Of a stretch of 64,000 bases of DNA, positions 1 through 64,000 are shown piece by piece. The stretch comes from Symbiodinium sp. CCMP2592 (Eukaryota > Sar > Dinophyceae > Suessiales > Symbiodiniaceae). A program made the position numbers and the translations under genes. The DNA lies in assembly GCA_905221615.1 (NCBI GenBank), contig CAJNDT010006016.1, positions 180,001-244,000 on the forward strand. The letters are read 5' to 3'. The notes beneath the pieces are model-generated. The model saw only the letters and a list, made by a program, of their open reading frames with translations, had not been told where the DNA came from and did not search any database. How positions within the stretch are numbered: position 1 is the stretch's first letter; each line of letters opens with the position of its first letter.

Positions 1-9
1 ACGAAAGAT

Positions 10-180
10 CCCTACAAAGAAGTTTTGCATCACTCCACTTCTCCTTTACCAACAGCCGCAAGCTACAATCGCGTCTTTTTTGCGAAACGTTGTCACCTGG
101 GCGATCGCTGATCTACCTGCGATGTGGAGTGAGCTGACAAGCAATTTGACCCGGAATCTGCTGGCGGTTCTCTTAACGTG
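10..180. repeat. Diverged direct repeat, left copy
   Basis: About 170 bp that recurs at 1077-1249. Shared blocks include ccctacaaagaag, catcactccacttctcct, gcaagctacaatcg, gatcgctgatcta and gatgtggagtgagctgaca, in the same order and spacing with small indels. The two copies flank the inverted exon-like family at 329-797, so the whole 1.25 kb may be one segmental duplication or a decayed repeat-flanked element. Confidence 0.8.
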
Positions 181-328
181 CCTTTCCACCTCGCACCCTC
201 AGTGTCAGGCGACGAGTGTTGGCGCCACGTATACCAAACCTCTACGGGTTCATGTCCAAGGTTTTCGGGAGCATGTCCAGCTCCATTTCGGCGCTCTTGG
301 CTTCAGCAAGCGCCATCTCCGCTTACGC

Positions 329-481
329 TTACGCCAAGGCAAGCTCTGCCTTGCGCTCTGCTTCTTGAACCATCTTCTCCACCAGTTCGCACACGTGCAG
401 GTCGGTAGAGCTTTCTTGTTCACAATCCATCATGCCCTCGTTCTCCGCCAGATCCGCCTCCAAGGCATTCGTAAGAGCAAC
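329..481 (-). CDS. Exon-like repeat unit U1
   Basis: An open segment of 50 codons closed by TAA at 329-331. The peptide runs from VALTNALEADLAENEG through MMDCEQESS to VEKMVQEAERKAELALA and is acidic and helical. Two sister units lie beside it: U2 on the plus strand (550-675) and U3 on the minus strand (690-797). Conservation at the protein level (ALEA-LAENEG, MDCEQE, VC-VE-M) suggests a duplicated coding exon. No family was recognised and there is no clear start codon. Confidence 0.5.
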   Translation of the reverse strand, partial: VALTNALEADLAENEGMMDCEQESSTDLHVCELVEKMVQEAERKAELALA

Positions 482-549
482 CCAAAACCGATGGGAGGGG
501 GAAGAGAGTTGAGGAGTTTGCTCTGTCGGGTTACTGGGTTCAAACTGGG

Positions 550-675
550 GTTGCTCTTACTGATGCCTTGGAGGCGGAGCTGGCGGAGAACGAGGGCTTC
601 ATGGATTGTGAACAAGAAATCTCTACCGACCCGCATGTGTGCGACGAAGTGGAGAGGATGATCCAAGTAGCAGAG
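550..675 (+). CDS. Exon-like repeat unit U2 (inverted copy)
   Basis: Same peptide as U1 in the opposite orientation: VALTDALEAELAENEGF, then MDCEQEISTDPHVCDEVERM. The frame stays open past the homologous part to a TGA at 742-744, but the extension is only the antisense of U3. This is the only segment I judge coding-like on the plus strand, and it is clearly an inverted duplicate. Confidence 0.45.
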
Positions 676-689
676 CCAAGGCTCTTCTT

Positions 690-797
690 CTTGAATCATC
701 CTCTCCACCTCGTCGCACACATCTTTCTGCCTCACAATCCATGACGCCTGCGTTCTCCATCAGAACCACCTCCTCCGAGATATTGGTAAGAGCAAGC
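690..797 (-). pseudogene. Exon-like repeat unit U3, frameshifted
   Basis: Third copy of the U1/U2 peptide. It begins LALTNISEEVVLMENAGVMD. After CEAE the match to the CDEVERMIQE part continues only in another frame, so the copy carries a frameshift and lacks several codons present in U1 and U2. Confidence 0.5.
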
Positions 798-1076
798 TTA
801 GGGTTGCCATGGCGCTTCCGCTCCATGCCGGCCTTCTCACGGGCGGCCTTTGCCAGGGGGCATTGCTTTACCATGTGCCTCAGGATACGGATGGAGCAGG
901 CACGAGCCTGGGCTGCTCCTCGGCGGCCGCCGTGCGCCATGCGTCTGGCCGGATGTGGAACAGAGCCGTCCTAAGGCCTCCGATGACGAAATCTCAATCG
1001 CTCGAGCCACTATGGCACACGAAGGCATTGCACTCACTGCCAAATCGATCCGACAACAACTGACTCTGACACAGAC

Positions 1077-1249
1077 CCTACAAAGAAGCTATACATCACT
1101 CCACTTCTCCTGGCCCAACAGCAGCAAGCTACAATCGTTTTTTGCAGAACCATTGTGACTTGGGCAGCACATTGATCGCTGATCTATGTGGGATGTGGAG
1201 TGAGCTGACAAGCAGTGTGACCCCGGAATCTGTCGGCCTGTTTAACGTG
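1077..1249. repeat. Diverged direct repeat, right copy
   Basis: Partner of 10-180, with the same order of shared blocks, ending in the common tail taacgtg. Confidence 0.8.
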
Positions 1250-2826
1250 GCTGTTTATGGAAAGGCACAAGCAAGCTTTGGTACCTCGCTCAAGCCGTCG
1301 GCTTGAGTTTGAGAAGCTTCATGTCTGGGAGAGTCTGACGCTACGCGGAAGAGGCCACTAAGATGCTGCAGGTGCGGCAGGGCTTGGGCATCCCGCCCCG
1401 ATGCTATAGCTCCGTCCGGAGCAGTTCTCCTCAGGAGCCGGCGTGGTACACCCGATAGAACTCCAGCGCTTTGGCGGGGGGCATCCTGAAAACAAGCACG
1501 CGCACGTGGAAGAGTGTAGAGCTGTTAGGACCTCATCAGGGAAAGCTGCTAAAGTTCCTGGTTGCGCGCGAAAGCTAGTGAACCTCTGCTTCTACCAACA
1601 GACGCGGCAAGCGCTTGAGGACCAGTAGCAGATAGTAACGGCGGCAACAGTCATGTCGATAGGCGATAAGTATGCACTGATGGATTTTGAATGCCATCAT
1701 TGCGACATCACTATGGCTATCCTATCATGATCCTCCCGGTAATACTGGTCATCATCACCCATTTCGAAATTATCACACATCGTTGACATGGGGGTTCTGG
1801 TTTGTGCAGGCTCGGCACGAAGAAGACACCTTTGATTTAGCTTGCAGGGCATGTGCGCGAATCACCAGTTTTCCTCTACTCGACTATCCCACTGGCCCCT
1901 AGCTACCACAGTGGCAACAGAATCTTGAAGAAGCCACATATTCGCGTCAATCACGGCTGCACAACCGAACATAGCAGCATTCGTCTCTCTTCCCTTGTCA
2001 AGACATGCTTATATGTACGGGTCTCCTTTTTCAATATGGTTTTGCGCTACAGTATCGTTTTACATGATAGAAAACCTGAAGGTGCAGGGAGCCGCCGCCT
2101 TTGGTCCCCCGCTGCTTCGTTCCTGGGTGGGCTCAGAGTCCCGTTCTCGTCGCCTGAGTACTGTACGCTTGTGCGTCGCTGTTGCTGGAATCTTCGCCAT
2201 GACTAGAAGCACGACTGCATGAGAAACGGTGAACTGCGCTTGTTGCTACTGGTGCTGCTAATTACAACTTAGAATCACCGAGCGAAAGCTAGGAGAGGCT
2301 TGCCGGAAGCGGCTGCTAAGTCTGACTGACAGGTTTCAAAGGGCACAACAGGAGTGAATCCGACGACTGCGAAACGATCGGAACTTCGGTTTTCGCCTAG
2401 TTTGGGCGGCGGGAGGTCCGACAGCCACAAGAATTTAAAGCCCCGACAGATTGCAGTGATGGCCAGTTTGAGGCTTGGGGTTCTTGTGGACTTCGGACAT
2501 GGGATCTACACTGAAAGAACTCTGTGGCCATCGGCTTGCAAAGCACTGCCCTCATATTCCCGAAGTCACCTGTCTGCAGTACTTTCTGAGGTTCCGTCTC
2601 ATCTCCTCCGCTGGCTCTGTCAGCAGCTGGTCATCGTTCTGGCGAAAAAGTCTGGCACTTAGATCTCTGGTACTCTAGATGCTACACCTCTTGCGCTGGT
2701 TCTCACTCTGCTACTCTTTGCCAGAAGGCATTTTGGTTCTACATCTAAAACTATCGTATGCTATAAGCATCTGTTCCAGGAACTCCTGCTGTCTTTGCTT
2801 TTAGTTGTCCCAATAACATTTCCTGC
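1250..2826. other. Unassigned sequence
   Basis: Only short open frames on both strands, none with a convincing composition, a motif or a clear exon boundary. No repeat structure beyond short motifs was seen. Confidence 0.5.
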
Positions 2827-3105
2827 TCAGAATAATGAAGCGTCATCAGGACTAATTAAGAGGAGATGGGGTTCCGAAGCCTCTAGCCGGGGCCGCAGCG
2901 CAAGGCGGTGAAGCATGGCAAATACCTCGATGACAGGACTGCTGTGCAATGGATTTTGCGCTCCATGTATCATGTATACATGCACAGGCTCACGAGGAAT
3001 CCAAGCAAGCACGCATGCAAGGCAAATGCCGCAGTCAATAGTACCAGTATCTGTATAAGATCTAGGGATCCCGGAATCTAGGTCTCCCGTGAGGGCACAG
3101 GCCAT
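2827..3105 (-). CDS. Hypothetical 92-aa protein
   Basis: ATG-initiated frame ending in TGA. It starts MACALTGDLDSG and contains IHGAQNPLHSSPVIEVF and LISPDDASLF. Not recognised. It agrees with the minus-strand direction of the other coding-like segments here. It could be a single exon, or chance. Confidence 0.3.
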   Translation of the reverse strand: MACALTGDLDSGIPRSYTDTGTIDCGICLACVLAWIPREPVHVYMIHGAQNPLHSSPVIEVFAMLHRLALRPRLEASEPHLLLISPDDASLF

Positions 3106-4760
3106 CTAGCAGCGGCCTGGAACACCCGGTTCAAAGAGTCCTGGCACTAAAACAAGTGCACGCATTGCAGAGGTCGACTTCGCAGGATTGCAGTTTGAGG
3201 TGGGGCGGAAGCGTATTCTCAGTGCAAGCGATCATGACGCTACTATGGTTGCTTCCATTACTATACTGCACCATGGGCATACGACGATTACAGTGCGCCT
3301 CCTAGAACAGGTGCAACTGCTTCGGTCGCATTATCTTCGCTGCTCCTGCCATAACTATGTCTGCGCTCCTGTGGGAACTCTTATCAGTAAGCGTAACACA
3401 CTGTAGCAACTGCCAGATACGGCTGCTTCTTTAAATTGTATTTGTTTCGCTACTGCTACACTGTTGCCACTATTACTAGTCGTGCTAGTGCTACCCCTGC
3501 GAGTATTCCTACCTTGGCGGGCACAGTGCGACGACTCGGACTGTCCTGGCCTGCTTTGTTGACATGAGACTTGGATTTACTGCTGTTTTCCGCATATTCA
3601 CAATTCGACTGCTACAGTATGAAAATAGCTCCTTGGCAGTCCTACTGCAACATGCGACAAGAACATTTACTCTGTGATAAGTGCTATGTAGTGGATGCTG
3701 CGTCGCATGCGGTACGATATCGGCAGGTGTAAAACATAATTAATATCACGACAAGATATGTTTACGTAGCACATTATGCTAGACACAGCAAAAGAAAGGT
3801 GTTTACACACGAACGAACCCAGCCTGCCTGCCTCGTAGAAAGTTCGGAAGTGTCGCTCTGCCACCTGCAGGTACAAGAGAGATCTGCTCTATCGGTCACC
3901 AGCGAAAGGTGCAGGCCAGCGCCGCACTGCTGGGAAAAGGCAAACGCTGTCTGTCTGCACATCGCAAACCTACACCCAATGCCCTAGGAATATACAGAAT
4001 GCTAGCTCTGCCATGCTCTGCCGTTGCTAGTGTTGTGTATACTGTTGTACTGTTAGGCCAATCTGCTATGTAGTACTTTCGAGGACTGTCTGTTTCGCCT
4101 CGATGGCGGACTTGCTGTCGGCAGCCACCAGCCAGGAACATGCCTTGCGGTATGTTTCCTGGTCAGGGAGAAAAGTCTGCGCCAACTACAAGAATAGTTG
4201 TGTGTGTGTGTGTGTGTGTCTGAGTCTATGTATGCAAATCGACAAGTGTGAAAAGTCTCTGTGTGTTTGTGTCTGCGCGTCTATATATGTATAACATAAT
4301 AATAACAACAATAACAAAATTAACAACAATAATACTGGCAATGATAATACTAATAAACGCGTCGACACACAAGGACGTGCACTGCAAATGTGAGTTCTGC
4401 AGTCATTAGTGCTTCAAGTCTCAAGCCAGTGGCACATTGCTAGTAGAAGCCAGAATTCTCTAACCTGCTACGTCACGAAGAACACCAGAGCTGAGGGGCA
4501 AGCAGCGGCGCAGCGCAACGGCCGAGTTTGCAAGACATGTAAAGGGAACAGTGGCTGGGGCCTGATGCGTCAAGCAACCCCTAAACCCCAAACCCACGAT
4601 TTAGAGTACAATTAGGGTTTTAGTGTTTAAGGAAGCTGCACCTTTTTCAACAATTCACTAGCAGATGTGAAAGTTCCTGGATCCTCACGGATGATGGACA
4701 GTTCAAGCCTCCCGGGACAGCGCGAAGCTGAGCACAGGCTCCCCCTGCACCTCGGGATGT
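3106..4760. other. Unassigned sequence with a short (GT)n
   Basis: No supported gene. It contains a (GT)n run at about 4199-4220 and an AT-rich aataacaacaataac stretch at 4299-4345, then a short telomere-like aaccccta/aaacccc tract near 4577-4620. Confidence 0.5.
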
Positions 4761-4861
4761 GGGGGTTTCCGAAAACTAGGGGTACCTTGTTTTGGAGTCC
4801 TTATAATAAGGATCCTACTATTTGGGGTCCTGAATTAGGGCACTTATTTTGGGAAACTCCC
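4761..4861. mobile_element. MITE-like element, family B, copy 1
   Basis: Begins gggggtttccg and ends gggaaactccc, an imperfect terminal inverted repeat. The core is palindromic (cttataataag beside ggatcc). The flanks read ATGT on both sides, a possible 4-bp target duplication. Orientation is opposite to the copy at 46165-46266. Confidence 0.8.
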
Positions 4862-4992
4862 ATGTGGCCGACTCACATCGCTGCCGCAGAGTCTCAATGA
4901 ATCAAACACACACATTGCTACCGCACGGCAATCGGCACGATGGGCTTCTCAGGCGTGTGCTCGAAAACTGGATCCGAAGACCTGGGCAAAAC

Positions 4993-5226
4993 TCAATGGT
5001 GGAGCGATCCTAGTTTCCGCAAGTCCTCGTAGAGCCAAATTCCAGACAGGCGCGAAGCCTGCTTGGCTCCCGGCTTTTCTGTGTTGGCCCAACTTTGACT
5101 CCCAAGTTGACCAATACATTCACAACTCTGCTGGATTGGGGCCCAGGCTTTCTGAGACCTCTTTGATTGGGCGGCCTGATGTAGAAGTTCATCCTGCATC
5201 CATCGAAGCTCGTCATGAAAAACCTT
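4993..5226 (-). CDS. Exon-like segment, probably terminal
   Basis: Open for 77 codons from an AG at 5227-5228 (gcatcag before aaggtt) to TGA at 4993-4995. The peptide starts KVFHDELRWMQDELLHQAAQ and ends LYEDLRKLGSLHH. Its hydrophilic, helix-like composition is typical of real exons. Not recognised. It may belong with 5783-5920 and 6234-6362, but stop codons end both this segment and 5783-5920, so more than one gene is possible. Confidence 0.5.
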   Translation of the reverse strand, partial: KVFHDELRWMQDELLHQAAQSKRSQKAWAPIQQSCECIGQLGSQSWANTEKPGAKQASRLSGIWLYEDLRKLGSLHH

Positions 5227-5324
5227 CTGATGCTGGTTACCACCACTCGCAGCTCAATCCCAAAACACCTTGGAGAATCGCCTTCTGAGAAGGCTCTGTT
5301 CCCTCGAAGTGCGGAAGAATCTAA

Positions 5325-5417
5325 AAGAGGGGCCGTTTATTTAGAATAGGGCTTTCGGGCCCACTTTTCGGGCCCACGAATACTAGAGTTACTTATAATA
5401 AGGAACCCAAAAATAGC
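5325..5417. mobile_element. MITE-like element, family A, degenerate copy
   Basis: Has the family-A left end (aggggcc then tttagaataggg) and the internal ataaggaaccca-aaaatag block, but the right terminal repeat has been replaced by an AT microsatellite. It also contains a 14-bp tandem, ttcgggcccac, twice. Confidence 0.55.
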
Positions 5418-5419
5418 AA

Positions 5420-5470
5420 TTATATATATATTTATATATAGTGTGTATATATATATATATATATACTATA
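5420..5470. repeat. (TA)n microsatellite
   Basis: Alternating TA tract interrupted by tttatata and gtgtg. Confidence 0.9.
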
Positions 5471-5604
5471 ATTATACCTATAAGTATAACTATTCAGGCA
5501 CCTACATTAGCAGAACTCAACGCGAGTTCGGTCCCGATAGGGCTCGGAGTAGTCTGGCAGCCTCAGGGGACGTCAAAATGGTTTGTGGCCTTTTGTTGCT
5601 TTAA

Positions 5605-5750
5605 TTTGAGGTTAAGAGGTTTAGGGTTTAGGGTTTAGAGGTTTAGGGTTTGGGATTTAGGGTTTAGGGTTTGCAGGTTTGGGGTTTAGGGTTTAGGTTT
5701 CAGGGTTCAGGGCCTAGGGGTCAGGGTTTGGAGTTTAGGGTTTAGGGCCA
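5605..5750. repeat. Telomere-like TTTAGGG tract
   Basis: Tandem, degenerate gtttaggg/ggtttaggg units with variants such as tttgggg and ttcaggg. It lies just downstream of the stop codon of the exon at 5783-5920 in the direction of transcription. Confidence 0.9.
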
Positions 5751-5782
5751 CCCCCTTGCTGTGTGTTTCTGTGTTAGTTCTG

Positions 5783-5920
5783 TTAGTTAGAGTTGCCTCC
5801 ATAAACAACCATTCCCTGTACAGCTTGGAATGCTCTTGCTACCATCGCTGCAATTGCTCGTGCCTCAAGATAACCTGAAACTTTGGCATTGCCGAAAACC
5901 GCAGACCGCGCCTTCGATAG
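5783..5920 (-). CDS. Exon-like segment, probably terminal
   Basis: Acceptor-like ttggcag precedes an open stretch of 45 codons ending in TAA. The peptide reads LSKARSAVFGNAKVSGYLEA, then RAIAAMVARAFQAVQGMVVY and GGNSN. The alanine- and valine-rich helical composition is strongly protein-like. No family recognised. Confidence 0.5.
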   Translation of the reverse strand, partial: LSKARSAVFGNAKVSGYLEARAIAAMVARAFQAVQGMVVYGGNSN

Positions 5921-6233
5921 CTGCCAATTCCAAGCCGTCGAACACTTCGACAGAAACGACAATGAATAGTACAACGGCTGCATACCTTTGACCAGTCATG
6001 AAAGCCTGCAGCGTGAGGTCGAGCACCGGGCGCCGCATGCAACGCCCTCTCCTCGGTTCTCAGGCAACTTGCGAACTTTCGTCTCGGGTGAAGCGAAATG
6101 CCTCCCGGTCACAACTGCAGGCTCAGGGCCGTGGAATCCGGGAGCTCGAGTCTGAAAGCTACATGACGTGATCCTCATTATGATCATCCTCAACGAAAAG
6201 CGCCCGCATAAGTTTCGGAATTCCCCAACCTAC

Positions 6234-6362
6234 GAAGGCAGTAGAACGAACGATTCCACAGCTTCCGCAGTTCTTGCCGAGGCGAGGACGACAGCAGCCA
6301 GGCCCCCAAAGAATGGCACAGCCCAGGTGCTGTTCTCGGCCCAGGGCGTTTGTTGAGCGCAG
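6234..6362 (-). CDS. Exon-like segment with a hydrophobic stretch
   Basis: Bounded by acceptor-like aaacccag (start at 6362) and donor-like gtaggt (after 6234). It encodes CAQQTPWAENSTWAVPFF, GGLAAVVLASARTAEAV, then ESFVLLP. A Pro/Phe/Gly-led hydrophobic segment of about 15 residues could enter or span a membrane. Likely an internal exon of the same minus-strand gene as 5783-5920. Function unknown. Confidence 0.5.
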
Positions 6363-6943
6363 CTGGGTTTTACAGATGAGGGTCTGGGCCTTCTGGCCGG
6401 TGCTCAAGCACACGTCAACTTATGCTTCACCGGCTTGATGTTTCTGTGTTTCACTATGGAAAATGATCTGATTTCTGACCCATGGCAGTACCGAATCATT
6501 CTGCTGCTCCAGCACCAGACAGAACTGTCATTGCTGTCCCTCTGTTCAGGTTACTCTTCCACTGTTGCACTCTTGCCGCTTGTACAGTCCGGCTGACGTT
6601 GAGGTAGCCTTAGGCTTTGATGCGGGTTGCCGGCAACATCAGCAGGTCCAACACCAGCACAACAAGCGGGACAAGAATACATTCATGGACGCTGGTACCG
6701 TCGTCCCGTCATGGTGTCGGCCCGCCCTCCTGTTCCGCCTCACCATCAACATAGCCACCGTTTCGAGGGGGCGTCATCTTTTCCCTCCTCTTCACGATCA
6801 GAGTCATCACGAACATCATCAACTGCAACATGCCAATTGCCAGCCTCCCATTTCCCACCAAAGAGACTCATCGGGCCGGCCACCACACCCAACAAACCTC
6901 CTGTTGTGCAATGTTCAACCCCATCAAACCCTACAAGTAATGT

Positions 6944-7021
6944 AGGGGCCTTTCTACTTAGAATAAGGTATAATGACAACAAGGAACCCCCAAAATAGTA
7001 TAGGTAACTCTGAAGGCCCCT
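6944..7021. mobile_element. MITE-like element, family A, copy 1
   Basis: Starts aggggcctttctacttagaa and ends with the inverted end aaggcccct. It carries the family core aaggaacccccaaaatagta and is short (78 bp) because part of the centre is missing. Confidence 0.8.
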
Positions 7022-7421
7022 ATATTATGAAACTTCATCACTTCATGGCTGGGATGCCGGCATTCACAAGCATATTCCACCAGGAAACGCGCAGCCTTGG
7101 TACGTTTTGGGTGGCTCATGAGTCCGAAGCTTCGGGGATCCTTCAAATTTTCTGGGCTCTTCTTAAGGAATCTAGTTTAAGATACCATGATAGGGATCCA
7201 TAGTAAATAACATGGCTTCTTTGCTGTGGTAACTTGGACTAAATCCCTTGACAAGAACCCAGCCAATTTTGAAACCCTGCCCTGAGAGCCGAAGCTTCCA
7301 AGCTGTGAACTGCTTAAGACCGCTAACAAAATTTCTCAAGCAAGTACGTTTTCAGCGTGGCTTCCGAATTCTTATTGATCTTCTGCCCCTGTCTGGAGAG
7401 GCCAGTGTACATAATCGGGAT

Positions 7422-7423
<2 letters not shown>

Positions 7424-7491
<68 letters not shown>
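7424..7491. repeat. (GA)n microsatellite
   Basis: Pure (GA) run of about 34 units. The long Arg/Glu and Ser/Leu frames crossing it are artefacts. Confidence 0.97.
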
Positions 7492-7496
<5 letters not shown>

Positions 7497-7696
7497 CATC
7501 CGCAAGTGGGACAGCTCCCCCGAATCCTTCAACATTGACACATCCTACTTTCGCACACCGAGGTCTCGAGCGTAGAGAGGATCCGCCGGCGCCGCAGCAG
7601 GGGGTGACCCCTTTCCTGACACCGAGCGGAGCTGCAAACCCTGCTTGAAGTCGTAAGGCTAGACTAGGCCCGACTAGGCCATGAAGGCGCAATCCA

Positions 7697-7801
7697 TCAG
7701 CGTGCGAGCTCTGCGAGCCCCTCTGCCCCAAAAGCCCAAGCGCTGTCCTGCGCGAAAACGTCCGCGATCTCCTGCTCAAGGGGCAGGCCGGGGGCTCTGC
7801 C
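7697..7801 (-). CDS. Exon-like segment, terminal
   Basis: After acceptor-like ctcttag comes an open run of 34 codons: GRAPGLPLEQEIADVFAQDS, then AWAFGAEGLAELAR and TGA at 7697-7699. Acidic/alanine-rich helical composition. Too short for any homology-based tool to list easily. Not recognised. Confidence 0.45.
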   Translation of the reverse strand, partial: GRAPGLPLEQEIADVFAQDSAWAFGAEGLAELAR

Positions 7802-8747
7802 CTAAGAGCCTGACGAAACCTTCATCAGTGATGCCTCTTCATGAGTGTATGAAACCCTGCTACACAAAACCCGTCGGAGCAGTGGCCGCAAGGACGATCC
7901 ACCAAAAGAGGCTCCCACTCGCAAACGACACGAGGCCTCGGGCTGCATAAGCACGAGCGGGAGGAGGTCCCCAAGCACGAAGATGTACTTCAAGGTGTAC
8001 TCCTCTCACTCGGTCGATTGAAGACTCAGGACTCTCCGAAAGCACAGACAAAAGCCATCACCCCCATCCACGTCGGCAGTCCTGGACCGCCAACTGATCA
8101 CTGTCTGACAGCTCGTAGATCAGCTCGCCTTTCCGCAAGCTTGCAAAGCAAGTCGCACATCGGCCAATTTGGGGCAAAACAACAGTTGCAAGTACAAGTC
8201 AGCTCCATCCAGACTTCAGGCACCCAGAGCATCAAAGCAAAACTATTAAAGCCCAACTCCGAAGCCCAGGAGGAGAAATCTCGAGACCGAGCCTGCGGAA
8301 TCGTAGAGCGACCTGACATATCCTGATCGCATGCAAGGCGCGCTACCGACAAGTGAATAGCACGTTTGTCAAAGTCGGACGTCTATGAACCAAATCGAAT
8401 GCGTAACCTGGACGTCCCCAGCTGGGCAACAACCAAATCAATGAAATGAACCTGCTCGCACCCCGATCACAAGCCTCAAGTCCTGGAATCCATCTGCTAA
8501 GCTTTCTTTAAGAGCCCTGCCTGCTTGCATAATGCGAGTCGTGCGCTGGCCAATCTGCCAGGAGCAGCAGTTGAAACGACGCTGAGCTGAGCTTTCTTGC
8601 TCTTGTCCAAGCAGCCGTGTTCTTGCTATTTCATGGTCCACGCTTGTGCGCGGCCTCGCCCATGCCGATTACAACCATTCCCAACTTTGCCAAAACTCGC
8701 CGAGGCATGAAATTATTGCCTTTATGGCCGGGGCATCTATTGAAATT

Positions 8748-8785
8748 CCATCATCACCATCATCATCGTCATCATCATCATCACG
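8748..8785. repeat. (CAT)n microsatellite
   Basis: Run of cat/cac/cgt triplets. It explains the poly-His and poly-Ser frames crossing it. Confidence 0.9.
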
Positions 8786-8973
8786 AATGCCCATCATGGG
8801 CGTCACCACCGTCATCCTGCCAGTCGGGCCAGTGTTCGAAACTTTCGTAGTCGTCGTCGCAGCAACTCAGGCTTTTGTCGTGACAAACATCAGTGAATAA
8901 GCCTGAAATCCTTGCATGAGCCCCGTTTGTCGACTAGCACATGACTGCAGTATCCACAGCAAAGACTTTCCAC

Positions 8974-9222
8974 TCAGGCTATCAGAAAAACGAAATCCTT
9001 TGCGGGGCGCTTTTCTGCGATCTGCTCGACAACGAACAACGGCCGCATACTAAACGCGAGCACCTGCACCAAGTCTTTGGGCTCCGAAATTTCCGAAGAT
9101 GAAACGCACTGGGCCTCTTCGAGGTGCCCGAGAGCCGAGATGATGGAATTGACACCAGTGATATCCACCACCTCGCGAGAAGCGCACGGAAAGCGCCTTT
9201 GGGCTTCATCAGGTCGTTGCAC
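8974..9222 (-). CDS. Exon-like segment, hypothetical
   Basis: Open frame closed by TGA at 8974. The convincing part reads EVVDITGVNSIISALGHLEE, then AQCVSSSEISEPKDLVQVLA and MRPLFVVEQIAEKRPAKDFV. The first codon of the open stretch is GTG, so this is an exon rather than a whole gene, and the true left edge may be an acceptor near 9180. Not recognised. Probably the same gene as 9379-9609, lying downstream of it. Confidence 0.5.
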   Translation of the reverse strand: MQRPDEAQRRFPCASREVVDITGVNSIISALGHLEEAQCVSSSEISEPKDLVQVLAFSMRPLFVVEQIAEKRPAKDFVFLIA

Positions 9223-9378
9223 TTAAGTTCTGCTTGCTGCTTAGACCAAAGTGAAAAGTCGTGTACTGCGACTGCTACCGCGTACTACGACCGCATGTCT
9301 GCCATGTCTGCCTTTTCACCCACAACTTTCGCTGTCGAAGATCTGAGTGTCGCGCGCTGGGCTGACGGAACGCAATCT

Positions 9379-9609
9379 CTAGAAGCTCTCTGGCCTTCTG
9401 CAGCCTCGGAGGCGTGTACGAGATGATTGAGCTAACGCCAACTGCCGACAAGCGGTCTTGCTTCGAGCGGCATAGCCCAGGTGGCGCATAAGCCCCGAAG
9501 TCACTTCAATAACGGTGCCGTCGCAAAACTCCGGTCGTTGTCGTATCCCCTCTGGGGCGGCAACTTCTCCTGGAGCATCCACGGAGCTTCGAGGCAAAGG
9601 CCTTGCCAA
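9379..9609 (-). CDS. Exon-like segment, hypothetical
   Basis: Open without an ATG. The coding-like core is VDAPGEVAAPEGIRQRPEFC, then DGTVIEVTSGLMRHLGYAAR. Another frame just downstream, at about 9410-9370, reads LQKARELLEIAFRQP and may be the next exon. Not recognised. Part of the same minus-strand series as 8974-9222. Confidence 0.35.
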   Translation of the reverse strand: MARPLPRSSVDAPGEVAAPEGIRQRPEFCDGTVIEVTSGLMRHLGYAARSKTACRQLALAQSSRTRLRGCRRPESF

Positions 9610-9759
9610 CTGCGAAAAATGGCAGCTTCTCTATTAAGCCCAGACGTACCTGAGACAGGAAAAACTCGGGACAGACACTGGTCCTCAAGCTGCCTTCCCT
9701 GTCCTGACCGATATCACTGGTCTTGTATGTGCAGGTACTTTGATGCTCTTGCTTATTGA

Positions 9760-10854
9760 AGATGCCGCTCTCCTTGCTTCGCTTCTGTTCTTGCTGAAAC
9801 TCTTGCTATCACGTGACCACCGCTGCTATTTGCGACTCCCATGACAACTACTACTACTCAATACCTGCCGATTATCACTGTTACCACTGTCGCTGCCAAG
9901 CCGTGCCTGCCCCGTTGCTGACTGTCATTACATCCTCAGTAATGTGATGAGCATGCATGCTATCACCACGGATATGACTGCTTCCATTGGTTCGATCATC
10001 ACTAGTTGGTGTGATCACTGAACTCCGGTCATCATCGCTGTGACCGCTATGAAAACAGCACTTACACTTCCGAGGAAGAGCCGTTGGCTCCTTGAGCATC
10101 CCGTCTCTGGACACATCAAGATGAATGCGCCGTCCGAAACCGCAGCTCTAGCCCGAACTCAAAGAAAGCCGCATTGACACTCATGATGTCTGCGACCCAT
10201 GACTGATGAAGACGACGAGCGGGATGACTGTGATGACTGCACTATGTGACTTTTGATGATGCCGACTGTTGCTGTCGGGAGGATGCTGATAAATCTGTTG
10301 ACCATGATGTCCTCTACTGTCTCCGGTCTCAGAAAACCCGAGTTTCGCATGTCCAGCGCCTGCTTGTGGCAGGAGCCAGAGTGACGAAAGCCATCCCATG
10401 ATGTTGAGCGCAGCTCGCCCGCATCCGCATTGGCACCGACAGCTCCGCTCACTGATCACACAAGTCTCTGCTTGGCAACCCTACATGGCGACACCCTTAC
10501 AAACAAGATGAATCTCTGCCTGTCACTCCTGAATTTGCACTAGTGGGCCTTTATCCTTACTACTGCGACAACACGATGTCACAGGCACCTCCGGGATGAT
10601 CAATTCTACGGCCGGGCTGTCGCCCGCATTTCTCATGCCACGACCCAAACTTCGTGTTTCGTAATTGAAACATGCGTGTTCGTTTGACATCGTTTGACTA
10701 GGTGTGCATAGTATCCTCTGGGTTCTCGCCTAGCTGAAAAGTATGTCAGAGATGTCGGAATAGCACAGCTATGCACAGCTCATGTAGAGGCTGTTAGAAC
10801 TTTCTCTGGCTATGGCTTCCTGCTGAAGGAGCCTCGGCAGCGACACGCATGACG
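9760..10854. other. Unassigned sequence
   Basis: Diffuse act/atc triplet bias around 9760-10300 but no clean repeat. Open frames are short and unconvincing. Confidence 0.45.
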
Positions 10855-11073
10855 CTACTCTTGCTTCGTCTCGAATGAAAAGATCAGGGAGTGCACTGCA
10901 GTGCTGGTCTGTAAGCGCCTGGGCTCGGGCTTTTCGATGATGGCCGAGAACTGCTCATCAAGACTGAAAATCGGAGCTTTATGGGGCCAGCGACTCTGTT
11001 GGCTTGGCGGAAGCCATGAAATATGTCGTTTTATGTCTGATCCTGGCGGCGCAATTGCGTCGCGGCGATACAT
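10855..11073 (-). CDS. Hypothetical 72-aa protein or first exon
   Basis: Starts at an ATG (11071-11073). It reads MYRRDAIAPPGSDIKRHISW and later EQFSAIIEKPEPRRLQTSTA before a stop. It lies about 570 bp downstream of the retrotransposon in the same orientation. Not recognised. The antisense frame is open too, so the call is tentative. Confidence 0.35.
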   Translation of the reverse strand: MYRRDAIAPPGSDIKRHISWLPPSQQSRWPHKAPIFSLDEQFSAIIEKPEPRRLQTSTAVHSLIFSFETKQE

Positions 11074-11636
11074 GCTTGTCTTTCAGTGAAGCTGGCAAGC
11101 TGGCGCACGAAGACGCGAAACGCCCCATGCATCGAGATCAATCTCGGCGCAGGGACAAGAAGCCGTTAAGCTTCAGGTAAGCCGCATAGCTTGAAACATC
11201 ATACCGTGTTTCTACGAACCATACTGCAATTCCCTGAATGGCATGTAGGCACGCCAGGCACGGAAACCTGAAATGAATCAATAGGTGAAGCTGTGTGCAG
11301 AGCACCGGACAATCTTGCAGGACTATTCACATCGGAGAAGTCTCGGGCGCTGTTCACTTACCTGGGCAGTCGGCATTCGTCAAAGCTGACGTGCCATCGT
11401 CTATCACACTCTGTTCTAGCAGATTCGCAAGCCAGACACACGGTAAAGAGGCATCAACAGTTTCTGTACTTCTCCGACACTCCAACCTCAGAACCCTAAA
11501 CCCCAGATGCCCCCCCCCCATCCATCTCTTCTGGACCACTCTGTACTGCTGTCGTGAAACCAGCCATCGTCATCATCAACCTTCGCCTTCTTCAGCTTCG
11601 TGACCTGGTCGGTGCGCGATTTAGGGCCTAAGGTTC

Positions 11637-11896
11637 AAGGCTCACTGATTCACTCCCTCTCTTTTCTCTCAGCGGAGCGAGGGTTTTGTACTAGGAAAGA
11701 CTTCGCACACGAAGGCTCCACCCGGATTTGCTTCCACCTTTACAAGTCATCACCGATGGAAGCATTACAAATCTTACAAGTCTTGGATAGGGGGCTACTG
11801 CAGCAAAAGTCTGTGGACTGTAGACACCAATCCAAGGCGACTACTTTTACAATTTAAGCAAGTAGGCAAGGTACAAAAGAGCTTGCCCCCTTATCC
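11637..11896 (-). repeat. Split direct repeat B2 (element 3' end)
   Basis: 260 bp identical to 12090-12349 at an offset of 453 bp. The outer edge follows ggttc in the flank. The short frames inside it are duplicated with the repeat and are not genes. Confidence 0.95.
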
Positions 11897-12015
11897 GATC
11901 CGGGGAGCACCGTGGCAAGAAACAGGAAAGAAACTCAAAAGCTGTAGCGGCCGCAAAAGCTGGTGTACGCTTCTCGAAGGCGAACAGCAGCCGGCCTGTG
12001 GGTGGCGAGGGAGGG
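11897..12015 (-). other. Spacer between A2 and B2
   Basis: 119 bp unique within the window. It is GC-rich with cggccgcaa and ggccggcctg-like motifs. It separates A2 from B2, whereas the simplest form of this architecture would have them adjacent. Confidence 0.7.
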
Positions 12016-12090
12016 TGAGCAGAAACCAGCGACTACACGAAAGAGGTTTCGCTCAAGTTCGCCTTAACACACGTGAACACGAATGATCAA
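12016..12090 (-). repeat. Split direct repeat A2
   Basis: 75 bp (tgagcagaaaccagc ... gaatgatcaa) identical to 18946-19020. It abuts B1 with a 1-base overlap, so gatcaa/aggctc is the predicted joint of the circular intermediate. Confidence 0.95.
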
Positions 12091-12349
12091 AGGCTCACTG
12101 ATTCACTCCCTCTCTTTTCTCTCAGCGGAGCGAGGGTTTTGTACTAGGAAAGACTTCGCACACGAAGGCTCCACCCGGATTTGCTTCCACCTTTACAAGT
12201 CATCACCGATGGAAGCATTACAAATCTTACAAGTCTTGGATAGGGGGCTACTGCAGCAAAAGTCTGTGGACTGTAGACACCAATCCAAGGCGACTACTTT
12301 TACAATTTAAGCAAGTAGGCAAGGTACAAAAGAGCTTGCCCCCTTATCC
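12090..12349 (-). repeat. Split direct repeat B1
   Basis: Internal copy of B, identical to 11637-11896. The last six bases of the tyrosine recombinase gene, including its stop codon, lie inside it. Confidence 0.95.
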
Positions 12350-13327
12350 ACGTCCCCTAGCAGTCATTCTATGATCAAGTCGCTGGCGTTCAAAGTAGCG
12401 GGAAAAGAACTGCTGGAGAGGCGGTTTGTGAACGTCATATTGCATTGAGGCTAGCTGGGCCAATCCGTCGTTGATGTAAATTCTCACCGTCCGGTCGGAG
12501 GCCCACCTGCCCAAGAGTTTGACTTTGTCTAAGCTGGTGCCTTTGCGAAAAAACATAGTAGCCCCGCCTCTGCGGAGGCTGTACGGCCTGAATGCCCAAG
12601 CATCCAGTCCGAGCTCTTGCAAGGCTGCAGCAAAGTCACGTCTAAACTGGTATTCTGACGCCACCAAAAACCGAGTGGAGTTAGAACGCTCCTTCCATGC
12701 CTTCAAACGGGCACAAACTGGGCCAACTGACAGAGTGACTGAGTCACTGGCGCCGACACGCTGGGATGTTTTAGTGGCACCCAGGTTCAACACAGCACAA
12801 CTTGCCGACGGAGAGACGTCAACGTGACTGCTTTTCAAAGCAAGGAGCTCCCCTGTTCTGAGAACTCCGTAGAACGCAACTTCCAACGCCAGAGAAGTGT
12901 CTGGGCGTTGTTTCGAAAGAAAGTAACCACAAAGGGTCTGCAAAAGGTCCTCTGGTAGAGGTGGTGCTCTTTGCGGAACCTCATTGCACTGCCAGGTTTT
13001 GACGAGTCGCCACGAGGAACACAAGGTCCCTCGAAGTCGGGGGCGCAAGTCCTGTAAACCCGACAACCCATCGGTAGCCAGAGAAAGGCTTTCGCCTTCC
13101 TCCCAAAGGTGCTCTATGTAATCAGAAAACAAGTCATCAAGCTGGCTTCCCTCATCGGGAACACGAAGGCGCCGGACTTGACAGAAAAGGTAGAAACTGC
13201 GCAAGGCTGATTGGTACCGCTGTCTAGTTTTTGGCTTGACTGTGTTGGCTCGTAGAGTCCCCAAAGCTTGTCGGGACACTTTCCGTTCTTCTCGCGTACG
13301 CCCGGCCACAATGGTCATTTTAACCAT
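12344..13327 (-). CDS. Tyrosine recombinase of the retrotransposon
   Basis: A 327-aa integrase that would insert a circular cDNA by Tyr-mediated strand exchange. An N-terminal SAM-like DNA-binding region (about residues 25-115, KPKTRQRYQSALRSFYLFCQ) precedes the catalytic domain. Visible catalytic residues: Arg157 (YGVLRTGELLAL), Lys186 region (GATKTSQR), Arg252 in YSLRRGGAT, Trp275 (LLGRWASD) and nucleophile Tyr284 (VRIYIND). The first position of the HxxR box is Tyr249 in place of His. Two starts are possible: ATG at 13327, or the ATG three codons in (13318-13316), which overlaps the Pol stop as ATGA. The second mirrors the gag/pol junction and is attractive (324 aa). Confidence 0.93.
   Translation of the reverse strand: MVKMTIVAGRTREERKVSRQALGTLRANTVKPKTRQRYQSALRSFYLFCQVRRLRVPDEGSQLDDLFSDYIEHLWEEGESLSLATDGLSGLQDLRPRLRGTLCSSWRLVKTWQCNEVPQRAPPLPEDLLQTLCGYFLSKQRPDTSLALEVAFYGVLRTGELLALKSSHVDVSPSASCAVLNLGATKTSQRVGASDSVTLSVGPVCARLKAWKERSNSTRFLVASEYQFRRDFAAALQELGLDAWAFRPYSLRRGGATMFFRKGTSLDKVKLLGRWASDRTVRIYINDGLAQLASMQYDVHKPPLQQFFSRYFERQRLDHRMTARGRG
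13315..13318 (-). promoter_or_regulatory. pol/recombinase ATGA stop-start overlap
   Basis: On the minus strand aaaATGAcc: TGA ends Pol and the overlapping ATG is codon 4 of the longest recombinase frame. Same arrangement as at 16866-16869. Confidence 0.75.
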
Positions 13328-16300
13328 TTCTTCTTGACCCGAGCGCGACGGCTCGGCCGATCGGCCGGGTTGGAGTCTGTATGGACGTACGCGATGAACG
13401 GCTGAAGTCCCGTAGCCAAGATCAAAGATGACACGCGGTACAAAAGAGATTGCAACTTGCGGGAGCTAGACCGTCCCCGCCGTAGAAGATGAAGACACAC
13501 CATACTGTCAGTCAAGTGGACAAAGCGAATTCGGATTTGCCGCAGTCGCAGGACTCGCCAACGCAGGGCCGTATACAATGCACGAAGTTCCAGTCGATTG
13601 ATGTGATCGCCGGATTTGTCCGGCCATCGCCACCCGCAGATTTCCCGCCAGGACCAGAGGTTGGCAGGAATGGTGTTGCGGAACCGCTGCTGCGATCGAG
13701 CATCGCTGGACATCTGCAACATGATATCCTGGCCCTTTGACGACATGAGGGTACTCAACTTGTGCGTGAGTGACTCGCCACTCCCTGGCGGTGCTCGGAG
13801 ATTCCTTCCAAGGCTATGCCACGAAAGTAAGCAATCTCCCTGAGGAGGGCGATCACGGAACAATGTATCAAGCAACCCTTCCAAGGTCTCGACAAGGCAC
13901 AACTTCAAAGGGGCCAACAACTGAAGAAGCAGGAATCCAACCACCGCAACACTCGAGGAGTTTCCGATAAGGTTCAGACGAACGGTCTCAAGATGCCGTT
14001 TGCAGCTCTTTGCTTCGGACTTCGGCATACAGTTGGAGGTATACCCAAGTGGATATCCCATAGCCCGTTCTCTCTCGGAGATGCTGGCAGGGCGGGGCGC
14101 TTGAGTATTGTGCCAGAGGACATTGCGGTCACAATATTGGTATGGCGGGAACCGATGTTCATCCTCGCGCCATCTCTGAAGCTCATGGGTTTGGCATCTG
14201 CCCGCTCCTGCAGGGTAACGTGAGGGTTGCACTGAGGGCTGCGCGGTGGTGAACGTCTGGAATGTGGTGACGTCGTCATGGAATTTCCACCCGGGCTCAA
14301 GGATGCCAACGGCGTTCAAATCAATTTTGAACTGAACCTCGCCGTAACTGGTCGAATGAGAGTTCGGAGGAGGATAAAGCAAAATTGACTCCGAGCCTTC
14401 CAGTGGCCAGTCAAACCAATACAAGCGATCACGTCGAGTGGGCGAGATACCAGAGGCTGGAATCATGTAAGGCAGCACTTCGGCCTGCTTGGTGTAGGCA
14501 CCCCTGTCTTTGGCACTCATGCTGAAAACACTCTCTTGCAAGAAGTGGACTTTGGTCCAAGTGAACGCCTTTTCCAACATGCGAACAATGGGCTTGACAT
14601 AGACATGCAGAGAGTTTAACGGCTGTCCATCAATCTCTGCTTGGTCCTGTTTGCCGACAGAACTCACGCCCTGATAAGGTGGCCCTGCGCCGACTATGAC
14701 AATCTTTGCAGAAGACGCCTTTGCCGCCCATTTTTGGCAAAGATCTGGCGTAATGTCCTCAACTTGATCCACAAACTCCACGTTTGGGAACGCGCTTTCA
14801 ACAACACGCCGGGCCTCGGGGTTGGTCTCAACTGAAACATGAAGGCATATCCTAGCACGAATGGCCTCCAAAGACACTCTGAGACCCGACACCCCATCGA
14901 AGAGACCAACGCAAACCACACCACCTTCCGGGACTTCGTGTAATGTTTCACCCCTGAAGGGAAGTGCAGCGACACTGGCGCCAAACTGAGTCACTCCATC
15001 TGATGCACAGACGCCGCCCCCCAACATTGACGCATCACTCGCAGTTGCAATGTCTGAACAAGGTGCTCGGAAATCGAAGTGACCGAGAGGCAACAAGCAC
15101 AGGAACATGAAGAGTTCCGATTTCACCGCTCCTGGAATAGCCAATCTTCCCACTCGCTGCCCCTCAAAGCTCTGAATAAACTGCCAAACATAGTTGAGAC
15201 AGCTCATCAAAGGCCTGCGAAACATGGAAAAATAGACTAAACCTCCGGCGACAATGCGAATCTCTTTCTGGCTGCAGCTGCCCTTCCTAAGCAAGGAGAG
15301 TGCTGCGCTCACATACTTCCCCAATTTCTCCGCCTTGGGGCGACCTGTGCCTTCTATCCCATCAATGTCGGCCCCTTGCATCTCGGCACGGCTTTGCTGT
15401 TTGACAGATTTCTTTGCGTTCAAAGGAATTCCGGTTTGCTGATAAGCGGCAATCAAGGGACTGACATCATCGGAAACACGCCCTTCAAGTAAAGGCACAA
15501 AGCTGGGAGACACTTTCTCCAAAACATCAAGGTTGTCAAGATACACGCGCCAAGCAGGGTTCGAAAGAGTGAAGCTTCTGTCCTTGCGAATCTCGGAGTA
15601 CCCCAAGACTCTGGACGGTGACCCTTGAACACGGCTCAGAAAATTACGGTGGAGATGCTGTGCTATACCGACACTGTTCAAGAACCCCATAGGAAGCACT
15701 TTCGCAGCGAGGTAACATGGTTCATCCACTCCAGGGGGCACCAGATCTGACGGCACCGGTTTGTTGAACGTCAAGAATGGGAGCCAACTCTCAGGCAGGT
15801 TGAAGACATAAAAGAAGCATCGGACATCCTCACTAGAGATTATCATGTCTTCATGTGGGTGAAGCTGAAGAGCATTCATCTGATGCAGGAGCGGCAAAGT
15901 GCCGACATCACCCTCCACGTTGAGGCAAAGGCTGTTGTATGGAATGAGATTCATGATCAACCTGTGCACACAAACTCCCTCGTGAAGCTCTCCTTTTTCA
16001 ACACCGAAAAGACCATTCTGTACCAGATGGCCCCCTGCGCGAGCAACTGCGGAATGAGGAATGATGGATACCAGATTGTAGCGAACTAAACCATGGCAAA
16101 GTTCAGGCCAATGTGACTCTTCAACCATCACCCTGGAGCTACGAACCCTGGTAGACTCCCATCCCGGTTTGAGGTACTTCTCGGGGTGTCTCAAAGCGTC
16201 TAGAACACCCCCTTCTGCCAAATCCACCGCGGGAATCTTCCCAATCGCTCCGTAGGGGAGAGCAGGCTCCAAGTTGGCCCACGTTGTCCACTTTGCTGTG

Positions 16301-16869
16301 CGGACTTCCTCACCCCCATAGCTCAAAGTTCGTGTACTGAGAAACTTACTCCAATCAAACCGTTCAACATCAAAGCGATGTTTCAGGAATACCTGCACTC
16401 TGCCTTCAAGGTACTCCAGAATCTGACGTTGAATAGGTGATGCATTCCCAATCGTGACGCTCCCATGCCTCCCAGCATGTAAATAGTTGAGCCCACTGAC
16501 AACCAGATAGAGCCATACTGGCACATAGTCTTTCTCGTCTACGTGCTTCTGCAGTGCACTCTTTCCGGGCAGGGGCAGGGGAAAAAGGTCTCTCTTCCTC
16601 TGTTCTTTCTCCCCTGCCGTCGTCTCCTCCTCAACTCCGCTGGAATGTAAAACCAAATGCGATAAACCACAATCCACACTGCCCAGAATCCCACTCAAAA
16701 TCACGGCACTCAAGGACAACGAATCGCAAGGAAGCTGCAACCAGTCTTGAATCTGACTGACCAAGTCGGGCCTTGACGTTGAAGCCCCTTCCATAGGGGC
16801 CCCTCCTGACAAGCCATCGCGATCAGGAAGGGAAAAGATTGGGCCATCGGCCCGCGCACCCCCCTTCAT
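13315..16869 (-). CDS. Pol: RT - RNase H with inserted DNA methyltransferase
   Basis: 1184 aa from the ATG at 16869-16867; upstream open codons in this frame only shadow gag. RT lies about residues 240-520: Asp348 in motif A (SEDVRCFFYVF), motif B (LPMGFLNSVG), motif C YLDN at 443-446, with Asn in place of the second Asp. RNase H begins with Asp612 (TASDASMLGGG) and resumes with Glu1094 (INRLELRAL), Asp1121 (HLTDSMVCL) and Asp1170 (SNPADRPSR). Between these halves sits a C5-methyltransferase-like domain, about 650-985: motif I (GLFDGVSGLR, Asp658), motif IV (GAGPPYQG, Tyr732 where the catalytic Cys is expected), motif VI (LQESV, Glu779), motif VIII (PTRRDRLYW), motif IX (SERERAMGYP) and motif X (NLIGNSSSVAVV). 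No protease was seen. The stop TGA overlaps the second ATG of the recombinase gene. Confidence 0.93.
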   Translation of the reverse strand: MKGGARADGPIFSLPDRDGLSGGAPMEGASTSRPDLVSQIQDWLQLPCDSLSLSAVILSGILGSVDCGLSHLVLHSSGVEEETTAGEKEQRKRDLFPLPLPGKSALQKHVDEKDYVPVWLYLVVSGLNYLHAGRHGSVTIGNASPIQRQILEYLEGRVQVFLKHRFDVERFDWSKFLSTRTLSYGGEEVRTAKWTTWANLEPALPYGAIGKIPAVDLAEGGVLDALRHPEKYLKPGWESTRVRSSRVMVEESHWPELCHGLVRYNLVSIIPHSAVARAGGHLVQNGLFGVEKGELHEGVCVHRLIMNLIPYNSLCLNVEGDVGTLPLLHQMNALQLHPHEDMIISSEDVRCFFYVFNLPESWLPFLTFNKPVPSDLVPPGVDEPCYLAAKVLPMGFLNSVGIAQHLHRNFLSRVQGSPSRVLGYSEIRKDRSFTLSNPAWRVYLDNLDVLEKVSPSFVPLLEGRVSDDVSPLIAAYQQTGIPLNAKKSVKQQSRAEMQGADIDGIEGTGRPKAEKLGKYVSAALSLLRKGSCSQKEIRIVAGGLVYFSMFRRPLMSCLNYVWQFIQSFEGQRVGRLAIPGAVKSELFMFLCLLPLGHFDFRAPCSDIATASDASMLGGGVCASDGVTQFGASVAALPFRGETLHEVPEGGVVCVGLFDGVSGLRVSLEAIRARICLHVSVETNPEARRVVESAFPNVEFVDQVEDITPDLCQKWAAKASSAKIVIVGAGPPYQGVSSVGKQDQAEIDGQPLNSLHVYVKPIVRMLEKAFTWTKVHFLQESVFSMSAKDRGAYTKQAEVLPYMIPASGISPTRRDRLYWFDWPLEGSESILLYPPPNSHSTSYGEVQFKIDLNAVGILEPGWKFHDDVTTFQTFTTAQPSVQPSRYPAGAGRCQTHELQRWREDEHRFPPYQYCDRNVLWHNTQAPRPASISERERAMGYPLGYTSNCMPKSEAKSCKRHLETVRLNLIGNSSSVAVVGFLLLQLLAPLKLCLVETLEGLLDTLFRDRPPQGDCLLSWHSLGRNLRAPPGSGESLTHKLSTLMSSKGQDIMLQMSSDARSQQRFRNTIPANLWSWREICGWRWPDKSGDHINRLELRALYTALRWRVLRLRQIRIRFVHLTDSMVCLHLLRRGRSSSRKLQSLLYRVSSLILATGLQPFIAYVHTDSNPADRPSRRARVKKKWLK
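16866..16869 (-). promoter_or_regulatory. gag/pol ATGA stop-start overlap
   Basis: On the minus strand cccaATGAagg: TGA ends gag and ATG opens Pol in the next frame. This suggests coupled termination-reinitiation rather than a slippery-site frameshift; no heptameric slip site was seen next to it. Confidence 0.8.
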
Positions 16870-18260
16870 TGGGAGGGTCTGGTTGGCTCCACTTTGGCAG
16901 CTGGCGTCTTGTCCCCTTTCCAACCGCCCTTGCGCCATTCCCCTTTCTTTCCCTTGTCGCCTTTGCCCTTTCCAATCTCCATCGCCGCCCAAGGCCGCCC
17001 CTTTCCTGTATCCCTCTTGGCTTTCCAATCCTGCCTGAATTCTCGAACGGCTCCTTGGGCTTCGGCCACGCTGGTTAGCTTCTCGCTGTCTAGGGGTACC
17101 AACTCCAAATTCTGTGCCACACTCCAACTGGCCCCGCCGACTACCATCTCTATGGCTTTGATTCTCTGCGTGAGTATGTCTAATCCTCCCAGTATGTCCC
17201 TTTGAATCAAACGATCCGCTACGGTCCCCAAGGTGACCAACTCCCGCTTTTGGGCAGCGGACATCCCTTGCATCGTCACATGTAGGCGCAAATACTTCAG
17301 GAATAGAGGCAACACTGTCTGATCGCTCATCTCTCCTGCATGCTGTACCAACAGTCGAGACATCTCGTCCAAGGCGTGCCTCGTCAAAAGACCTGGATGT
17401 TTCCTCGCTAGTTGTTTGACTCGGTGACCTTCCTTGAAAGGATGCCCCGAGTCCTGGGAGTCTAATGATACCCCGCTGCTGCTGTTCCCACTCTCGCTGC
17501 TGCGGCTGCTGTGACTGGAATGCTCGGCTCGGGTGCGCTTCTTGTCTTTGCGACTCTTCTTCTTGCTCTTCTTCTTTCGCTTCTTTAGGATACGTCGAAC
17601 ACTTTGGCGTGGATCTAGGGGTCCGTCCTCGAAAGTGGCGCTGCCCTTCTTGATGGATGCGCGAACATCCATGCCCGCAGTGACTACGGGTTTGGAGCCC
17701 TTGGGGGCCTCTTTCTCTGGAAACCTGCTCAAATCGGCTAGCTCTTTCTCTAGCCCTCCGGCCCCCTCTAGACCCACTGGAAGCTCGGCAACGTTCAATG
17801 CCCATGGAGCGGAGCTGTCCTCCTTGACGACCGTGAGGCCGTGTATCCCTCCTGTTGACATCCCGTGTTTCGGGCAACCTACGGGGCAGAGGTGGACGGT
17901 TATCTCTGGAGGATACCCTGACGTGTGACATGACTCCGACCACTGCTTGAGATCTGTATTGTCTGTACCACGGAGCAACAGGGTAGCAACGTATCCAGCT
18001 TTGCCCAAAGTGATATACTCCAGGCGGCCTGAAACGTTGCAATGTTTTCCCCAATAATCCCCTCCGAACTGGTAGACTTCGCCGAACTGCCAGAAGCTCA
18101 ATGGAAGGACTGATACTTCTTGAGTTTTTCCAGCCTCGAATCGGCCCTGGTAGTTGATGAACTTGCGTACTCTTTTACCCGTACCGCCACCTAAAGAAGG
18201 GGACCGTACAGGTTTTCGTGAACGGGAGCGTGAAGCTGGTCGTCTAAGAATGCCGCGCAT
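16866..18260 (-). CDS. Gag-like structural protein
   Basis: 464 aa from ATG at 18260-18258, with the stop TGA (16868-16866) overlapping the Pol ATG. It starts with an Arg/Ser-rich stretch (RRPASRSRSRKPVRSPS). A possible metal-binding cluster CPVGCPKHG lies at 125-133. Residues 221-245 are a lysine/arginine-rich, nuclear-localisation-like run (KKRKKKSKKKSRKDKKR), followed by a Ser-rich linker to about 270. A helical region at about 280-395 could mediate self-assembly. The C-terminus (about 433-455) is GKGKGDKGKKGEWRKGG, suited to RNA binding. Its position before Pol and its basic character support a Gag role; there is no canonical CCHC knuckle. Confidence 0.8.
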   Translation of the reverse strand: MRGILRRPASRSRSRKPVRSPSLGGGTGKRVRKFINYQGRFEAGKTQEVSVLPLSFWQFGEVYQFGGDYWGKHCNVSGRLEYITLGKAGYVATLLLRGTDNTDLKQWSESCHTSGYPPEITVHLCPVGCPKHGMSTGGIHGLTVVKEDSSAPWALNVAELPVGLEGAGGLEKELADLSRFPEKEAPKGSKPVVTAGMDVRASIKKGSATFEDGPLDPRQSVRRILKKRKKKSKKKSRKDKKRTRAEHSSHSSRSSESGNSSSGVSLDSQDSGHPFKEGHRVKQLARKHPGLLTRHALDEMSRLLVQHAGEMSDQTVLPLFLKYLRLHVTMQGMSAAQKRELVTLGTVADRLIQRDILGGLDILTQRIKAIEMVVGGASWSVAQNLELVPLDSEKLTSVAEAQGAVREFRQDWKAKRDTGKGRPWAAMEIGKGKGDKGKKGEWRKGGWKGDKTPAAKVEPTRPSQ

Positions 18261-18314
18261 AAAATCCTGATAGACAGTCGGAAAACAACTGACCCTTTTG
18301 GAAACCCCCAGTCC

Positions 18315-18935
18315 TCACTCAAGGTCGTCCGGATAATCCTCCTCTTCGGAGAAATGCTCGTCCTCTTCGTTCACAGTTGGATGTAGCCGGGCCACGTGAA
18401 GGTCAACCCGAGCTTGCTGCCACACTCGCCTGGTCTGCCCTCGATTGTTCTTCTTCCTCCGCTTCGGAGGACGAGTCAAGGGTTCCGCTGGTTCACCAAT
18501 CAGAGATCCAGGCAGCTCAAATGACGGGTTGTTTGCAGCCCCTGAGTTCTCGCTCGGCCGAGCTCGCGGAATCGGCGCTCTGGATGGCGGCGCTGCGGAG
18601 CTAGACCCTGAACCCTTGAACTGAGCACGATCTTCAGGGCCCGTAGAGCTACGTTGGACGACACCCCCCAAACGCAATGTGCTAGCCAGGCTGTCACCCG
18701 GATTCCCAGTGGTTTCACGAGCATACGACCCCCCAGGAGGGCTCTTAAAGACAACCCAGTCGCGGAGTCTGACCTCAGTATCGCGCAAGATATTCAAAGC
18801 ATCTTGCCCACAAGAATCGGGAAGTCGGGAACAAACGCTTCTAAGACGATCTAAAGTACGGCAGACTCCACAACTGTGATTATCGCCGATGGCCCGTAAC
18901 TCTACAGTGAACTTCCGACACCAGGTGCAGGTCAT
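18315..18935 (-). CDS. ORF1: small zinc-finger protein of the element
   Basis: 206 aa from ATG at 18935-18933, the first gene of the element, starting 10 bp inside A1. Cys3, Cys6, Cys22 and Cys25 (CTWC ... CGVC) form a zinc-ribbon-like pair near the N-terminus. The middle is Ser/Pro-rich with a basic run PPKRRKKNNRGQTRR. The tail is very acidic (NEEDEHFSEEEDYPDDLE). It ends 54 bp before gag. It could be a nucleic-acid-binding accessory or a second Gag component; no named family was recognised. Confidence 0.75.
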   Translation of the reverse strand: MTCTWCRKFTVELRAIGDNHSCGVCRTLDRLRSVCSRLPDSCGQDALNILRDTEVRLRDWVVFKSPPGGSYARETTGNPGDSLASTLRLGGVVQRSSTGPEDRAQFKGSGSSSAAPPSRAPIPRARPSENSGAANNPSFELPGSLIGEPAEPLTRPPKRRKKNNRGQTRRVWQQARVDLHVARLHPTVNEEDEHFSEEEDYPDDLE

Positions 18936-18945
18936 TTCTACACCC

Positions 18946-19020
18946 TGAGCAGAAACCAGCGACTACACGAAAGAGGTTTCGCTCAAGTTCGCCTTAACAC
19001 ACGTGAACACGAATGATCAA
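18946..19020 (-). repeat. Split direct repeat A1 (element 5' end)
   Basis: 75 bp identical to 12016-12090. The element ends at gatcaa and the flank continues gggctg. Confidence 0.95.
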
Positions 19021-19220
19021 GGGCTGATGGTGTTCGGTTTGTGTGCTAAGTTCAGGTTCAGGATCAAGAACTTTAACAATTCGCAACGTGGCACCAACAC
19101 CGGCTACGTGTAGGAACTGTCTTGAACCCTCCAAAAAACTTCGAGTTGAAAATGCTCTTGCACACAATGCCTCCAGTCCAAAGCCTGCCCCCAGCTCAAA
19201 CGGAACTTGCTCCCTTTTTT

Positions 19221-20798
<1,578 letters not shown>

Positions 20799-20927
20799 CT
20801 AGAGATCAGCTTTCCGCAACGAGCTGCCCGGACAAAACCCTGCCAAGGATATCCAGGCGGCCATCTTACGCTGAAACACTTCTTGGCAACTGCTCATGGT
20901 GAAGAACTGCTCCCGGGCATCCAGTCC
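20799..20927 (-). CDS. Exon-like segment, terminal
   Basis: Acceptor-like caaccacag, then 42 open codons: GLDAREQFFTMSSCQEVFQR, KMAAWISLAGFCPGSSLRKA and DL, then a stop. Exact phase-0 fit between AG and stop. Not recognised. Confidence 0.4.
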   Translation of the reverse strand, partial: GLDAREQFFTMSSCQEVFQRKMAAWISLAGFCPGSSLRKADL

Positions 20928-21950
20928 CTGTGGTTGAACATAGCTGAAGCTTCTGGGACCGGAGGAGTAAGTGCAAGTAGCAGTACCATGCAACTGCCCT
21001 CCCTCTTAATCGCGGAATCACGACACTCAACTGTCTGAAAGTTCCGGCACGATTCCTCTCCGGGATGTTTCGAACTGTCGGGTGCAGAATGGCCTGCATC
21101 CGCAGACAGCTGTGCCTTCAGGCCCTCGCTAACGTTGCCTCGCTCCTTGCAGAGACTAGTTCAAGACAAGCCAGGGACCGACAGGAAAAAGAACGTGCCG
21201 TCGACGTAATGGCAGCCTCGTGGCCACCCATCCGGAATCCGAGCAAAAACGGATGCATCTGATGTACCCAATAGAAGTACAGCAAGATTTTACACTCTCT
21301 CACACTGCAGCAACAGAAACAGCAAGAGACAGGGAGGGAGGGGGGCATGACGACAAAGACGAGCAGAACGACACCGGAGGCGACGACGAGGACGACAAAC
21401 TGGGAGAAGGCAGCGGCAGCAGCAGAATGACGACGGACCATGCCTTAACGCTAAACTCAAAGCCTGTTAGCAGTGGTCCTGGGAAGCGGTTCCAGCAACT
21501 TCGATAGCCCTGGCCAAAGCAACGCCCACTGCCAGGCCTCGCCAGGTCGCATCTCTCATCTTCGAATTCCAACGCGAACCGCTGGTTTGCTTCTTGGAGT
21601 TTAGGGTTTGGGGTGCTTCTGCTTGGATGCTGGGGGCCACTCTACAGTGGCACAGCAGACATGCAAAAGTGAGCGAAGGGGGCACTCTGCCGTCGCAGAT
21701 CACCCATCACACAAATCCGATGGATATGGCCCGAACATAAACAAATCCTGAAACAAACACTTGGGAAGATTGGAAGAACAGACAAGTGAAGGAGACTGCC
21801 TCCTACAATCGCGAGCAGCGTTGGGATCGCAATAGGATTCTCCACCACCTCTCCGTCACCTCCTGGCTGGTTGGAGCAGTGCGACTTCAAGAATTCCCCG
21901 TGCACTGACGGCATTTTGGAGTGTACGTGTACTTGGTAGTGCCGCCTTGG
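20928..21950. other. Unassigned sequence, possible exon near 21.1-21.25 kb
   Basis: A minus-strand frame ending at 21118 reads MGGHEAAITSTARSFSCRSL but lacks clear borders. A telomere-like gtttagggtttggggt fragment lies at 21600-21615. Confidence 0.35.
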
Positions 21951-22006
21951 AATGCTTTGGGATGCTCGTGAAACTAGAGGCAATGGTAGCGATGATGATC
22001 ACGACG

Positions 22007-22255
22007 ACACCGAGGATGATGATGATGATGATGATGATGAAGACGACGATGATGATGATGACGGCCATGGGCTAGTGAAAATAAGGACTACTACTAATAC
22101 CGCTACTACTACTACTACCACCACTACCACTACCACCACCACCACCACCACCACCACCACTACGACTGCTACTGCTACTGCTGCTACTGCTACTGCTACC
22201 GGTACTGTTACTGCTACTGCTACTGCTACTACAACTACTGCTACTACTACCACTG

Positions 22256-22288
<33 letters not shown>

Positions 22289-22425
22289 CTGCTACTACTA
22301 CTACTACTACTACTCCTACTACTACTGCTGCTACTACTGCTGCTGCTACTGTTACTGCTACTCCTACTGTTACTGCTACTGCTACTGCTACGACGACTAC
22401 TATCACTACTACTGCAGCAGCAACA
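22007..22425. repeat. (GAT)n then (ACT/ACC)n compound microsatellite
   Basis: gat triplets to about 22070, then act/acc/gct triplets to about 22425. The long poly-Thr and poly-Val frames are artefacts. Confidence 0.95.
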
Positions 22426-22633
22426 GCGCCAACTACAACTACAAGAATATCTGAAACCACCAACCTACATGACAAGCTTTGCCAGAACCCCTCAAACCAC
22501 CAGCGACACCACCTACTGCAATAGGCCAGCCACACCACCAGGACTACTGCAAGAACTCTTTCTATCCACCTGAGCCTAAGCCCCAAGACCCTAAACCCTC
22601 CGAAAGTCGCGAGAACCCAAGAGCGTGTAATAT

Positions 22634-22722
22634 AGGGGCCTTAATAACTAGAATAGGGTTTTGGGGCCCAGTCTACTCCAGCTATGATCCCCCAGAATAG
22701 TTTCGGTAATTATTTAGGCCCT
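22634..22722. mobile_element. MITE-like element, family A, copy 2
   Basis: aggggccttaataactagaa ... ggtaattatttaggccct, with ggttttggggccca and the ccccca-gaatag core. It is directly followed by telomere-like aaaccctaaaccctcc. Confidence 0.85.
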
Positions 22723-23514
22723 AAACCCTAAACCCTCCTGAGATCGTGAGAGCCCCGATTGCAGTATTTGAGGCCCCTGCGAGCCACCATCGGCTCTCGG
22801 GCTTCCGTGGCACCCCCTGTCCACAATGCAGTAAAACTCTATGAAAAAAACTCTGCTGCTGCACATGTACAGACGGTCTGAGTGCATTCGCGGGGGGTTC
22901 AAGGTTGGTTCAGAGTTCCAAAACTTCTGAGGTCCCACTTTCTGGATCAAAGCTAGCCCCCGGTTCATGCTACCTGCGACCATGACCTATGCCTATACTG
23001 CCTGTCAGTCCACTTGCTGCTACCACAACACGGGAGTGTTTCTTTGTACTGCTGCGAACATGCATGGTTCCTGTCGGTTCCGGTTGCTATTAGTCCGTTC
23101 ACTACTAGTCATTGAGACGCAAAGAACAAGGAGAAGCGGTGAGAACAACAGCACAACTGTAGTAACAGTACCACAGGATACGAATACGAAGATTATTACG
23201 ACAATTAGCACGAAAGGCCTCACAAAAACGATAATGCTGCAATGCAACTGCAAAGGAATTGTGACATTACTAGTCAGAACGAACACCAGTTTCTCTCCGC
23301 CTGACACGAATCTGCCGTTGACAGGCGCCGAGCGGGGTGACAGCTGCGGCCTCCGTTCGAAAACCATCACTTGCGGGTTTTGGGGATTTAGGTTCTCTTG
23401 CGGTCCCGTCTCTGTCCACAGATTGGACGCCTGGTCGAGCTTGCTAGGTTGGCTTGTCTGATCGTCATGATGATACAGGGCCCAACCAGGCCAAGCAGCT
23501 TCACCGTGTATTGC
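22723..23514. other. Unassigned sequence
   Basis: No supported gene; overlapping 164-aa and 189-aa frames on opposite strands at 22967-23589 show no motif and no splice-like structure. Confidence 0.4.
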
Positions 23515-23615
23515 AGGGGCCTTAATACTTAGAATAAGGTTTTGGGGTGGTTCCTTATTCTGAGTCTGTACAGTATAATGTACCCCCAAACCCTAGTCTA
23601 ATTATTGAGGCCCCT
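23515..23615. mobile_element. MITE-like element, family A, copy 3
   Basis: aggggccttaatacttagaa to attattgaggcccct. The centre differs from other copies (ggtggttccttattctgag), giving a partly palindromic ccttattctgag/cttagaataagg pair. Confidence 0.85.
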
Positions 23616-23716
23616 GTACTAAGAGGAGCTCTGCCTGGAGACGGAGAGGAAATCCAGCTGTCTGTGCGCCAAGACCTCAGGAAGCTTCCAGGATGAAGCT
23701 CGGAGGAGATAAGAAA

Positions 23717-23810
23717 AGGGGCCTGAATGACTAGAATAGGGGTTTGCGGGATATTCTAGTATAATTAGAATAATTAGCCCCTAAAAATAGTCTTGGTACT
23801 TAAGGCCCCT
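23717..23810. mobile_element. MITE-like element, family A, copy 4
   Basis: aggggcctgaatgactagaa ... tacttaaggcccct, with an AT-rich centre (ttctagtataattagaataa). Only about 100 bp from copy 3. Confidence 0.85.
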
Positions 23811-24344
23811 ATGTTATCCTCTTCTCCACTGCAGGTGCACGCTTCGTTTCACTGCATTGTCTTTCTCCTGTAATTTAACCACTTCACCCACACACTAAAA
23901 CTCAGGCCGTTCTTGGTCACTTGGCGGTTGGTTCCTGGGGTGTGGAGAGAATCCTAAAGGTAACAAAAAATCCTGGTAATCGATGGGAGATGTCGGAATT
24001 TCTGGGTTTCGTGATGTGTTTAATTTGAATAAAGCGAAAACATATGAAAAGAAATGTAATGCGTCTTTTCACTTCCGCATCTTAGCGCTAGTCCTTTGGG
24101 TGCCACGCCAGGAGGGTGGAGGCCAACAAGAGGAGGCACCCTCCATGCCGGCGACCTCCAGAGTGTTGCGCGGAAGTTCGGCTTCAAACTTTAGGGCTTC
24201 GATGAATGGTGGATCTGGGGTTCAAGATGCAGGGCTGAGACTAAGCGTCCACAAAACTCGACAAGCAGATACATGCACCCGGAACAAATCTCGGAATCCA
24301 AATTAATAAAGCAGAACCTCAGATGGCTTGTCCCGGGGACCACA

Positions 24345-24626
24345 TCAGAATAAACCTTCCAAATACAACACAGACTTCGAGGTGAAGTGGCCTTGCCATG
24401 AGGCCGCCATACTGCCCTGGCACGGGGTCAAGGCGGGGCGAGAAAGACTGCCGATGCTCTCCCCCAAGCAGACATCTGCGTGGCTTGAGGTGGAGCTCCC
24501 CCTCGAAACCCATCTTTTGGCAAGATCGTCGTCTACCGAAGATCCAAGCACCACGAGATCTGCGAGCTGTACCGAAGCAGGAGGCTTGGTTCCAGTATCA
24601 TGAAACTGGACGTGCAGCAATGGCAT
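24345..24626 (-). CDS. Hypothetical 93-aa protein or exon
   Basis: ATG-started frame: MPLLHVQFHDTGTKPPASVQ, then LADLVVLGSSVDDDLAKRWV and a Ser-rich tail. The first half is protein-like, the second half less so, hinting at an exon ending inside. Not recognised. Confidence 0.35.
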   Translation of the reverse strand: MPLLHVQFHDTGTKPPASVQLADLVVLGSSVDDDLAKRWVSRGSSTSSHADVCLGESIGSLSRPALTPCQGSMAASWQGHFTSKSVLYLEGLF

Positions 24627-24654
24627 CTAGAACTCCCTGTCTGAAATTGCAACC

Positions 24655-24745
24655 ATGTCCATCTCCGTCATCGTTGTCGGTATCGCCTCCGTCATCATTA
24701 TCAGCATCATCATCACCACCGTCATCATCGTCATGCTGCCATGTT
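24655..24745. repeat. (ATC)-rich degenerate microsatellite
   Basis: gtcatcattatcagcatcatcatcacc-type triplets; explains the Ile/Ser-rich frames. Confidence 0.8.
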
Positions 24746-24907
24746 GTTGCATGCTGTGCAGAATATGTTCTCTGCTCCGAGGCCTTCTAGAAGCGCTTTC
24801 TGCGGGGCCGCCCACCACGTCAACGCTTTGGCTTCTCAGCCCAGGGCTGCAGCACGGAGTAGCCGGGGGCAAGTCAGTTCTCGAGCTTACACCTTCTGCG
24901 CGAGGCC

Positions 24908-26270
24908 TTGGGGCTTTCGATTGAAGAAGCGCATGCTCACAGTCTCAAGTCTCTCGATACTACCGCCGCTACTCAAGAACCTACTCCTGGCAACCACTCA
25001 CACCACTGCACCATCGTAGCTCTCCGATTTTGCGGCGCTCACTCGAAACGTGTCAGTCTTGCAGACCAACGAGCAACGAACAGTTTCGGACTGCGGAACA
25101 CGGGCCTTTTCCATAACCTCATCGTTGAAAGGTATGAAGACATTGAACCGATTGTATATCAGTCTAGTGCCAGTTCTGATCATGCATAGTTGCAACCGTT
25201 GGCGGCAGCGTGTAGGCCTCTGACGTGCTCAGAAGGACTGTTGACAACGAACATGCGATGGTGAAGGTCATTGAGGGGGACACCTCCTAAAGCCCGACAT
25301 GACCACATGATCCCGAGACCCCAAGTAAGCCTCTGATCCCCGAACCCTAAACCACCTAAACCCCCTCACCTTAAGTTATACCTTTCTAAAAAGCCCTTAG
25401 CCTCTTGGCCCTCCAGAGTTCCACAGCCGACTCCGGGTCTCTCCCTGGGAGAGCTCCAGGCATTAACGGTTTCCACGGGGCTTCAAAGCCTTCGGAAAGA
25501 CGCCCCCTGTTAAGTCTTTTGGCAGTATATGGTTAATAGGGTTTAAGAGAAAGATAGGGTGTGATATAGTGGCATGGTCATGTAGAGCTTTGTAACGTAG
25601 TCCACGTTCTTGGCGTCTGAATCCATCCACGTTGGGGCCAATTGTCCCGTGGAGGTGTGTTGATTTCTTCTATTTGATGTCCCCTCCTTCTCGCAACTAG
25701 GCTTTGCCAGTTGCCATTGCCAAAGGATACAGGTCGCCATCCTTGGCCACTCTTCGGGCGGCTGGGCTCATTGGGGGAGCTTCTCTAAATCGCTCTATGC
25801 CTATCGCAGTTTACGGCTGGACCATGCTGGGGATCTCGGGAACGGGTTGAACCTTGCATCCTTTTGAGGTCCTCTTGACCCTTGCGGCTCTTGGGGCAGC
25901 TCTTCGAGCGTCCAAGCCGAAAGGCTCTAACACGTGAAACGCCGGCGGAGCGGCCCACGGGAAGGCTGGAATGTGAGGATTGCTTACAGTAGGGAAGGAT
26001 CATAGTCGTGGTCGTCATCATCATCACCATTACAGTACATCGAGTATGCATCATCAACAACAACAACAAAGTGGCTTGATTCCTGGCTTTCGAATGGAAG
26101 CATCGCACAAAACAGGCTCGTTCGGCAGGTATTGTCTACGGTGTATGAGTCCGGGGTCCACGATCTTGGCTCCATGGCAACTCCTAACGCATCAGCCTTA
26201 GTTGCTAGCATTACAATTGCTCTTGCTATGACAAGTTCTAGCACTAATGAGTGCGATTAAACTATGACAG
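24908..26270. other. Unassigned sequence with a telomere-like tract
   Basis: aaccctaaaccacctaaacccc at about 25343-25370 is telomere-like. Otherwise only short frames, with a minor (CAT)n near 26015-26060. Confidence 0.45.
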
Positions 26271-26289
26271 TAGCCGGACGCAGGTGCAG

Positions 26290-26503
26290 CGGCAGCAGTA
26301 GCAGTAGTAGCAGCAGTAGTTGTTGTTGTCTACTACAACTATTACTATTACTACTACTGCTACTACTACTGGTGCTACTCCTGCTGCTACTACTACTACT
26401 ACTACTCCTCCTACTCCTGCTCCTACTCCTGCTCCTACTCCTACTCCAACTCCGAGTCCTACTCCTGCGCCTACTCCTACTGCGACTACTACTGCTACTG
26501 CTG

Positions 26504-26577
<74 letters not shown>

Positions 26578-26740
26578 GCTACTGCTGCTGCTACTGCTGC
26601 TACTGCTGCTACTGCTGTTACTGCTGCTGCTACTGCTTCTGCTACTGCCAGCTACTGCCAGCCACTGCTACTGCTACTGCCACTGCCACTGCTACTTGTG
26701 CTACTACTAATGCTAGTACTGCTACTGCTAGTACCTGTCG

Positions 26741-26801
<61 letters not shown>

Positions 26802-27140
26802 TACTACTACTACAACTACTACTACTACTACTACTACTGCAACTACACTACTGCTACTACTGCTACTGCTTCTACTACCACAACTGCTACTCCTAGTACT
26901 AGCACTAGTACTAGTACTAGTACTAGTACTAGTACTAGTACGAGTACAAGTACAAGTACTACTACTACTACTACTACTACAACTACTACTACTACTACTA
27001 CTACTACTGCTACTACACTACTGCTACTACTGCTACTGCTTCTACTACCACAACTGCTACTCCTAGTACTAGTACTAGTACTAGTACTAGTACTAGTACA
27101 AGTACAAGTACTACTACTACTACTACTGCTACTACTACTA

Positions 27141-27174
<34 letters not shown>

Positions 27175-27228
27175 GCTACTACAACTACTACTACTACTAC
27201 TACTCCTACTCCTACTCCTACTCCTACT

Positions 27229-27261
<33 letters not shown>

Positions 27262-27470
27262 ACGACTACGACTACGACTACTACTACTACTACTACTACT
27301 GCTAATACTGCTACTGCTACTGCTACCACTGCTACTACTACTACTACTACTCCTACTACTACTACTACTACCACCACTACCACTACTGTTAACCGTACTA
27401 CTACTAAGACTACCATTACTACTGCTCCTACTACTTCTTCTACTACTACGACAACTACGACGTAGCATGA
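26290..27470. repeat. 1.2-kb (ACT)n compound microsatellite
   Basis: act triplets with gct, cct, acg and ctagta variants throughout. A segment starting near 26841 (ctacactactgctactactg, later ctagtactagtactag) is repeated about 170 bp further on, near 27011. The poly-Thr, poly-Leu, poly-Ser and poly-Val frames on both strands are artefacts. Confidence 0.97.
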
Positions 27471-27564
27471 CTACTATTGCTACGGTGACGACGACCACTA
27501 CCATTCCCAACCACTGCTACTGTTACTAGTGTCACTTTCAACACGACTCGTTTCCCTTGGCTAC

Positions 27565-27566
27565 TA

Positions 27567-27647
<81 letters not shown>

Positions 27648-27650
27648 TAC
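27565..27650. repeat. (ACT)n microsatellite
   Basis: Near-pure act run, separated from the previous block by about 95 bp of unique sequence. Confidence 0.97.
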
Positions 27651-30200
27651 TCGTTACTCTTGGTAATCTCCACTCCAAGTCTCATCCCCAAGATTCCTTG
27701 GCCCTCCCTTCAAGAGCAGATCGATCACGCGGCCTGCTTCCCACCATTAACCTGCAGAAGGTTTCTGTGAGTGCACGGTAACAGAGGCTGGCGCTGGACA
27801 AATGACAGTGCTGCAGCTATGATGAGGGCAGGGCCGAACAAGCGAAGCATGACCATAGCAAAACTACTCGAAGCTTGTGTTCTTGTTGCGAGTACCGTAG
27901 CTCGCCAACCAGCCAGTCTCTCTGTCAGGAATCTTGTGCAGGCTTAACTCCGCTGCTGCTCCAAGTTGTGTAAAAGCTCGGAACGAGGATAAAGCTTCAA
28001 GGCCTTGCACAAGTCCTAAACCCTAGAACCCTTAAACCTGAGCCTCAAAACTCTTAAATCCATATCTGTTGAGCAGCCTTATTTCTGGATCTTGCCAGAT
28101 GCACTTACGATCCCTTCACAGCTTCCACAGAATGAAGGCTTATAAATACACCCCCAAAACCTCTTTCGCATTATTCAGGCCCAGAAAGTAGTGTCATGTA
28201 ATATCGGGGCCTGAATAGTTCAAATAGGGTTTTGGGGCCCATTATACTATAACATTATGATGAGGCACCCCCAAAAATGCGCACCTCGGCTCGGCAGTTG
28301 TTGATGTCTAACGAGCCGTTCTCCTGGCCATCATTGGAACTGCTTTTGCTGACTTTACGGCTGCAAACTTCGCTGTGCCTCGCACAGTTATTCTCCTTAC
28401 AACTATGCCCATGCCACCCTCATGTTGTGAAGGAATGACCGTTGCACTCATGATGATGATGATGATGCTATGCATACGACCGCGTACGACCATGCGGCTG
28501 GCAGTACCAAAAGTGCAGGGTTAGCGTCGTCATCGTCCGAGCAGTCGTGCCGAGCGGCATCGGCAGCGATGGTGACAAGTCGCAGACGAGGTGGACAGAT
28601 CAATTCAATTGCGCGCTCACGGCCGGCAGACCCATTGGACAGATTCAATCCCTTCTGAGATTCTGCTCAAAAAACCGATCCTCCGCAAGTGAGCAACGGC
28701 AAGAAGCCGGTGCACTGCCGTCACAATGCTCTCTCTATGCGCTGTCGGGGCTCTCATCTCAAGTTACTCTGACAAGGGGTAGCAGCAGGAGGCCCGGAAC
28801 TCGTGGCCGCTCGGTTGCTGTTGCTCTTGCCGTGACTATCGAGTCACTGCCGATAGCAGCTGTTGTGCAGCTTGTGCTGCCGATGGTAGGGGTTGGATTG
28901 ATGTCAAACGGACGGAATATCATGGAAGTCTAAATCGGAACGTAGCCGAGCCAGCCTGAGTCTTCCCGTTCTCCGAGGAGGAGGAGGAGCTTCCCCTGTG
29001 CCTAAGCGTCGCGGACGGACAAAAGCCGAATCACAGTCACAGCTTCGCAAGATAGTCGTGTGTTTTCACACACGGGCTCACATGCTCGTCCTACACGCCC
29101 ACACATGCAATCAAGCTGGTAGGCCCGACCCTAGACCCTAAACCTTAACATCCTGAACGCTGAAACCCAAACCCCACCCACCCTCTGAAAACAAGGAAAA
29201 CACACACCCAAACCCCTACTCCTTAGCCACGCCTCTCGAATCGAAAGCCTCCAAAAACCGCGTACAGAAGACAGCACCCGGTTGCCTCCCGGAAGAACCA
29301 TTGAAGTCCTGGGGGCGGCGTATATTATGGCATATTATGCTAAGTTGGTAACACTTTCGAGTTTTTCCATAGCATCATGTCTGGACAATAGTAGGTAAAA
29401 AATACATCGTTTTCTTTCATTTCGAGGATCTCGATTCTTGGAAGACACAAGGAAAAAGGAATTGCGGTTTGCTGTCTAGCGGCTCGGGGGTTTAGGGTTT
29501 AAGGCTTCTGTTAGGGTTTAGAACTTTGGGCTTAAGTTTGGGGCTCTAGAGGTCTCGGCGCTTACGGCCTTGAAAATCTTCGGGGCTTTGGGTTCTTGTG
29601 TTTCTTTAGCTTTGCAATTGGAGTTTCGAGTTTAGGAGTTCACGACTCTTCTCGGCTGCTGACCGTTGACCTGAATGTTCTATGCTCTGCATACTTTTGC
29701 ATACACGGTATTGGGTGTATGTGTTCACCTCTCACGTATTTGTATGTGTGTGTGTGTGCATGAATATATATACACACATATATATATATATGTATATATA
29801 TATATGTGTGTGTGTACATGTGTATATGTACCCCACACACACACATACATGAAGGCATAGACATATATATATATATATATATATGCGTGTATGTATGCAT
29901 GTATGTTTGTATGTATGCGCATACTAGATGTGGATACCATACAGACGTATGCATATATGTAGAGAGGGAGAGAGACTTTTTATTCATCAGGAAACACGTC
30001 TTCATTGTGTGTATGTACGCACAGGTACCTTCATGTTGTTCCGTCCTCGGGCATGTGTCCAGTTGACAGATCAGAATGGTTTGCTACGACCCTGGCGGTC
30101 ATCACAACGGCTCGGTCGAGCCTCCCACGACATCCGCTCACCAATACAGAGGTATGAATGATTAGTACCGATTTTTCCTGAGAGTCTCGATCTTTCTACT
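27651..30200. other. Mostly noncoding, telomere-like tracts and AT/GT repeats
   Basis: Telomere-like aaccctagaaccc at 28017-28035, 29130-29230 and gggtttagggttt at 29488-29530. A dense TATATG/TGTGTG microsatellite lies at 29740-29935 and a short (ATG)n at 28449-28470. A plus-strand frame at 28547-28933 ends with a hydrophobic stretch (AVALAVTIESLPIAAVVQLV) but has no other support. Confidence 0.5.
28205..28277. mobile_element. MITE-like element, family A, truncated copy 5
   Basis: cggggcctgaatagttcaaa, ggttttggggccca and gcacccccaaaaatg are present; the right terminal repeat is missing. Confidence 0.7.
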
Positions 30201-30238
30201 GTAAAATACCCCAAAAGCCTACTGTTATTGAGGCCCGT
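30201..30238. mobile_element. MITE-like element, family A, right-end fragment
   Basis: aaaataccccaaaagcc followed by attgaggcccgt, matching the right half of the family. It abuts the stop codon of the frameshifted gene at 30242-30630. Confidence 0.65.
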
Positions 30239-30241
30239 GTA

Positions 30242-30630
30242 CTAAGACTGTGCGCTCGAGGTCGGCGGAAGCTGAGGCATCGACCATGTAACCATTAGTT
30301 CGCAAGAGTAAGACCTCGGTCGGCGTGATGCAAAGCAGCGCCGAGTTCAGCCGCACGTGGAAGTGATCTGAGAGCTCATGTTCCAACTTAGCCCGCGGCG
30401 CTCAAGGCCTCTTTCTCCTCCGCTTCGGTGATCCGCAACCGAAAGTCCTTATGGCCAGCAGCTGTCGATGAACTGTTTTGCGGCCCCGAAAGCACTATGC
30501 TACTGAACCTGAGCTGGGCACTCGCATCTTGAATATGCGATAGAGGGCCGCGTCAAGAACCTCAGAAGCTGAGTAGCAGACCACAAGGAGGCACTGGTCT
30601 GCCGGCAAGGCGAAAGTAGATAAGACGAAA
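30242..30630 (-). pseudogene. Protein-coding remnant broken by two frameshifts
   Basis: Three consecutive minus-strand segments in three frames look like one protein. Segment 1 (about 30630-30530): FVLSTFALPADQCLLVVCYS, ASEVLDAALYRI. Segment 2 (about 30530-30395): QDASAQLRFSSIVLSGPQNS, GHKDFRLRITEAEEKEALSA. Segment 3 (about 30395-30242): AKLEHELSDHFHVRLNSALL, ITPTEVLLLRTNGYMVDASA, ending TVL and TAG at 30242-30244. The frame changes fall near 30530 and 30395 with no room for an intron. Not recognised. It is either a decayed gene or a sequencing artefact. Confidence 0.6.
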
Positions 30631-30691
30631 CAGGAGGTGAGACGAGTATTGCGATTGTTGGTGGATTTGCCAAGACTATTGCCATCAGTGC

Positions 30692-33600
30692 TTAAATGCT
30701 ATACGGTTCTCGTGTTCTTCGAAGTTGACTTCGAACTGTTAGCATCGCTGCTATTAGCATGATGTTCACCGTATACCAGTTCCTGGTGTTGGTGCTGTTA
30801 TTGCTGTTATTCTCGTTGCGAGTGTTACGCGTATCGTTGCGGCTGTGACACATGCCTCTATGAATATTGGAGATATGACGACTGTGACGCAAGTATCGCT
30901 AACGTTGCTCCTATTCCTATGAGTAGCAAATACTTGGCCATGCTTGTTGCTCGCTTGGCAATTGGCATGTTAGTGGTACATTCCGCCGTGTTGTGGTCGC
31001 ACCTAACCGCTATCATTGTCTGTCATAAGTAATTCTGTTGCTCTTGCTGGTGACTTGGTGACTTTTTTAGTTGCTCATGCTGCAGAGGTCATGGCTTTTG
31101 CCTTTGTGCTATCCGTTCTTGTTGGTGTTGCAAATTGCCTGCTGCAGTGCGCCTGATGTGCCGGTGATGCTTTGACATGTTGCACGAAGTCAGAGAAACA
31201 GTCGAACCCTCCCATGCTGCTCTGCCGACGACAGCAAGAACAACAACAACGTGCTCCGTAGCAAAATTCGGCAAGAACCCGGGAACCAAGTGTGGAGAGC
31301 GATGTTGAGAGTAGCAAGTACCATTATACAGAAGGACGGTCACCATAATATGTATCTCAAGAGCCATGTCTCCAGTCCCTCTGAGGTGGTGACTTTTAGA
31401 TTGCAATACTTTTTGAAGATGTGCTGCTGCCAAACCCTGCCAGCATTTGACATTGAAGGCAGAGGGCGCAGTAACCCTTCGCCCTCTCGGAGGTGTGTGC
31501 CCCAAATGCCATGGATCGGGTAACAACAGCTTGGTAGACCACTCTGTCCTCTGAAACTGCCCTTATCACATCTCTGCGCTCCTTAAGGGGCAGGTCTCGT
31601 CCAGAAGGAAGGAGTGCGCCAGGTAGATCAAGAGAACGCACACATGGGCGGCCTTCACGTGTGGACGATCATATGCCCAGTGACGATGGTAATTGTACTG
31701 ATGAAGACCCTCGTCATCGTGGTGAGATTCATCGGCCAAATCAAACTCGTCATCATCACCATCACCATCATCTTCTTCTTCTACATGAACGCGACTCAAT
31801 TATGTCCTATGCACACAACTAATGTATGCGCATAGCATGAAATGCCTGCGAAAGCTGCTGGGCCAGAAGGGCCTGTCCTTATCGCAAACCTGCTGATTTC
31901 CGGCAAGGGTTCATCGTTGACAGGCTGATTTGCACCCCTTCCGGCTCAAGAACCGCAGAACAGAAAACGAGGGTTTCGAGTCTGCGCGAGTACGTCTTCA
32001 GAGAAGTCTAGGATTGATATGGATGAGTATGAGGATGATGATGGTGATGCTGATGATGATGACGATGACGGTGACAACAAGTATTGCCTTGGAGCAGGTT
32101 ACGACCTTTGGCCATCTGACAAGTGACGCCTGTCTCTTACGCCTCGCGATGGCACTGGTTGTACGCGTTTGTCATCACTGTCATCACGACTACTGTCACC
32201 ATAGCTAGAGCGACATGTGTGATCTGCAACTGACAACCGCCAATTTCTGGCTGCTTCGTGGGTAGTTGCGCAAAGGCTAAAGCAAAGTATGCAACTGGAC
32301 ACATCACTACACGGCTCAAGGTTTAGGGACCCTAACACCCCCAAGCCCTGAACCCACACATCGAAGAGGCAAGCTCCACCTCGTAGTCACTCATCGTCCG
32401 GCCTATGTTGTCGAATGCACCTCAGGTCACGCAGAATGAAATCGTTCGACACTAGCACAGGCTTGCGTAATTGAGTCTCGCGACCCAGCTCTGTCAAGCA
32501 CGTCTTTTGCAGGCTGGCGTGCACTATCAGAACAAACATGCTGGTTTCAAATCTCGCATGTGCAGAGATGACCGGGCATGACTGGGAGAAGTCGACCAGT
32601 CATGCCCAGAGTCCTAATCTAACCTCACGACAGCCGGCAGGCTTTCTGCCGCTGTCTCTGACGGCACCCTGCAACTGGTGCCCCCCCTGAAATGGCAGTC
32701 ATTACAGAGAATCGAACCATGCCAAGCCTCTCTTTGGTTTGAACTCGTGAAGATCAACAACCCTCATGACCGTTAGCATCATCACTACACAGGATGGCAA
32801 CAGAAACTAAACCAAAGAACAACATCGACAAGAACAACAGCCACACCAACAGATATCGTCGTGATACTGGTACGTTTGATTCTGATGGTCATGCTCAATA
32901 CGTAGAAGAAGATGATGATGGTGATGATATAGCTGGTTGCGATGATGCTGATGCTCAGGCTCATGCTAATGCTCATGCTGATGCTGATGCTAATGGCCAT
33001 GCTGATGGCGATGCTGATGATGATGCTGATGATGCTGGTGATGATGATGCTAATGATGATGCTAGCGATGCTGATGGTAGCAGTAGCTAGAGGCAGGATC
33101 GCGATGCAACAACACTTTCGCGAACATGTATAACACGCCGCAACACCATAATCAGTAGCGGTAGCGCAATAGCTGCACAAACAATTACAAGAATACCAAA
33201 GATACTAGGAAAATTCACGGTAGCACCCAGTATCGAAATGATAGTAAGAATCAACACTAACCAAGACTAAACGTGACTCTAAAACATGCTGGTGATGAAG
33301 CTCATGATCGTAAGCACTCTCGTAGCCATGATGACAACCACAGCAGTGATGATAGAAGCACCTGTCAATGACGAACGAAAGGCTCAGAACCGCAAATATC
33401 TGCCAAGCAATCATGTAGCTATGTCGACTGCAGCGAAAGGATGAGAACACCAATTGGACTAAAGTAAAACTGAAGACCGGAAACAATGACAACAGCAATA
33501 ACCTAGAGAGATAGAGATGCAGCAAGTAGAGTTGTTTTCGCGTCGTCGTAGCAGCAAGCGTCCTCACTGGGAGTCCTAACTGCCACCGCAGCAATACCAG

Positions 33601-36475
33601 TAGCAGCTGCCATCATCCTCATCACTAGTTTTAACACCATGATCATCATCGTAGTACGAATATCGGACTCTGAACTGTCGGACGTCAGACATGCAGCTTC
33701 GGAGTAGCAAAACAGAAAGGCATGGTTTGAAGAGAGAGGTAAAGCAGCTGCCAAGCATTGGCAGCCAACTGCCAGAATCCAATCAGTCCGCCTTCAGTTC
33801 GACGTCCTGGGGCAAGGCTTGGGCTTGCGGCGCATCAGGTCGCGGTGAGGAGGTGTAAGGTTGCAGACTTTGGGGTTAGGGATCGGACCTAATCTGCTAA
33901 GACTATACTTCCAGCATCAGCTACAACAAGCTTCAGATTCCCGACGTGACTCTATTTGTGATCCGCAGTAAAAACCGAAGGCACCAACGCTGGCGATTGT
34001 GAGTAGGATATCATGTCACATCAAAGCATATTACGAGAGACAACGCATTTTCATATTGTAAGCCAAAGTGCGGCACCGTGAAAATATGCAGCATGAAAAA
34101 AGAACATGATATTTAACAACCCGTAACCCGCATATTACAATGAGAACCGTACTAACGAGGACATCTACCAGAGCAGAAGTAAAGATGCGAATTTTCATGG
34201 CGTAGGTTATGACAAACTCAGAAGCCCCTATACACAAGGGATGAACAGCTTGATCATGACAATAATAGCAATGAAAGCAGTATGTAGCACATGAACTACC
34301 AAAAACTGTGTAAGGAGTAAGAGAAATAAACAGCACATCTTGGAAATCGAAAAAAACAAAAGCTATGTCAAAGTATACAGCAGTTCTGAATCTTACCATT
34401 GCCCAGCTGGAAGGTCGGCTTTGGGCTGGGTGCCATAATCTATCAATCCACGCTGAGAGCACTAAGCAGGAACGAGTCCGAACCACTTATAACTATGACG
34501 AACTTGTAGAGGCTCTTCGACTTGAATGCGGAGCTTTGGGTTCAACCTCAGTGTCATTGTCACCTGCGCGTATTTTGCCGTGCCAAACCTCTTCCCACCA
34601 GAGTCAAGCGTGCTTCTCCCGCCGGTGCCCATGTATTTTGGGTGTGATTAGAGTCTCCGCCTCCATCTTCAGTATTTCCATAGTTTCGTGTATTGCAGTC
34701 TTGCGATGTCGTGCTCCTGCCACACTTCCATGCATGCGCATCGTGCTGCCGTCACTGTGGTGCTCGCATCAAGTCTTGGAGTCTCAGGCGATGGTGCAAT
34801 GGTTCTTGGGTGTGTGCGGTCAAGTAGGCAGTGTCCTTTCGCACTGTTTAGGGGCGAATTACCCTAGCACAACTGCTAACAACAGTAGGCTTTGCCAGAC
34901 GCAGGAGGGCCTTGCCGAGCAAAGTCGCTGGAAGAAATCCCATCGGTCGCCCAGCATCGGCCACCCAGGCCTGTCATGATGCTTGTGCGTGGTTCGTCTT
35001 CCTGGTATAAACGATTGCAATTATCATTATGTTTATGATTCTGATAATGCCATTAAAGTTACTAATATCATAATTATTAATGTTGTTGTATCGGATAGTG
35101 AGTACGACATTATGATGTTCATTATCATTATGATGACGAGTATTATTACGATTATGATTCTCATCGTTGCTGTTGTTATTGCTGATATGAATCATGACGT
35201 TATTGTTACTGTTACTGTTAATATTGTCATTGTTCTTGGCATTGCTACTGTTACTGCGATTGCGACTGCTACTGATTGCTATCTATGGCAATTGTTACTG
35301 TTGTTGGTTGTGCTGGTGCTGTTGCTGGTGCTGGTGCTGGGGCTGGCACTAGCGCTGGCACTGGTGTAGTTGTTGCTGTTGTTGAACTGGTGGTCGTTGC
35401 TGCTCTTGTTGCTGCTCCGGCTTTTGTTACCATCATGCTTGCTGTTACTGTTGCTGTTACTGTGATTGATGTTGTTCTTGTTTTTGGCAATTTTGTTGTT
35501 ATGGCTGCTGTTGCTATTATGACTGTCATCATCATTGTAAGTGGTAATTATTACTATGACTGGTCTGCCTGCCGTGCGCAGTATTTTGACCAGAGTTAGT
35601 GTGATTAGCATCGTTGTTGCATCCGCATTAGCGTCAGCATCAGCGGTAGCATTAGCGTGACCATCATTGTTATTATTCCTTGTCATTGTTCTTGGTCGTG
35701 CTCTTCTTCTGGTCACTGTTACTGCTGCGGTTGTCACGAAGATTGTTGCTATTTGTACTCACTCTTCTACTTTTCTCATCTCTATCATTGGTAGTACTGC
35801 TGGTTTTTACTCTGTTAAGCCCTGAAGCAATGAACCATTACGTTTTCGGGTACAGCTGTTTACAGAGACCCAAATCCTCCGAACCGAAAAACCCTCAACG
35901 CGGATCTGACTTTCATTTCTTCAAAGTGGAGGTGCAAATCCCAAACCCAACAACTCTAAACCTTAAACACCCCTTAAACGCCAAAGCCCAAACTTACGGG
36001 CTCTCTTAACCGCACTGCACTCCCGCCTCGCCGGCCATATCCTGGAGCAGCTCCTCACGCACAGCCTGGCAGGAGTGTTGAGACCGTGAGTTCGGTATTA
36101 AATGGGGGGCCTGAGAAATTCAATAAGGTTAGTTTGGGGGCTTGTGGTTTAAGCTTCAGGGCTCTGCTTCGGGCTGAGTTTAGGCATAACGAGTCGAGGG
36201 TCTAGTTTAGGAGTTTCGGCATTACGAAAACAGGGTGGCTTTGGTGCTCAATACGTTCAGGCGCACGATTCGTGGATCCTCTGAAAACGGGGTTCGGGAT
36301 GTGTATATGACGGCGCTCATCTTATGGGCTCGATCTCAGGTTTTACATACAGGCAGGCATTGACATGCGCCTCTGCCAGCGGCAAGTGCATGCCTTAGTG
36401 TTGGGGCATCCGCTGCAAGTCGCCGCAGCATGAGGGGACGGGGCAAGTTCCAACTGCGGCTGGGGCACGCCCCAC
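30692..36475. other. Gene-poor, low-complexity region
   Basis: Triplet-biased blocks at 32030-32075 (gat), 32940-33085 (gatgct) and 35020-35560 (gtt/gct/att) explain the long frames. A possible minus-strand exon ends at 31075 (MGGFDCFSDFVQHVKASPAH). Two overlapping AT-rich frames of 151 aa (minus) and 204 aa (plus) at 34.03-34.98 kb have no recognisable content. A family-A MITE left-end fragment lies at about 36110-36140 and telomere-like fragments at 35935-36000. Confidence 0.5.
32940..33085. repeat. (GATGCT)n-like microsatellite
   Basis: gatgctgatgctcaggctcatgct-type hexamer tract, read as Asp/Ala or Met/Leu frames. Confidence 0.9.
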
Positions 36476-39232
36476 GTGCTTTCGAACAAAGTCCACTCCG
36501 CGGAAGTGCCTGGACACCGTCTGATCACCACTCGACGACACCTCCAAACTTTGCCTTCAAAACTGTTAAACCACAGAGCGCTTGTCGAATTCTGCTGACT
36601 GGCACTGGCTCACGACGAGAAGCTTGCCGCATAACTTGCACTTGAACTTCTCGTCCGTGACCTTCAGAATCGCCTTCTCCCTTTCCTGCTCAGCTTGAAA
36701 TGTTGCAAAGCATTCCACTGGCATTGAAAGGCGTGCAACGGACAAAGCAAAAAGCATGCGCAAAACGTGGCCTCGGCCAGGCGTTGCACGACGTGGGCGT
36801 TGGTGTAGTCAGGGGCAGCTGCAGGTTTGTCGAAGGACCTGCGTGTGGGCAGGGAGTGCAAGTGAGCCCCAGCGGGCCTGTGTTGACACGTGTCCTCTTG
36901 GCAGCCAAGACGCACGCTGTGCAGGAAGCTCTCCAGTCGCTGCTCGTGAGCTGCGGACCACTCGCCCGGCCTGCACTCCGCTTGTGCCGGCGCACGCAAG
37001 GTGGCGATGCCGCAGGCATCGCGCAAGGACCACTCGTCATCACACCAGCGCGCGGAATAGAAGCAGAAGTGGTGCACGCGACGTAGGTAGGTGACACGAA
37101 GGTCGAGCTTGAATTCGGTGGTGCCATAGGCATTCAGCACCAGGGCCGTGATGTCTTTGGGCACTTCTGTGAGGCCGTCCAGGCGCTGCATTACCTGCTC
37201 GGAGAGAGCCAAGTCCTTGAGAAGCCGCTCCGGAAGTGACATCTCCTTTCCCCCCCACTCACTCGCGGCTGTCCACGCCAAGACCTGACCTACAGTACCT
37301 ACAACAGCACTTTCCCTGCGTCCTCCGGCAGCATCAGCGCAGACAAGTCAGGCTGTTGACTCAAAACGGATGCACGACCCGTCCCTTCGCTTCCTGGCAC
37401 GAGCAGCTTTGATTCGTGTGACGCTCTGCGAGTGAGCCTGCCTGGTCTGCTGAGCAGGGTGTCCGTGCTCCGCATCAGCACAACGGCGGCCGCGGTGGCA
37501 TCCTCTTTTGAAGTGAACCTTTCAGAAGCCACACGAACTCCAGCGCCCCATGCGGGCAACACCACCCCGGGCATCCCTACCTGGCAAAGAAGTCCCGGGC
37601 CAGGTCCTTTCCTTCGAACCTCGTCCAGGCAGCAGTGCAAAACCCCGGGCGATCCTGCGGGCAGGCCATGTATCGACCAGCATGCTGCAGAACTGCGCAT
37701 GTCGGCTCCTGAATCGCATCCAAGACATCCCATACACTCACTGCCGGTGGGAGGCTACCTCGAAGGGCAATTCGCACGCGGATTCTACGCCAGGCTCTGA
37801 CATCTCAGGTACCAACCTGCATCGTGTCCTACCCTTGCCGAGCCGCGAATCACCAAGGAACCCACATCCGGGTCGAAGGCAAACTCGGGCGCTTGCAGAT
37901 GCCCGGCTACCGGGCAGGTGGTTCCACGTCGCGCCTGGCTTGTTTGGAGGGACAGCTCGCAGTACCTGTCCAAAGGCTGACGGAGAGAGGCAGTGACTCG
38001 CCCAAGCTGCCGCGAGACCCTCCACTTGCATCACACCGGCACACCGCGCCTTCCCTCTCGCAGGTCCTGCCCAGCAAGGGAGGTTGCTGTGGATGCGTCA
38101 TGTTCGACTGACCCTGTCCTGAGCAAAGGTTGTCGCATTCAGCTGCGTCGTGCCAAGATGTAGTTCATGGCGCCGGAGCCGAGAGAGAGGATGATAAAGG
38201 TCGAAGAAGAGCCCCGTCTCCTTGATTGCCGGCAGCTCTTCCTTCAGCCTTTCCTGAATGTACTGCTGAAACCTGTTCATGACAAAGTCTGGAGAATCCT
38301 CGTTGGAAACGTGCTTCAGCACGAAGTCCCGGAAACTGGGCTTCGCCGCTCTGGCCTCCTTTGCCTTCAGCTCTGCATCCTTTGAGTGCGCCCTTGCCAC
38401 GGTCTCTGTCGGCGCCTCTGCTGCGGACGTGGCCGACAAGGCCGGGGTGAGGCGCCGCGGAGCGGGCTGCTTCTGAGACGGGGAGCGGCTGAGGCTGCGC
38501 CTGCGTCGAGGACTGCGAGTCCGGCTCTGGCTGGAGCTTTGCGGAGAGCGCCGGCGGCAAGGTGTCTTGCTGCGGCGCCGGAAGGTGCAGGGAAGGTTTT
38601 TGCCACCCCTGCCCTTGCCTTTGCCCTTGCCGCTCTTGCCGCCCTGGCGCCACCGGCAAAAACTAGCCAGGAAGCATGAAAACCCCTACGTGTTCGCAAT
38701 GCAGGCCTTGCCACCAATGGGCTTCTCATCGATCTCTCGTCCATCTGGATGATTGAACCTGCATCTGCAGGACTGTGTCGGAAGGAAATCCCTGTAAACC
38801 TCAGCCGAGGCCAGAGCCAGCAGGTGTAGCGTGTGCAGGCACGCCCGTGCCAGCAATTGATGGTGTGGCGGTTTGAAACTCCGGCACCACCTGTCATGTT
38901 GACCCGCAGTTTGCAGCACTCAATGGCTCTCCCCGGTTTAGCTGCAGATGCTCCTGGAAGTTCAAGTATAAGCCTCTGTAGGCTAAGTGGGCCGTCTTCC
39001 CGCGACTTGTCTTACACTTACACCTTGCCCCAAAGCCCCTGCAGCCTGTCCGTCCACGGGATCGCCGCGAGCGCGAGCGCCGCGAGCGCGAGCGCCGCGA
39101 GCGTCGTGGGCGCCGGGAGCGCCGCGAGCGCTGCGACCGGTGTGAGCGCTTGGACGGGGAGCGCTCGGGGCTTGAGCGAGGCTCGCTGACCTTGGCTGTC
39201 TTTATGTTGTTCTGCCATATTCCGAATGGCAT
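36476..39232 (-). CDS. ARS2/SERRATE homologue, multi-exon
   Basis: Nuclear zinc-finger protein of the family that links the cap-binding complex to RNA processing; family known, role here inferred. Pieces in order: an Arg/Ser-rich first exon (ATG at 39232, RSSPERSPSKRSHRSQ, to about 39062); an RS/GKGKG-rich exon (about 38644-38113) running into the N-terminal domain (FRDFVLKHVSNEDSPDFVMN, FFDLYHPLSR); an RRM-like part (about 37930-37590: PDVGSLVIRGSAR, then IALRGSLPPAVSVWDVLDAI and AAWTRFEGKDLARDFF); the core exon (about 37281-36915: LRVTYLRRVHHFCFYSARWC, ACGIATLRAP); and a zinc finger split by an intron: CKLCGKLL at 36640-36615 and FRGVDFVRKHV at 36505-36474. The finger continues the family pattern CxxC...FxRKH. 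The C-terminal exons beyond 36476 were not found. Exon edges are approximate. Confidence 0.82.
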
Positions 39233-39829
39233 TGCACATCGCAAGGCATCACTCTAGTGACGTGAGAGCAAAGCAAGGAAAACTATTACTTCTGGTGGCA
39301 ATCGGCAGCGGTCTCGGGAGCCTTTGGCGAAGCATTGCTGCTGGCAACTTCTGTAGAGGTGTCGGAGTCACTTGCCTCCGCCTCCAGTGTTTTAAGCCGT
39401 ATAGGGTTCAGGGTTTAGGGCTAAGGGACTGCCATGGAAAGCAACTCATGAGCAGGATTTCCTGATGCAGGGTGTACGTGCCTCCTCCTCCCTGGCTTTC
39501 TCTTCCTTCCTGGCCGAGTGCCCGGATGGAGAGGGCGGGGGAGGAGCCTCCTGGGTCTTTTCTTCGTCCATGGCCGAGGGCTCGGACGGTGAGGACGACA
39601 TGGCAGCACGAGAGGACAAGAGCAGTGTTCGAGACTGGCGGCTGCGGCTGGCAGAGCCTTCCCACTTCGCCAAACTCAACAGCCTCCATATGGTATAATA
39701 GATTGTCCTGTATGCACATACACTGTATGGCATAATACGTGGCGATACAACAGTGTGTGTGTGTGTGTACCCATAATATCTGTATATACACTTACATACA
39801 CTCAGCCATTATACATACATGTGGAGAGA

Positions 39830-39869
<40 letters not shown>

Positions 39870-40127
39870 ATTTGATAACTTACCGCCTAAATGGCTGACC
39901 CCGGCTACCGTATTCATGTTGTCAGATTGACCTCGGAAGCAGTCTTGGCGTTGTCAAACTGATGCCTACTCGCCTTTCTGTTAGTGGCCCTCTTTTCAAT
40001 TCTTGCTGCTTGTATGATGTTACGATGATGCTTCTTCTTTTGCTCATTAATGTTAGTTATCAGGTGAAGTCATGTTGCCAGTTCCAGTGGGAACAGAGAC
40101 AATGCCTCATGCCTGACTTCACCAAGA
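39233..40127. other. Intergenic, (GT)n and possible small exons
   Basis: Upstream of the ARS2-like gene. It has a telomere-like cagggtttagggctaaggg near 39408-39427, (GT)n runs at about 39752-39768 and 39833-39868, and no supported gene. Confidence 0.5.
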
Positions 40128-41870
40128 TGCTGAGGCTGCAGGACTGAACGGCAAGCACAGATGAGTAGCCCGCTTCGAAAGTAGACGCTCGCGTAGGCGA
40201 GGGTCAGCACCACATCAGCATAGTGGTATTCGCACAAGTGCATCAGCCGAATGCCCTGCACCAGGACAGCGTCGACGGGGGCAGTCTTTGCTATTGAAGA
40301 TCCACTTGTTAGCGTGCAGATGAAAACGCCGTGCTCAGCCGTTCTCCCTCCAAATGCTGCAGATTACCAAGCGCGGACGCGAACGCTTCTGCTGCAGCCA
40401 GCAACAGAGTGGAACTGCTACCCAACTCTCGTTCCAGAAGGCCAGCCAAAAGTTCTCAATGCTCGCTACTACTGCCACGACAAGCCCTGGGCAGGGCCCA
40501 AAGTACAAGGACAATCTAAGTACCTGTAGCAGCAGCGAAGTCAACCACCACGAACACAGAAGCCAGTGGCAAACATGGCACATGCTGCAATCCTGCTGCC
40601 CACCTGGAGGACCTTCTTGTAGAGGGTGTCGTGCTTGGCCGATGACTTCTCAATCGACTTCTCTCCGACTTCTACAGCGAAACCATGAATGAGGCTTGCA
40701 AACCTGCGGACCGGGATACAGTTCTTTTGGATCTCCGCGTCGATCTACGGTTGAAGTGCTAATCGCGACAAGCTGCAGGAACACCAATGCTGCCGCCTCA
40801 TTTCCCTACTTTGCATGCTCAGACAACATTGGCATGCGAGACATGCAGAAGCAGTCTCATCGTAAGCGGCTACAAGTCTACGGTGTCTATAAGGTGTCTA
40901 ACTAGCGCAACTGCATTCACAGTTCTTCTTGTGTCTACGATTCGAACATGGCTGTGGTCCTGAACGATCATGCCATTGATGCTGGTGACTAAGATGTTGC
41001 TGCTGATGACAACTCCGACGATCATCACCACTGGCAGTGACATCACCATCATTGTACATCTTGTGTCATTCTTCTCCTTCTCACGAAACTTTGTGTCGTA
41101 ACTTCTCAACATGTCCTTAAACCCAACCCCTCAGGACTGTGTCCTACCTGGCCCCAGCCTCCAAACCAAGACGACATCGTCCTTAAAATGTGCATACCTG
41201 CACCAGCGGAATTGTCGTCTGCCTTAAAGGTGTCCATTCCATGCACTCGCAACGCGTGTGGTTGCTCGCAATGGCCACGTGCTCACCGATCACTGCCAAC
41301 TTCCTCTGAGACATGAGAACATGAGCATATCCATTTGTGAAGTTCTAAGTCTAACTACTGCTGGGATGGCTACACTATCGCCAACCCAACGACAGCTAAT
41401 CCCTGGACCCTTAACCTTGAAAGGGCACTTGCCGATGTCCGGCTTGCACGACAGGATGTCATCTGCTTCGTCCCCGCGCTCCGATGGCCGCTCCTGCTCC
41501 AACAGCTACGGCCGAAAGCTTTTGTCATCTCATCTAGCAATATGATATCTTGCTTCGACGCTTGAGCACATGGGGGTTACAAGGCGAGCTTCACGAATGC
41601 AGCGGTCCTTAGGCAGTTTGCCTGAGCGGTGCCCTCTGGGAGCAGCTATGTTTCCGTGCGCAGGCAGCGTTGCGCTGCCCTCCACGTCGCGATGCCGCAG
41701 CCTAGCCACGCAAGAGCATCTCTTGATGGGACTGCAAGAACTCCAACCCGTGAACGCAAAGCCCAAGCAGTGTTTGGAAATTCCATTGGTCCAAAGCAAT
41801 CATCGGGGTTCTGGGCTCGTCAAAGGACTCTGCCCAGCTATTCCAAGGATTCGGCCCCGAATGCACATGC
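40128..41870 (-). CDS. Unidentified multi-exon gene
   Basis: Exons from splice-like borders, 5' to 3' on the minus strand: about 41870-41710 (MIALDQWNFQTLLGLCVHGL); 41505-41416, exactly 30 codons between gtag and gttaag (LLEQERPSERGDEADDILSC, KPDIGKCPFK); a short one ending at 41198 (MDTFKADDNSAGA, donor gtatgc); 40744-40604, exactly 47 codons between gtag and gtgggc (IDAEIQKNCIPVRRFASLIH, GFAVEVGEKSIEKSSAKHDT); about 40435-40320 (LLLAAAEAFASALGNLQHLE); and about 40275-40128 (IRLMHLCEYHYADVVLTLAY, ASVYFRSGLL), donor gtgaag. No family was recognised; the HYADVVLTLAYASVYF helix suggests a helical repeat. The plus-strand frame at 40251-40529 is its shadow. Confidence 0.6.
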
Positions 41871-42369
41871 ATCTTCACACGACCACTACCCACCCTGGCA
41901 GAGGTTCGATTAAGGGTTCCTATATGTTCCTATCAAGCACCCGTTAGTAGCAGGGATGATGCTGGCTTTCGTCAGAGCCATAAGAGTCATCATTTTCAGC
42001 AGCATCACCCGCACCATCTACACAATCCTGACTATGTCGCTATGCTGATGTATACAAAGAGCCCAAACCCAAAGCTCAAGTCAAGGAAATCGCACCTGAC
42101 ACCGCCACCCGACTGCGGCAGCGCGTCGTCCAGGAGGGAATACCTCACATTTGGGCTCGAGGTGGGCTTCAGTGCTGCCTGGTTCCTAAGAAAGAGTTGC
42201 CGCGAGCGACTGATACTGTTACTGTTGCAATGAAGACTATCGTGGCGATTGCAATTGCGATTGCGTTTACTGCTGCTGCTCCTGCTGCTCATCCTGCTGC
42301 TCATGCTACTGGCACTCTACTCCTACTCCCGCTCGTATGCCTCCTAGTCACTACGCTACCGTGGCATCT

Positions 42370-42674
42370 CTAGGTCTGAGTTGATGGCCCAACATCGCGC
42401 TGGAGAAACTTGAGGGCTCGGTCAAGCTTGGAGTGAACCTGATCAACCAAGACAATGTACGAGCTGCAAACGGCGCTGCAAGCGGTGACAAGGCCTCCGA
42501 GATGGCGAGCTCATTCTCTGTCTGCTGTGGAAGCAAGGCGAACCTGCATGTCTGAAGCATGAGCATAACGCAAGCTGCACCGATGTCCCAAGCATCTTGC
42601 GTGGCAGCAGGATACGATGCTTTCTTCCGGCAGTTGCGAGCAACAAGACGGCTTGCGCCAGTCTGAAGCTTCAT
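42370..42674 (-). CDS. Unidentified gene, two visible exons
   Basis: Upstream exon about 42674-42560: ASRLVARNCRKKASYPAATQ, DAWDIGAACVMLMLQ, opening at an in-frame ATG (42674-42672) that may be the start. Terminal exon about 42505-42370: LGGLVTACSAVCSSYIVLVD, QVHSKLDRALKFLQRDVGPS, TQT and TAG. The two are in different frames, consistent with a short intron. Telomere-like repeats lie immediately upstream. Not recognised. Confidence 0.5.
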
Positions 42675-42719
42675 GCGAGCCTTTGTATCTCACATATGGA
42701 TTGAGCTTTGGTGCCCCGG

Positions 42720-42815
42720 TTCCTCACTCCAAACCCTAAGCCACAAAACCCAAACACGAAACCTTGAACCCTAAACCACAAACCCTTGAACCCTAAACCG
42801 CAAACCTTGAACATA
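42720..42815. repeat. Telomere-like tract
   Basis: Repeats of aaaccctaa/aaaccttgaaccctaaaccac between 42720 and 42815, upstream of the gene at 42370-42674. Confidence 0.85.
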
Positions 42816-42939
42816 CCAAATGGCTTTCTGGGGGGTGCTAGACTAGGAGTACACTTGCGCTGCAGCAAGCACGCAGCTGCTCGACGCGGCCAACCCAATG
42901 CCTGGTAAAAATCAAAACGATAATACGAATGAGTATCAG

Positions 42940-43003
42940 CTTCAGCAATAGTTGCCGTCGTCCTAGTAGTACTCATTGTCGCAGCAGCAGCACCAGCAGC
43001 AGC

Positions 43004-43054
<51 letters not shown>

Positions 43055-43289
43055 AGGAGGAGGAGGAGGAGTAGTGGTACTAGTAGTTGTTGTTGTTGTT
43101 GTTGTTGTTGTAGGCGTTGTTGTAGTTGTACTAGCCGTCGTCGGAGTTGTAGTAGCAGTCGTCGTCGTAGTCGCAGTAGTCGTCGTCGCAGCAGTAGCAG
43201 GAGAAATAGTAGCAGTGGTAGTAGGAGCAGCAGGAGCAGCAGCAGCAGCAGTGGTTAGCATTAGCAGAGTAGTAATTGTCGTCGTAGTC

Positions 43290-43341
<52 letters not shown>

Positions 43342-43371
43342 CCAGCGGCGTGTTTACCATACCCGTGGCGG

Positions 43372-43450
<79 letters not shown>

Positions 43451-43455
43451 CAGTG
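42940..43455. repeat. (GTA)n/(GCA)n compound microsatellite
   Basis: Complement of the (ACT)n type at 26.3-27.65 kb: gcagcagcag, ggagcaggagcag, gttgttgtt and long gtagtagta runs at 43286-43340 and 43375-43449. All long frames here are artefacts. Confidence 0.97.
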
Positions 43456-43489
43456 CTCAGCAAAAATAGTCTGATATAGTTGTAGTTTG

Positions 43490-43800
43490 CAGTTGCAGTT
43501 GTTGCTGCTGATGCTGTTGTTGATATTGTTGTTGTTACTGTGTTGGTGGTGGTGGTGATGCTGCTGCTGGTGGTGGTGGTGGTGGTGGTGGTGGTGGGGG
43601 GTGGGGGGGCGGGTGGCAGTGGCGACGGCGGCGGCGGTGGTGTATTTTCTGATGCTGCTGTAGCAGTAGCAGTAGTAGCAGTACTGTAGTAGAAGTAGTA
43701 CAAGTAGTAGCAGCAGGTGCAGTGGTAGTTGTAGTATTACTTGTCTCCGCCGCAGCAGTATAGAGGAGCAATAGCAGCTGCAGCAACTGTCGCTGTTATT
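43490..43800. repeat. (GTT/GGT/GCA)-rich microsatellite
   Basis: Continues the block: gttgttgtt, ggtggtggtggtgg, ggcggcggcgg and gcagtagcag. Confidence 0.92.
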
Positions 43801-43983
43801 ATAGCGATCAAGAGAACACTTCAACACTTGGGCTGAGCCGCAGTCCTTTGGACTAAAGCCGAGCACTTACCGCGCGAAGATTTTGCAACTTTGCAAAATC
43901 TCAAACTTGTCCACTCCGCTGCGCGACTCGGTGAAACTGATGGGGCATGGACTCGCTGGGCAGCGTTAAATCTTACTGTTTTG

Positions 43984-44361
43984 TTACTGGGTGGGGGGTT
44001 GAAGGGTCATGAGCTCTTGCAGGACCAGGAAATGCACGAAAGTACTCTTTCCGTCCAAGTAAATCTGCCTGCATACCACCTCCCACCACAGGCAGCACTC
44101 CAGACCAAGATACAACCGGTTCTTGTAGCATTCATCTGACGATATCTGAGAATGAGAAACAACTTTCAAACCGCAATCACTGAGACGAAGGGCAGGCATG
44201 AAGCATACGGGTCTTCGGCACATCATCAGGCGTTCCAGAGGCCCAAAGCCGGCAGGTGGTCCCTCGCCCCTGCGAAGACTCGGCATGCGAATTCCGACCC
44301 TGGCCCTCAAAGTGCGAACAGGGCCAAAGCCAGTGTGCTCAGAATCTGCAAAGCCTTTCAC
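43984..44361 (-). CDS. Hypothetical protein or terminal exon
   Basis: Open from about 44373 to TGA at 43984, 125 codons. The first in-frame ATG is at 44286. Convincing parts: DECYKNRLYLGLECCLWWEV, VCRQIYLDGKSTFVHFLVLQ. No motif recognised. The upstream limit is a stop codon, so the segment may be one exon. Confidence 0.4.
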   Translation of the reverse strand: MKGFADSEHTGFGPVRTLRARVGIRMPSLRRGEGPPAGFGPLERLMMCRRPVCFMPALRLSDCGLKVVSHSQISSDECYKNRLYLGLECCLWWEVVCRQIYLDGKSTFVHFLVLQELMTLQPPTQ

Positions 44362-44599
44362 CAGCCCAGCTGGTCACCTAGGCCTAGGCATTGCCAACTC
44401 ACTGGTTACAGTTAGTGACTTGCAGTGCTCCCTGGCCGAGATCATGAGGGTAGAAACTGAAAAAAAAAAAAAAAGACCGGAAACGGTCCTTACGGTTTCC
44501 CGAAACCCTGTCCTTATGAGTCAGGACGGCCACCGACTGGTCCCGCTGCAGTTTGAAACACTCGCCTCCCGCGCTCTTGGGGTCTAGTCTTGCAGGCGT

Positions 44600-45110
44600 T
44601 CAGGGCTTCGGGCGCTTCGGGCGCTTCGGGGGTCCTGGGTCGGTTGTGTTAAAAACTGACGGCTTCGGGGTTTTCTTGCTGCCGCTACTGTTGGCCACTG
44701 GCTCATGCAGGGAAGCTTGCACTACCTGTGTTGAAGAATGCGCTTCAACCCCTGAATCCCTGGACCCGCTCAATCCCTACGTGGACCGCACGCATTCTCA
44801 TCTCCAAACACTAAACCCCAACCCTACACCCTAAACCCTAAACACTACACCCTAAACCCTATGACCCTAAACGCTCGTTCGGCGGCTGCGGCTGCATGCC
44901 TTTGAGCGAAGAGCCGAGGAGTTGTGACCTGCCCGGTCCCAGTTGGGGCTTTGCGCTTGGGAAGGTTCCGTTTCGGGTTCCTCTAAGGCTTCCATAGGGA
45001 TTCGTTTGAAGAACCCTATGAGGTTTCGGAATTTTCTTGTTTGGGCTTTAGGGATTTAGGGTTTTGTTAGGGGCTTTGCTTTTGCATTGAAGGTTTCCAG
45101 TTTGGCGTTA
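44600..45110. repeat. Telomere-like and GC-rich short tandem tracts
   Basis: gcgcttcgg tandem at 44610-44630; aaccctaaaccctaaacacta at 44815-44872; gatttagggttttg at 45052-45066. Confidence 0.75.
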
Positions 45111-46164
45111 CGGTGTTGGAGGTCTGGATCTTTTCCCAATCTTCTGGCATCATGAGAGCAGAGAAACTTGAGAGCCGAAACCCGGCCTGTTGTGGAGTCA
45201 TAGGCCGCATCACCACGAAGGGTCTGCCCGGTGACTGCGCTCGAAAGTCCTCGCATCCCCCGGCTCAGTCATGCCCTGCAAGCCTGCCCCACAACACTAC
45301 GAAGAAAAGTGAGAATAAGCAACAGCAGCAGCAAGCCCATGACGAAAACCAACACACTGCACATTCATGGTGCATAGGAGAAGGAGCGGCTGGCCACAGC
45401 TCTCCACCCAGGGGACGACGCAAGAACCAAAGCCCTAAAACCCTAAACTTCTAGACCCGGAAATGCCTAAACCCCAGAACCCCTGACCCGAACTAAGATA
45501 CCGACTCCGCTTGGAAACGCAGCAGCCGGCGCACCTCGGGACGCTCGCTCTTTCCGCAGCACCAAAGCCATAGTGCTAATCTTATGCTCTACCAAGTAAT
45601 GTAGCAGACTCTAGCGCAACCAACAGACAACACACGGTCAAAACTCTTCTAAACGTATGTGTAGGTATGTGGCCCTTGGCGCAGTTGCCGGTCTATCTAG
45701 CGACTTACCTGCCGATTCATCTAGTCAACCTGTAGGAACATATGCATGTATGCATCGGTGCATGCATGCATGCATGTACGACACATGTATGTATGTATGT
45801 ATGTATGTATGTATGTATGTACGTATGCATGCATGTATGTATGCATGCTGTATGCATGAATGCATGAATGCATATGTAGGCATGTAGGCACGCATGCATG
45901 GATGGACAGCTATAAACATAAACCGATAAACCGATACACAAACAGATGGACAAATGGAAGGGTGCATAAATGGATAGGTGGATTGATTCATGGATGGATG
46001 GATGGATGGCAGGGAGGGAGGGATACGTACATGTCCCTAGTTTTTGTCCTTCTCGACCACCATGCAAACATACATACATGCATGCATGACGTACATGACA
46101 TACACCTGTGCATACATCGCTTCACGCAGGCATGCACCAGGGACGCGCCTTTCTCTTCCTATAC
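45111..46164. other. Noncoding with (ATGT)n and (GGAT)n
   Basis: atgtatgtatgt/atgcatgc from 45735 to 45900 and gatggatggatgg at 45990-46005. No supported gene; the Cys/Met/Tyr-rich frames are repeat artefacts. Confidence 0.7.
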
Positions 46165-46266
46165 GGGGGTTTCCGAAAATAGGGGACCCTCATATACTAC
46201 CCTAAATAGTAGGATCCTTATTATAAGGGCCCCAAAATAGGGTACCCCTAGTTTGCGGAAACTCCC
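46165..46266. mobile_element. MITE-like element, family B, copy 2
   Basis: gggggtttccgaaaatagg ... tttgcggaaactccc. Core ggatccttattataag is palindromic. Flanks ATAC on the left and AATAC on the right. Confidence 0.85.
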
Positions 46267-46379
46267 AATACAGGTACAGGGATTTAGAGCTGAGCCGAGC
46301 TGAGCCGTCGGCCGGCGATCTCCAGGGGCACTGCCCGCAGAGTGAGCTTGGCACTTCCCGGCGTGAGCTGGGGTGGAGC

Positions 46380-46545
46380 CCTGAACAGAAGGTTCAGGGG
46401 TGGTTTAGGGGTTCAGGGGGTTAGGGCTTGGGGGGGTTTAGGGGTTTAGGGTTTAAAGGTTTTAGGGTTTCGGGTTTGGGGTAGTGCTTCTTGGGCTCAG
46501 CGGTTTAGGCTTGAGGGTTCATTGTTTAGGGTTTGGGCAGGGGTG
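46380..46545. repeat. Telomere-like TTTAGGG tract
   Basis: Degenerate ggtttaggggttcaggg/gggtttaggg array. Confidence 0.85.
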
Positions 46546-47009
46546 TACAGTATCACTCCACCTCCCAGAGACCCTTGTGATGTGTGATGCTTGTGCCGCT
46601 TCTGTTCTTTCGGCTACACTCAATGTCACAAACACCGCAACAGCCAAAGAGGGTGAGATTTGTTATAGATCTACTACAACTACGATACCACTCTAGATGT
46701 TCAGGGCTGCTGGGGAACACCCCACATAAAGCCACAAGGATGGGTGACCATACCGCAGCTTTCTTGATCGAGCACCGGCAAGTCATAGACTTGTGCATTT
46801 CTCTAAATGCGAGACAGCAGGGTTAGGCATATGGTGGGTAGCATATTTGCTTGTGTTTGTTTTGCCAATGAATCCAAGGAACTTACACTCTCTGCTGGCA
46901 TTTATGTATCTACATATTTGTAGAAAGGGAATGTTGGGTTCAAGATTAGTTTGCGGTTTAGCGAAATGCCGAGGACTCATGCCAGCTTCTCCGAAATGCT
47001 GAGGCCCCG

Positions 47010-47128
47010 ACACTGAGTTGAGGCTCGAGGTACTGCGAGTCTGGCACCCGGGTATCGCCCTGCACACGGGCGCCAAGCTGACCACCAGCCCCGAACAAAA
47101 AGGCACAGAGCAGCCTGGCGAGCCTCAT
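47010..47128 (-). CDS. Candidate first exon with a signal peptide
   Basis: From ATG at 47128-47126: MRLARLLCAFLFGAGGQLGA, then RVQGDTRVPDSQYLEPQ. Two Arg, a hydrophobic Leu/Phe core and small residues near Ala20 fit a secretory signal peptide. The frame closes after 56 codons; the true exon end is probably a donor before that. No partner exon was identified. Confidence 0.4.
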
Positions 47129-47289
47129 TTTGCATGTATAGATGCTTGTCGTATAGAAGTCAGCTCAGCTGACTCTGGTTTTCGGAAGCAGGCTGAGCTT
47201 GCTATTTCACAATGCACTCCAATTCTACAGCAAACCGGATTGAACAACAATATGATATACCATGTCAGAACAAAATTTACCATCATATA

Positions 47290-47645
47290 AGTACTCTACT
47301 ATACACGACTACAGTATACTACAATACCCGACAAACCACCCATTAGTTCGGACTCAAGATCCAGATTCGCCCGAAGCCCAAGCACTCGAAGTCTGCGTCC
47401 TACAGTTGGAAAAGCGTCAGGGCAAACCCTAAATCCTGAACCCTAAACCCTAAACCCTAATAGTATCCCTTATAGACCCGTTATAGTCTACTTATAGTAT
47501 CAGTATCCCTTATAGATCCCTTATAGTCTACTTATAGTATCTGATACTGAGTATCTTAGACCCTGAACCCTAAACCCTCATAGTATCCCTTATGGACCCC
47601 TTATAGTATCTTAAACCCTGAACCCGAAACCCTCTAAACTCTTCT
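47290..47645. repeat. TATAGTATCCCT tandem array mixed with telomere-like repeats
   Basis: Units like cttatagtatcccttatagac recur at 47460-47625, between aaccctgaaccctaaaccct tracts at 47425-47460, 47563-47580 and 47610-47635. Confidence 0.85.
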
Positions 47646-47750
47646 CAGCGTAGCCCTTCCCTCGTCTCTGGGAAGCCCTGCGGGCACAGGGCAGCTCGGG
47701 AGGGAGAGCAGAGGAGGTCAGCCTGTCATGCAAAGGACCGTCGTAGGTTC

Positions 47751-47840
47751 TGGGGCTTAGAGTCGGGTTTTGGGCTCCTTCATAGTATAGTCAGAATAAG
47801 GAACCCTAAGGAATAATACAGGTAATTATTTAGGCTTCTA
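47751..47840. mobile_element. MITE-like element, family A, diverged copy
   Basis: tggggcttagagtcgggttttggg ... aggtaattatttaggcttcta; core ataaggaaccctaaggaataa. Confidence 0.65.
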
Positions 47841-47973
47841 TATTATTCAGCGGGTGCAGGTACGAAGGCTTTTGAAGCTCTGGGGCTTGGGCCGGGTGGG
47901 TTTTTCGGGGCGTTGAGCTTTGGGAGAGCTTCGGTTGTGGCAACTTTGGCCAAACTACAGCGGAGGTTGAGAT

Positions 47974-48290
47974 TCATGGAACCTCGACCCACCTTGGGGT
48001 AGGAGCCTTGTAGTGACATGTAGTGCTCCGGAAAAACTGCGGCAACCGAACAGACCAGCTACTGCAGTATGAGACCATTACCGTGCCTCCAGGACCTTCC
48101 AAATATTGGTCTTTGTCATTACTGCTAGTAAACCACACCGTCTGCTGCATGCCTTCTGCACCTTCCACAGCACGAGAACCGCTGAAACAGCATCGGCCAC
48201 AGCACAGGGCGTGGCGGGCCCCGAGCCAAAAAAAAGATGCCCCGAAGCTGTCAAGTTCTCACAGAGCTCATGGTAACGAGTTGCGCACCT
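47974..48290 (-). CDS. Exon-like segment, probably terminal
   Basis: Clear part from about 48170: EGAEGMQQTVWFTSSNDKDQ, YLEGPGGTVMVSYCSSWSVR, LPQFFRSTTCHYKAPTPRWV, EVP and stop at 47974. A second segment just upstream in another frame (about 48290-48210) reads CATRYHELCENLTASGHLF and could be the preceding exon. Not recognised. Confidence 0.5.
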
Positions 48291-48582
48291 CGAATCCGGG
48301 CAGAACCGCGGGCCTTAGGCAGAGGGTCTGGAGTGGGCTTTTGGTATGCAGGCCTACAGAAAGGACATCTGAGGGAGAAAAATCCAATGCAAAGAACAGA
48401 GCAGAAGCGTCAAAGTTTTACCTTCACGCAATACAACACAACACTCAACACAGCGGAACATAGTGTAGAACGAGAGCGTGCATCATAATGTCATAGTGAA
48501 AGGCCAGACAACCATCCCCCTGGCAAGCTTCAGTAGTGCGTAAGATAGTCTAGCAGTCTAGCCGTGTATCTAGGTCGCAATA

Positions 48583-49241
48583 TTGCCACTGTTTCAACTG
48601 TCATTGCTGCTGGCTTTCGTGATTGCTACCTTTGCCACAATTTGCGGATTGAGCAATAGCAGGAAAATACTTGGGCCTGGGCCGAAAATCCGATGCACTG
48701 CTGGTGCGGGATGCCCGGCGACAGCTGCCCGCCTACGAATCTCGGTGACGTTTCGGGTCTTTAAGGTCTGGTTCTGTTTTCTGTCATCCATGCTATCCTT
48801 TTTGAGGGTTGTACTTCTATGTGAAACTCACACTCGGAGAGATGGTTCCACCAACAACAGGGGCGATGACAATACTTTATGGGTTGGGGTTTGCGGATCC
48901 CCACCCCCCCGCTGCAAGGCTTGCCTCGCCTGGCGGACGGATGTAGAGCTTTCGGAAGTTGCACTGCTGTGAATAATGTGGTCAGGCAAGTGGCTTTGCA
49001 AATGCCATGCTTGTGGGAGGCGATCTGAGCCTACAGACTGGGGAGTTTGTGGCAGCTGGCTGTGGGAGACGCGCTGGAAGCGCCCGGAGTGGATGTGGGG
49101 GGACATCTGATGTGGAGAAGGCGCAAAGAAGCGCATGTCCATTTCGCGATGGGATCGGGCACTCTGCGGAGTCTTCGAAGGGTACGCACAGGTTCCTTCG
49201 CTGGCCGAAAGCGTGCTTGTCTTCGGCCTCAATCTGTGCAG
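48583..49241. other. Unassigned sequence
   Basis: Overlapping frames on both strands; the plus-strand frame that begins with a hydrophobic stretch at 48583 starts at TTG and has no ATG there. Nothing supported. Confidence 0.4.
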
Positions 49242-49344
49242 CTACATGTTCACCAACTGCTCCAATCGTGTATACAGAACTGCCAAGCCCCCGAACGGTG
49301 TAAACTTCGCGGTGATCTCATCGATATTGTCTTGCAGGCTGCGC
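49242..49344 (-). CDS. Exon-like segment, terminal
   Basis: After acceptor-like gatcccag the frame reads RSLQDNIDEITAKFTPFGGL, AVLYTRLEQLVNM, then TAG at 49242. Strongly protein-like. Possibly the last exon of a gene starting at 49992. Confidence 0.5.
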
Positions 49345-49776
49345 CTGGGATCAGATTCACAAGACGCAGCTGAGCTCTGTTTGTCAAAGGTCGCTCGACC
49401 CCTACGAAACAATGACCCTGAGGGGCTTCGGTAACTCGGAAAGGTAACCCATGCGAACGGTGCGGCAAACAGAACGTGTGATTTCATGTCAGGACTATGA
49501 AACGAACATGATGAAAGAGAGGCATCACTCCTATCAACGAGTCCTACCAGCAAACCCCACAAGTCCCTGAACCCTCAACTCCAATGAGGTAGCTCTCGAC
49601 CCCAACATCCGCTCTAATCTTAATCTACACTGAGGCGAAGGCAGCTGCTTCCTGAGCTTGTTCCAAATCTCCTCGTCCATGGCCTTTTCAACAAGTAGGA
49701 GGATGCTTAGATGGGTTCCCGAAAGAGTATTTCGGGTGATTTGAGTGGAGCTTCTCGATGTTTTATGTAAGAAAGA

Positions 49777-49992
49777 CTACTCCACTAAGTTTCCCGGGTA
49801 CAGTATTGCGACTCCCCTCGTCAAAGCGAATCCAACATCCCTTCCGGCTGAGGCCAAGACGTGAGAAAGACTCTCCACAGTGTTTGGAGTAGGAAGGCCG
49901 CTTGGCCGGTATCCAGCACCTTCTTTGGATCCATTTTTGAAAGGCTTCTGAGTACAGTGCTTTTTGGGACTGTCTGAGAAGGGGTCAGACAT
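49777..49992 (-). CDS. Hypothetical 71-aa protein or first exon
   Basis: ATG at 49992-49990: MSDPFSDSPKKHCTQKPFKN, then SGLPTPNTVESLSHVLASAG and ALTRGVAILYPGN. Polar N-terminus. It may start the gene that ends at 49242. Confidence 0.35.
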   Translation of the reverse strand: MSDPFSDSPKKHCTQKPFKNGSKEGAGYRPSGLPTPNTVESLSHVLASAGRDVGFALTRGVAILYPGNLVE

Positions 49993-50092
49993 GGCTGTTA
50001 GGTATGCCTAGCAGGCGTAGTTTAAAACAGGGAGGGTGGGTGTTTTCTGCTGGGAGACGGGGATTAATACTGCGAATGATGTAATTAGTATT

Positions 50093-50142
50093 GGAGTTTC
50101 TGAAAACATAGGTACCTTTGGCAACCCTTGGGTACTACAAGA
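50093..50142. mobile_element. MITE-like element, family B, left-half fragment
   Basis: ggagtttctgaaaacataggtacc matches the left end of family B; the right end is absent. Confidence 0.5.
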
Positions 50143-50351
50143 ATTATAGAAAGAAATTGGATTCCTCCACAGAAACACATTCCTGAGCATCACAATACAT
50201 ATCATCAAGTAGAGGCATTCAGACACTACATACATGGTGATAGTAATCTGCAATTTCTTTGCAACGGACAATGCAACTCAGAAGGTCCGCGGTTACAACA
50301 GCCAGAGCACAGGTCTGTACACCTCTGGACTGAGGATGCATCCTCCTGAAG

Positions 50352-51167
50352 TTAGCGCCATTCTTCATCGCGGTCGTAGACGCGGTATCCCAATTCGATG
50401 TGCAGGCAATCTGGGCCGTACTGTTTTAATTGCATTGTGGCCTCCACATAGTCCGCACCCGGAACCTCCTTCAGCAGCATACGCCTCTTCTCATCGCAGG
50501 CCGCTTGATGGATGTGCCGAAAATTAATCAGATCTTGCACGGTCAGCGGTGTTTCAGCGGTGAAGTCCTCCAAGACCTTCGGGACGGGCGAACCCTTCTG
50601 CACCGAGAACATGACCTCCGCACCCACGTGGACCACTGGAGTGCTGCTCTTGATGGTCAACTCGCGACTGCCTTCGTGGAAACGGCTTTTGGATGAAAAG
50701 TAGGGAGGTGCCGGCATCTTGTCTGTCCATTTCCATTCGACCGTCGGATAACCACACATATGCAGCGGCGATCCGAACCAACATCCGATGCTCGAGAGCT
50801 CGCGTGCGATCTGCAGCGCGATTGTCTCGAGCTCGTCTCGCGGCACAGTCTCACTCACAAGGTTGCCTTTGTCGTCTTCGAGACCAACCATCTGCAGCAG
50901 TGGGCTAAGGTTCAAGGCGATGGCCGTGACTGTGCTGTCAGGCTCCGCGTCTTCGAGCTTCGCAATGACACGGCCCTCAGCACTCAGCAACTTGATATTC
51001 TTGGTGCGCATTCGGGTGGAGACCTGCTCCTTCAACTCCAGTATGGATGACACCTCCGTTGTGTCGAGGATTACATCCCCGTTGACCCCCACGACAGTCA
51101 GCACGCGCGAATCTGGGATCGCATCTGGCTGGCGCGTACGATCCAAGCAGGAGGTGATCACGCCCAT
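50352..51167 (-). CDS. Ubiquitin-like-domain protein, intronless
   Basis: 271 aa from ATG at 51167-51165 in a good context (tcaaccATGGGC). The frame stays open upstream, but that part runs into the family-A MITE at 51327-51421, so this start is preferred. Residues about 17-80 resemble a beta-grasp ubiquitin-like fold: LTVVGVNGDVILDT, LELKEQVSTRMRTKNIKLLS, GRVIAKLEDAEPDSTVTAI. The rest has no family I can name; it includes VEWKWTDKMPAPPYFSSKSR and LINFRHIHQAACDEKRRMLL and ends ELGYRVYDRDEEWR. The absence of introns contrasts with the neighbouring genes. Confidence 0.75.
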   Translation of the reverse strand: MGVITSCLDRTRQPDAIPDSRVLTVVGVNGDVILDTTEVSSILELKEQVSTRMRTKNIKLLSAEGRVIAKLEDAEPDSTVTAIALNLSPLLQMVGLEDDKGNLVSETVPRDELETIALQIARELSSIGCWFGSPLHMCGYPTVEWKWTDKMPAPPYFSSKSRFHEGSRELTIKSSTPVVHVGAEVMFSVQKGSPVPKVLEDFTAETPLTVQDLINFRHIHQAACDEKRRMLLKEVPGADYVEATMQLKQYGPDCLHIELGYRVYDRDEEWR

Positions 51168-51326
51168 GGTTGAGGCTTTATGGTGCCAAGGGCTCCGGGC
51201 TTCGTCGGGCCCTCCCCTTAGATGTTGAAAAAAATTTGCCATTTTGGTCCAGTCATGCCGACTGTGTGCAATCCGCCTAAAGGACCCTCCGAGACCCCAG
51301 CCCTGGACCCTCGACCTCAATAATGC

Positions 51327-51421
51327 AGGGGCCTCAATAATTAGAAAAGGGTTTTGGGGCCCACTATACCACATTATACTAAGGAGCCCCCAAAATGGTA
51401 CTGGTAACTATTTTGGCCCCT
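51327..51421. mobile_element. MITE-like element, family A, copy 8
   Basis: aggggcctcaataattagaa, ggttttggggcccactata, aaggagcccccaaaatggta and ctattttggcccct: the most complete copy of the family. Confidence 0.9.
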
Positions 51422-51499
51422 GTATTAGGGATCCAAACGTGGATGCTCTCAAGACCTGCTCAACCCCGTGTTGAGTTTGACACAAGCTAGCCAGGAACC

Positions 51500-52210
51500 C
51501 CGAGGAACTTCGTATAATGCCGAACAGTAAAGGCGCAAGCCTGAACCCGAAACCTCAAAATCCGTAGAACTGAACTTCTTCATCTACACCAACACTCTTG
51601 CCTCAAACTGAAACTCCGAAAACCAAAAACCCAACTTCTTGAAACCCGAAACCCCTAAACTCGAGCCCCCAACCTCCACAGAAACCGCAACCCTCAACCC
51701 CGAAACCCTTCTAGGACCCCGGGCAACAGAAACTCTGTCGAGCCCCTCTTAGGACCCTTATTGAACCCTTGCAGAAAGAACTAGAATAGAACCCTTATAA
51801 AAGCCCCTTTGTGAGGACCCTTTGGCTGAAGACCTCTCTGTGCATCGGGCCTGAGGTCTCACTTGGCGAGTCCTCGACTTGACTTTCCTGGCAAAAGTGT
51901 CTATATGGGTAGTTCTCTAAGTTAGGGCCGTATTATATAGGAGACCCCAAATTTCTTCATAATAGGAGACCCAAAATTTCTTCATAAATAGCTTTGGGTT
52001 CCTTATGGGGTTCTGTAACACAGGGTTCCTGGAGGGTTCTACGAGGTTACTGTAAGGATTCCAGTATGGGGCTTGAGGGATCGAGGGACTCGGGAAGTAA
52101 GGGGCTTTAGGGGTTTCAGGGTTTGGGGCTTAGGGGTTTTGGCGATTTGGGTTTAGGGTTTAGGGGTTTGAGGCTTAAGGGTTTCGGCTAGCGTTTCGGG
52201 CACCATGCTT
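51500..52210. repeat. Telomere-like and ACCCTTATAG-type degenerate repeats
   Basis: aacccgaaacc tracts at 51540-51720; aacccttataaaag/gaccctttgg at 51730-51830; a 26-bp tandem pair (ataggagacccaaatttcttc type) at about 51938-51988; gtttagggttt at 52085-52190. No gene seen. Confidence 0.75.
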
Positions 52211-52532
52211 AGCGTCGGGGGTTGAAGGCTTGCTTTCCTGGGTTCGGGACCACAATAATTACCATAGAGCCCTCGGTCACATTACACTGAAATTTCACGA
52301 AGACCGTAGAGTTATCCTGCTACTACTTGTTCATACCCCTAGTTGTTGTTTGGTTTGGGGCTGGGACATGTTCTCTGAGCGAAGAGCGCTTCGATTCGGA
52401 AAGCATTGGAGACTGTGGCGGCCTAATAGTTATCAGGTTAATAAAGACAGAGACCTTAATACTTGGGATTGAGGTTCGGGCATATAGTTCACCATAGTTT
52501 GCCATAGTTGTGCCGGGAACTATAAGGGTAGG

Positions 52533-53823
52533 CTATGCCTGTTCCTCCTCCGCCACCGACAGTAAATATTGAGCTTCACATGCTGGAGTCTCTCTCGGCC
52601 AAGGATCTGCTGAAGTCGTCGCTGTTTGCTCCATCGCCTCCACCTGCACAAAATGAGAGGTATGGCATCACTGACTGTTCAGAGAGGCCGAGTGGGGAAC
52701 GCTGGGGCATCCTCGGTCGATCAAAAAGTAGCCTTGGTAATGTCGTTTATAGTTTCCCCTCTAGTATCCTGTAATATTTTTGTAGTAACCAGTATGATAC
52801 CCATGTAGTTTCCATGTTGGTACTCTCTATAACAAAACCTCGTAGCAACACAACAGACAGATGTAGCCACTTCTTTGCGGCTGTAGAAACGACTCAAGCT
52901 TCCCGAGTCAATCTACTGCTACCAATGGCATGCGAAACAGATAAATTTGCCTGGTTTTTGGGGGGAAGCACACGTGAGACGTTCCCAATGAAGCAGCACA
53001 CCCGATCTTGTACCTCCTATTCTTGCTGTTGCCCATCAACACACCCAGCCCGGCACTCCGAACCTCAGGCAAGAGCGGCACTTTCTCCCGCAGATCCTCC
53101 TTGCACATGCTTTGGGGCTAAGAGAGAACCTCTCATAGTCAAGTGCCCTAAGTTGTGTTCCGTGCGGGGTGCCCCTGCATCATCAATACAGGATCAGAGC
53201 CCACTAGGATGCTCCGTACAGAATCCCTTGCTGCCCATTGCCACTAGCTGTTTGTCTACACTAGCACTTCTGTAGTTCAAGGCGTCATGCTGCAACATGA
53301 TGCTGGCCGGCCTGTCACGGTGTGACACCCGATTGCAGTCCCTTCGCGCCTTCAAACCCTGGAGCATGGAAGCAAGCTCTGCCTCGATGGCACCTTCAAG
53401 GCAATACGAGACTAAAGCCCGCTTCGGTCAAACTACAAGCATTAGTAATCGCTCGTAGGCCCTAGGCCCACCTGACTCCCCTTCCACAGCCATTCGGTAG
53501 GCGTTGCCTGGGCGCCGGAGCACACGGTGCTTGCAAACGTTGCTGACTCCCCTTCTTGCAGGCAAAGACTGAGGGCCGGTGCTATCCATGCCCTTGAGGT
53601 ATGCCAGGTGCTGCTGGTATCGCTGCTGCTGATCATCCGTTGGCCTCGCTAAGCTGTTAAACTAAGAGAGCGCAAAGTATAGCAGCATAGCAAAGCACGT
53701 TTTCTTCCAGTACAAGGTTACCTCAGGACAATGCAAGCGAAGAGTGGACAGGACACCGGCCTCTTGATCTTGCCGACGTGCTCGGGAGACAGATTGGTCC
53801 GCTTGGGCCTCGCGATTCAGGAA
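52533..53823 (-). CDS. Unidentified gene, at least four exons
   Basis: Exons in order: 53823-53722, exactly 34 codons between ggcag and gtaacc (FLNREAQADQSVSRARRQDQ, EAGVLSTLRLHCPE); 53628-53472 from gatcag to gtgggc (QQRYQQHLAYLKGMDSTGPQ, LRRPGNAYRMAVEGES); a short candidate about 53110-53060 (EDLREKVPLLPE, before gttcgg); and the last, 52643-52533, exactly 36 codons plus TAG after tttgtgcag (VEAMEQTATTSADPWPRETP, ACEAQYLLSVAEEEQA). Hydrophilic throughout; no domain recognised. The plus-strand proline-rich frame at 52535-52774 is its shadow. Confidence 0.6.
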
Positions 53824-53849
53824 CTGCCTTCTCCTTAACTACACCTTAA

Positions 53850-54932
53850 GAATAAACACAGCGGTATGTTCAGTAGACGTCGTCCGACTGAGAATTGAAC
53901 TCTGACTTCTTCGGCGACGCAGTGTCGGTGACTTCTGGTTCAGCCGATGCCCTGCGTGCGAACTTGAGATCAGACTGGCTGGCAGGGGTTTACAGAATAG
54001 GTTCTTCGTCGCTGTGAAGGGTTTAGGGTTCAGAGTCACGAACTTGATAGAATGCTCTGGGGCTTGGACACAGCTCGCTTCTGCCCCGTAGGAGACGACC
54101 TCGAACATGCCAACAGCTCAAGAGACATGATCAGGCGAAACCCATTGCAACTGCTCTCAGCACCCAACTGGGCAAGGGGACTTGGGCAAATGGGGCCCTA
54201 CACAAGGCAAGGGAGTGTCAACCCCAATCAAGGAACCTATGACCCCATGAAGCCATGAACCTTAGCCTGTCTGGGCGTGCGGGCACAGGCGTCGGCTTGC
54301 GGCTGGATTTTCGACTCGACCCTCTTGAAGCCGGAAGCCTCGCAATCCGCCAGAATTAACAGGTCAAGCTCACGGCAAATTCGCACAAAGCTTAATGCTT
54401 ATAAGCCTTGCCACACCCTGGAGGAAAAACCTGACCGAGTGACTGTTCACAAGAACGCGAAACTCCAGTGGGGTAGAATTGGCGGCAAGCCCAATACCGC
54501 AAGGGGCGAGCTCCACATCATCCCAAATCCGAAAGCCAGTGTCTTTATTCTCAAAACCCAAGCCTACGCCCTAAAACTGTGGATTGGTTCCGAACCCAAA
54601 CCCTGCCCGCCGCACTCATACAAAAAACGAAAACAAAAAACCTTTTTGGCAAAACCCCCAGGCTCCGAGCTTGTCCGGCACTTGGCCAGGTACTGCTGAC
54701 GGAGACCTCGTTTTGCTGGTGTGTTTAGATTATAGAAAGTTATCGTGGGGACTGCATTTGTGAAAACACTACTTTCATTGCTTCGGTGCTGAGCGTGTAG
54801 GGTGCAGGGGTCTTGTAAGGTTTTGACAACGTTCTACAAGGGTTGAAAAAAGATTCTGGAAAGCGTAGAATGCCATTGTTTGGGGCTTTTACAAGGTTGA
54901 ATGACGTGTGCCTTAGGCAGCGAACATTATAC
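53850..54932. other. Unassigned sequence
   Basis: A 140-aa plus-strand frame at 54277-54699 is Lys/Pro-rich, lacks motifs and overlaps telomere-like aaaaccc motifs; not supported as a gene. Confidence 0.4.
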
Positions 54933-55034
54933 GCAAGTTTCCGAACAAAGGGGACCCTAACGTAGTACCCTAGATAGTAGGATCCTTACTATAAGGACCC
55001 AAAAATAAGGTCCCCCTAATTTCCGGATACTCCC
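54933..55034. mobile_element. MITE-like element, family B, copy 3
   Basis: gcaagtttccgaacaaaggg ... aatttccggatactccc; palindromic core ggatccttactataagg. Confidence 0.8.
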
Positions 55035-55314
55035 ATATGAAAGATCCTACTATTCAGATCCGGGCTTCCTGAAAGACCCTTATCGACACGAGGAGTTTAC
55101 GGAGATGGTACTCCATGATGTTCAGGTGCGCAAAACAAAGCTCAAAATGCTACCACAAGGCACAGGGTGCGATGTTCTGGTAAAGTCTTGTAGGACTTTC
55201 ATAGAAAGGAACAGAACACAATCGAATGTGGCATGCTTGCATAATGCTTGTACAATCCGACTCATAGTCTGCTCATTGACAACTCCGGCATGCCACCGTG
55301 GGCGGAGAAGATGT

Positions 55315-55385
55315 ATGCATGTATGTATGCGAGTGTATGTATGTATGTACGTACATATGTATACATGTACGATATATGTATAACA
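55315..55385. repeat. (ATGT)n-like microsatellite
   Basis: atgcatgtatgtatgcgagtgtatgtatgtatgta-type tract. Confidence 0.85.
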
Positions 55386-55663
55386 GATAAAGCACGATCC
55401 ACCATATTCCCACAAGACAGCCATGGCTTTCGGCTAAGGACGTGGCAGTATGCCAGACGAAACTGCTGGAAACGCTTCTGACGTTCATGACTCGGAGTTT
55501 TGCTCTGCATTCATACTCGAAGTGTTCAGCCGGAAACCCTAAACCCTAACTTTCTAAACTGAACATGAAGTCCGAAGTCCGAAGACTTTCCACTCCTGGG
55601 GCACACACGCTTCTGCAACCGCCTGCGGCAGAGTCGTTTCCTCCTCAGCCTGCCGGGCTTCCT

Positions 55664-55840
55664 TTAAAGGAGGTCTGCATGGTCTTTGCACATCGCTTGT
55701 CGACATTCGTCTCTGAGTGTGAATCCCTTTTGAGCTACAAATAAAGCCGACGTGGAAACCCAGCCTGGGTGGGTGCTGCCTTCGCTTTCGCCTGCCTTTG
55801 CCAGGAAGAGCAGTGAATCAAAGAACATTGATCCAGGCTT
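55664..55840 (-). CDS. Exon-like segment, terminal
   Basis: Open to the stop at 55664: SMFFDSLLFLAKAGESEGST, HPGWVSTSALFVAQKGFTLR, DECRQAMCKDHADLL. Upstream of it and partly in another frame lies 55862-55996. Not recognised. Confidence 0.4.
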   Translation of the reverse strand, partial: KPGSMFFDSLLFLAKAGESEGSTHPGWVSTSALFVAQKGFTLRDECRQAMCKDHADLL

Positions 55841-55861
55841 CCCCACACTGAACCCTCGGCC

Positions 55862-55996
55862 TCATGAGACGGACTGGAGAGCTCCGATCCTTCGTGCCAT
55901 CTCCTCCAAAGACTTGTGGAGAGCGGTGTTTGCTTCTCGCATCTGAAGCTTGACGGTGCAGGTGCCTGCGCCCTTTGCAGCAGCTTTCTCCATCGC
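55862..55996 (-). CDS. Exon-like segment, helical
   Basis: Starts after acceptor-like gtgtccag: AMEKAAAKGAGTCTVKLQMR, EANTALHKSLEEMARRIGAL, QSVS, TGA at 55862. Heptad-like charge and Leu pattern suggests a coiled coil. If the exon ends before the TGA it could join 55664-55840. An upstream candidate (about 56225-56095: VGLFAAMTRSGGKAWKADRS) lies beyond the microsatellite at 56010-56095. Confidence 0.5.
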   Translation of the reverse strand, partial: AMEKAAAKGAGTCTVKLQMREANTALHKSLEEMARRIGALQSVS

Positions 55997-56439
55997 CTGG
56001 ACACACCACGCACATGTATACATATATGTACATGTATACGTTCATCTTGATGTATATGTATATGCATATGTATATGTATGTATGCGTGTCACAGACGCAG
56101 GATACTGCACCACGATTCCCGGAACGAAGAAGGATCGTCAGACTCAGCAAGCGGACTGCGATCGGCTTTCCAAGCCTTCCCACCGGAACGGGTCATCGCA
56201 GCAAACAGCCCGACTTTTTGGGCTTTACAGCTGCGGTTCTGAGCCGAAAGAGATGGCCCCCCACCGCATGCAGTGTCATGAACCTCTTCGAACTCATGAT
56301 AACCCCAAACGCACAAACCGAATTGAATTGGTGCCTCTCCTCAGGAGAGGACTGACCAATCCTTCTGATCTGAAGGCCCGAACAGCGCCAAGAGCCCAGC
56401 GCCTGTCAAGCCCTAAATCCTTCAAAAAGCCTCAACCCC

Positions 56440-56900
56440 GAAACCCTTAAACCCTAAGCCCCTGAACCCCTAAACCCTAAGCCCCTGAACCCCCAAACCT
56501 TAAACCTCGAAAAGCGCGGCAGAGCTCCAGTTTAACAGCAGCGTGGGACCGCAGCCCAGCCTTGAGCCCTCCACGTCCGTGCGGGGTGGTGGGCAAAACC
56601 TTCGGGTTTCGTGTTTGGGTTTTGGGTTTAGAATTTGGGGTTTGGGGTTTGGGATTTAAGGTCGAGGGTTTAGGGTTTGGGGTTTGGGATGTAGGTTTCG
56701 GGTCTAGGCTTTGGGATGTAGGCTTAGGGCCTTAGGGTTTGGGGTATTTGGGATGCCTCTGGGATGAACTTGGGCATGAGCTTAATTCTGGTTTCAGGCG
56801 GACTCGAAAGGCGAAATCTTGTTCCAGGCTTCTGGGGTTTCTTCGGGTTTAGGGTTTAGGGTTTAGGGTTTAGGGGCTTCAAGGCCTTTGGGGCCTCAGG
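56440..56900. repeat. Long telomere-like array with strand switch
   Basis: aaccctaaacccc units at 56445-56510, then in the opposite sense ggtttgggtttagggtttggg from about 56605 to 56875. The pure run gggtttagggtttagggttt is at 56847-56873. Confidence 0.9.
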
Positions 56901-57133
56901 GTCAATTATCGGAGTCGGGACAGGGCTTTGCAGTCTAGAACGTAAAAAGCTGCGGGCTTAGGAACTGCAAAAGTCCTAGGCCTAGGTTTGAGGGTTTCGG
57001 GATCTCGAGCAGACTTTCGACACCGTGGAAAAGAGTAACTCGTGACAGATAATTGTGCTCTACCTGCCGAAGGAACTCATAATCCAATTCTCACTCGATG
57101 GTGTCATCGTCACCAGCATCAGTATCAACACCA

Positions 57134-57222
57134 TTACCATCGGTTAAGAGTCAAGAGCCATTTCTCCCTCACAGAGGATTTCTCAGCAACCAGCGCAGCT
57201 TTGAGAAGGTCCATCTTGGCAA
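57134..57222 (-). CDS. Exon-like segment, terminal
   Basis: After acceptor-like gatcgcag: AKMDLLKAALVAEKSSVREK, WLLTLNRW, TAA at 57134. A neighbouring segment in another frame (57296-57236) reads YPEHLANIFSRIGAISSPTK, but only about 10 bp separate the two, so they may instead be one frame broken by an indel. Confidence 0.4.
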
Positions 57223-57613
57223 CTGCGATCAGACCTTGGTGGGGCTGCTGATGGCCCCAATGCGCGAGAAGATGTTTGCCAAATGTTCCGGATACCAGAG
57301 CCCAAGAAGACAGAACATGCTACGATTCCGTTGGCAGTACCTGGAAGCCCAGCAAGGTCAGAATGCCACGGATGCAATCCTCCCCGGCAGCCACGCCCCC
57401 TCAGGCTCGCGCCTGCAGAAATGCCAACTCCTGCACAGGCGCACCGCTGGGTTGGAAAGGCTTGTGCCCTGACCAAGCAGGCTTTTTCACGCGTCAGCGT
57501 CACGAGCCAGCACAACGAAGCACCCCTACGATCTTTACGTTGCAACAACCCCCAGAGCCCGAGCCGTCTCGCAAACTCTTTGCCCCTGGTCTGCCGGGCG
57601 CCTGCCACTCACA

Positions 57614-57817
57614 TCACCCATCCAATGGAAACATGCGCTTCATCTGCTCCCCGAACATTATCCTGCTAAGCAACACACTTGAGCCGAAGGAGCCAAAGCC
57701 ATGTGCGATTCCGTTCGTTGGGGAGAAGAGCCGTTTCAGAATGCATCGGGCCTCAAGAGAAGCGGACTCATGGAGATACTCTTTTCTTGCACTCTCGCTG
57801 CATCCCCCAGGCAGCAC
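57614..57817 (-). CDS. Exon-like segment, terminal
   Basis: ARKEYLHESASLEARCILKR, LFSPTNGIAHGFGSFGSSVL, LSRIMFGEQMKRMFPLDG and stop. Protein-like composition over about 60 residues. Not recognised. Confidence 0.45.
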   Translation of the reverse strand: MLPGGCSESARKEYLHESASLEARCILKRLFSPTNGIAHGFGSFGSSVLLSRIMFGEQMKRMFPLDG

Positions 57818-58249
57818 TTCCTGCTTGCAGATCCACGGATCGCCTGTATCACCCGAGGGCGCGTGCGAGAAATCCTAAATCCTAAACCTGCATGTCCCGC
57901 ACCAAACGCAGGAACTTATGCCCCAAACGGAGGCAGTGTTGCGACCTAGGCCGTAGAGGTACTCTTGCAGGAGCGCATGCTAACAATCCAAACTCAACTG
58001 GTAAGTACACTTCACATGCCCGAACTGGTGTCGGTACTCAAATCCTGCAAAAGCACCCTCTTAATGTCTATGTATTGCAGTTCCGGACTTCACGTCGGCT
58101 CTGGGGACTCTGTACGATCGAAATGAAAAGATGGCTTACTGCTGCTCACTTGCTTGAGAAGCGGTGTCCATCCGTCGGAGACGCCTCAGTGACTCGACAG
58201 AGTGCCGTGCAGAAGGGTGTAGATATCTGGGGGGCACAGGGGGTTCGGG

Positions 58250-59105
58250 ACATAAACCAACCCCCAAACCCTGAGTTATAAACCACAAAGCCTAAACTAA
58301 ACTTTAAAACCAGCACTGCGAACCGCAAACATGAAATCCCGAACCACACCCGGCGAATCGGTCTAACAGCTGACAATGCATCCCAGTCACTGTCACCGGA
58401 CACCATCCTCGGCACAGTTGCCCATTCTGAGTTTCTGCATCAGTGTGGTGGTTTAGGTTGAGGCTTGGGGTTTAGGGTTTGGGGTTCCATTTACAGGCTT
58501 AGACGCCTTCGATTACGGTTGCAAGGTTCTTGCAAGACCATGAGATGCACATGCATCAAATGCTGAGAAGCACCAACCTCCAAAGACTCTTCGAGCAACT
58601 GTTTTGTCAAAGCGTCGCTTGCTCGCCCAACCGCGGAGATCTCTTGTTGGTGGGGCTGGGCTGGCCCGCCTGCATTGCAGAATGAGATAATTTGGTAAAC
58701 TATAACCTAGTATAATATACTGCAATACACTATAACAGACTAGCATACACTATAATATGCTGTGAAAAACTATACTATACAAAAAGTTGAGTTACGCTGA
58801 GCGACCCAGAACCTCCAAGTATCCATCTGTCCATGCGTGTGCTATCCATCCAGTCTTCAGCTACCTGTGCGGCGATCGATCTATCCAAGTGTCTCCTCGG
58901 GTGGGTGTGCGTGTGTATGTATACATGTACAGAAACGTGTCAGATAAAAACGCAGACGGATTCTTGGACGGCTTCTACGTGGTTTCCCGTGTGGCGGGGA
59001 TTCTGGGAGCATGATGTTTTGACGGCTTGGTGGGGCACCCCGCCTCCCCCACCCTTAGACAGAATGTCATCCGGCAGCCAACACACGTTGTACTAAGATA
59101 TGCAA
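58250..59105. other. Noncoding: telomere-like and TATAATATACTA repeats
   Basis: cccaaaccctgag at 58262-58274, ggtttagggtttgggg at 58463-58486, and an array of actataatatgc-like units at 58695-58780 that recurs as aatataccataatatactat at 59098-59150. No gene supported. Confidence 0.6.
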
Positions 59106-59176
59106 TAATATACCATAATATACTATGATATACCATGATATACTATGCAAAACCACAATAACCAGAAACCTTAAAC

Positions 59177-59405
59177 TGAATTCCCCAAAGGCCCTGGGAC
59201 GGCTATGCTCACAAGACTCGGAGACTGCCTGCTCCTGCTCCTTGTGCTCCGAGATATCGGAGATGAGGGCTGCTAGCGGCCTGTGCTCCTCAGACGGAGG
59301 AGGTTTGCACTTGGGATCTGAATCCAGAACTCCGTAGGTGTTTGGGGATTGCTTGACCCAAGATCTCGACCTTGAAAAAGGAAAGCCCGCGCGTAAAAAT
59401 GCCAG
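59177..59405 (-). CDS. Exon-like segment with donor
   Basis: Open from about 59405: SRSRSWVKQSPNTYGVLDSD, PKCKPPPSEEHRPLAALISD, ISEHKEQEQAVSESCEHSRP, RAFGEFS, then donor-like gtttaagg. Clearly protein-like, hydrophilic. Not recognised, and no partner exon identified. Confidence 0.5.
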
Positions 59406-59474
59406 TCGAAGTATTACATAGTATTACCCCATGTTCCCCAGTTGGGGTCACAGTTACCATGATAGAGAACACGA

Positions 59475-60342
59475 TCTGTCATCCAAGCAGGTTGTCTTGT
59501 ACTGGCTTTGTTTTGTCTGCCATGATATATGTCATCGTGTTCAATGTGCCGATACTACCTTGTATGCGCGGTGAATTGCTTTTGGGCCGTGTGGGGGCGC
59601 GGGTGCATCACTCTGTTGCTCTTGCAGCATGAAAATTCGGCCCGTCTTGCCTGCAGCATTGTGATCTTTCAGAATACGTTGCTACCGTGACTACCGTGTA
59701 CTACAAGTTGCGTCATCTTGTGCTCTCTGTTGTTTACCCTGCATTCATGACATGAGGTGTGTGACCACGGGACCTCAAGGGACTGAGCTCCCGACGCTCC
59801 GAGTAGAGTCGAGGCCCTTCATCAGCCAGCTCCTTGAGTTCTGCTCTGCGTAACCTTCCTGACAAGGGACCGGCAGAGGGCATCGCCAATGGAAAGATTT
59901 AGTGCTCGAGGTCTACATAATTTTGTAGGTTATAGAGATAAGATGTATGACGGATTATATATGGGATATTATGTGCTATATACAGGGAACATCCACTACC
60001 TATACTCTGTGCAATTTCATATGCCACCTCCAGCGGCGGCGGTCGTGAGGTCAGCGTGCGCGCCTTTAGTGCGTCTGGCGGCTTTGTTGATTGCCGGGGC
60101 CCAATTGGTAGAGGCTTGCATACTGGAAAGCCTCTGATCAAGTAGAGATAGCATGCGGAATCAGAACAAGATAGCACGGCAATGGAACAGACATTGCCAA
60201 AAGAAGACAAATGATACATCCGTTCACGCCCACGGAACCACAACTGTTTCATAACCTACGAGAACGACTGCGCATGCAAAGCGATGTAACGAATACCAAA
60301 ACTACGAACAGCACGACTGTAGAAGCGATGCTCATGTCATGT
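59475..60342. other. Unassigned sequence
   Basis: Open frames on both strands at 59.89-60.25 kb are AT-rich and without motif. Confidence 0.4.
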
Positions 60343-60434
60343 GGGAGTTTCCGCGAATGGGGGGACCCTAATATAGTAGGGTCCCTCATTATAAGGATGC
60401 CAAAATAAGGTAGCCCCCATGTTCGGAAACTCCC
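60343..60434. mobile_element. MITE-like element, family B, copy 4
   Basis: gggagtttccg ... cggaaactccc is a perfect 11-bp terminal inverted repeat; flanks ATGT on both sides. Core gtccctcattataaggatgcc. Confidence 0.88.
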
Positions 60435-62480
60435 ATGTGGCAAAAGGAGAGTCCTCTGGGCTCCCGAACTCGTTCCCGCATACTTCTCACGGCTGGGCGA
60501 AAGAGAACATGCTCTTTGACCTCCGTGCTCCACCAACAATAATTCAATGTGCAAAAAATAGTCTAACATGATTTAGAATACAACACTAGTACGAGACACT
60601 GAAATATTGTCGTATATTGAAAAATATTGCACAACATGATATTTCTACAACATTATTTAACATCTATACAATCGGTTTACATGGCCTTCGGTTTGAGGCT
60701 TAAAACAGTTACTGGAAGAAGGACGGGATTGGTGGGATGTCAACCATGAGTGCATCCATCTGGCTGGATGATATATCTTGTCACGTCCATGTAGATCGGC
60801 AGTTGGCCAGCTAGTCGATATATATATATATACACATATTTTATCATATACATATAAAGATATCATATATGTATATATACATATGTGAATGTGCACGGAT
60901 ATCACTCCGTTCTATTTCTTCATGTACATATTCGTTCATTGCACTTGCATATCTCAACAGCTAGTGAGGTATTCCTCTTCATGTGTCTGTTGCAAATACA
61001 CACGAACCGTCGCTTGCGGGAAAAACTCAACCGCCTGCTAGATGGGACATGCTCCACAACCAAAACAATAACGTAGCAAGCAGGGTATCATCACACTCAT
61101 TAGAGTTAAAACAAACACAAAGTACGTCTACAGTTGCCCTTCTAGTTGTAATCCACTAAGTAGTTCCAGCAAGTGAGAGCGGGGCGGGGTGTCTAAGTCT
61201 ACTTCAGAATTTCAGAACTCCGGATAGGTCGAGCCCTTGGTTGCTAAACCAGTTTCACAGCTCTGCCCCGGGCCCACTCGTGGTCAGCGTCATCCCCACC
61301 TGGGAGTTTGTGAGAGAGAAAAAACTCTAGCAGCCAGCATATCGCTCAATACTGGTTACACCGGATCAATACTGGAGACCAGCATTGCCTTGAACCTAGT
61401 CCCCAAATCCAAACCCGCCCTTCAATCCTACACCAAAGTGCTGCCTCCCTTACGTTCACATGTGACTCCTTAAATATCCTAGACTCTGCTTGCGAACTGT
61501 CGATTCCTTAAATCCCAGGCTCAACTGCACCCGGATCCCTGGATCACTCCCACCTGGTTCCAGTAAGGCCGGTTCGGCCTCGACTGAGGGAGCTTGGGGC
61601 GTACGGGGCCTGTCTACCCGAAGCTAGGAGTTTAGAGGAGAGTTTTTGACGAGGATGATGAGTATGGTGATGATGACAGCTCCCAGACATTGGTAAGCAT
61701 TGTGGTGTTGATGGCAGTCGCAGAAGAGCAATAACGATCACAGCAGTACTTGCTACATCGAAGGCAGCCAACACGATCGCAGAGACGCGAATAGCAACTG
61801 ACGTAGCGCGCTACTCCTCGCATCGCTTTAGTATAGTGGTAGCTGTGGCAGCTATAGCTGCTTGTGGCAGCAGCCGCAGCAGCAGCAGCAGCAGTCGTCA
61901 TCGTCGTCGTTCGGGTGGGATTATTCTTCTTAGGTCCTGTCTATGGACCCGGAAAATGGGAAGCCACGCTTCTCCCACACATTGTACCCAGTCACCCAAC
62001 TCTTCTGTCGCGCATGTCTCTATTTGCATGTGTCTCTGTTTGACAAGACGTTCTGCTGCCAGACTACTGTTGAGATGTGTTGTGGCTGCATGTTGCCTTT
62101 TGAGCAGAGGTCCTGGCCTCGTAGTACGCGATGGTCATGTTCACCTGCAGCGGAACATGCGCCCCTGACACAGCCCGTTGAACTTTGCAGAAGCGAAGTA
62201 TCCAGACGACAATCTTATTGGAGTTGTTTGCAGTCTACATCTTGTGGTCCCCCGCAGTAGCTTCTGCACACCCAGATGTGCGAAGGAGATTGGCAAGTCA
62301 CAACCAATTGAACTCCCCCGCTTCTCAGGCCCCGGCCAGTCGGCACATGGACACCTTGACAGAGAAGACAATCAAGTACTCGACCAGCACCTGACCACGA
62401 CCACATGTCTGCAGCTTTTCACTTTGAAGCTAAAACCTCCGCAACCCTGCCACATAGTAGGGTCGCGTCCGAAGCGAAAA
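60435..62480. other. Mostly noncoding, AT-rich
   Basis: tatatatacacatatttta microsatellite at about 60815-60895 and a short (GCA)n at 61870-61895. A minus-strand frame ending at 62215 (TCQSPSHIWVCRSYCGGPQD) might be an exon but lacks clear borders. Confidence 0.45.
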
Positions 62481-62518
62481 GCCTAACTTTGAACCCGGGA
62501 CACCCCAACCCACCATCC

Positions 62519-62547
62519 CCCCCCCCCCTCCCCCTCCCCCCCCCCCG
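62519..62547. repeat. Poly(C) tract
   Basis: Almost pure C run broken by two T, adjacent to the candidate exon at 62560-62683. Confidence 0.95.
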
Positions 62548-62559
62548 AAAAGAACGCAG

Positions 62560-62683
62560 CAGCCCTCCCTTGGGTTCCGGCATGGAGGAGCCCCGAAGAA
62601 CGCCAGCTGTCCATGGCCATGACCCTGTAAAGCAGGCCTTGGTTTTCCGAGGATCCCTTGCTGGTCGATGCTCGCATCAACAA
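62560..62683 (-). CDS. Exon-like segment
   Basis: RASTSKGSSENQGLLYRVMA, MDSWRSSGLLHAGTQGRAAA, FFSG, then the poly(G) complement of the C tract. Protein-like; not recognised. Confidence 0.35.
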
Positions 62684-63119
62684 CCCAAAGCCCGAAACCC
62701 TAAACCCGAAGCTAGATCATTGTTGGGATAGGATTAAACATGTACATGTTTATTCCTTATTGGGTCTAAGTACCCATAAAAATGTAAAATGTTACCCAAC
62801 TATGACAAAGGAAGGCCCCCCTGAAACCGGAAGCCGAGACGCCGATGGCAGAGTTCCAATTTGACGCGACCACGAAGAGGCAGCAGGTGGTGCCGTCCTC
62901 CGGAGTGGGGCTCGGACTCTACGAATCACTAAAGAGGCTGTAGCTCTTAGAAGGGTCATTATAAGTGTAACTAAGGATTGCTGTACGGGTTATCGTAAGG
63001 GTTACTCTGTCCCCTTGGAGGCCTGTTATGGCGTTCATCGGTTTGATGTGGGGTTGACAGGTTTGCTCTAGGGCTTCGGTTGATGGGCGCTCTTCCAGAA
63101 ACCAGCAATCCTTCTAGTT

Positions 63120-63182
63120 AGACATTCAGGGTTTGCGACTCAAGCTAGGGTTTAGGGACCCTACTAAACCCTAAACCCTAAT
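63120..63182. repeat. Telomere-like tract with strand switch
   Basis: ctagggtttagggac immediately followed by cctactaaaccctaaacccta, forming a small head-to-head array. Confidence 0.85.
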
Positions 63183-63399
63183 TCCTCCACCCTCTCCGGT
63201 CCGCAGCACCGCACAGAAAGAGTATGGTGTTTACCAGCGCGAGGAGGTCGGCGAAAGGCGGCAGTAGCAGTGCCTTGAAAGGTTGTCAGCAGAGCTGGGA
63301 AATCAGATAACGTCGTTCGCGTTACCTTGAAGGCGTATGTTTGTGAGTGTGTACTTGCCTGCGTGTGCATGCGTGTGTGCACGTGTGTGCCTGCACATT

Positions 63400-63570
63400 T
63401 TATGCATCACAAATATGTAGATGGGCACGGACAATTTGAAAACTGTAATAAGGACTCCAGAGGTACCTCGCTACCTTAAACCCATCGCAGAGCACGAATC
63501 CTCGACGCATGCCCATGCAATCCGAAGCCTGGAACCACAGCAACTTGCTCTCAGGAGCTTCAGAAACCCC
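63400..63570 (-). CDS. Exon-like segment, terminal
   Basis: SEAPESKLLWFQASDCMGMR, RGFVLCDGFKVARYLWSPYY, SFQIVRAHLHICDA, stop at 63400. Likely downstream of 63650-63841. Confidence 0.4.
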   Translation of the reverse strand, partial: GVSEAPESKLLWFQASDCMGMRRGFVLCDGFKVARYLWSPYYSFQIVRAHLHICDA

Positions 63571-63649
63571 GACGAACAACCTGAATCGCCGGGATCCGGA
63601 GCGATTGAGGGCTTCTAGATCGCAGGTCTGAAGGTGATGGAAACCAGAA

Positions 63650-63841
63650 GAACGAAGCCTTGACTCTTGACCTTGACCATCGGAGGTCACAAAGCAGTTC
63701 GGCCGGAATCTTCGGCATACCTTCCCCAACTGCCTGGAGTTGGTCCTTCTGGGAAGCGTTCAAAGCGCTGGGCCCCCGACCGCGAAGAAGGCCGAATGCC
63801 GTGGCTGAAGCCTTCACTTGCAGCTCTTGGTACAATCGTAC
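63650..63841 (-). CDS. Exon-like segment
   Basis: LYQELQVKASATAFGLLRGR, GPSALNASQKDQLQAVGEGM, PKIPAELLCDLRWSRSRVK. Strongly protein-like; opens after a TGA near 63842 and has no ATG at its start, so it is an internal exon. Not recognised. Confidence 0.5.
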
Positions 63842-64000
63842 TCACGCACTGAGGGGCGCTGATGTCCCTTCGATCTGCTCAGTGGAGTCCAGGCTTAGCG
63901 AAACGAATCGCAACGATCTGCTGCAAAAAAAGAAGCTGTAGAGCCGCCGACTCCTGGCCTGAACAGAATCGCAGACTGCGCGATAAAGCCCAATGTCGCG

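Follow-up and report, generated by a model that had tools for sequence, protein, structure and literature searches.

The window, a stretch of 64,000 nucleotides from Symbiodinium sp. CCMP2592, harbors a dinoflagellate retrotransposon of the SymbioDIRS-Dnmt3 type that was inserted recently (Table 1). The coordinates and residue numbers given in an earlier note on this DNA were correct, and the gene itself lies on the minus strand. The ends of the element are defined by a second copy on another contig (L009/L063), whose match to the window runs from TGATC (position 19019) to GCCTT (position 11637) and whose flanks both differ. The repeat order A1-ORFs-B1-A2-B2 is that of PAT/Ngaro/VIPER-type tyrosine recombinase elements, which likewise have split direct repeats (A1 ... 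B1 A2 B2; PMC6681497), and reverse transcriptase and tyrosine recombinase are combined in one element, as in the DIRS order; the inverted terminal repeats of DIRS1-like elements are absent, with no inverted repeat pair of at least 40 bases between positions 9000 and 20500. The gag-like stop and the pol ATG overlap as ATGA. A conserved ATGA overlap at the pol/recombinase junction was considered and rejected, as no element but the window copy and L009 has it, five sister elements having ATGG there before the pol stop. A family search with the gag-like frame gave nothing significant and an Rfam search gave 0 matches; the reverse transcriptase of the window copy has no Pfam match, and an RVT_1 match in the relative L017 (2.6e-3) falls under the family cut-off.

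Table 1. Features of the retrotransposon in the window.
Feature	Position	Strand	Basis or remark
Whole element, 7383 bp	11637..19019	-	Ends set by second copy L009/L063
A1 split direct repeat	18946..19025	-	79/80 identical to A2; outer end 19019 per second copy
ORF0, ~206 aa, CxxC pairs	18315..18935	-	Open frame
gag-like ORF, 464 aa	16866..18260	-	Open frame
pol ORF, 1184 aa	13315..16869	-	Open frame, read 16869 down to 13315
Reverse transcriptase, residues ~290-590 (D348; YLDN)	15100..16002	-	Motifs A, B, C aligned, 15 rows
Putative RNase H N-terminal piece, residues 597-622, Asp612	15004..15081	-	Profile positions 2-27; weak alone
Nested Dnmt3-like domain, residues 650-985	13915..14922	-	PF00145, PHROG 116, 13-row profile
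Residue 732 codon, Tyr replacing motif IV catalytic Cys	14674..14676	-	TAT; GAGPPYQGVSS
Putative RNase H C-terminal piece, residues 1047-1175, Glu1094/Asp1121/Asp1170	13345..13731	-	Profile 55-179, i-E 1.6e-18
Tyrosine recombinase, 327 aa	12344..13327	-	Phage_integrase 1.9e-10; PHROG 1 5.6e-18
B1 split direct repeat	12090..12349	-	260/260 identical to B2
A2 split direct repeat	12016..12095	-	79/80 identical to A1
B2 split direct repeat, element 3' end	11637..11896	-	Repeat comparison; second copy

A Dnmt3-type domain in the Pol of a dinoflagellate DIRS-like element is the mark of SymbioDIRS-Dnmt3 (de Mendoza et al. 2018, PMC5890265), with which, as far as the portion of that paper used here describes it, the window element shares its A-coding-B-A-B repeats, the joining of the Dnmt3-type domain to reverse transcriptase in Pol, and a separate tyrosine recombinase. 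DIRS1-like elements with a methylase, as partly described in PMC3266345, likewise have reverse transcriptase, RNase H and methylase in Pol together with a tyrosine recombinase, but their methylase follows RNase H and their terminal repeats are inverted; moreover, that methylase is a Dam-like adenine methylase (PMC5890265), whereas the window domain is of the C5 type. A C5-methylase is not among the features given for PAT/Ngaro/VIPER-type elements in the sections of PMC6681497 cited here, and in this the window element differs from them.

The four catalytic acidic residues of a DEDD-type RNase H are present in order in Pol and, as the earlier note had proposed, they lie on both sides of the methylase, with Asp612 before it (TASDAS, from residue 609) and Glu1094, Asp1121 and Asp1170 after it (LELRAL, LTDSM and NPAD). 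None of the four varies among 13 aligned Pol segments from 12 lineages of the same genome, and this invariance rejects a chance motif match; the same four are found in 13 relatives with a contiguous domain (L050, a long branch, being omitted from that alignment). The division was borne out by an RNase H profile derived exclusively from 14 insert-lacking relatives: its match to the window Pol falls into two collinear pieces, with a whole-protein E of 4e-19. Taken alone, the N-terminal piece has an i-E of 0.36 in the window copy and as low as 0.00025 in some sisters; two collinear pieces are seen in 15 of 19 Pol sequences, and only the C-terminal piece in L020, L024 and L025.

More remote comparisons gave mixed returns. 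The 12 nested C-terminal pieces match bacterial and phage RNase HI in hhalign (probability 76, E 2.4e-5), and the contiguous-relative domains reach a probability of 0.3 against bacterial RNase HI; among 13 of the latter, three match the hepadnaviral RNase H family PF00336 (best 0.0043, under the curated cut-off) and one an unrelated phage family at 0.0085. Searches of PDB with the profile of contiguous relatives found no chain at E up to 10, those with the C-terminal piece found nothing but ribosomal S5, with E values of at least 0.1, and neither piece alone has a match in Pfam. Motifs, invariance and remote matches together point to RNase H as the probable identity of the domain.

The intervening domain is recognizable as a C5-methylase, in agreement with the earlier note. 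Scanned alone it matches PF00145 at 2.3e-5 (24.4 bits, cut-off 22), whereas in the whole pol frame the match is 0.0011 and under the cut-off, and it matches PHROG 116 at 9.7e-11. Against PDB the window domain alone reaches DNMT3B at a non-significant 0.032; a 13-row methylase profile brings DNMT3A/3B chains to the lead at ~1e-18 over profile positions 64-233 and 341-394. Among the matches listed from the phage and plasmid collections (20 of 24, and 1 of 1) there are only C5-methylases, with 23-30% identity, and no relatives of the element were found in genome_contigs or viral_contigs.

Nesting of the methylase within RNase H is common to all 12 of the Dnmt-bearing full-length lineages examined. 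The earlier suggestion that the split layout may mark a distinct lineage is thus not supported, and the elements fit the published SymbioDIRS-Dnmt3 type (PMC5890265); the portion of text cited here does not describe the DNMT as lying inside RNase H. The narrower proposal of an insertion into the first loop of RNase H holds only in part: the methylase is inside RNase H, between the first-Asp strand region and the Glu1094 motif, but a position in the first loop is not demonstrable. Given the invariant catalytic residues and the young full-length copies, the RNase H fold presumably tolerates the insert.

Relatives lacking the insert are present in the same genome, as are DNMT-free DIRS elements in the genomes with SymbioDIRS-Dnmt3 (PMC5890265, in part). 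In the insert-free relatives the Asp motif and the Glu belong to a single contiguous domain, with the motif ~80 residues upstream. Nested and contiguous elements separate in a tree of the RNase H C-terminal half (98/97; L029, L030, L035, L036 and L047 not included, and L044, nearly identical to L039, left out) and in a tree of the reverse transcriptase tail (100/100, with only three contiguous rows; 177 columns kept, the L012 row over-long). No nested-clade frame readable across the insert segment is empty. A second clade carries an unrelated insert, a cysteine-rich-plus-other domain, in the same RNase H segment, which suggests that the segment may accept cargo domains in general; homology of this insert to the Dnmt domain was rejected (hhalign probability 0.1, L031 being left out of the comparison). 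L060 is a broken copy from which the start of the methylase domain is gone.

The methylase of the window copy has lost its catalytic center. The earlier note counted motif IV among the C5-methyltransferase motifs present, but only PPYQ is found there, and residue 732, at the position of the catalytic Cys, is Tyr. The Pro-Cys nucleophile of active C5 DNA methyltransferases, and with it the full set of conserved key residues of SymbioDIRS-Dnmt3, is thus lacking, and with the Cys replaced the standard C5 mechanism should no longer support methylation. L009 has PPYQ as well, and since these are two independent insertions with Pol 99.8% identical, the Tyr-bearing source element was active and an artefact of one bad copy is rejected.

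Loss of the center is widespread. Pro-Cys is kept in 10 of 27 Dnmt-type lineages and the dipeptide is absent from the other 17, twelve lineages having no Cys at or adjoining the motif IV position; these 27 are a sample from the best-scoring search candidates rather than a genome total, with copies at least 93% identical in the compared piece taken as one. States were assigned by eye from alignments, least certainly for L027 and L054, and the count leaves out L055, L058, L061, L072 and L074, which have no state (L074 is nearly identical to L068). The portion of the SymbioDIRS-Dnmt3 report cited here, in contrast, describes key residues as conserved in all three families (PMC5890265). A single ancestral loss is unlikely because Pro-Cys lineages stand beside others, and it was rejected: L016 (PPC) lies beside L010 (96/47), and Pro-Cys is found in L020 beside L035 (91/81) and in L023 beside L040 (97/89).

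The domain nevertheless remains under constraint where the Cys is lost. Methylase dN/dS is 0.10-0.21 in five pairs in which both members lack it, namely L013/L015 (0.103 for the methylase body, 95% 0.066-0.150; 0.060 for reverse transcriptase), L040/L070 (0.111, 0.061-0.185), L040/L066 (0.123, 0.067-0.201), L035/L067 (0.184, 0.034-0.509) and L059/L071 (0.205, 0.046-0.521), and an uncertain 0.393, with a range crossing 1, in the sixth, L066/L070. The catalytic loop of L013/L015 gives 0.705 (0.129-3.6) from only 12 comparable codons, and L068/L069, with Cys but without Pro, 1.26 (0.44-7.07) from very few changes. L010/L016 was excluded because mostly another frame was aligned, and for most of the remaining pairs dS is saturated. 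L015 is broken in the C-terminal half of RNase H. Across 12 lineages the window around motif IV has a conservation of 0.375, in part due to gaps scored as 0, versus 0.519 for the whole domain, and motifs I, VI, VIII, IX and X have 0.57-0.72.

Purifying selection on the DNMT was likewise reported for SymbioDIRS-Dnmt3, and a Ka/Ks <0.2 of retrotransposon DNMTs has been used to argue for a role in transposition (PMC5890265, in part). As such selection is also present in lineages without the catalytic Cys, the signal alone cannot show a methylating role, and retention of the domain despite the lost center suggests a purpose other than methylation. We favor, at a probability of roughly 0.6, a SymbioDIRS-Dnmt3-type element whose nested methylase is a pseudo-methyltransferase that persists, probably because the RNase H fold holds it. 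Reverse transcriptase and RNase H would copy the element RNA; by analogy with DIRS, PAT and Ngaro families, and consistent with the end structure seen, a circular cDNA would join the B and A ends and be inserted by the tyrosine recombinase without target duplication. A Dnmt3-like domain would have been gained within RNase H, between the first-Asp part and the Glu part, and RNase H would then have to close up around this domain. In the window copy and several other lineages, RNase H may fold only around the folded insert, and the domain possibly also binds DNA or an RNA-DNA hybrid; in Pro-Cys relatives it may still methylate new cDNA. That the methylase is trapped, with its center lost independently and the insert now needed for RNase H folding, we regard as a tentative extension, somewhat short of even odds. 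Since insert-free elements exist, RNase H does not in general need a methylase and such dependence would be secondary; where it held, selection on the nested domain would be no evidence of methylation. A non-structural role, such as DNA or SAM binding or activation of a partner, could also account for a dN/dS below 1.

Unlikely, but the best of the alternatives, is that in the family as a whole the nested domain still methylates cDNA and that Cys-less copies, including that in the window, are dying variants mobilized in trans by intact ones. In yeast, CG methylation was reported for two SymbioDIRS-Dnmt3 domains (PMC5890265, in part); Pro-Cys is kept in the 10 lineages counted above, and two full-length lineages have PCQ (L017, PPCQ; L020, CPCQ). 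Against this reading, Pro-Cys is absent from 6 of 12 full-length open Pol lineages, and among these six the B repeats are 100% identical in the window copy (260 bases), L010 (263), L011 (262) and L013 (336) and 99.6% identical in L014, none being found within the examined stretch of L012; and the purifying selection in Cys-less pairs extends over four clades.

It is also doubtful that the Cys-less domain acts like DRM3 or DNMT3L, as an accessory that would bind an active methylase of the host or of another element and steer it to cDNA. DRM3 and the inactive DNMT3B isoforms are described, in titles and abstract openings, as Dnmt3-type proteins with a role but no catalytic activity, and differ from the window domain in being host proteins rather than part of a retrotransposon Pol. 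They are not known to be nested in another enzyme; DNMT3L is a further catalytically mutated accessory protein of this type. The invariance of motif VI, VIII and IX residues while motif IV varies would suit such a role, but SAM motif I is altered too in L012, L013 and L015. Least probable by far, and already largely refuted, is a complete RNase H wholly after the methylase, with TASDAS not part of it: the weak N-terminal piece, the silence of Pfam and the three sequences with only a C-terminal piece would fit, but Asp612 is invariant, the pieces are mostly paired, and insert-free relatives have the same Asp motif within their contiguous domain.

The split RNase H has a parallel in the P element transposase, where a catalytic RNase H fold is likewise split by a whole, GTP-binding domain, and Hermes, Tn5 and RAG1 also carry insertion domains (PMC7776569, in part). 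The P element enzyme is a DNA transposase with its insertion between beta5 and alpha4, whereas here the host domain would be a retroelement RNase H interrupted after the first Asp and ahead of the Glu; a design known from DNA transposases would thus be extended to retroelements. Among the listed titles and abstract openings from the open-access literature we found no earlier description of the nested layout or of dead copies. Nesting offers a simple alternative account of purifying selection on retrotransposon DNMTs, and the natural series of Pro-Cys, Cys without Pro, no Cys, no insert and other insert provides a test of how a captured domain may become structurally indispensable.

In line with a dinoflagellate host, the 21-nt dinoflagellate spliced leader has 0 matches within the 64-kb window but, with a reversed-pattern control giving 0+0, 217+212 exact matches in the genome.

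At the level of sequence, the methylase lies inside the RNase H domain. A search with the reverse transcriptase (RT) part marked 115 places in the host genome; elements are numbered by lineage, with L001 as the window copy. The four acidic residues to which the earlier note had pointed (Asp612, Glu1094, Asp1121 and Asp1170) are at their places and do not vary across 13 Pol segments (12 lineages). The strongest test is the comparison with insert-free relatives, which the note proposed to look for and which are present in the same genome: among the elements read at the 115 places, L037–L039 and L041–L052 carry a contiguous RNase H; the Asp-to-Glu distance is 80 residues in L037 and 81 in L038, and 463–487 residues in the 11 Dnmt-bearing frames where a script located both. 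A profile built from 14 contiguous domains matches the window Pol in two collinear pieces (profile positions 2–27 and 55–179, whole E 4e-19), which bears out an insertion within RNase H and not at a domain border. Two such pieces are found in 15 of 19 nested Pol sequences carrying either the Dnmt domain or a second insert type; L020, L024 and L025 match by the C-terminal piece only, and L015, whose frame breaks in its C-terminal part, by the N-terminal piece only. The N-terminal piece of the window Pol is weak when taken alone (i-E 0.36).

The predicted RNase H identity rests on the motif order and on two remote matches. Three of the 13 contiguous members match hepadnaviral RNase H weakly (best 0.0043, which is below the cut-off). 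By hhalign, the C-terminal pieces of nested elements match RNase HI of bacteria and phages (probability 76, E 2.4e-5), and Glu1094 and Asp1121 fall on the Glu and Asp of the E. coli protein. For the inserts, run as controls, the probabilities were 1.0 and 0.1. The contiguous RNase H profile reached a probability of only 0.3 against RNase HI and had no match in PDB.

The nested layout is common to all 12 full-length, distinct Dnmt-bearing lineages read, and the window element and these lineages fit the published SymbioDIRS-Dnmt3 type as described in the accessible part of PMC5890265; the suggestion that the split layout marks a distinct lineage is thus not upheld. In that part of the paper the DNMT is assigned to the Pol ORF and RNase H is named, with no statement that the one splits the other. 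The predicted architecture is real and common to a known family. DNA transposases with an RNase H fold split by whole-domain inserts are described in PMC7776569; searches of the open-access retrotransposon literature pointed to no such case in a retroelement.

The earlier note had read C5-methyltransferase motifs in the insert, and the domain itself stands: a 13-row profile of the insert has DNMT3A and DNMT3B as its top chains at about 1e-18, while the window insert alone reaches DNMT3B at only 0.032. The catalytic Cys of motif IV does not stand, as residue 732 is Tyr in both the window copy and its sister insertion, and under the established C5 mechanism a methylase that lacks this Cys cannot methylate. 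A census of the 27 lineages read in the host genome, in batches of 13, 2, 8 and 4, found Pro-Cys kept in ten (L016–L020, L023, L024, L053, L065, L075), Cys without Pro in three (L027, L028, L068), Cys one place off in two (L012, L014), and no Cys at or beside the position in 12 (L001, L010, L011, L013, L015, L026, L035, L040, L054, L059, L060, L066). A Cys two places upstream occurs in L035, L040 and L066 of these 12, and also in Pro-Cys-bearing L020. The 12 full-length open lineages divide evenly, with Pro-Cys in L017–L020, L023 and L024 and none in L001 and L010–L014. Cys-bearing and Cys-less lineages are interleaved as tree neighbours (L016 with L010, 96/47; L020 with L035, 91/81; L023 with L040, 97/89), and the Cys was therefore probably lost several times. 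Conservation is 0.375 for motif IV versus 0.519 for the whole domain and 0.57–0.72 for the other motifs, placing motif IV 28th from the bottom among 326 ten-residue windows; the five lowest windows start at 737–741, right behind it, in part due to gaps.

The domain is retained all the same. B-repeat identity is 100% in the Cys-less window copy (260 bases), L010 (263), L011 (262) and L013 (336), and likewise in Pro-Cys L017 and L020, so both kinds of element have moved recently; those of L012 and L015 were not found within the stretches examined around each. Among Cys-less pairs, dN/dS of the methylase is 0.103 (0.066–0.150) for L013/L015, with 0.060 for RT, then 0.123 for L040/L066, 0.111 for L040/L070, 0.184 for L035/L067, 0.205 for L059/L071, and 0.393 for L066/L070, with a range that crosses 1; these six pairs represent four clades and some are non-independent. 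L068/L069, with Cys and no Pro, gave 1.26 with a very wide range, and most remaining pairs were saturated. The accessible part of PMC5890265 infers a role for the DNMT from Ka/Ks below 0.2; since low dN/dS persists without the Cys, that role cannot mean methylation in the Cys-less lineages. What is new here is that the catalytic centre has been lost while selection continues, and that one RNase H segment has been used again. At the outset the nested domain was probably a cDNA methylase; in the window copy it is now most likely a pseudo-enzyme that the RNase H fold keeps in place. A serious rival is an accessory role of the DRM3 or DNMT3L kind.

The reuse is seen in a second clade of tyrosine recombinase (YR) elements (L029–L034, L036), in which this segment holds another domain along with a cysteine-rich stretch; the sequences of L029, L030 and L036 end or break ahead of the C-terminal piece, and that of L031 has breaks in two frames. 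The insert is related to the domain that contiguous elements carry behind RNase H (hhalign probability 93, E 3e-7). Trees separate nested from contiguous elements (98/97 for the RNase H C-terminal half, 100/100 for the RT tail), with long branches flagged. The second type may have taken the place of the first or arrived separately. As a Dnmt homologue the second insert shows no detectable kinship (probability 0.1); by eye, its apparent motif IV (SPDR, SPTR, SPPF, SPEA) has no Cys.

The window element has the order A1, small CxxC ORF, gag-like ORF, pol, tyrosine recombinase (Phage_integrase match 1.9e-10), B1, A2 and B2.

Coordinates of the element and of neighbouring features in the window
Feature	Position	Strand	Remark
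Whole element	19019 to 11637	minus	7383 bases, complete
pol ORF	16869 to 13315	minus	1184 aa
ORF0	18315-18935	minus	about 206 aa, CxxC pairs; between A1 and gag-like ORF
gag/pol junction	16866-16869	minus	ATGA stop-start overlap
pol and YR overlap	13315-13327	minus	ATG about 10 bases ahead of pol stop
(CA)n microsatellite	about 19200-19790		long; adjoins element upstream
ORF	50352-51374	minus	340 aa; no Pfam match up to E 1

No difference separates B1 from B2 over 260 bases, and A1 and A2 differ at only one of 80 positions; the insertion is therefore recent. A second copy on host contig C4079, with Pol 99.8% identical to that of the window and its own B repeats at 98.9%, has the same element ends and different flanks at both sides; it thus inserted independently and serves to check where the element ends. 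The cycle of the DIRS/PAT/Ngaro group is known and is the basis for that proposed here: RT and RNase H would do the copying, a circular intermediate would link the B to the A ends, and the recombinase would integrate the circle without target duplication. The B1–A2 joint (GAGCCTT then TGATC) has the same sequence as the element's outer ends put together, which is what integration of a circle predicts, and no target duplication was seen at the element ends (11637–11642 and 19015–19025).

The ORFs are tightly coupled, by the ATGA at gag/pol and, in the close clade, by the ATG just 5' of the pol stop, a putative YR start whose position five close relatives share. Motif C of the RT reads YLDN in the window clade (pol residues 443–446), L017–L019 and L024, and YLDD in L020 and L023. 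The 21-nt dinoflagellate spliced leader has 429 exact matches in the 1.098 Gb genome, and the reversed pattern has 0. Host contigs C267 and C2136 each carry two L012-type Pol copies on the same strand, one intact and the other with stops, at a distance of about 20 kb and in opposite order between contigs; the two contigs may belong to a single tandem array or reflect duplication in the assembly.
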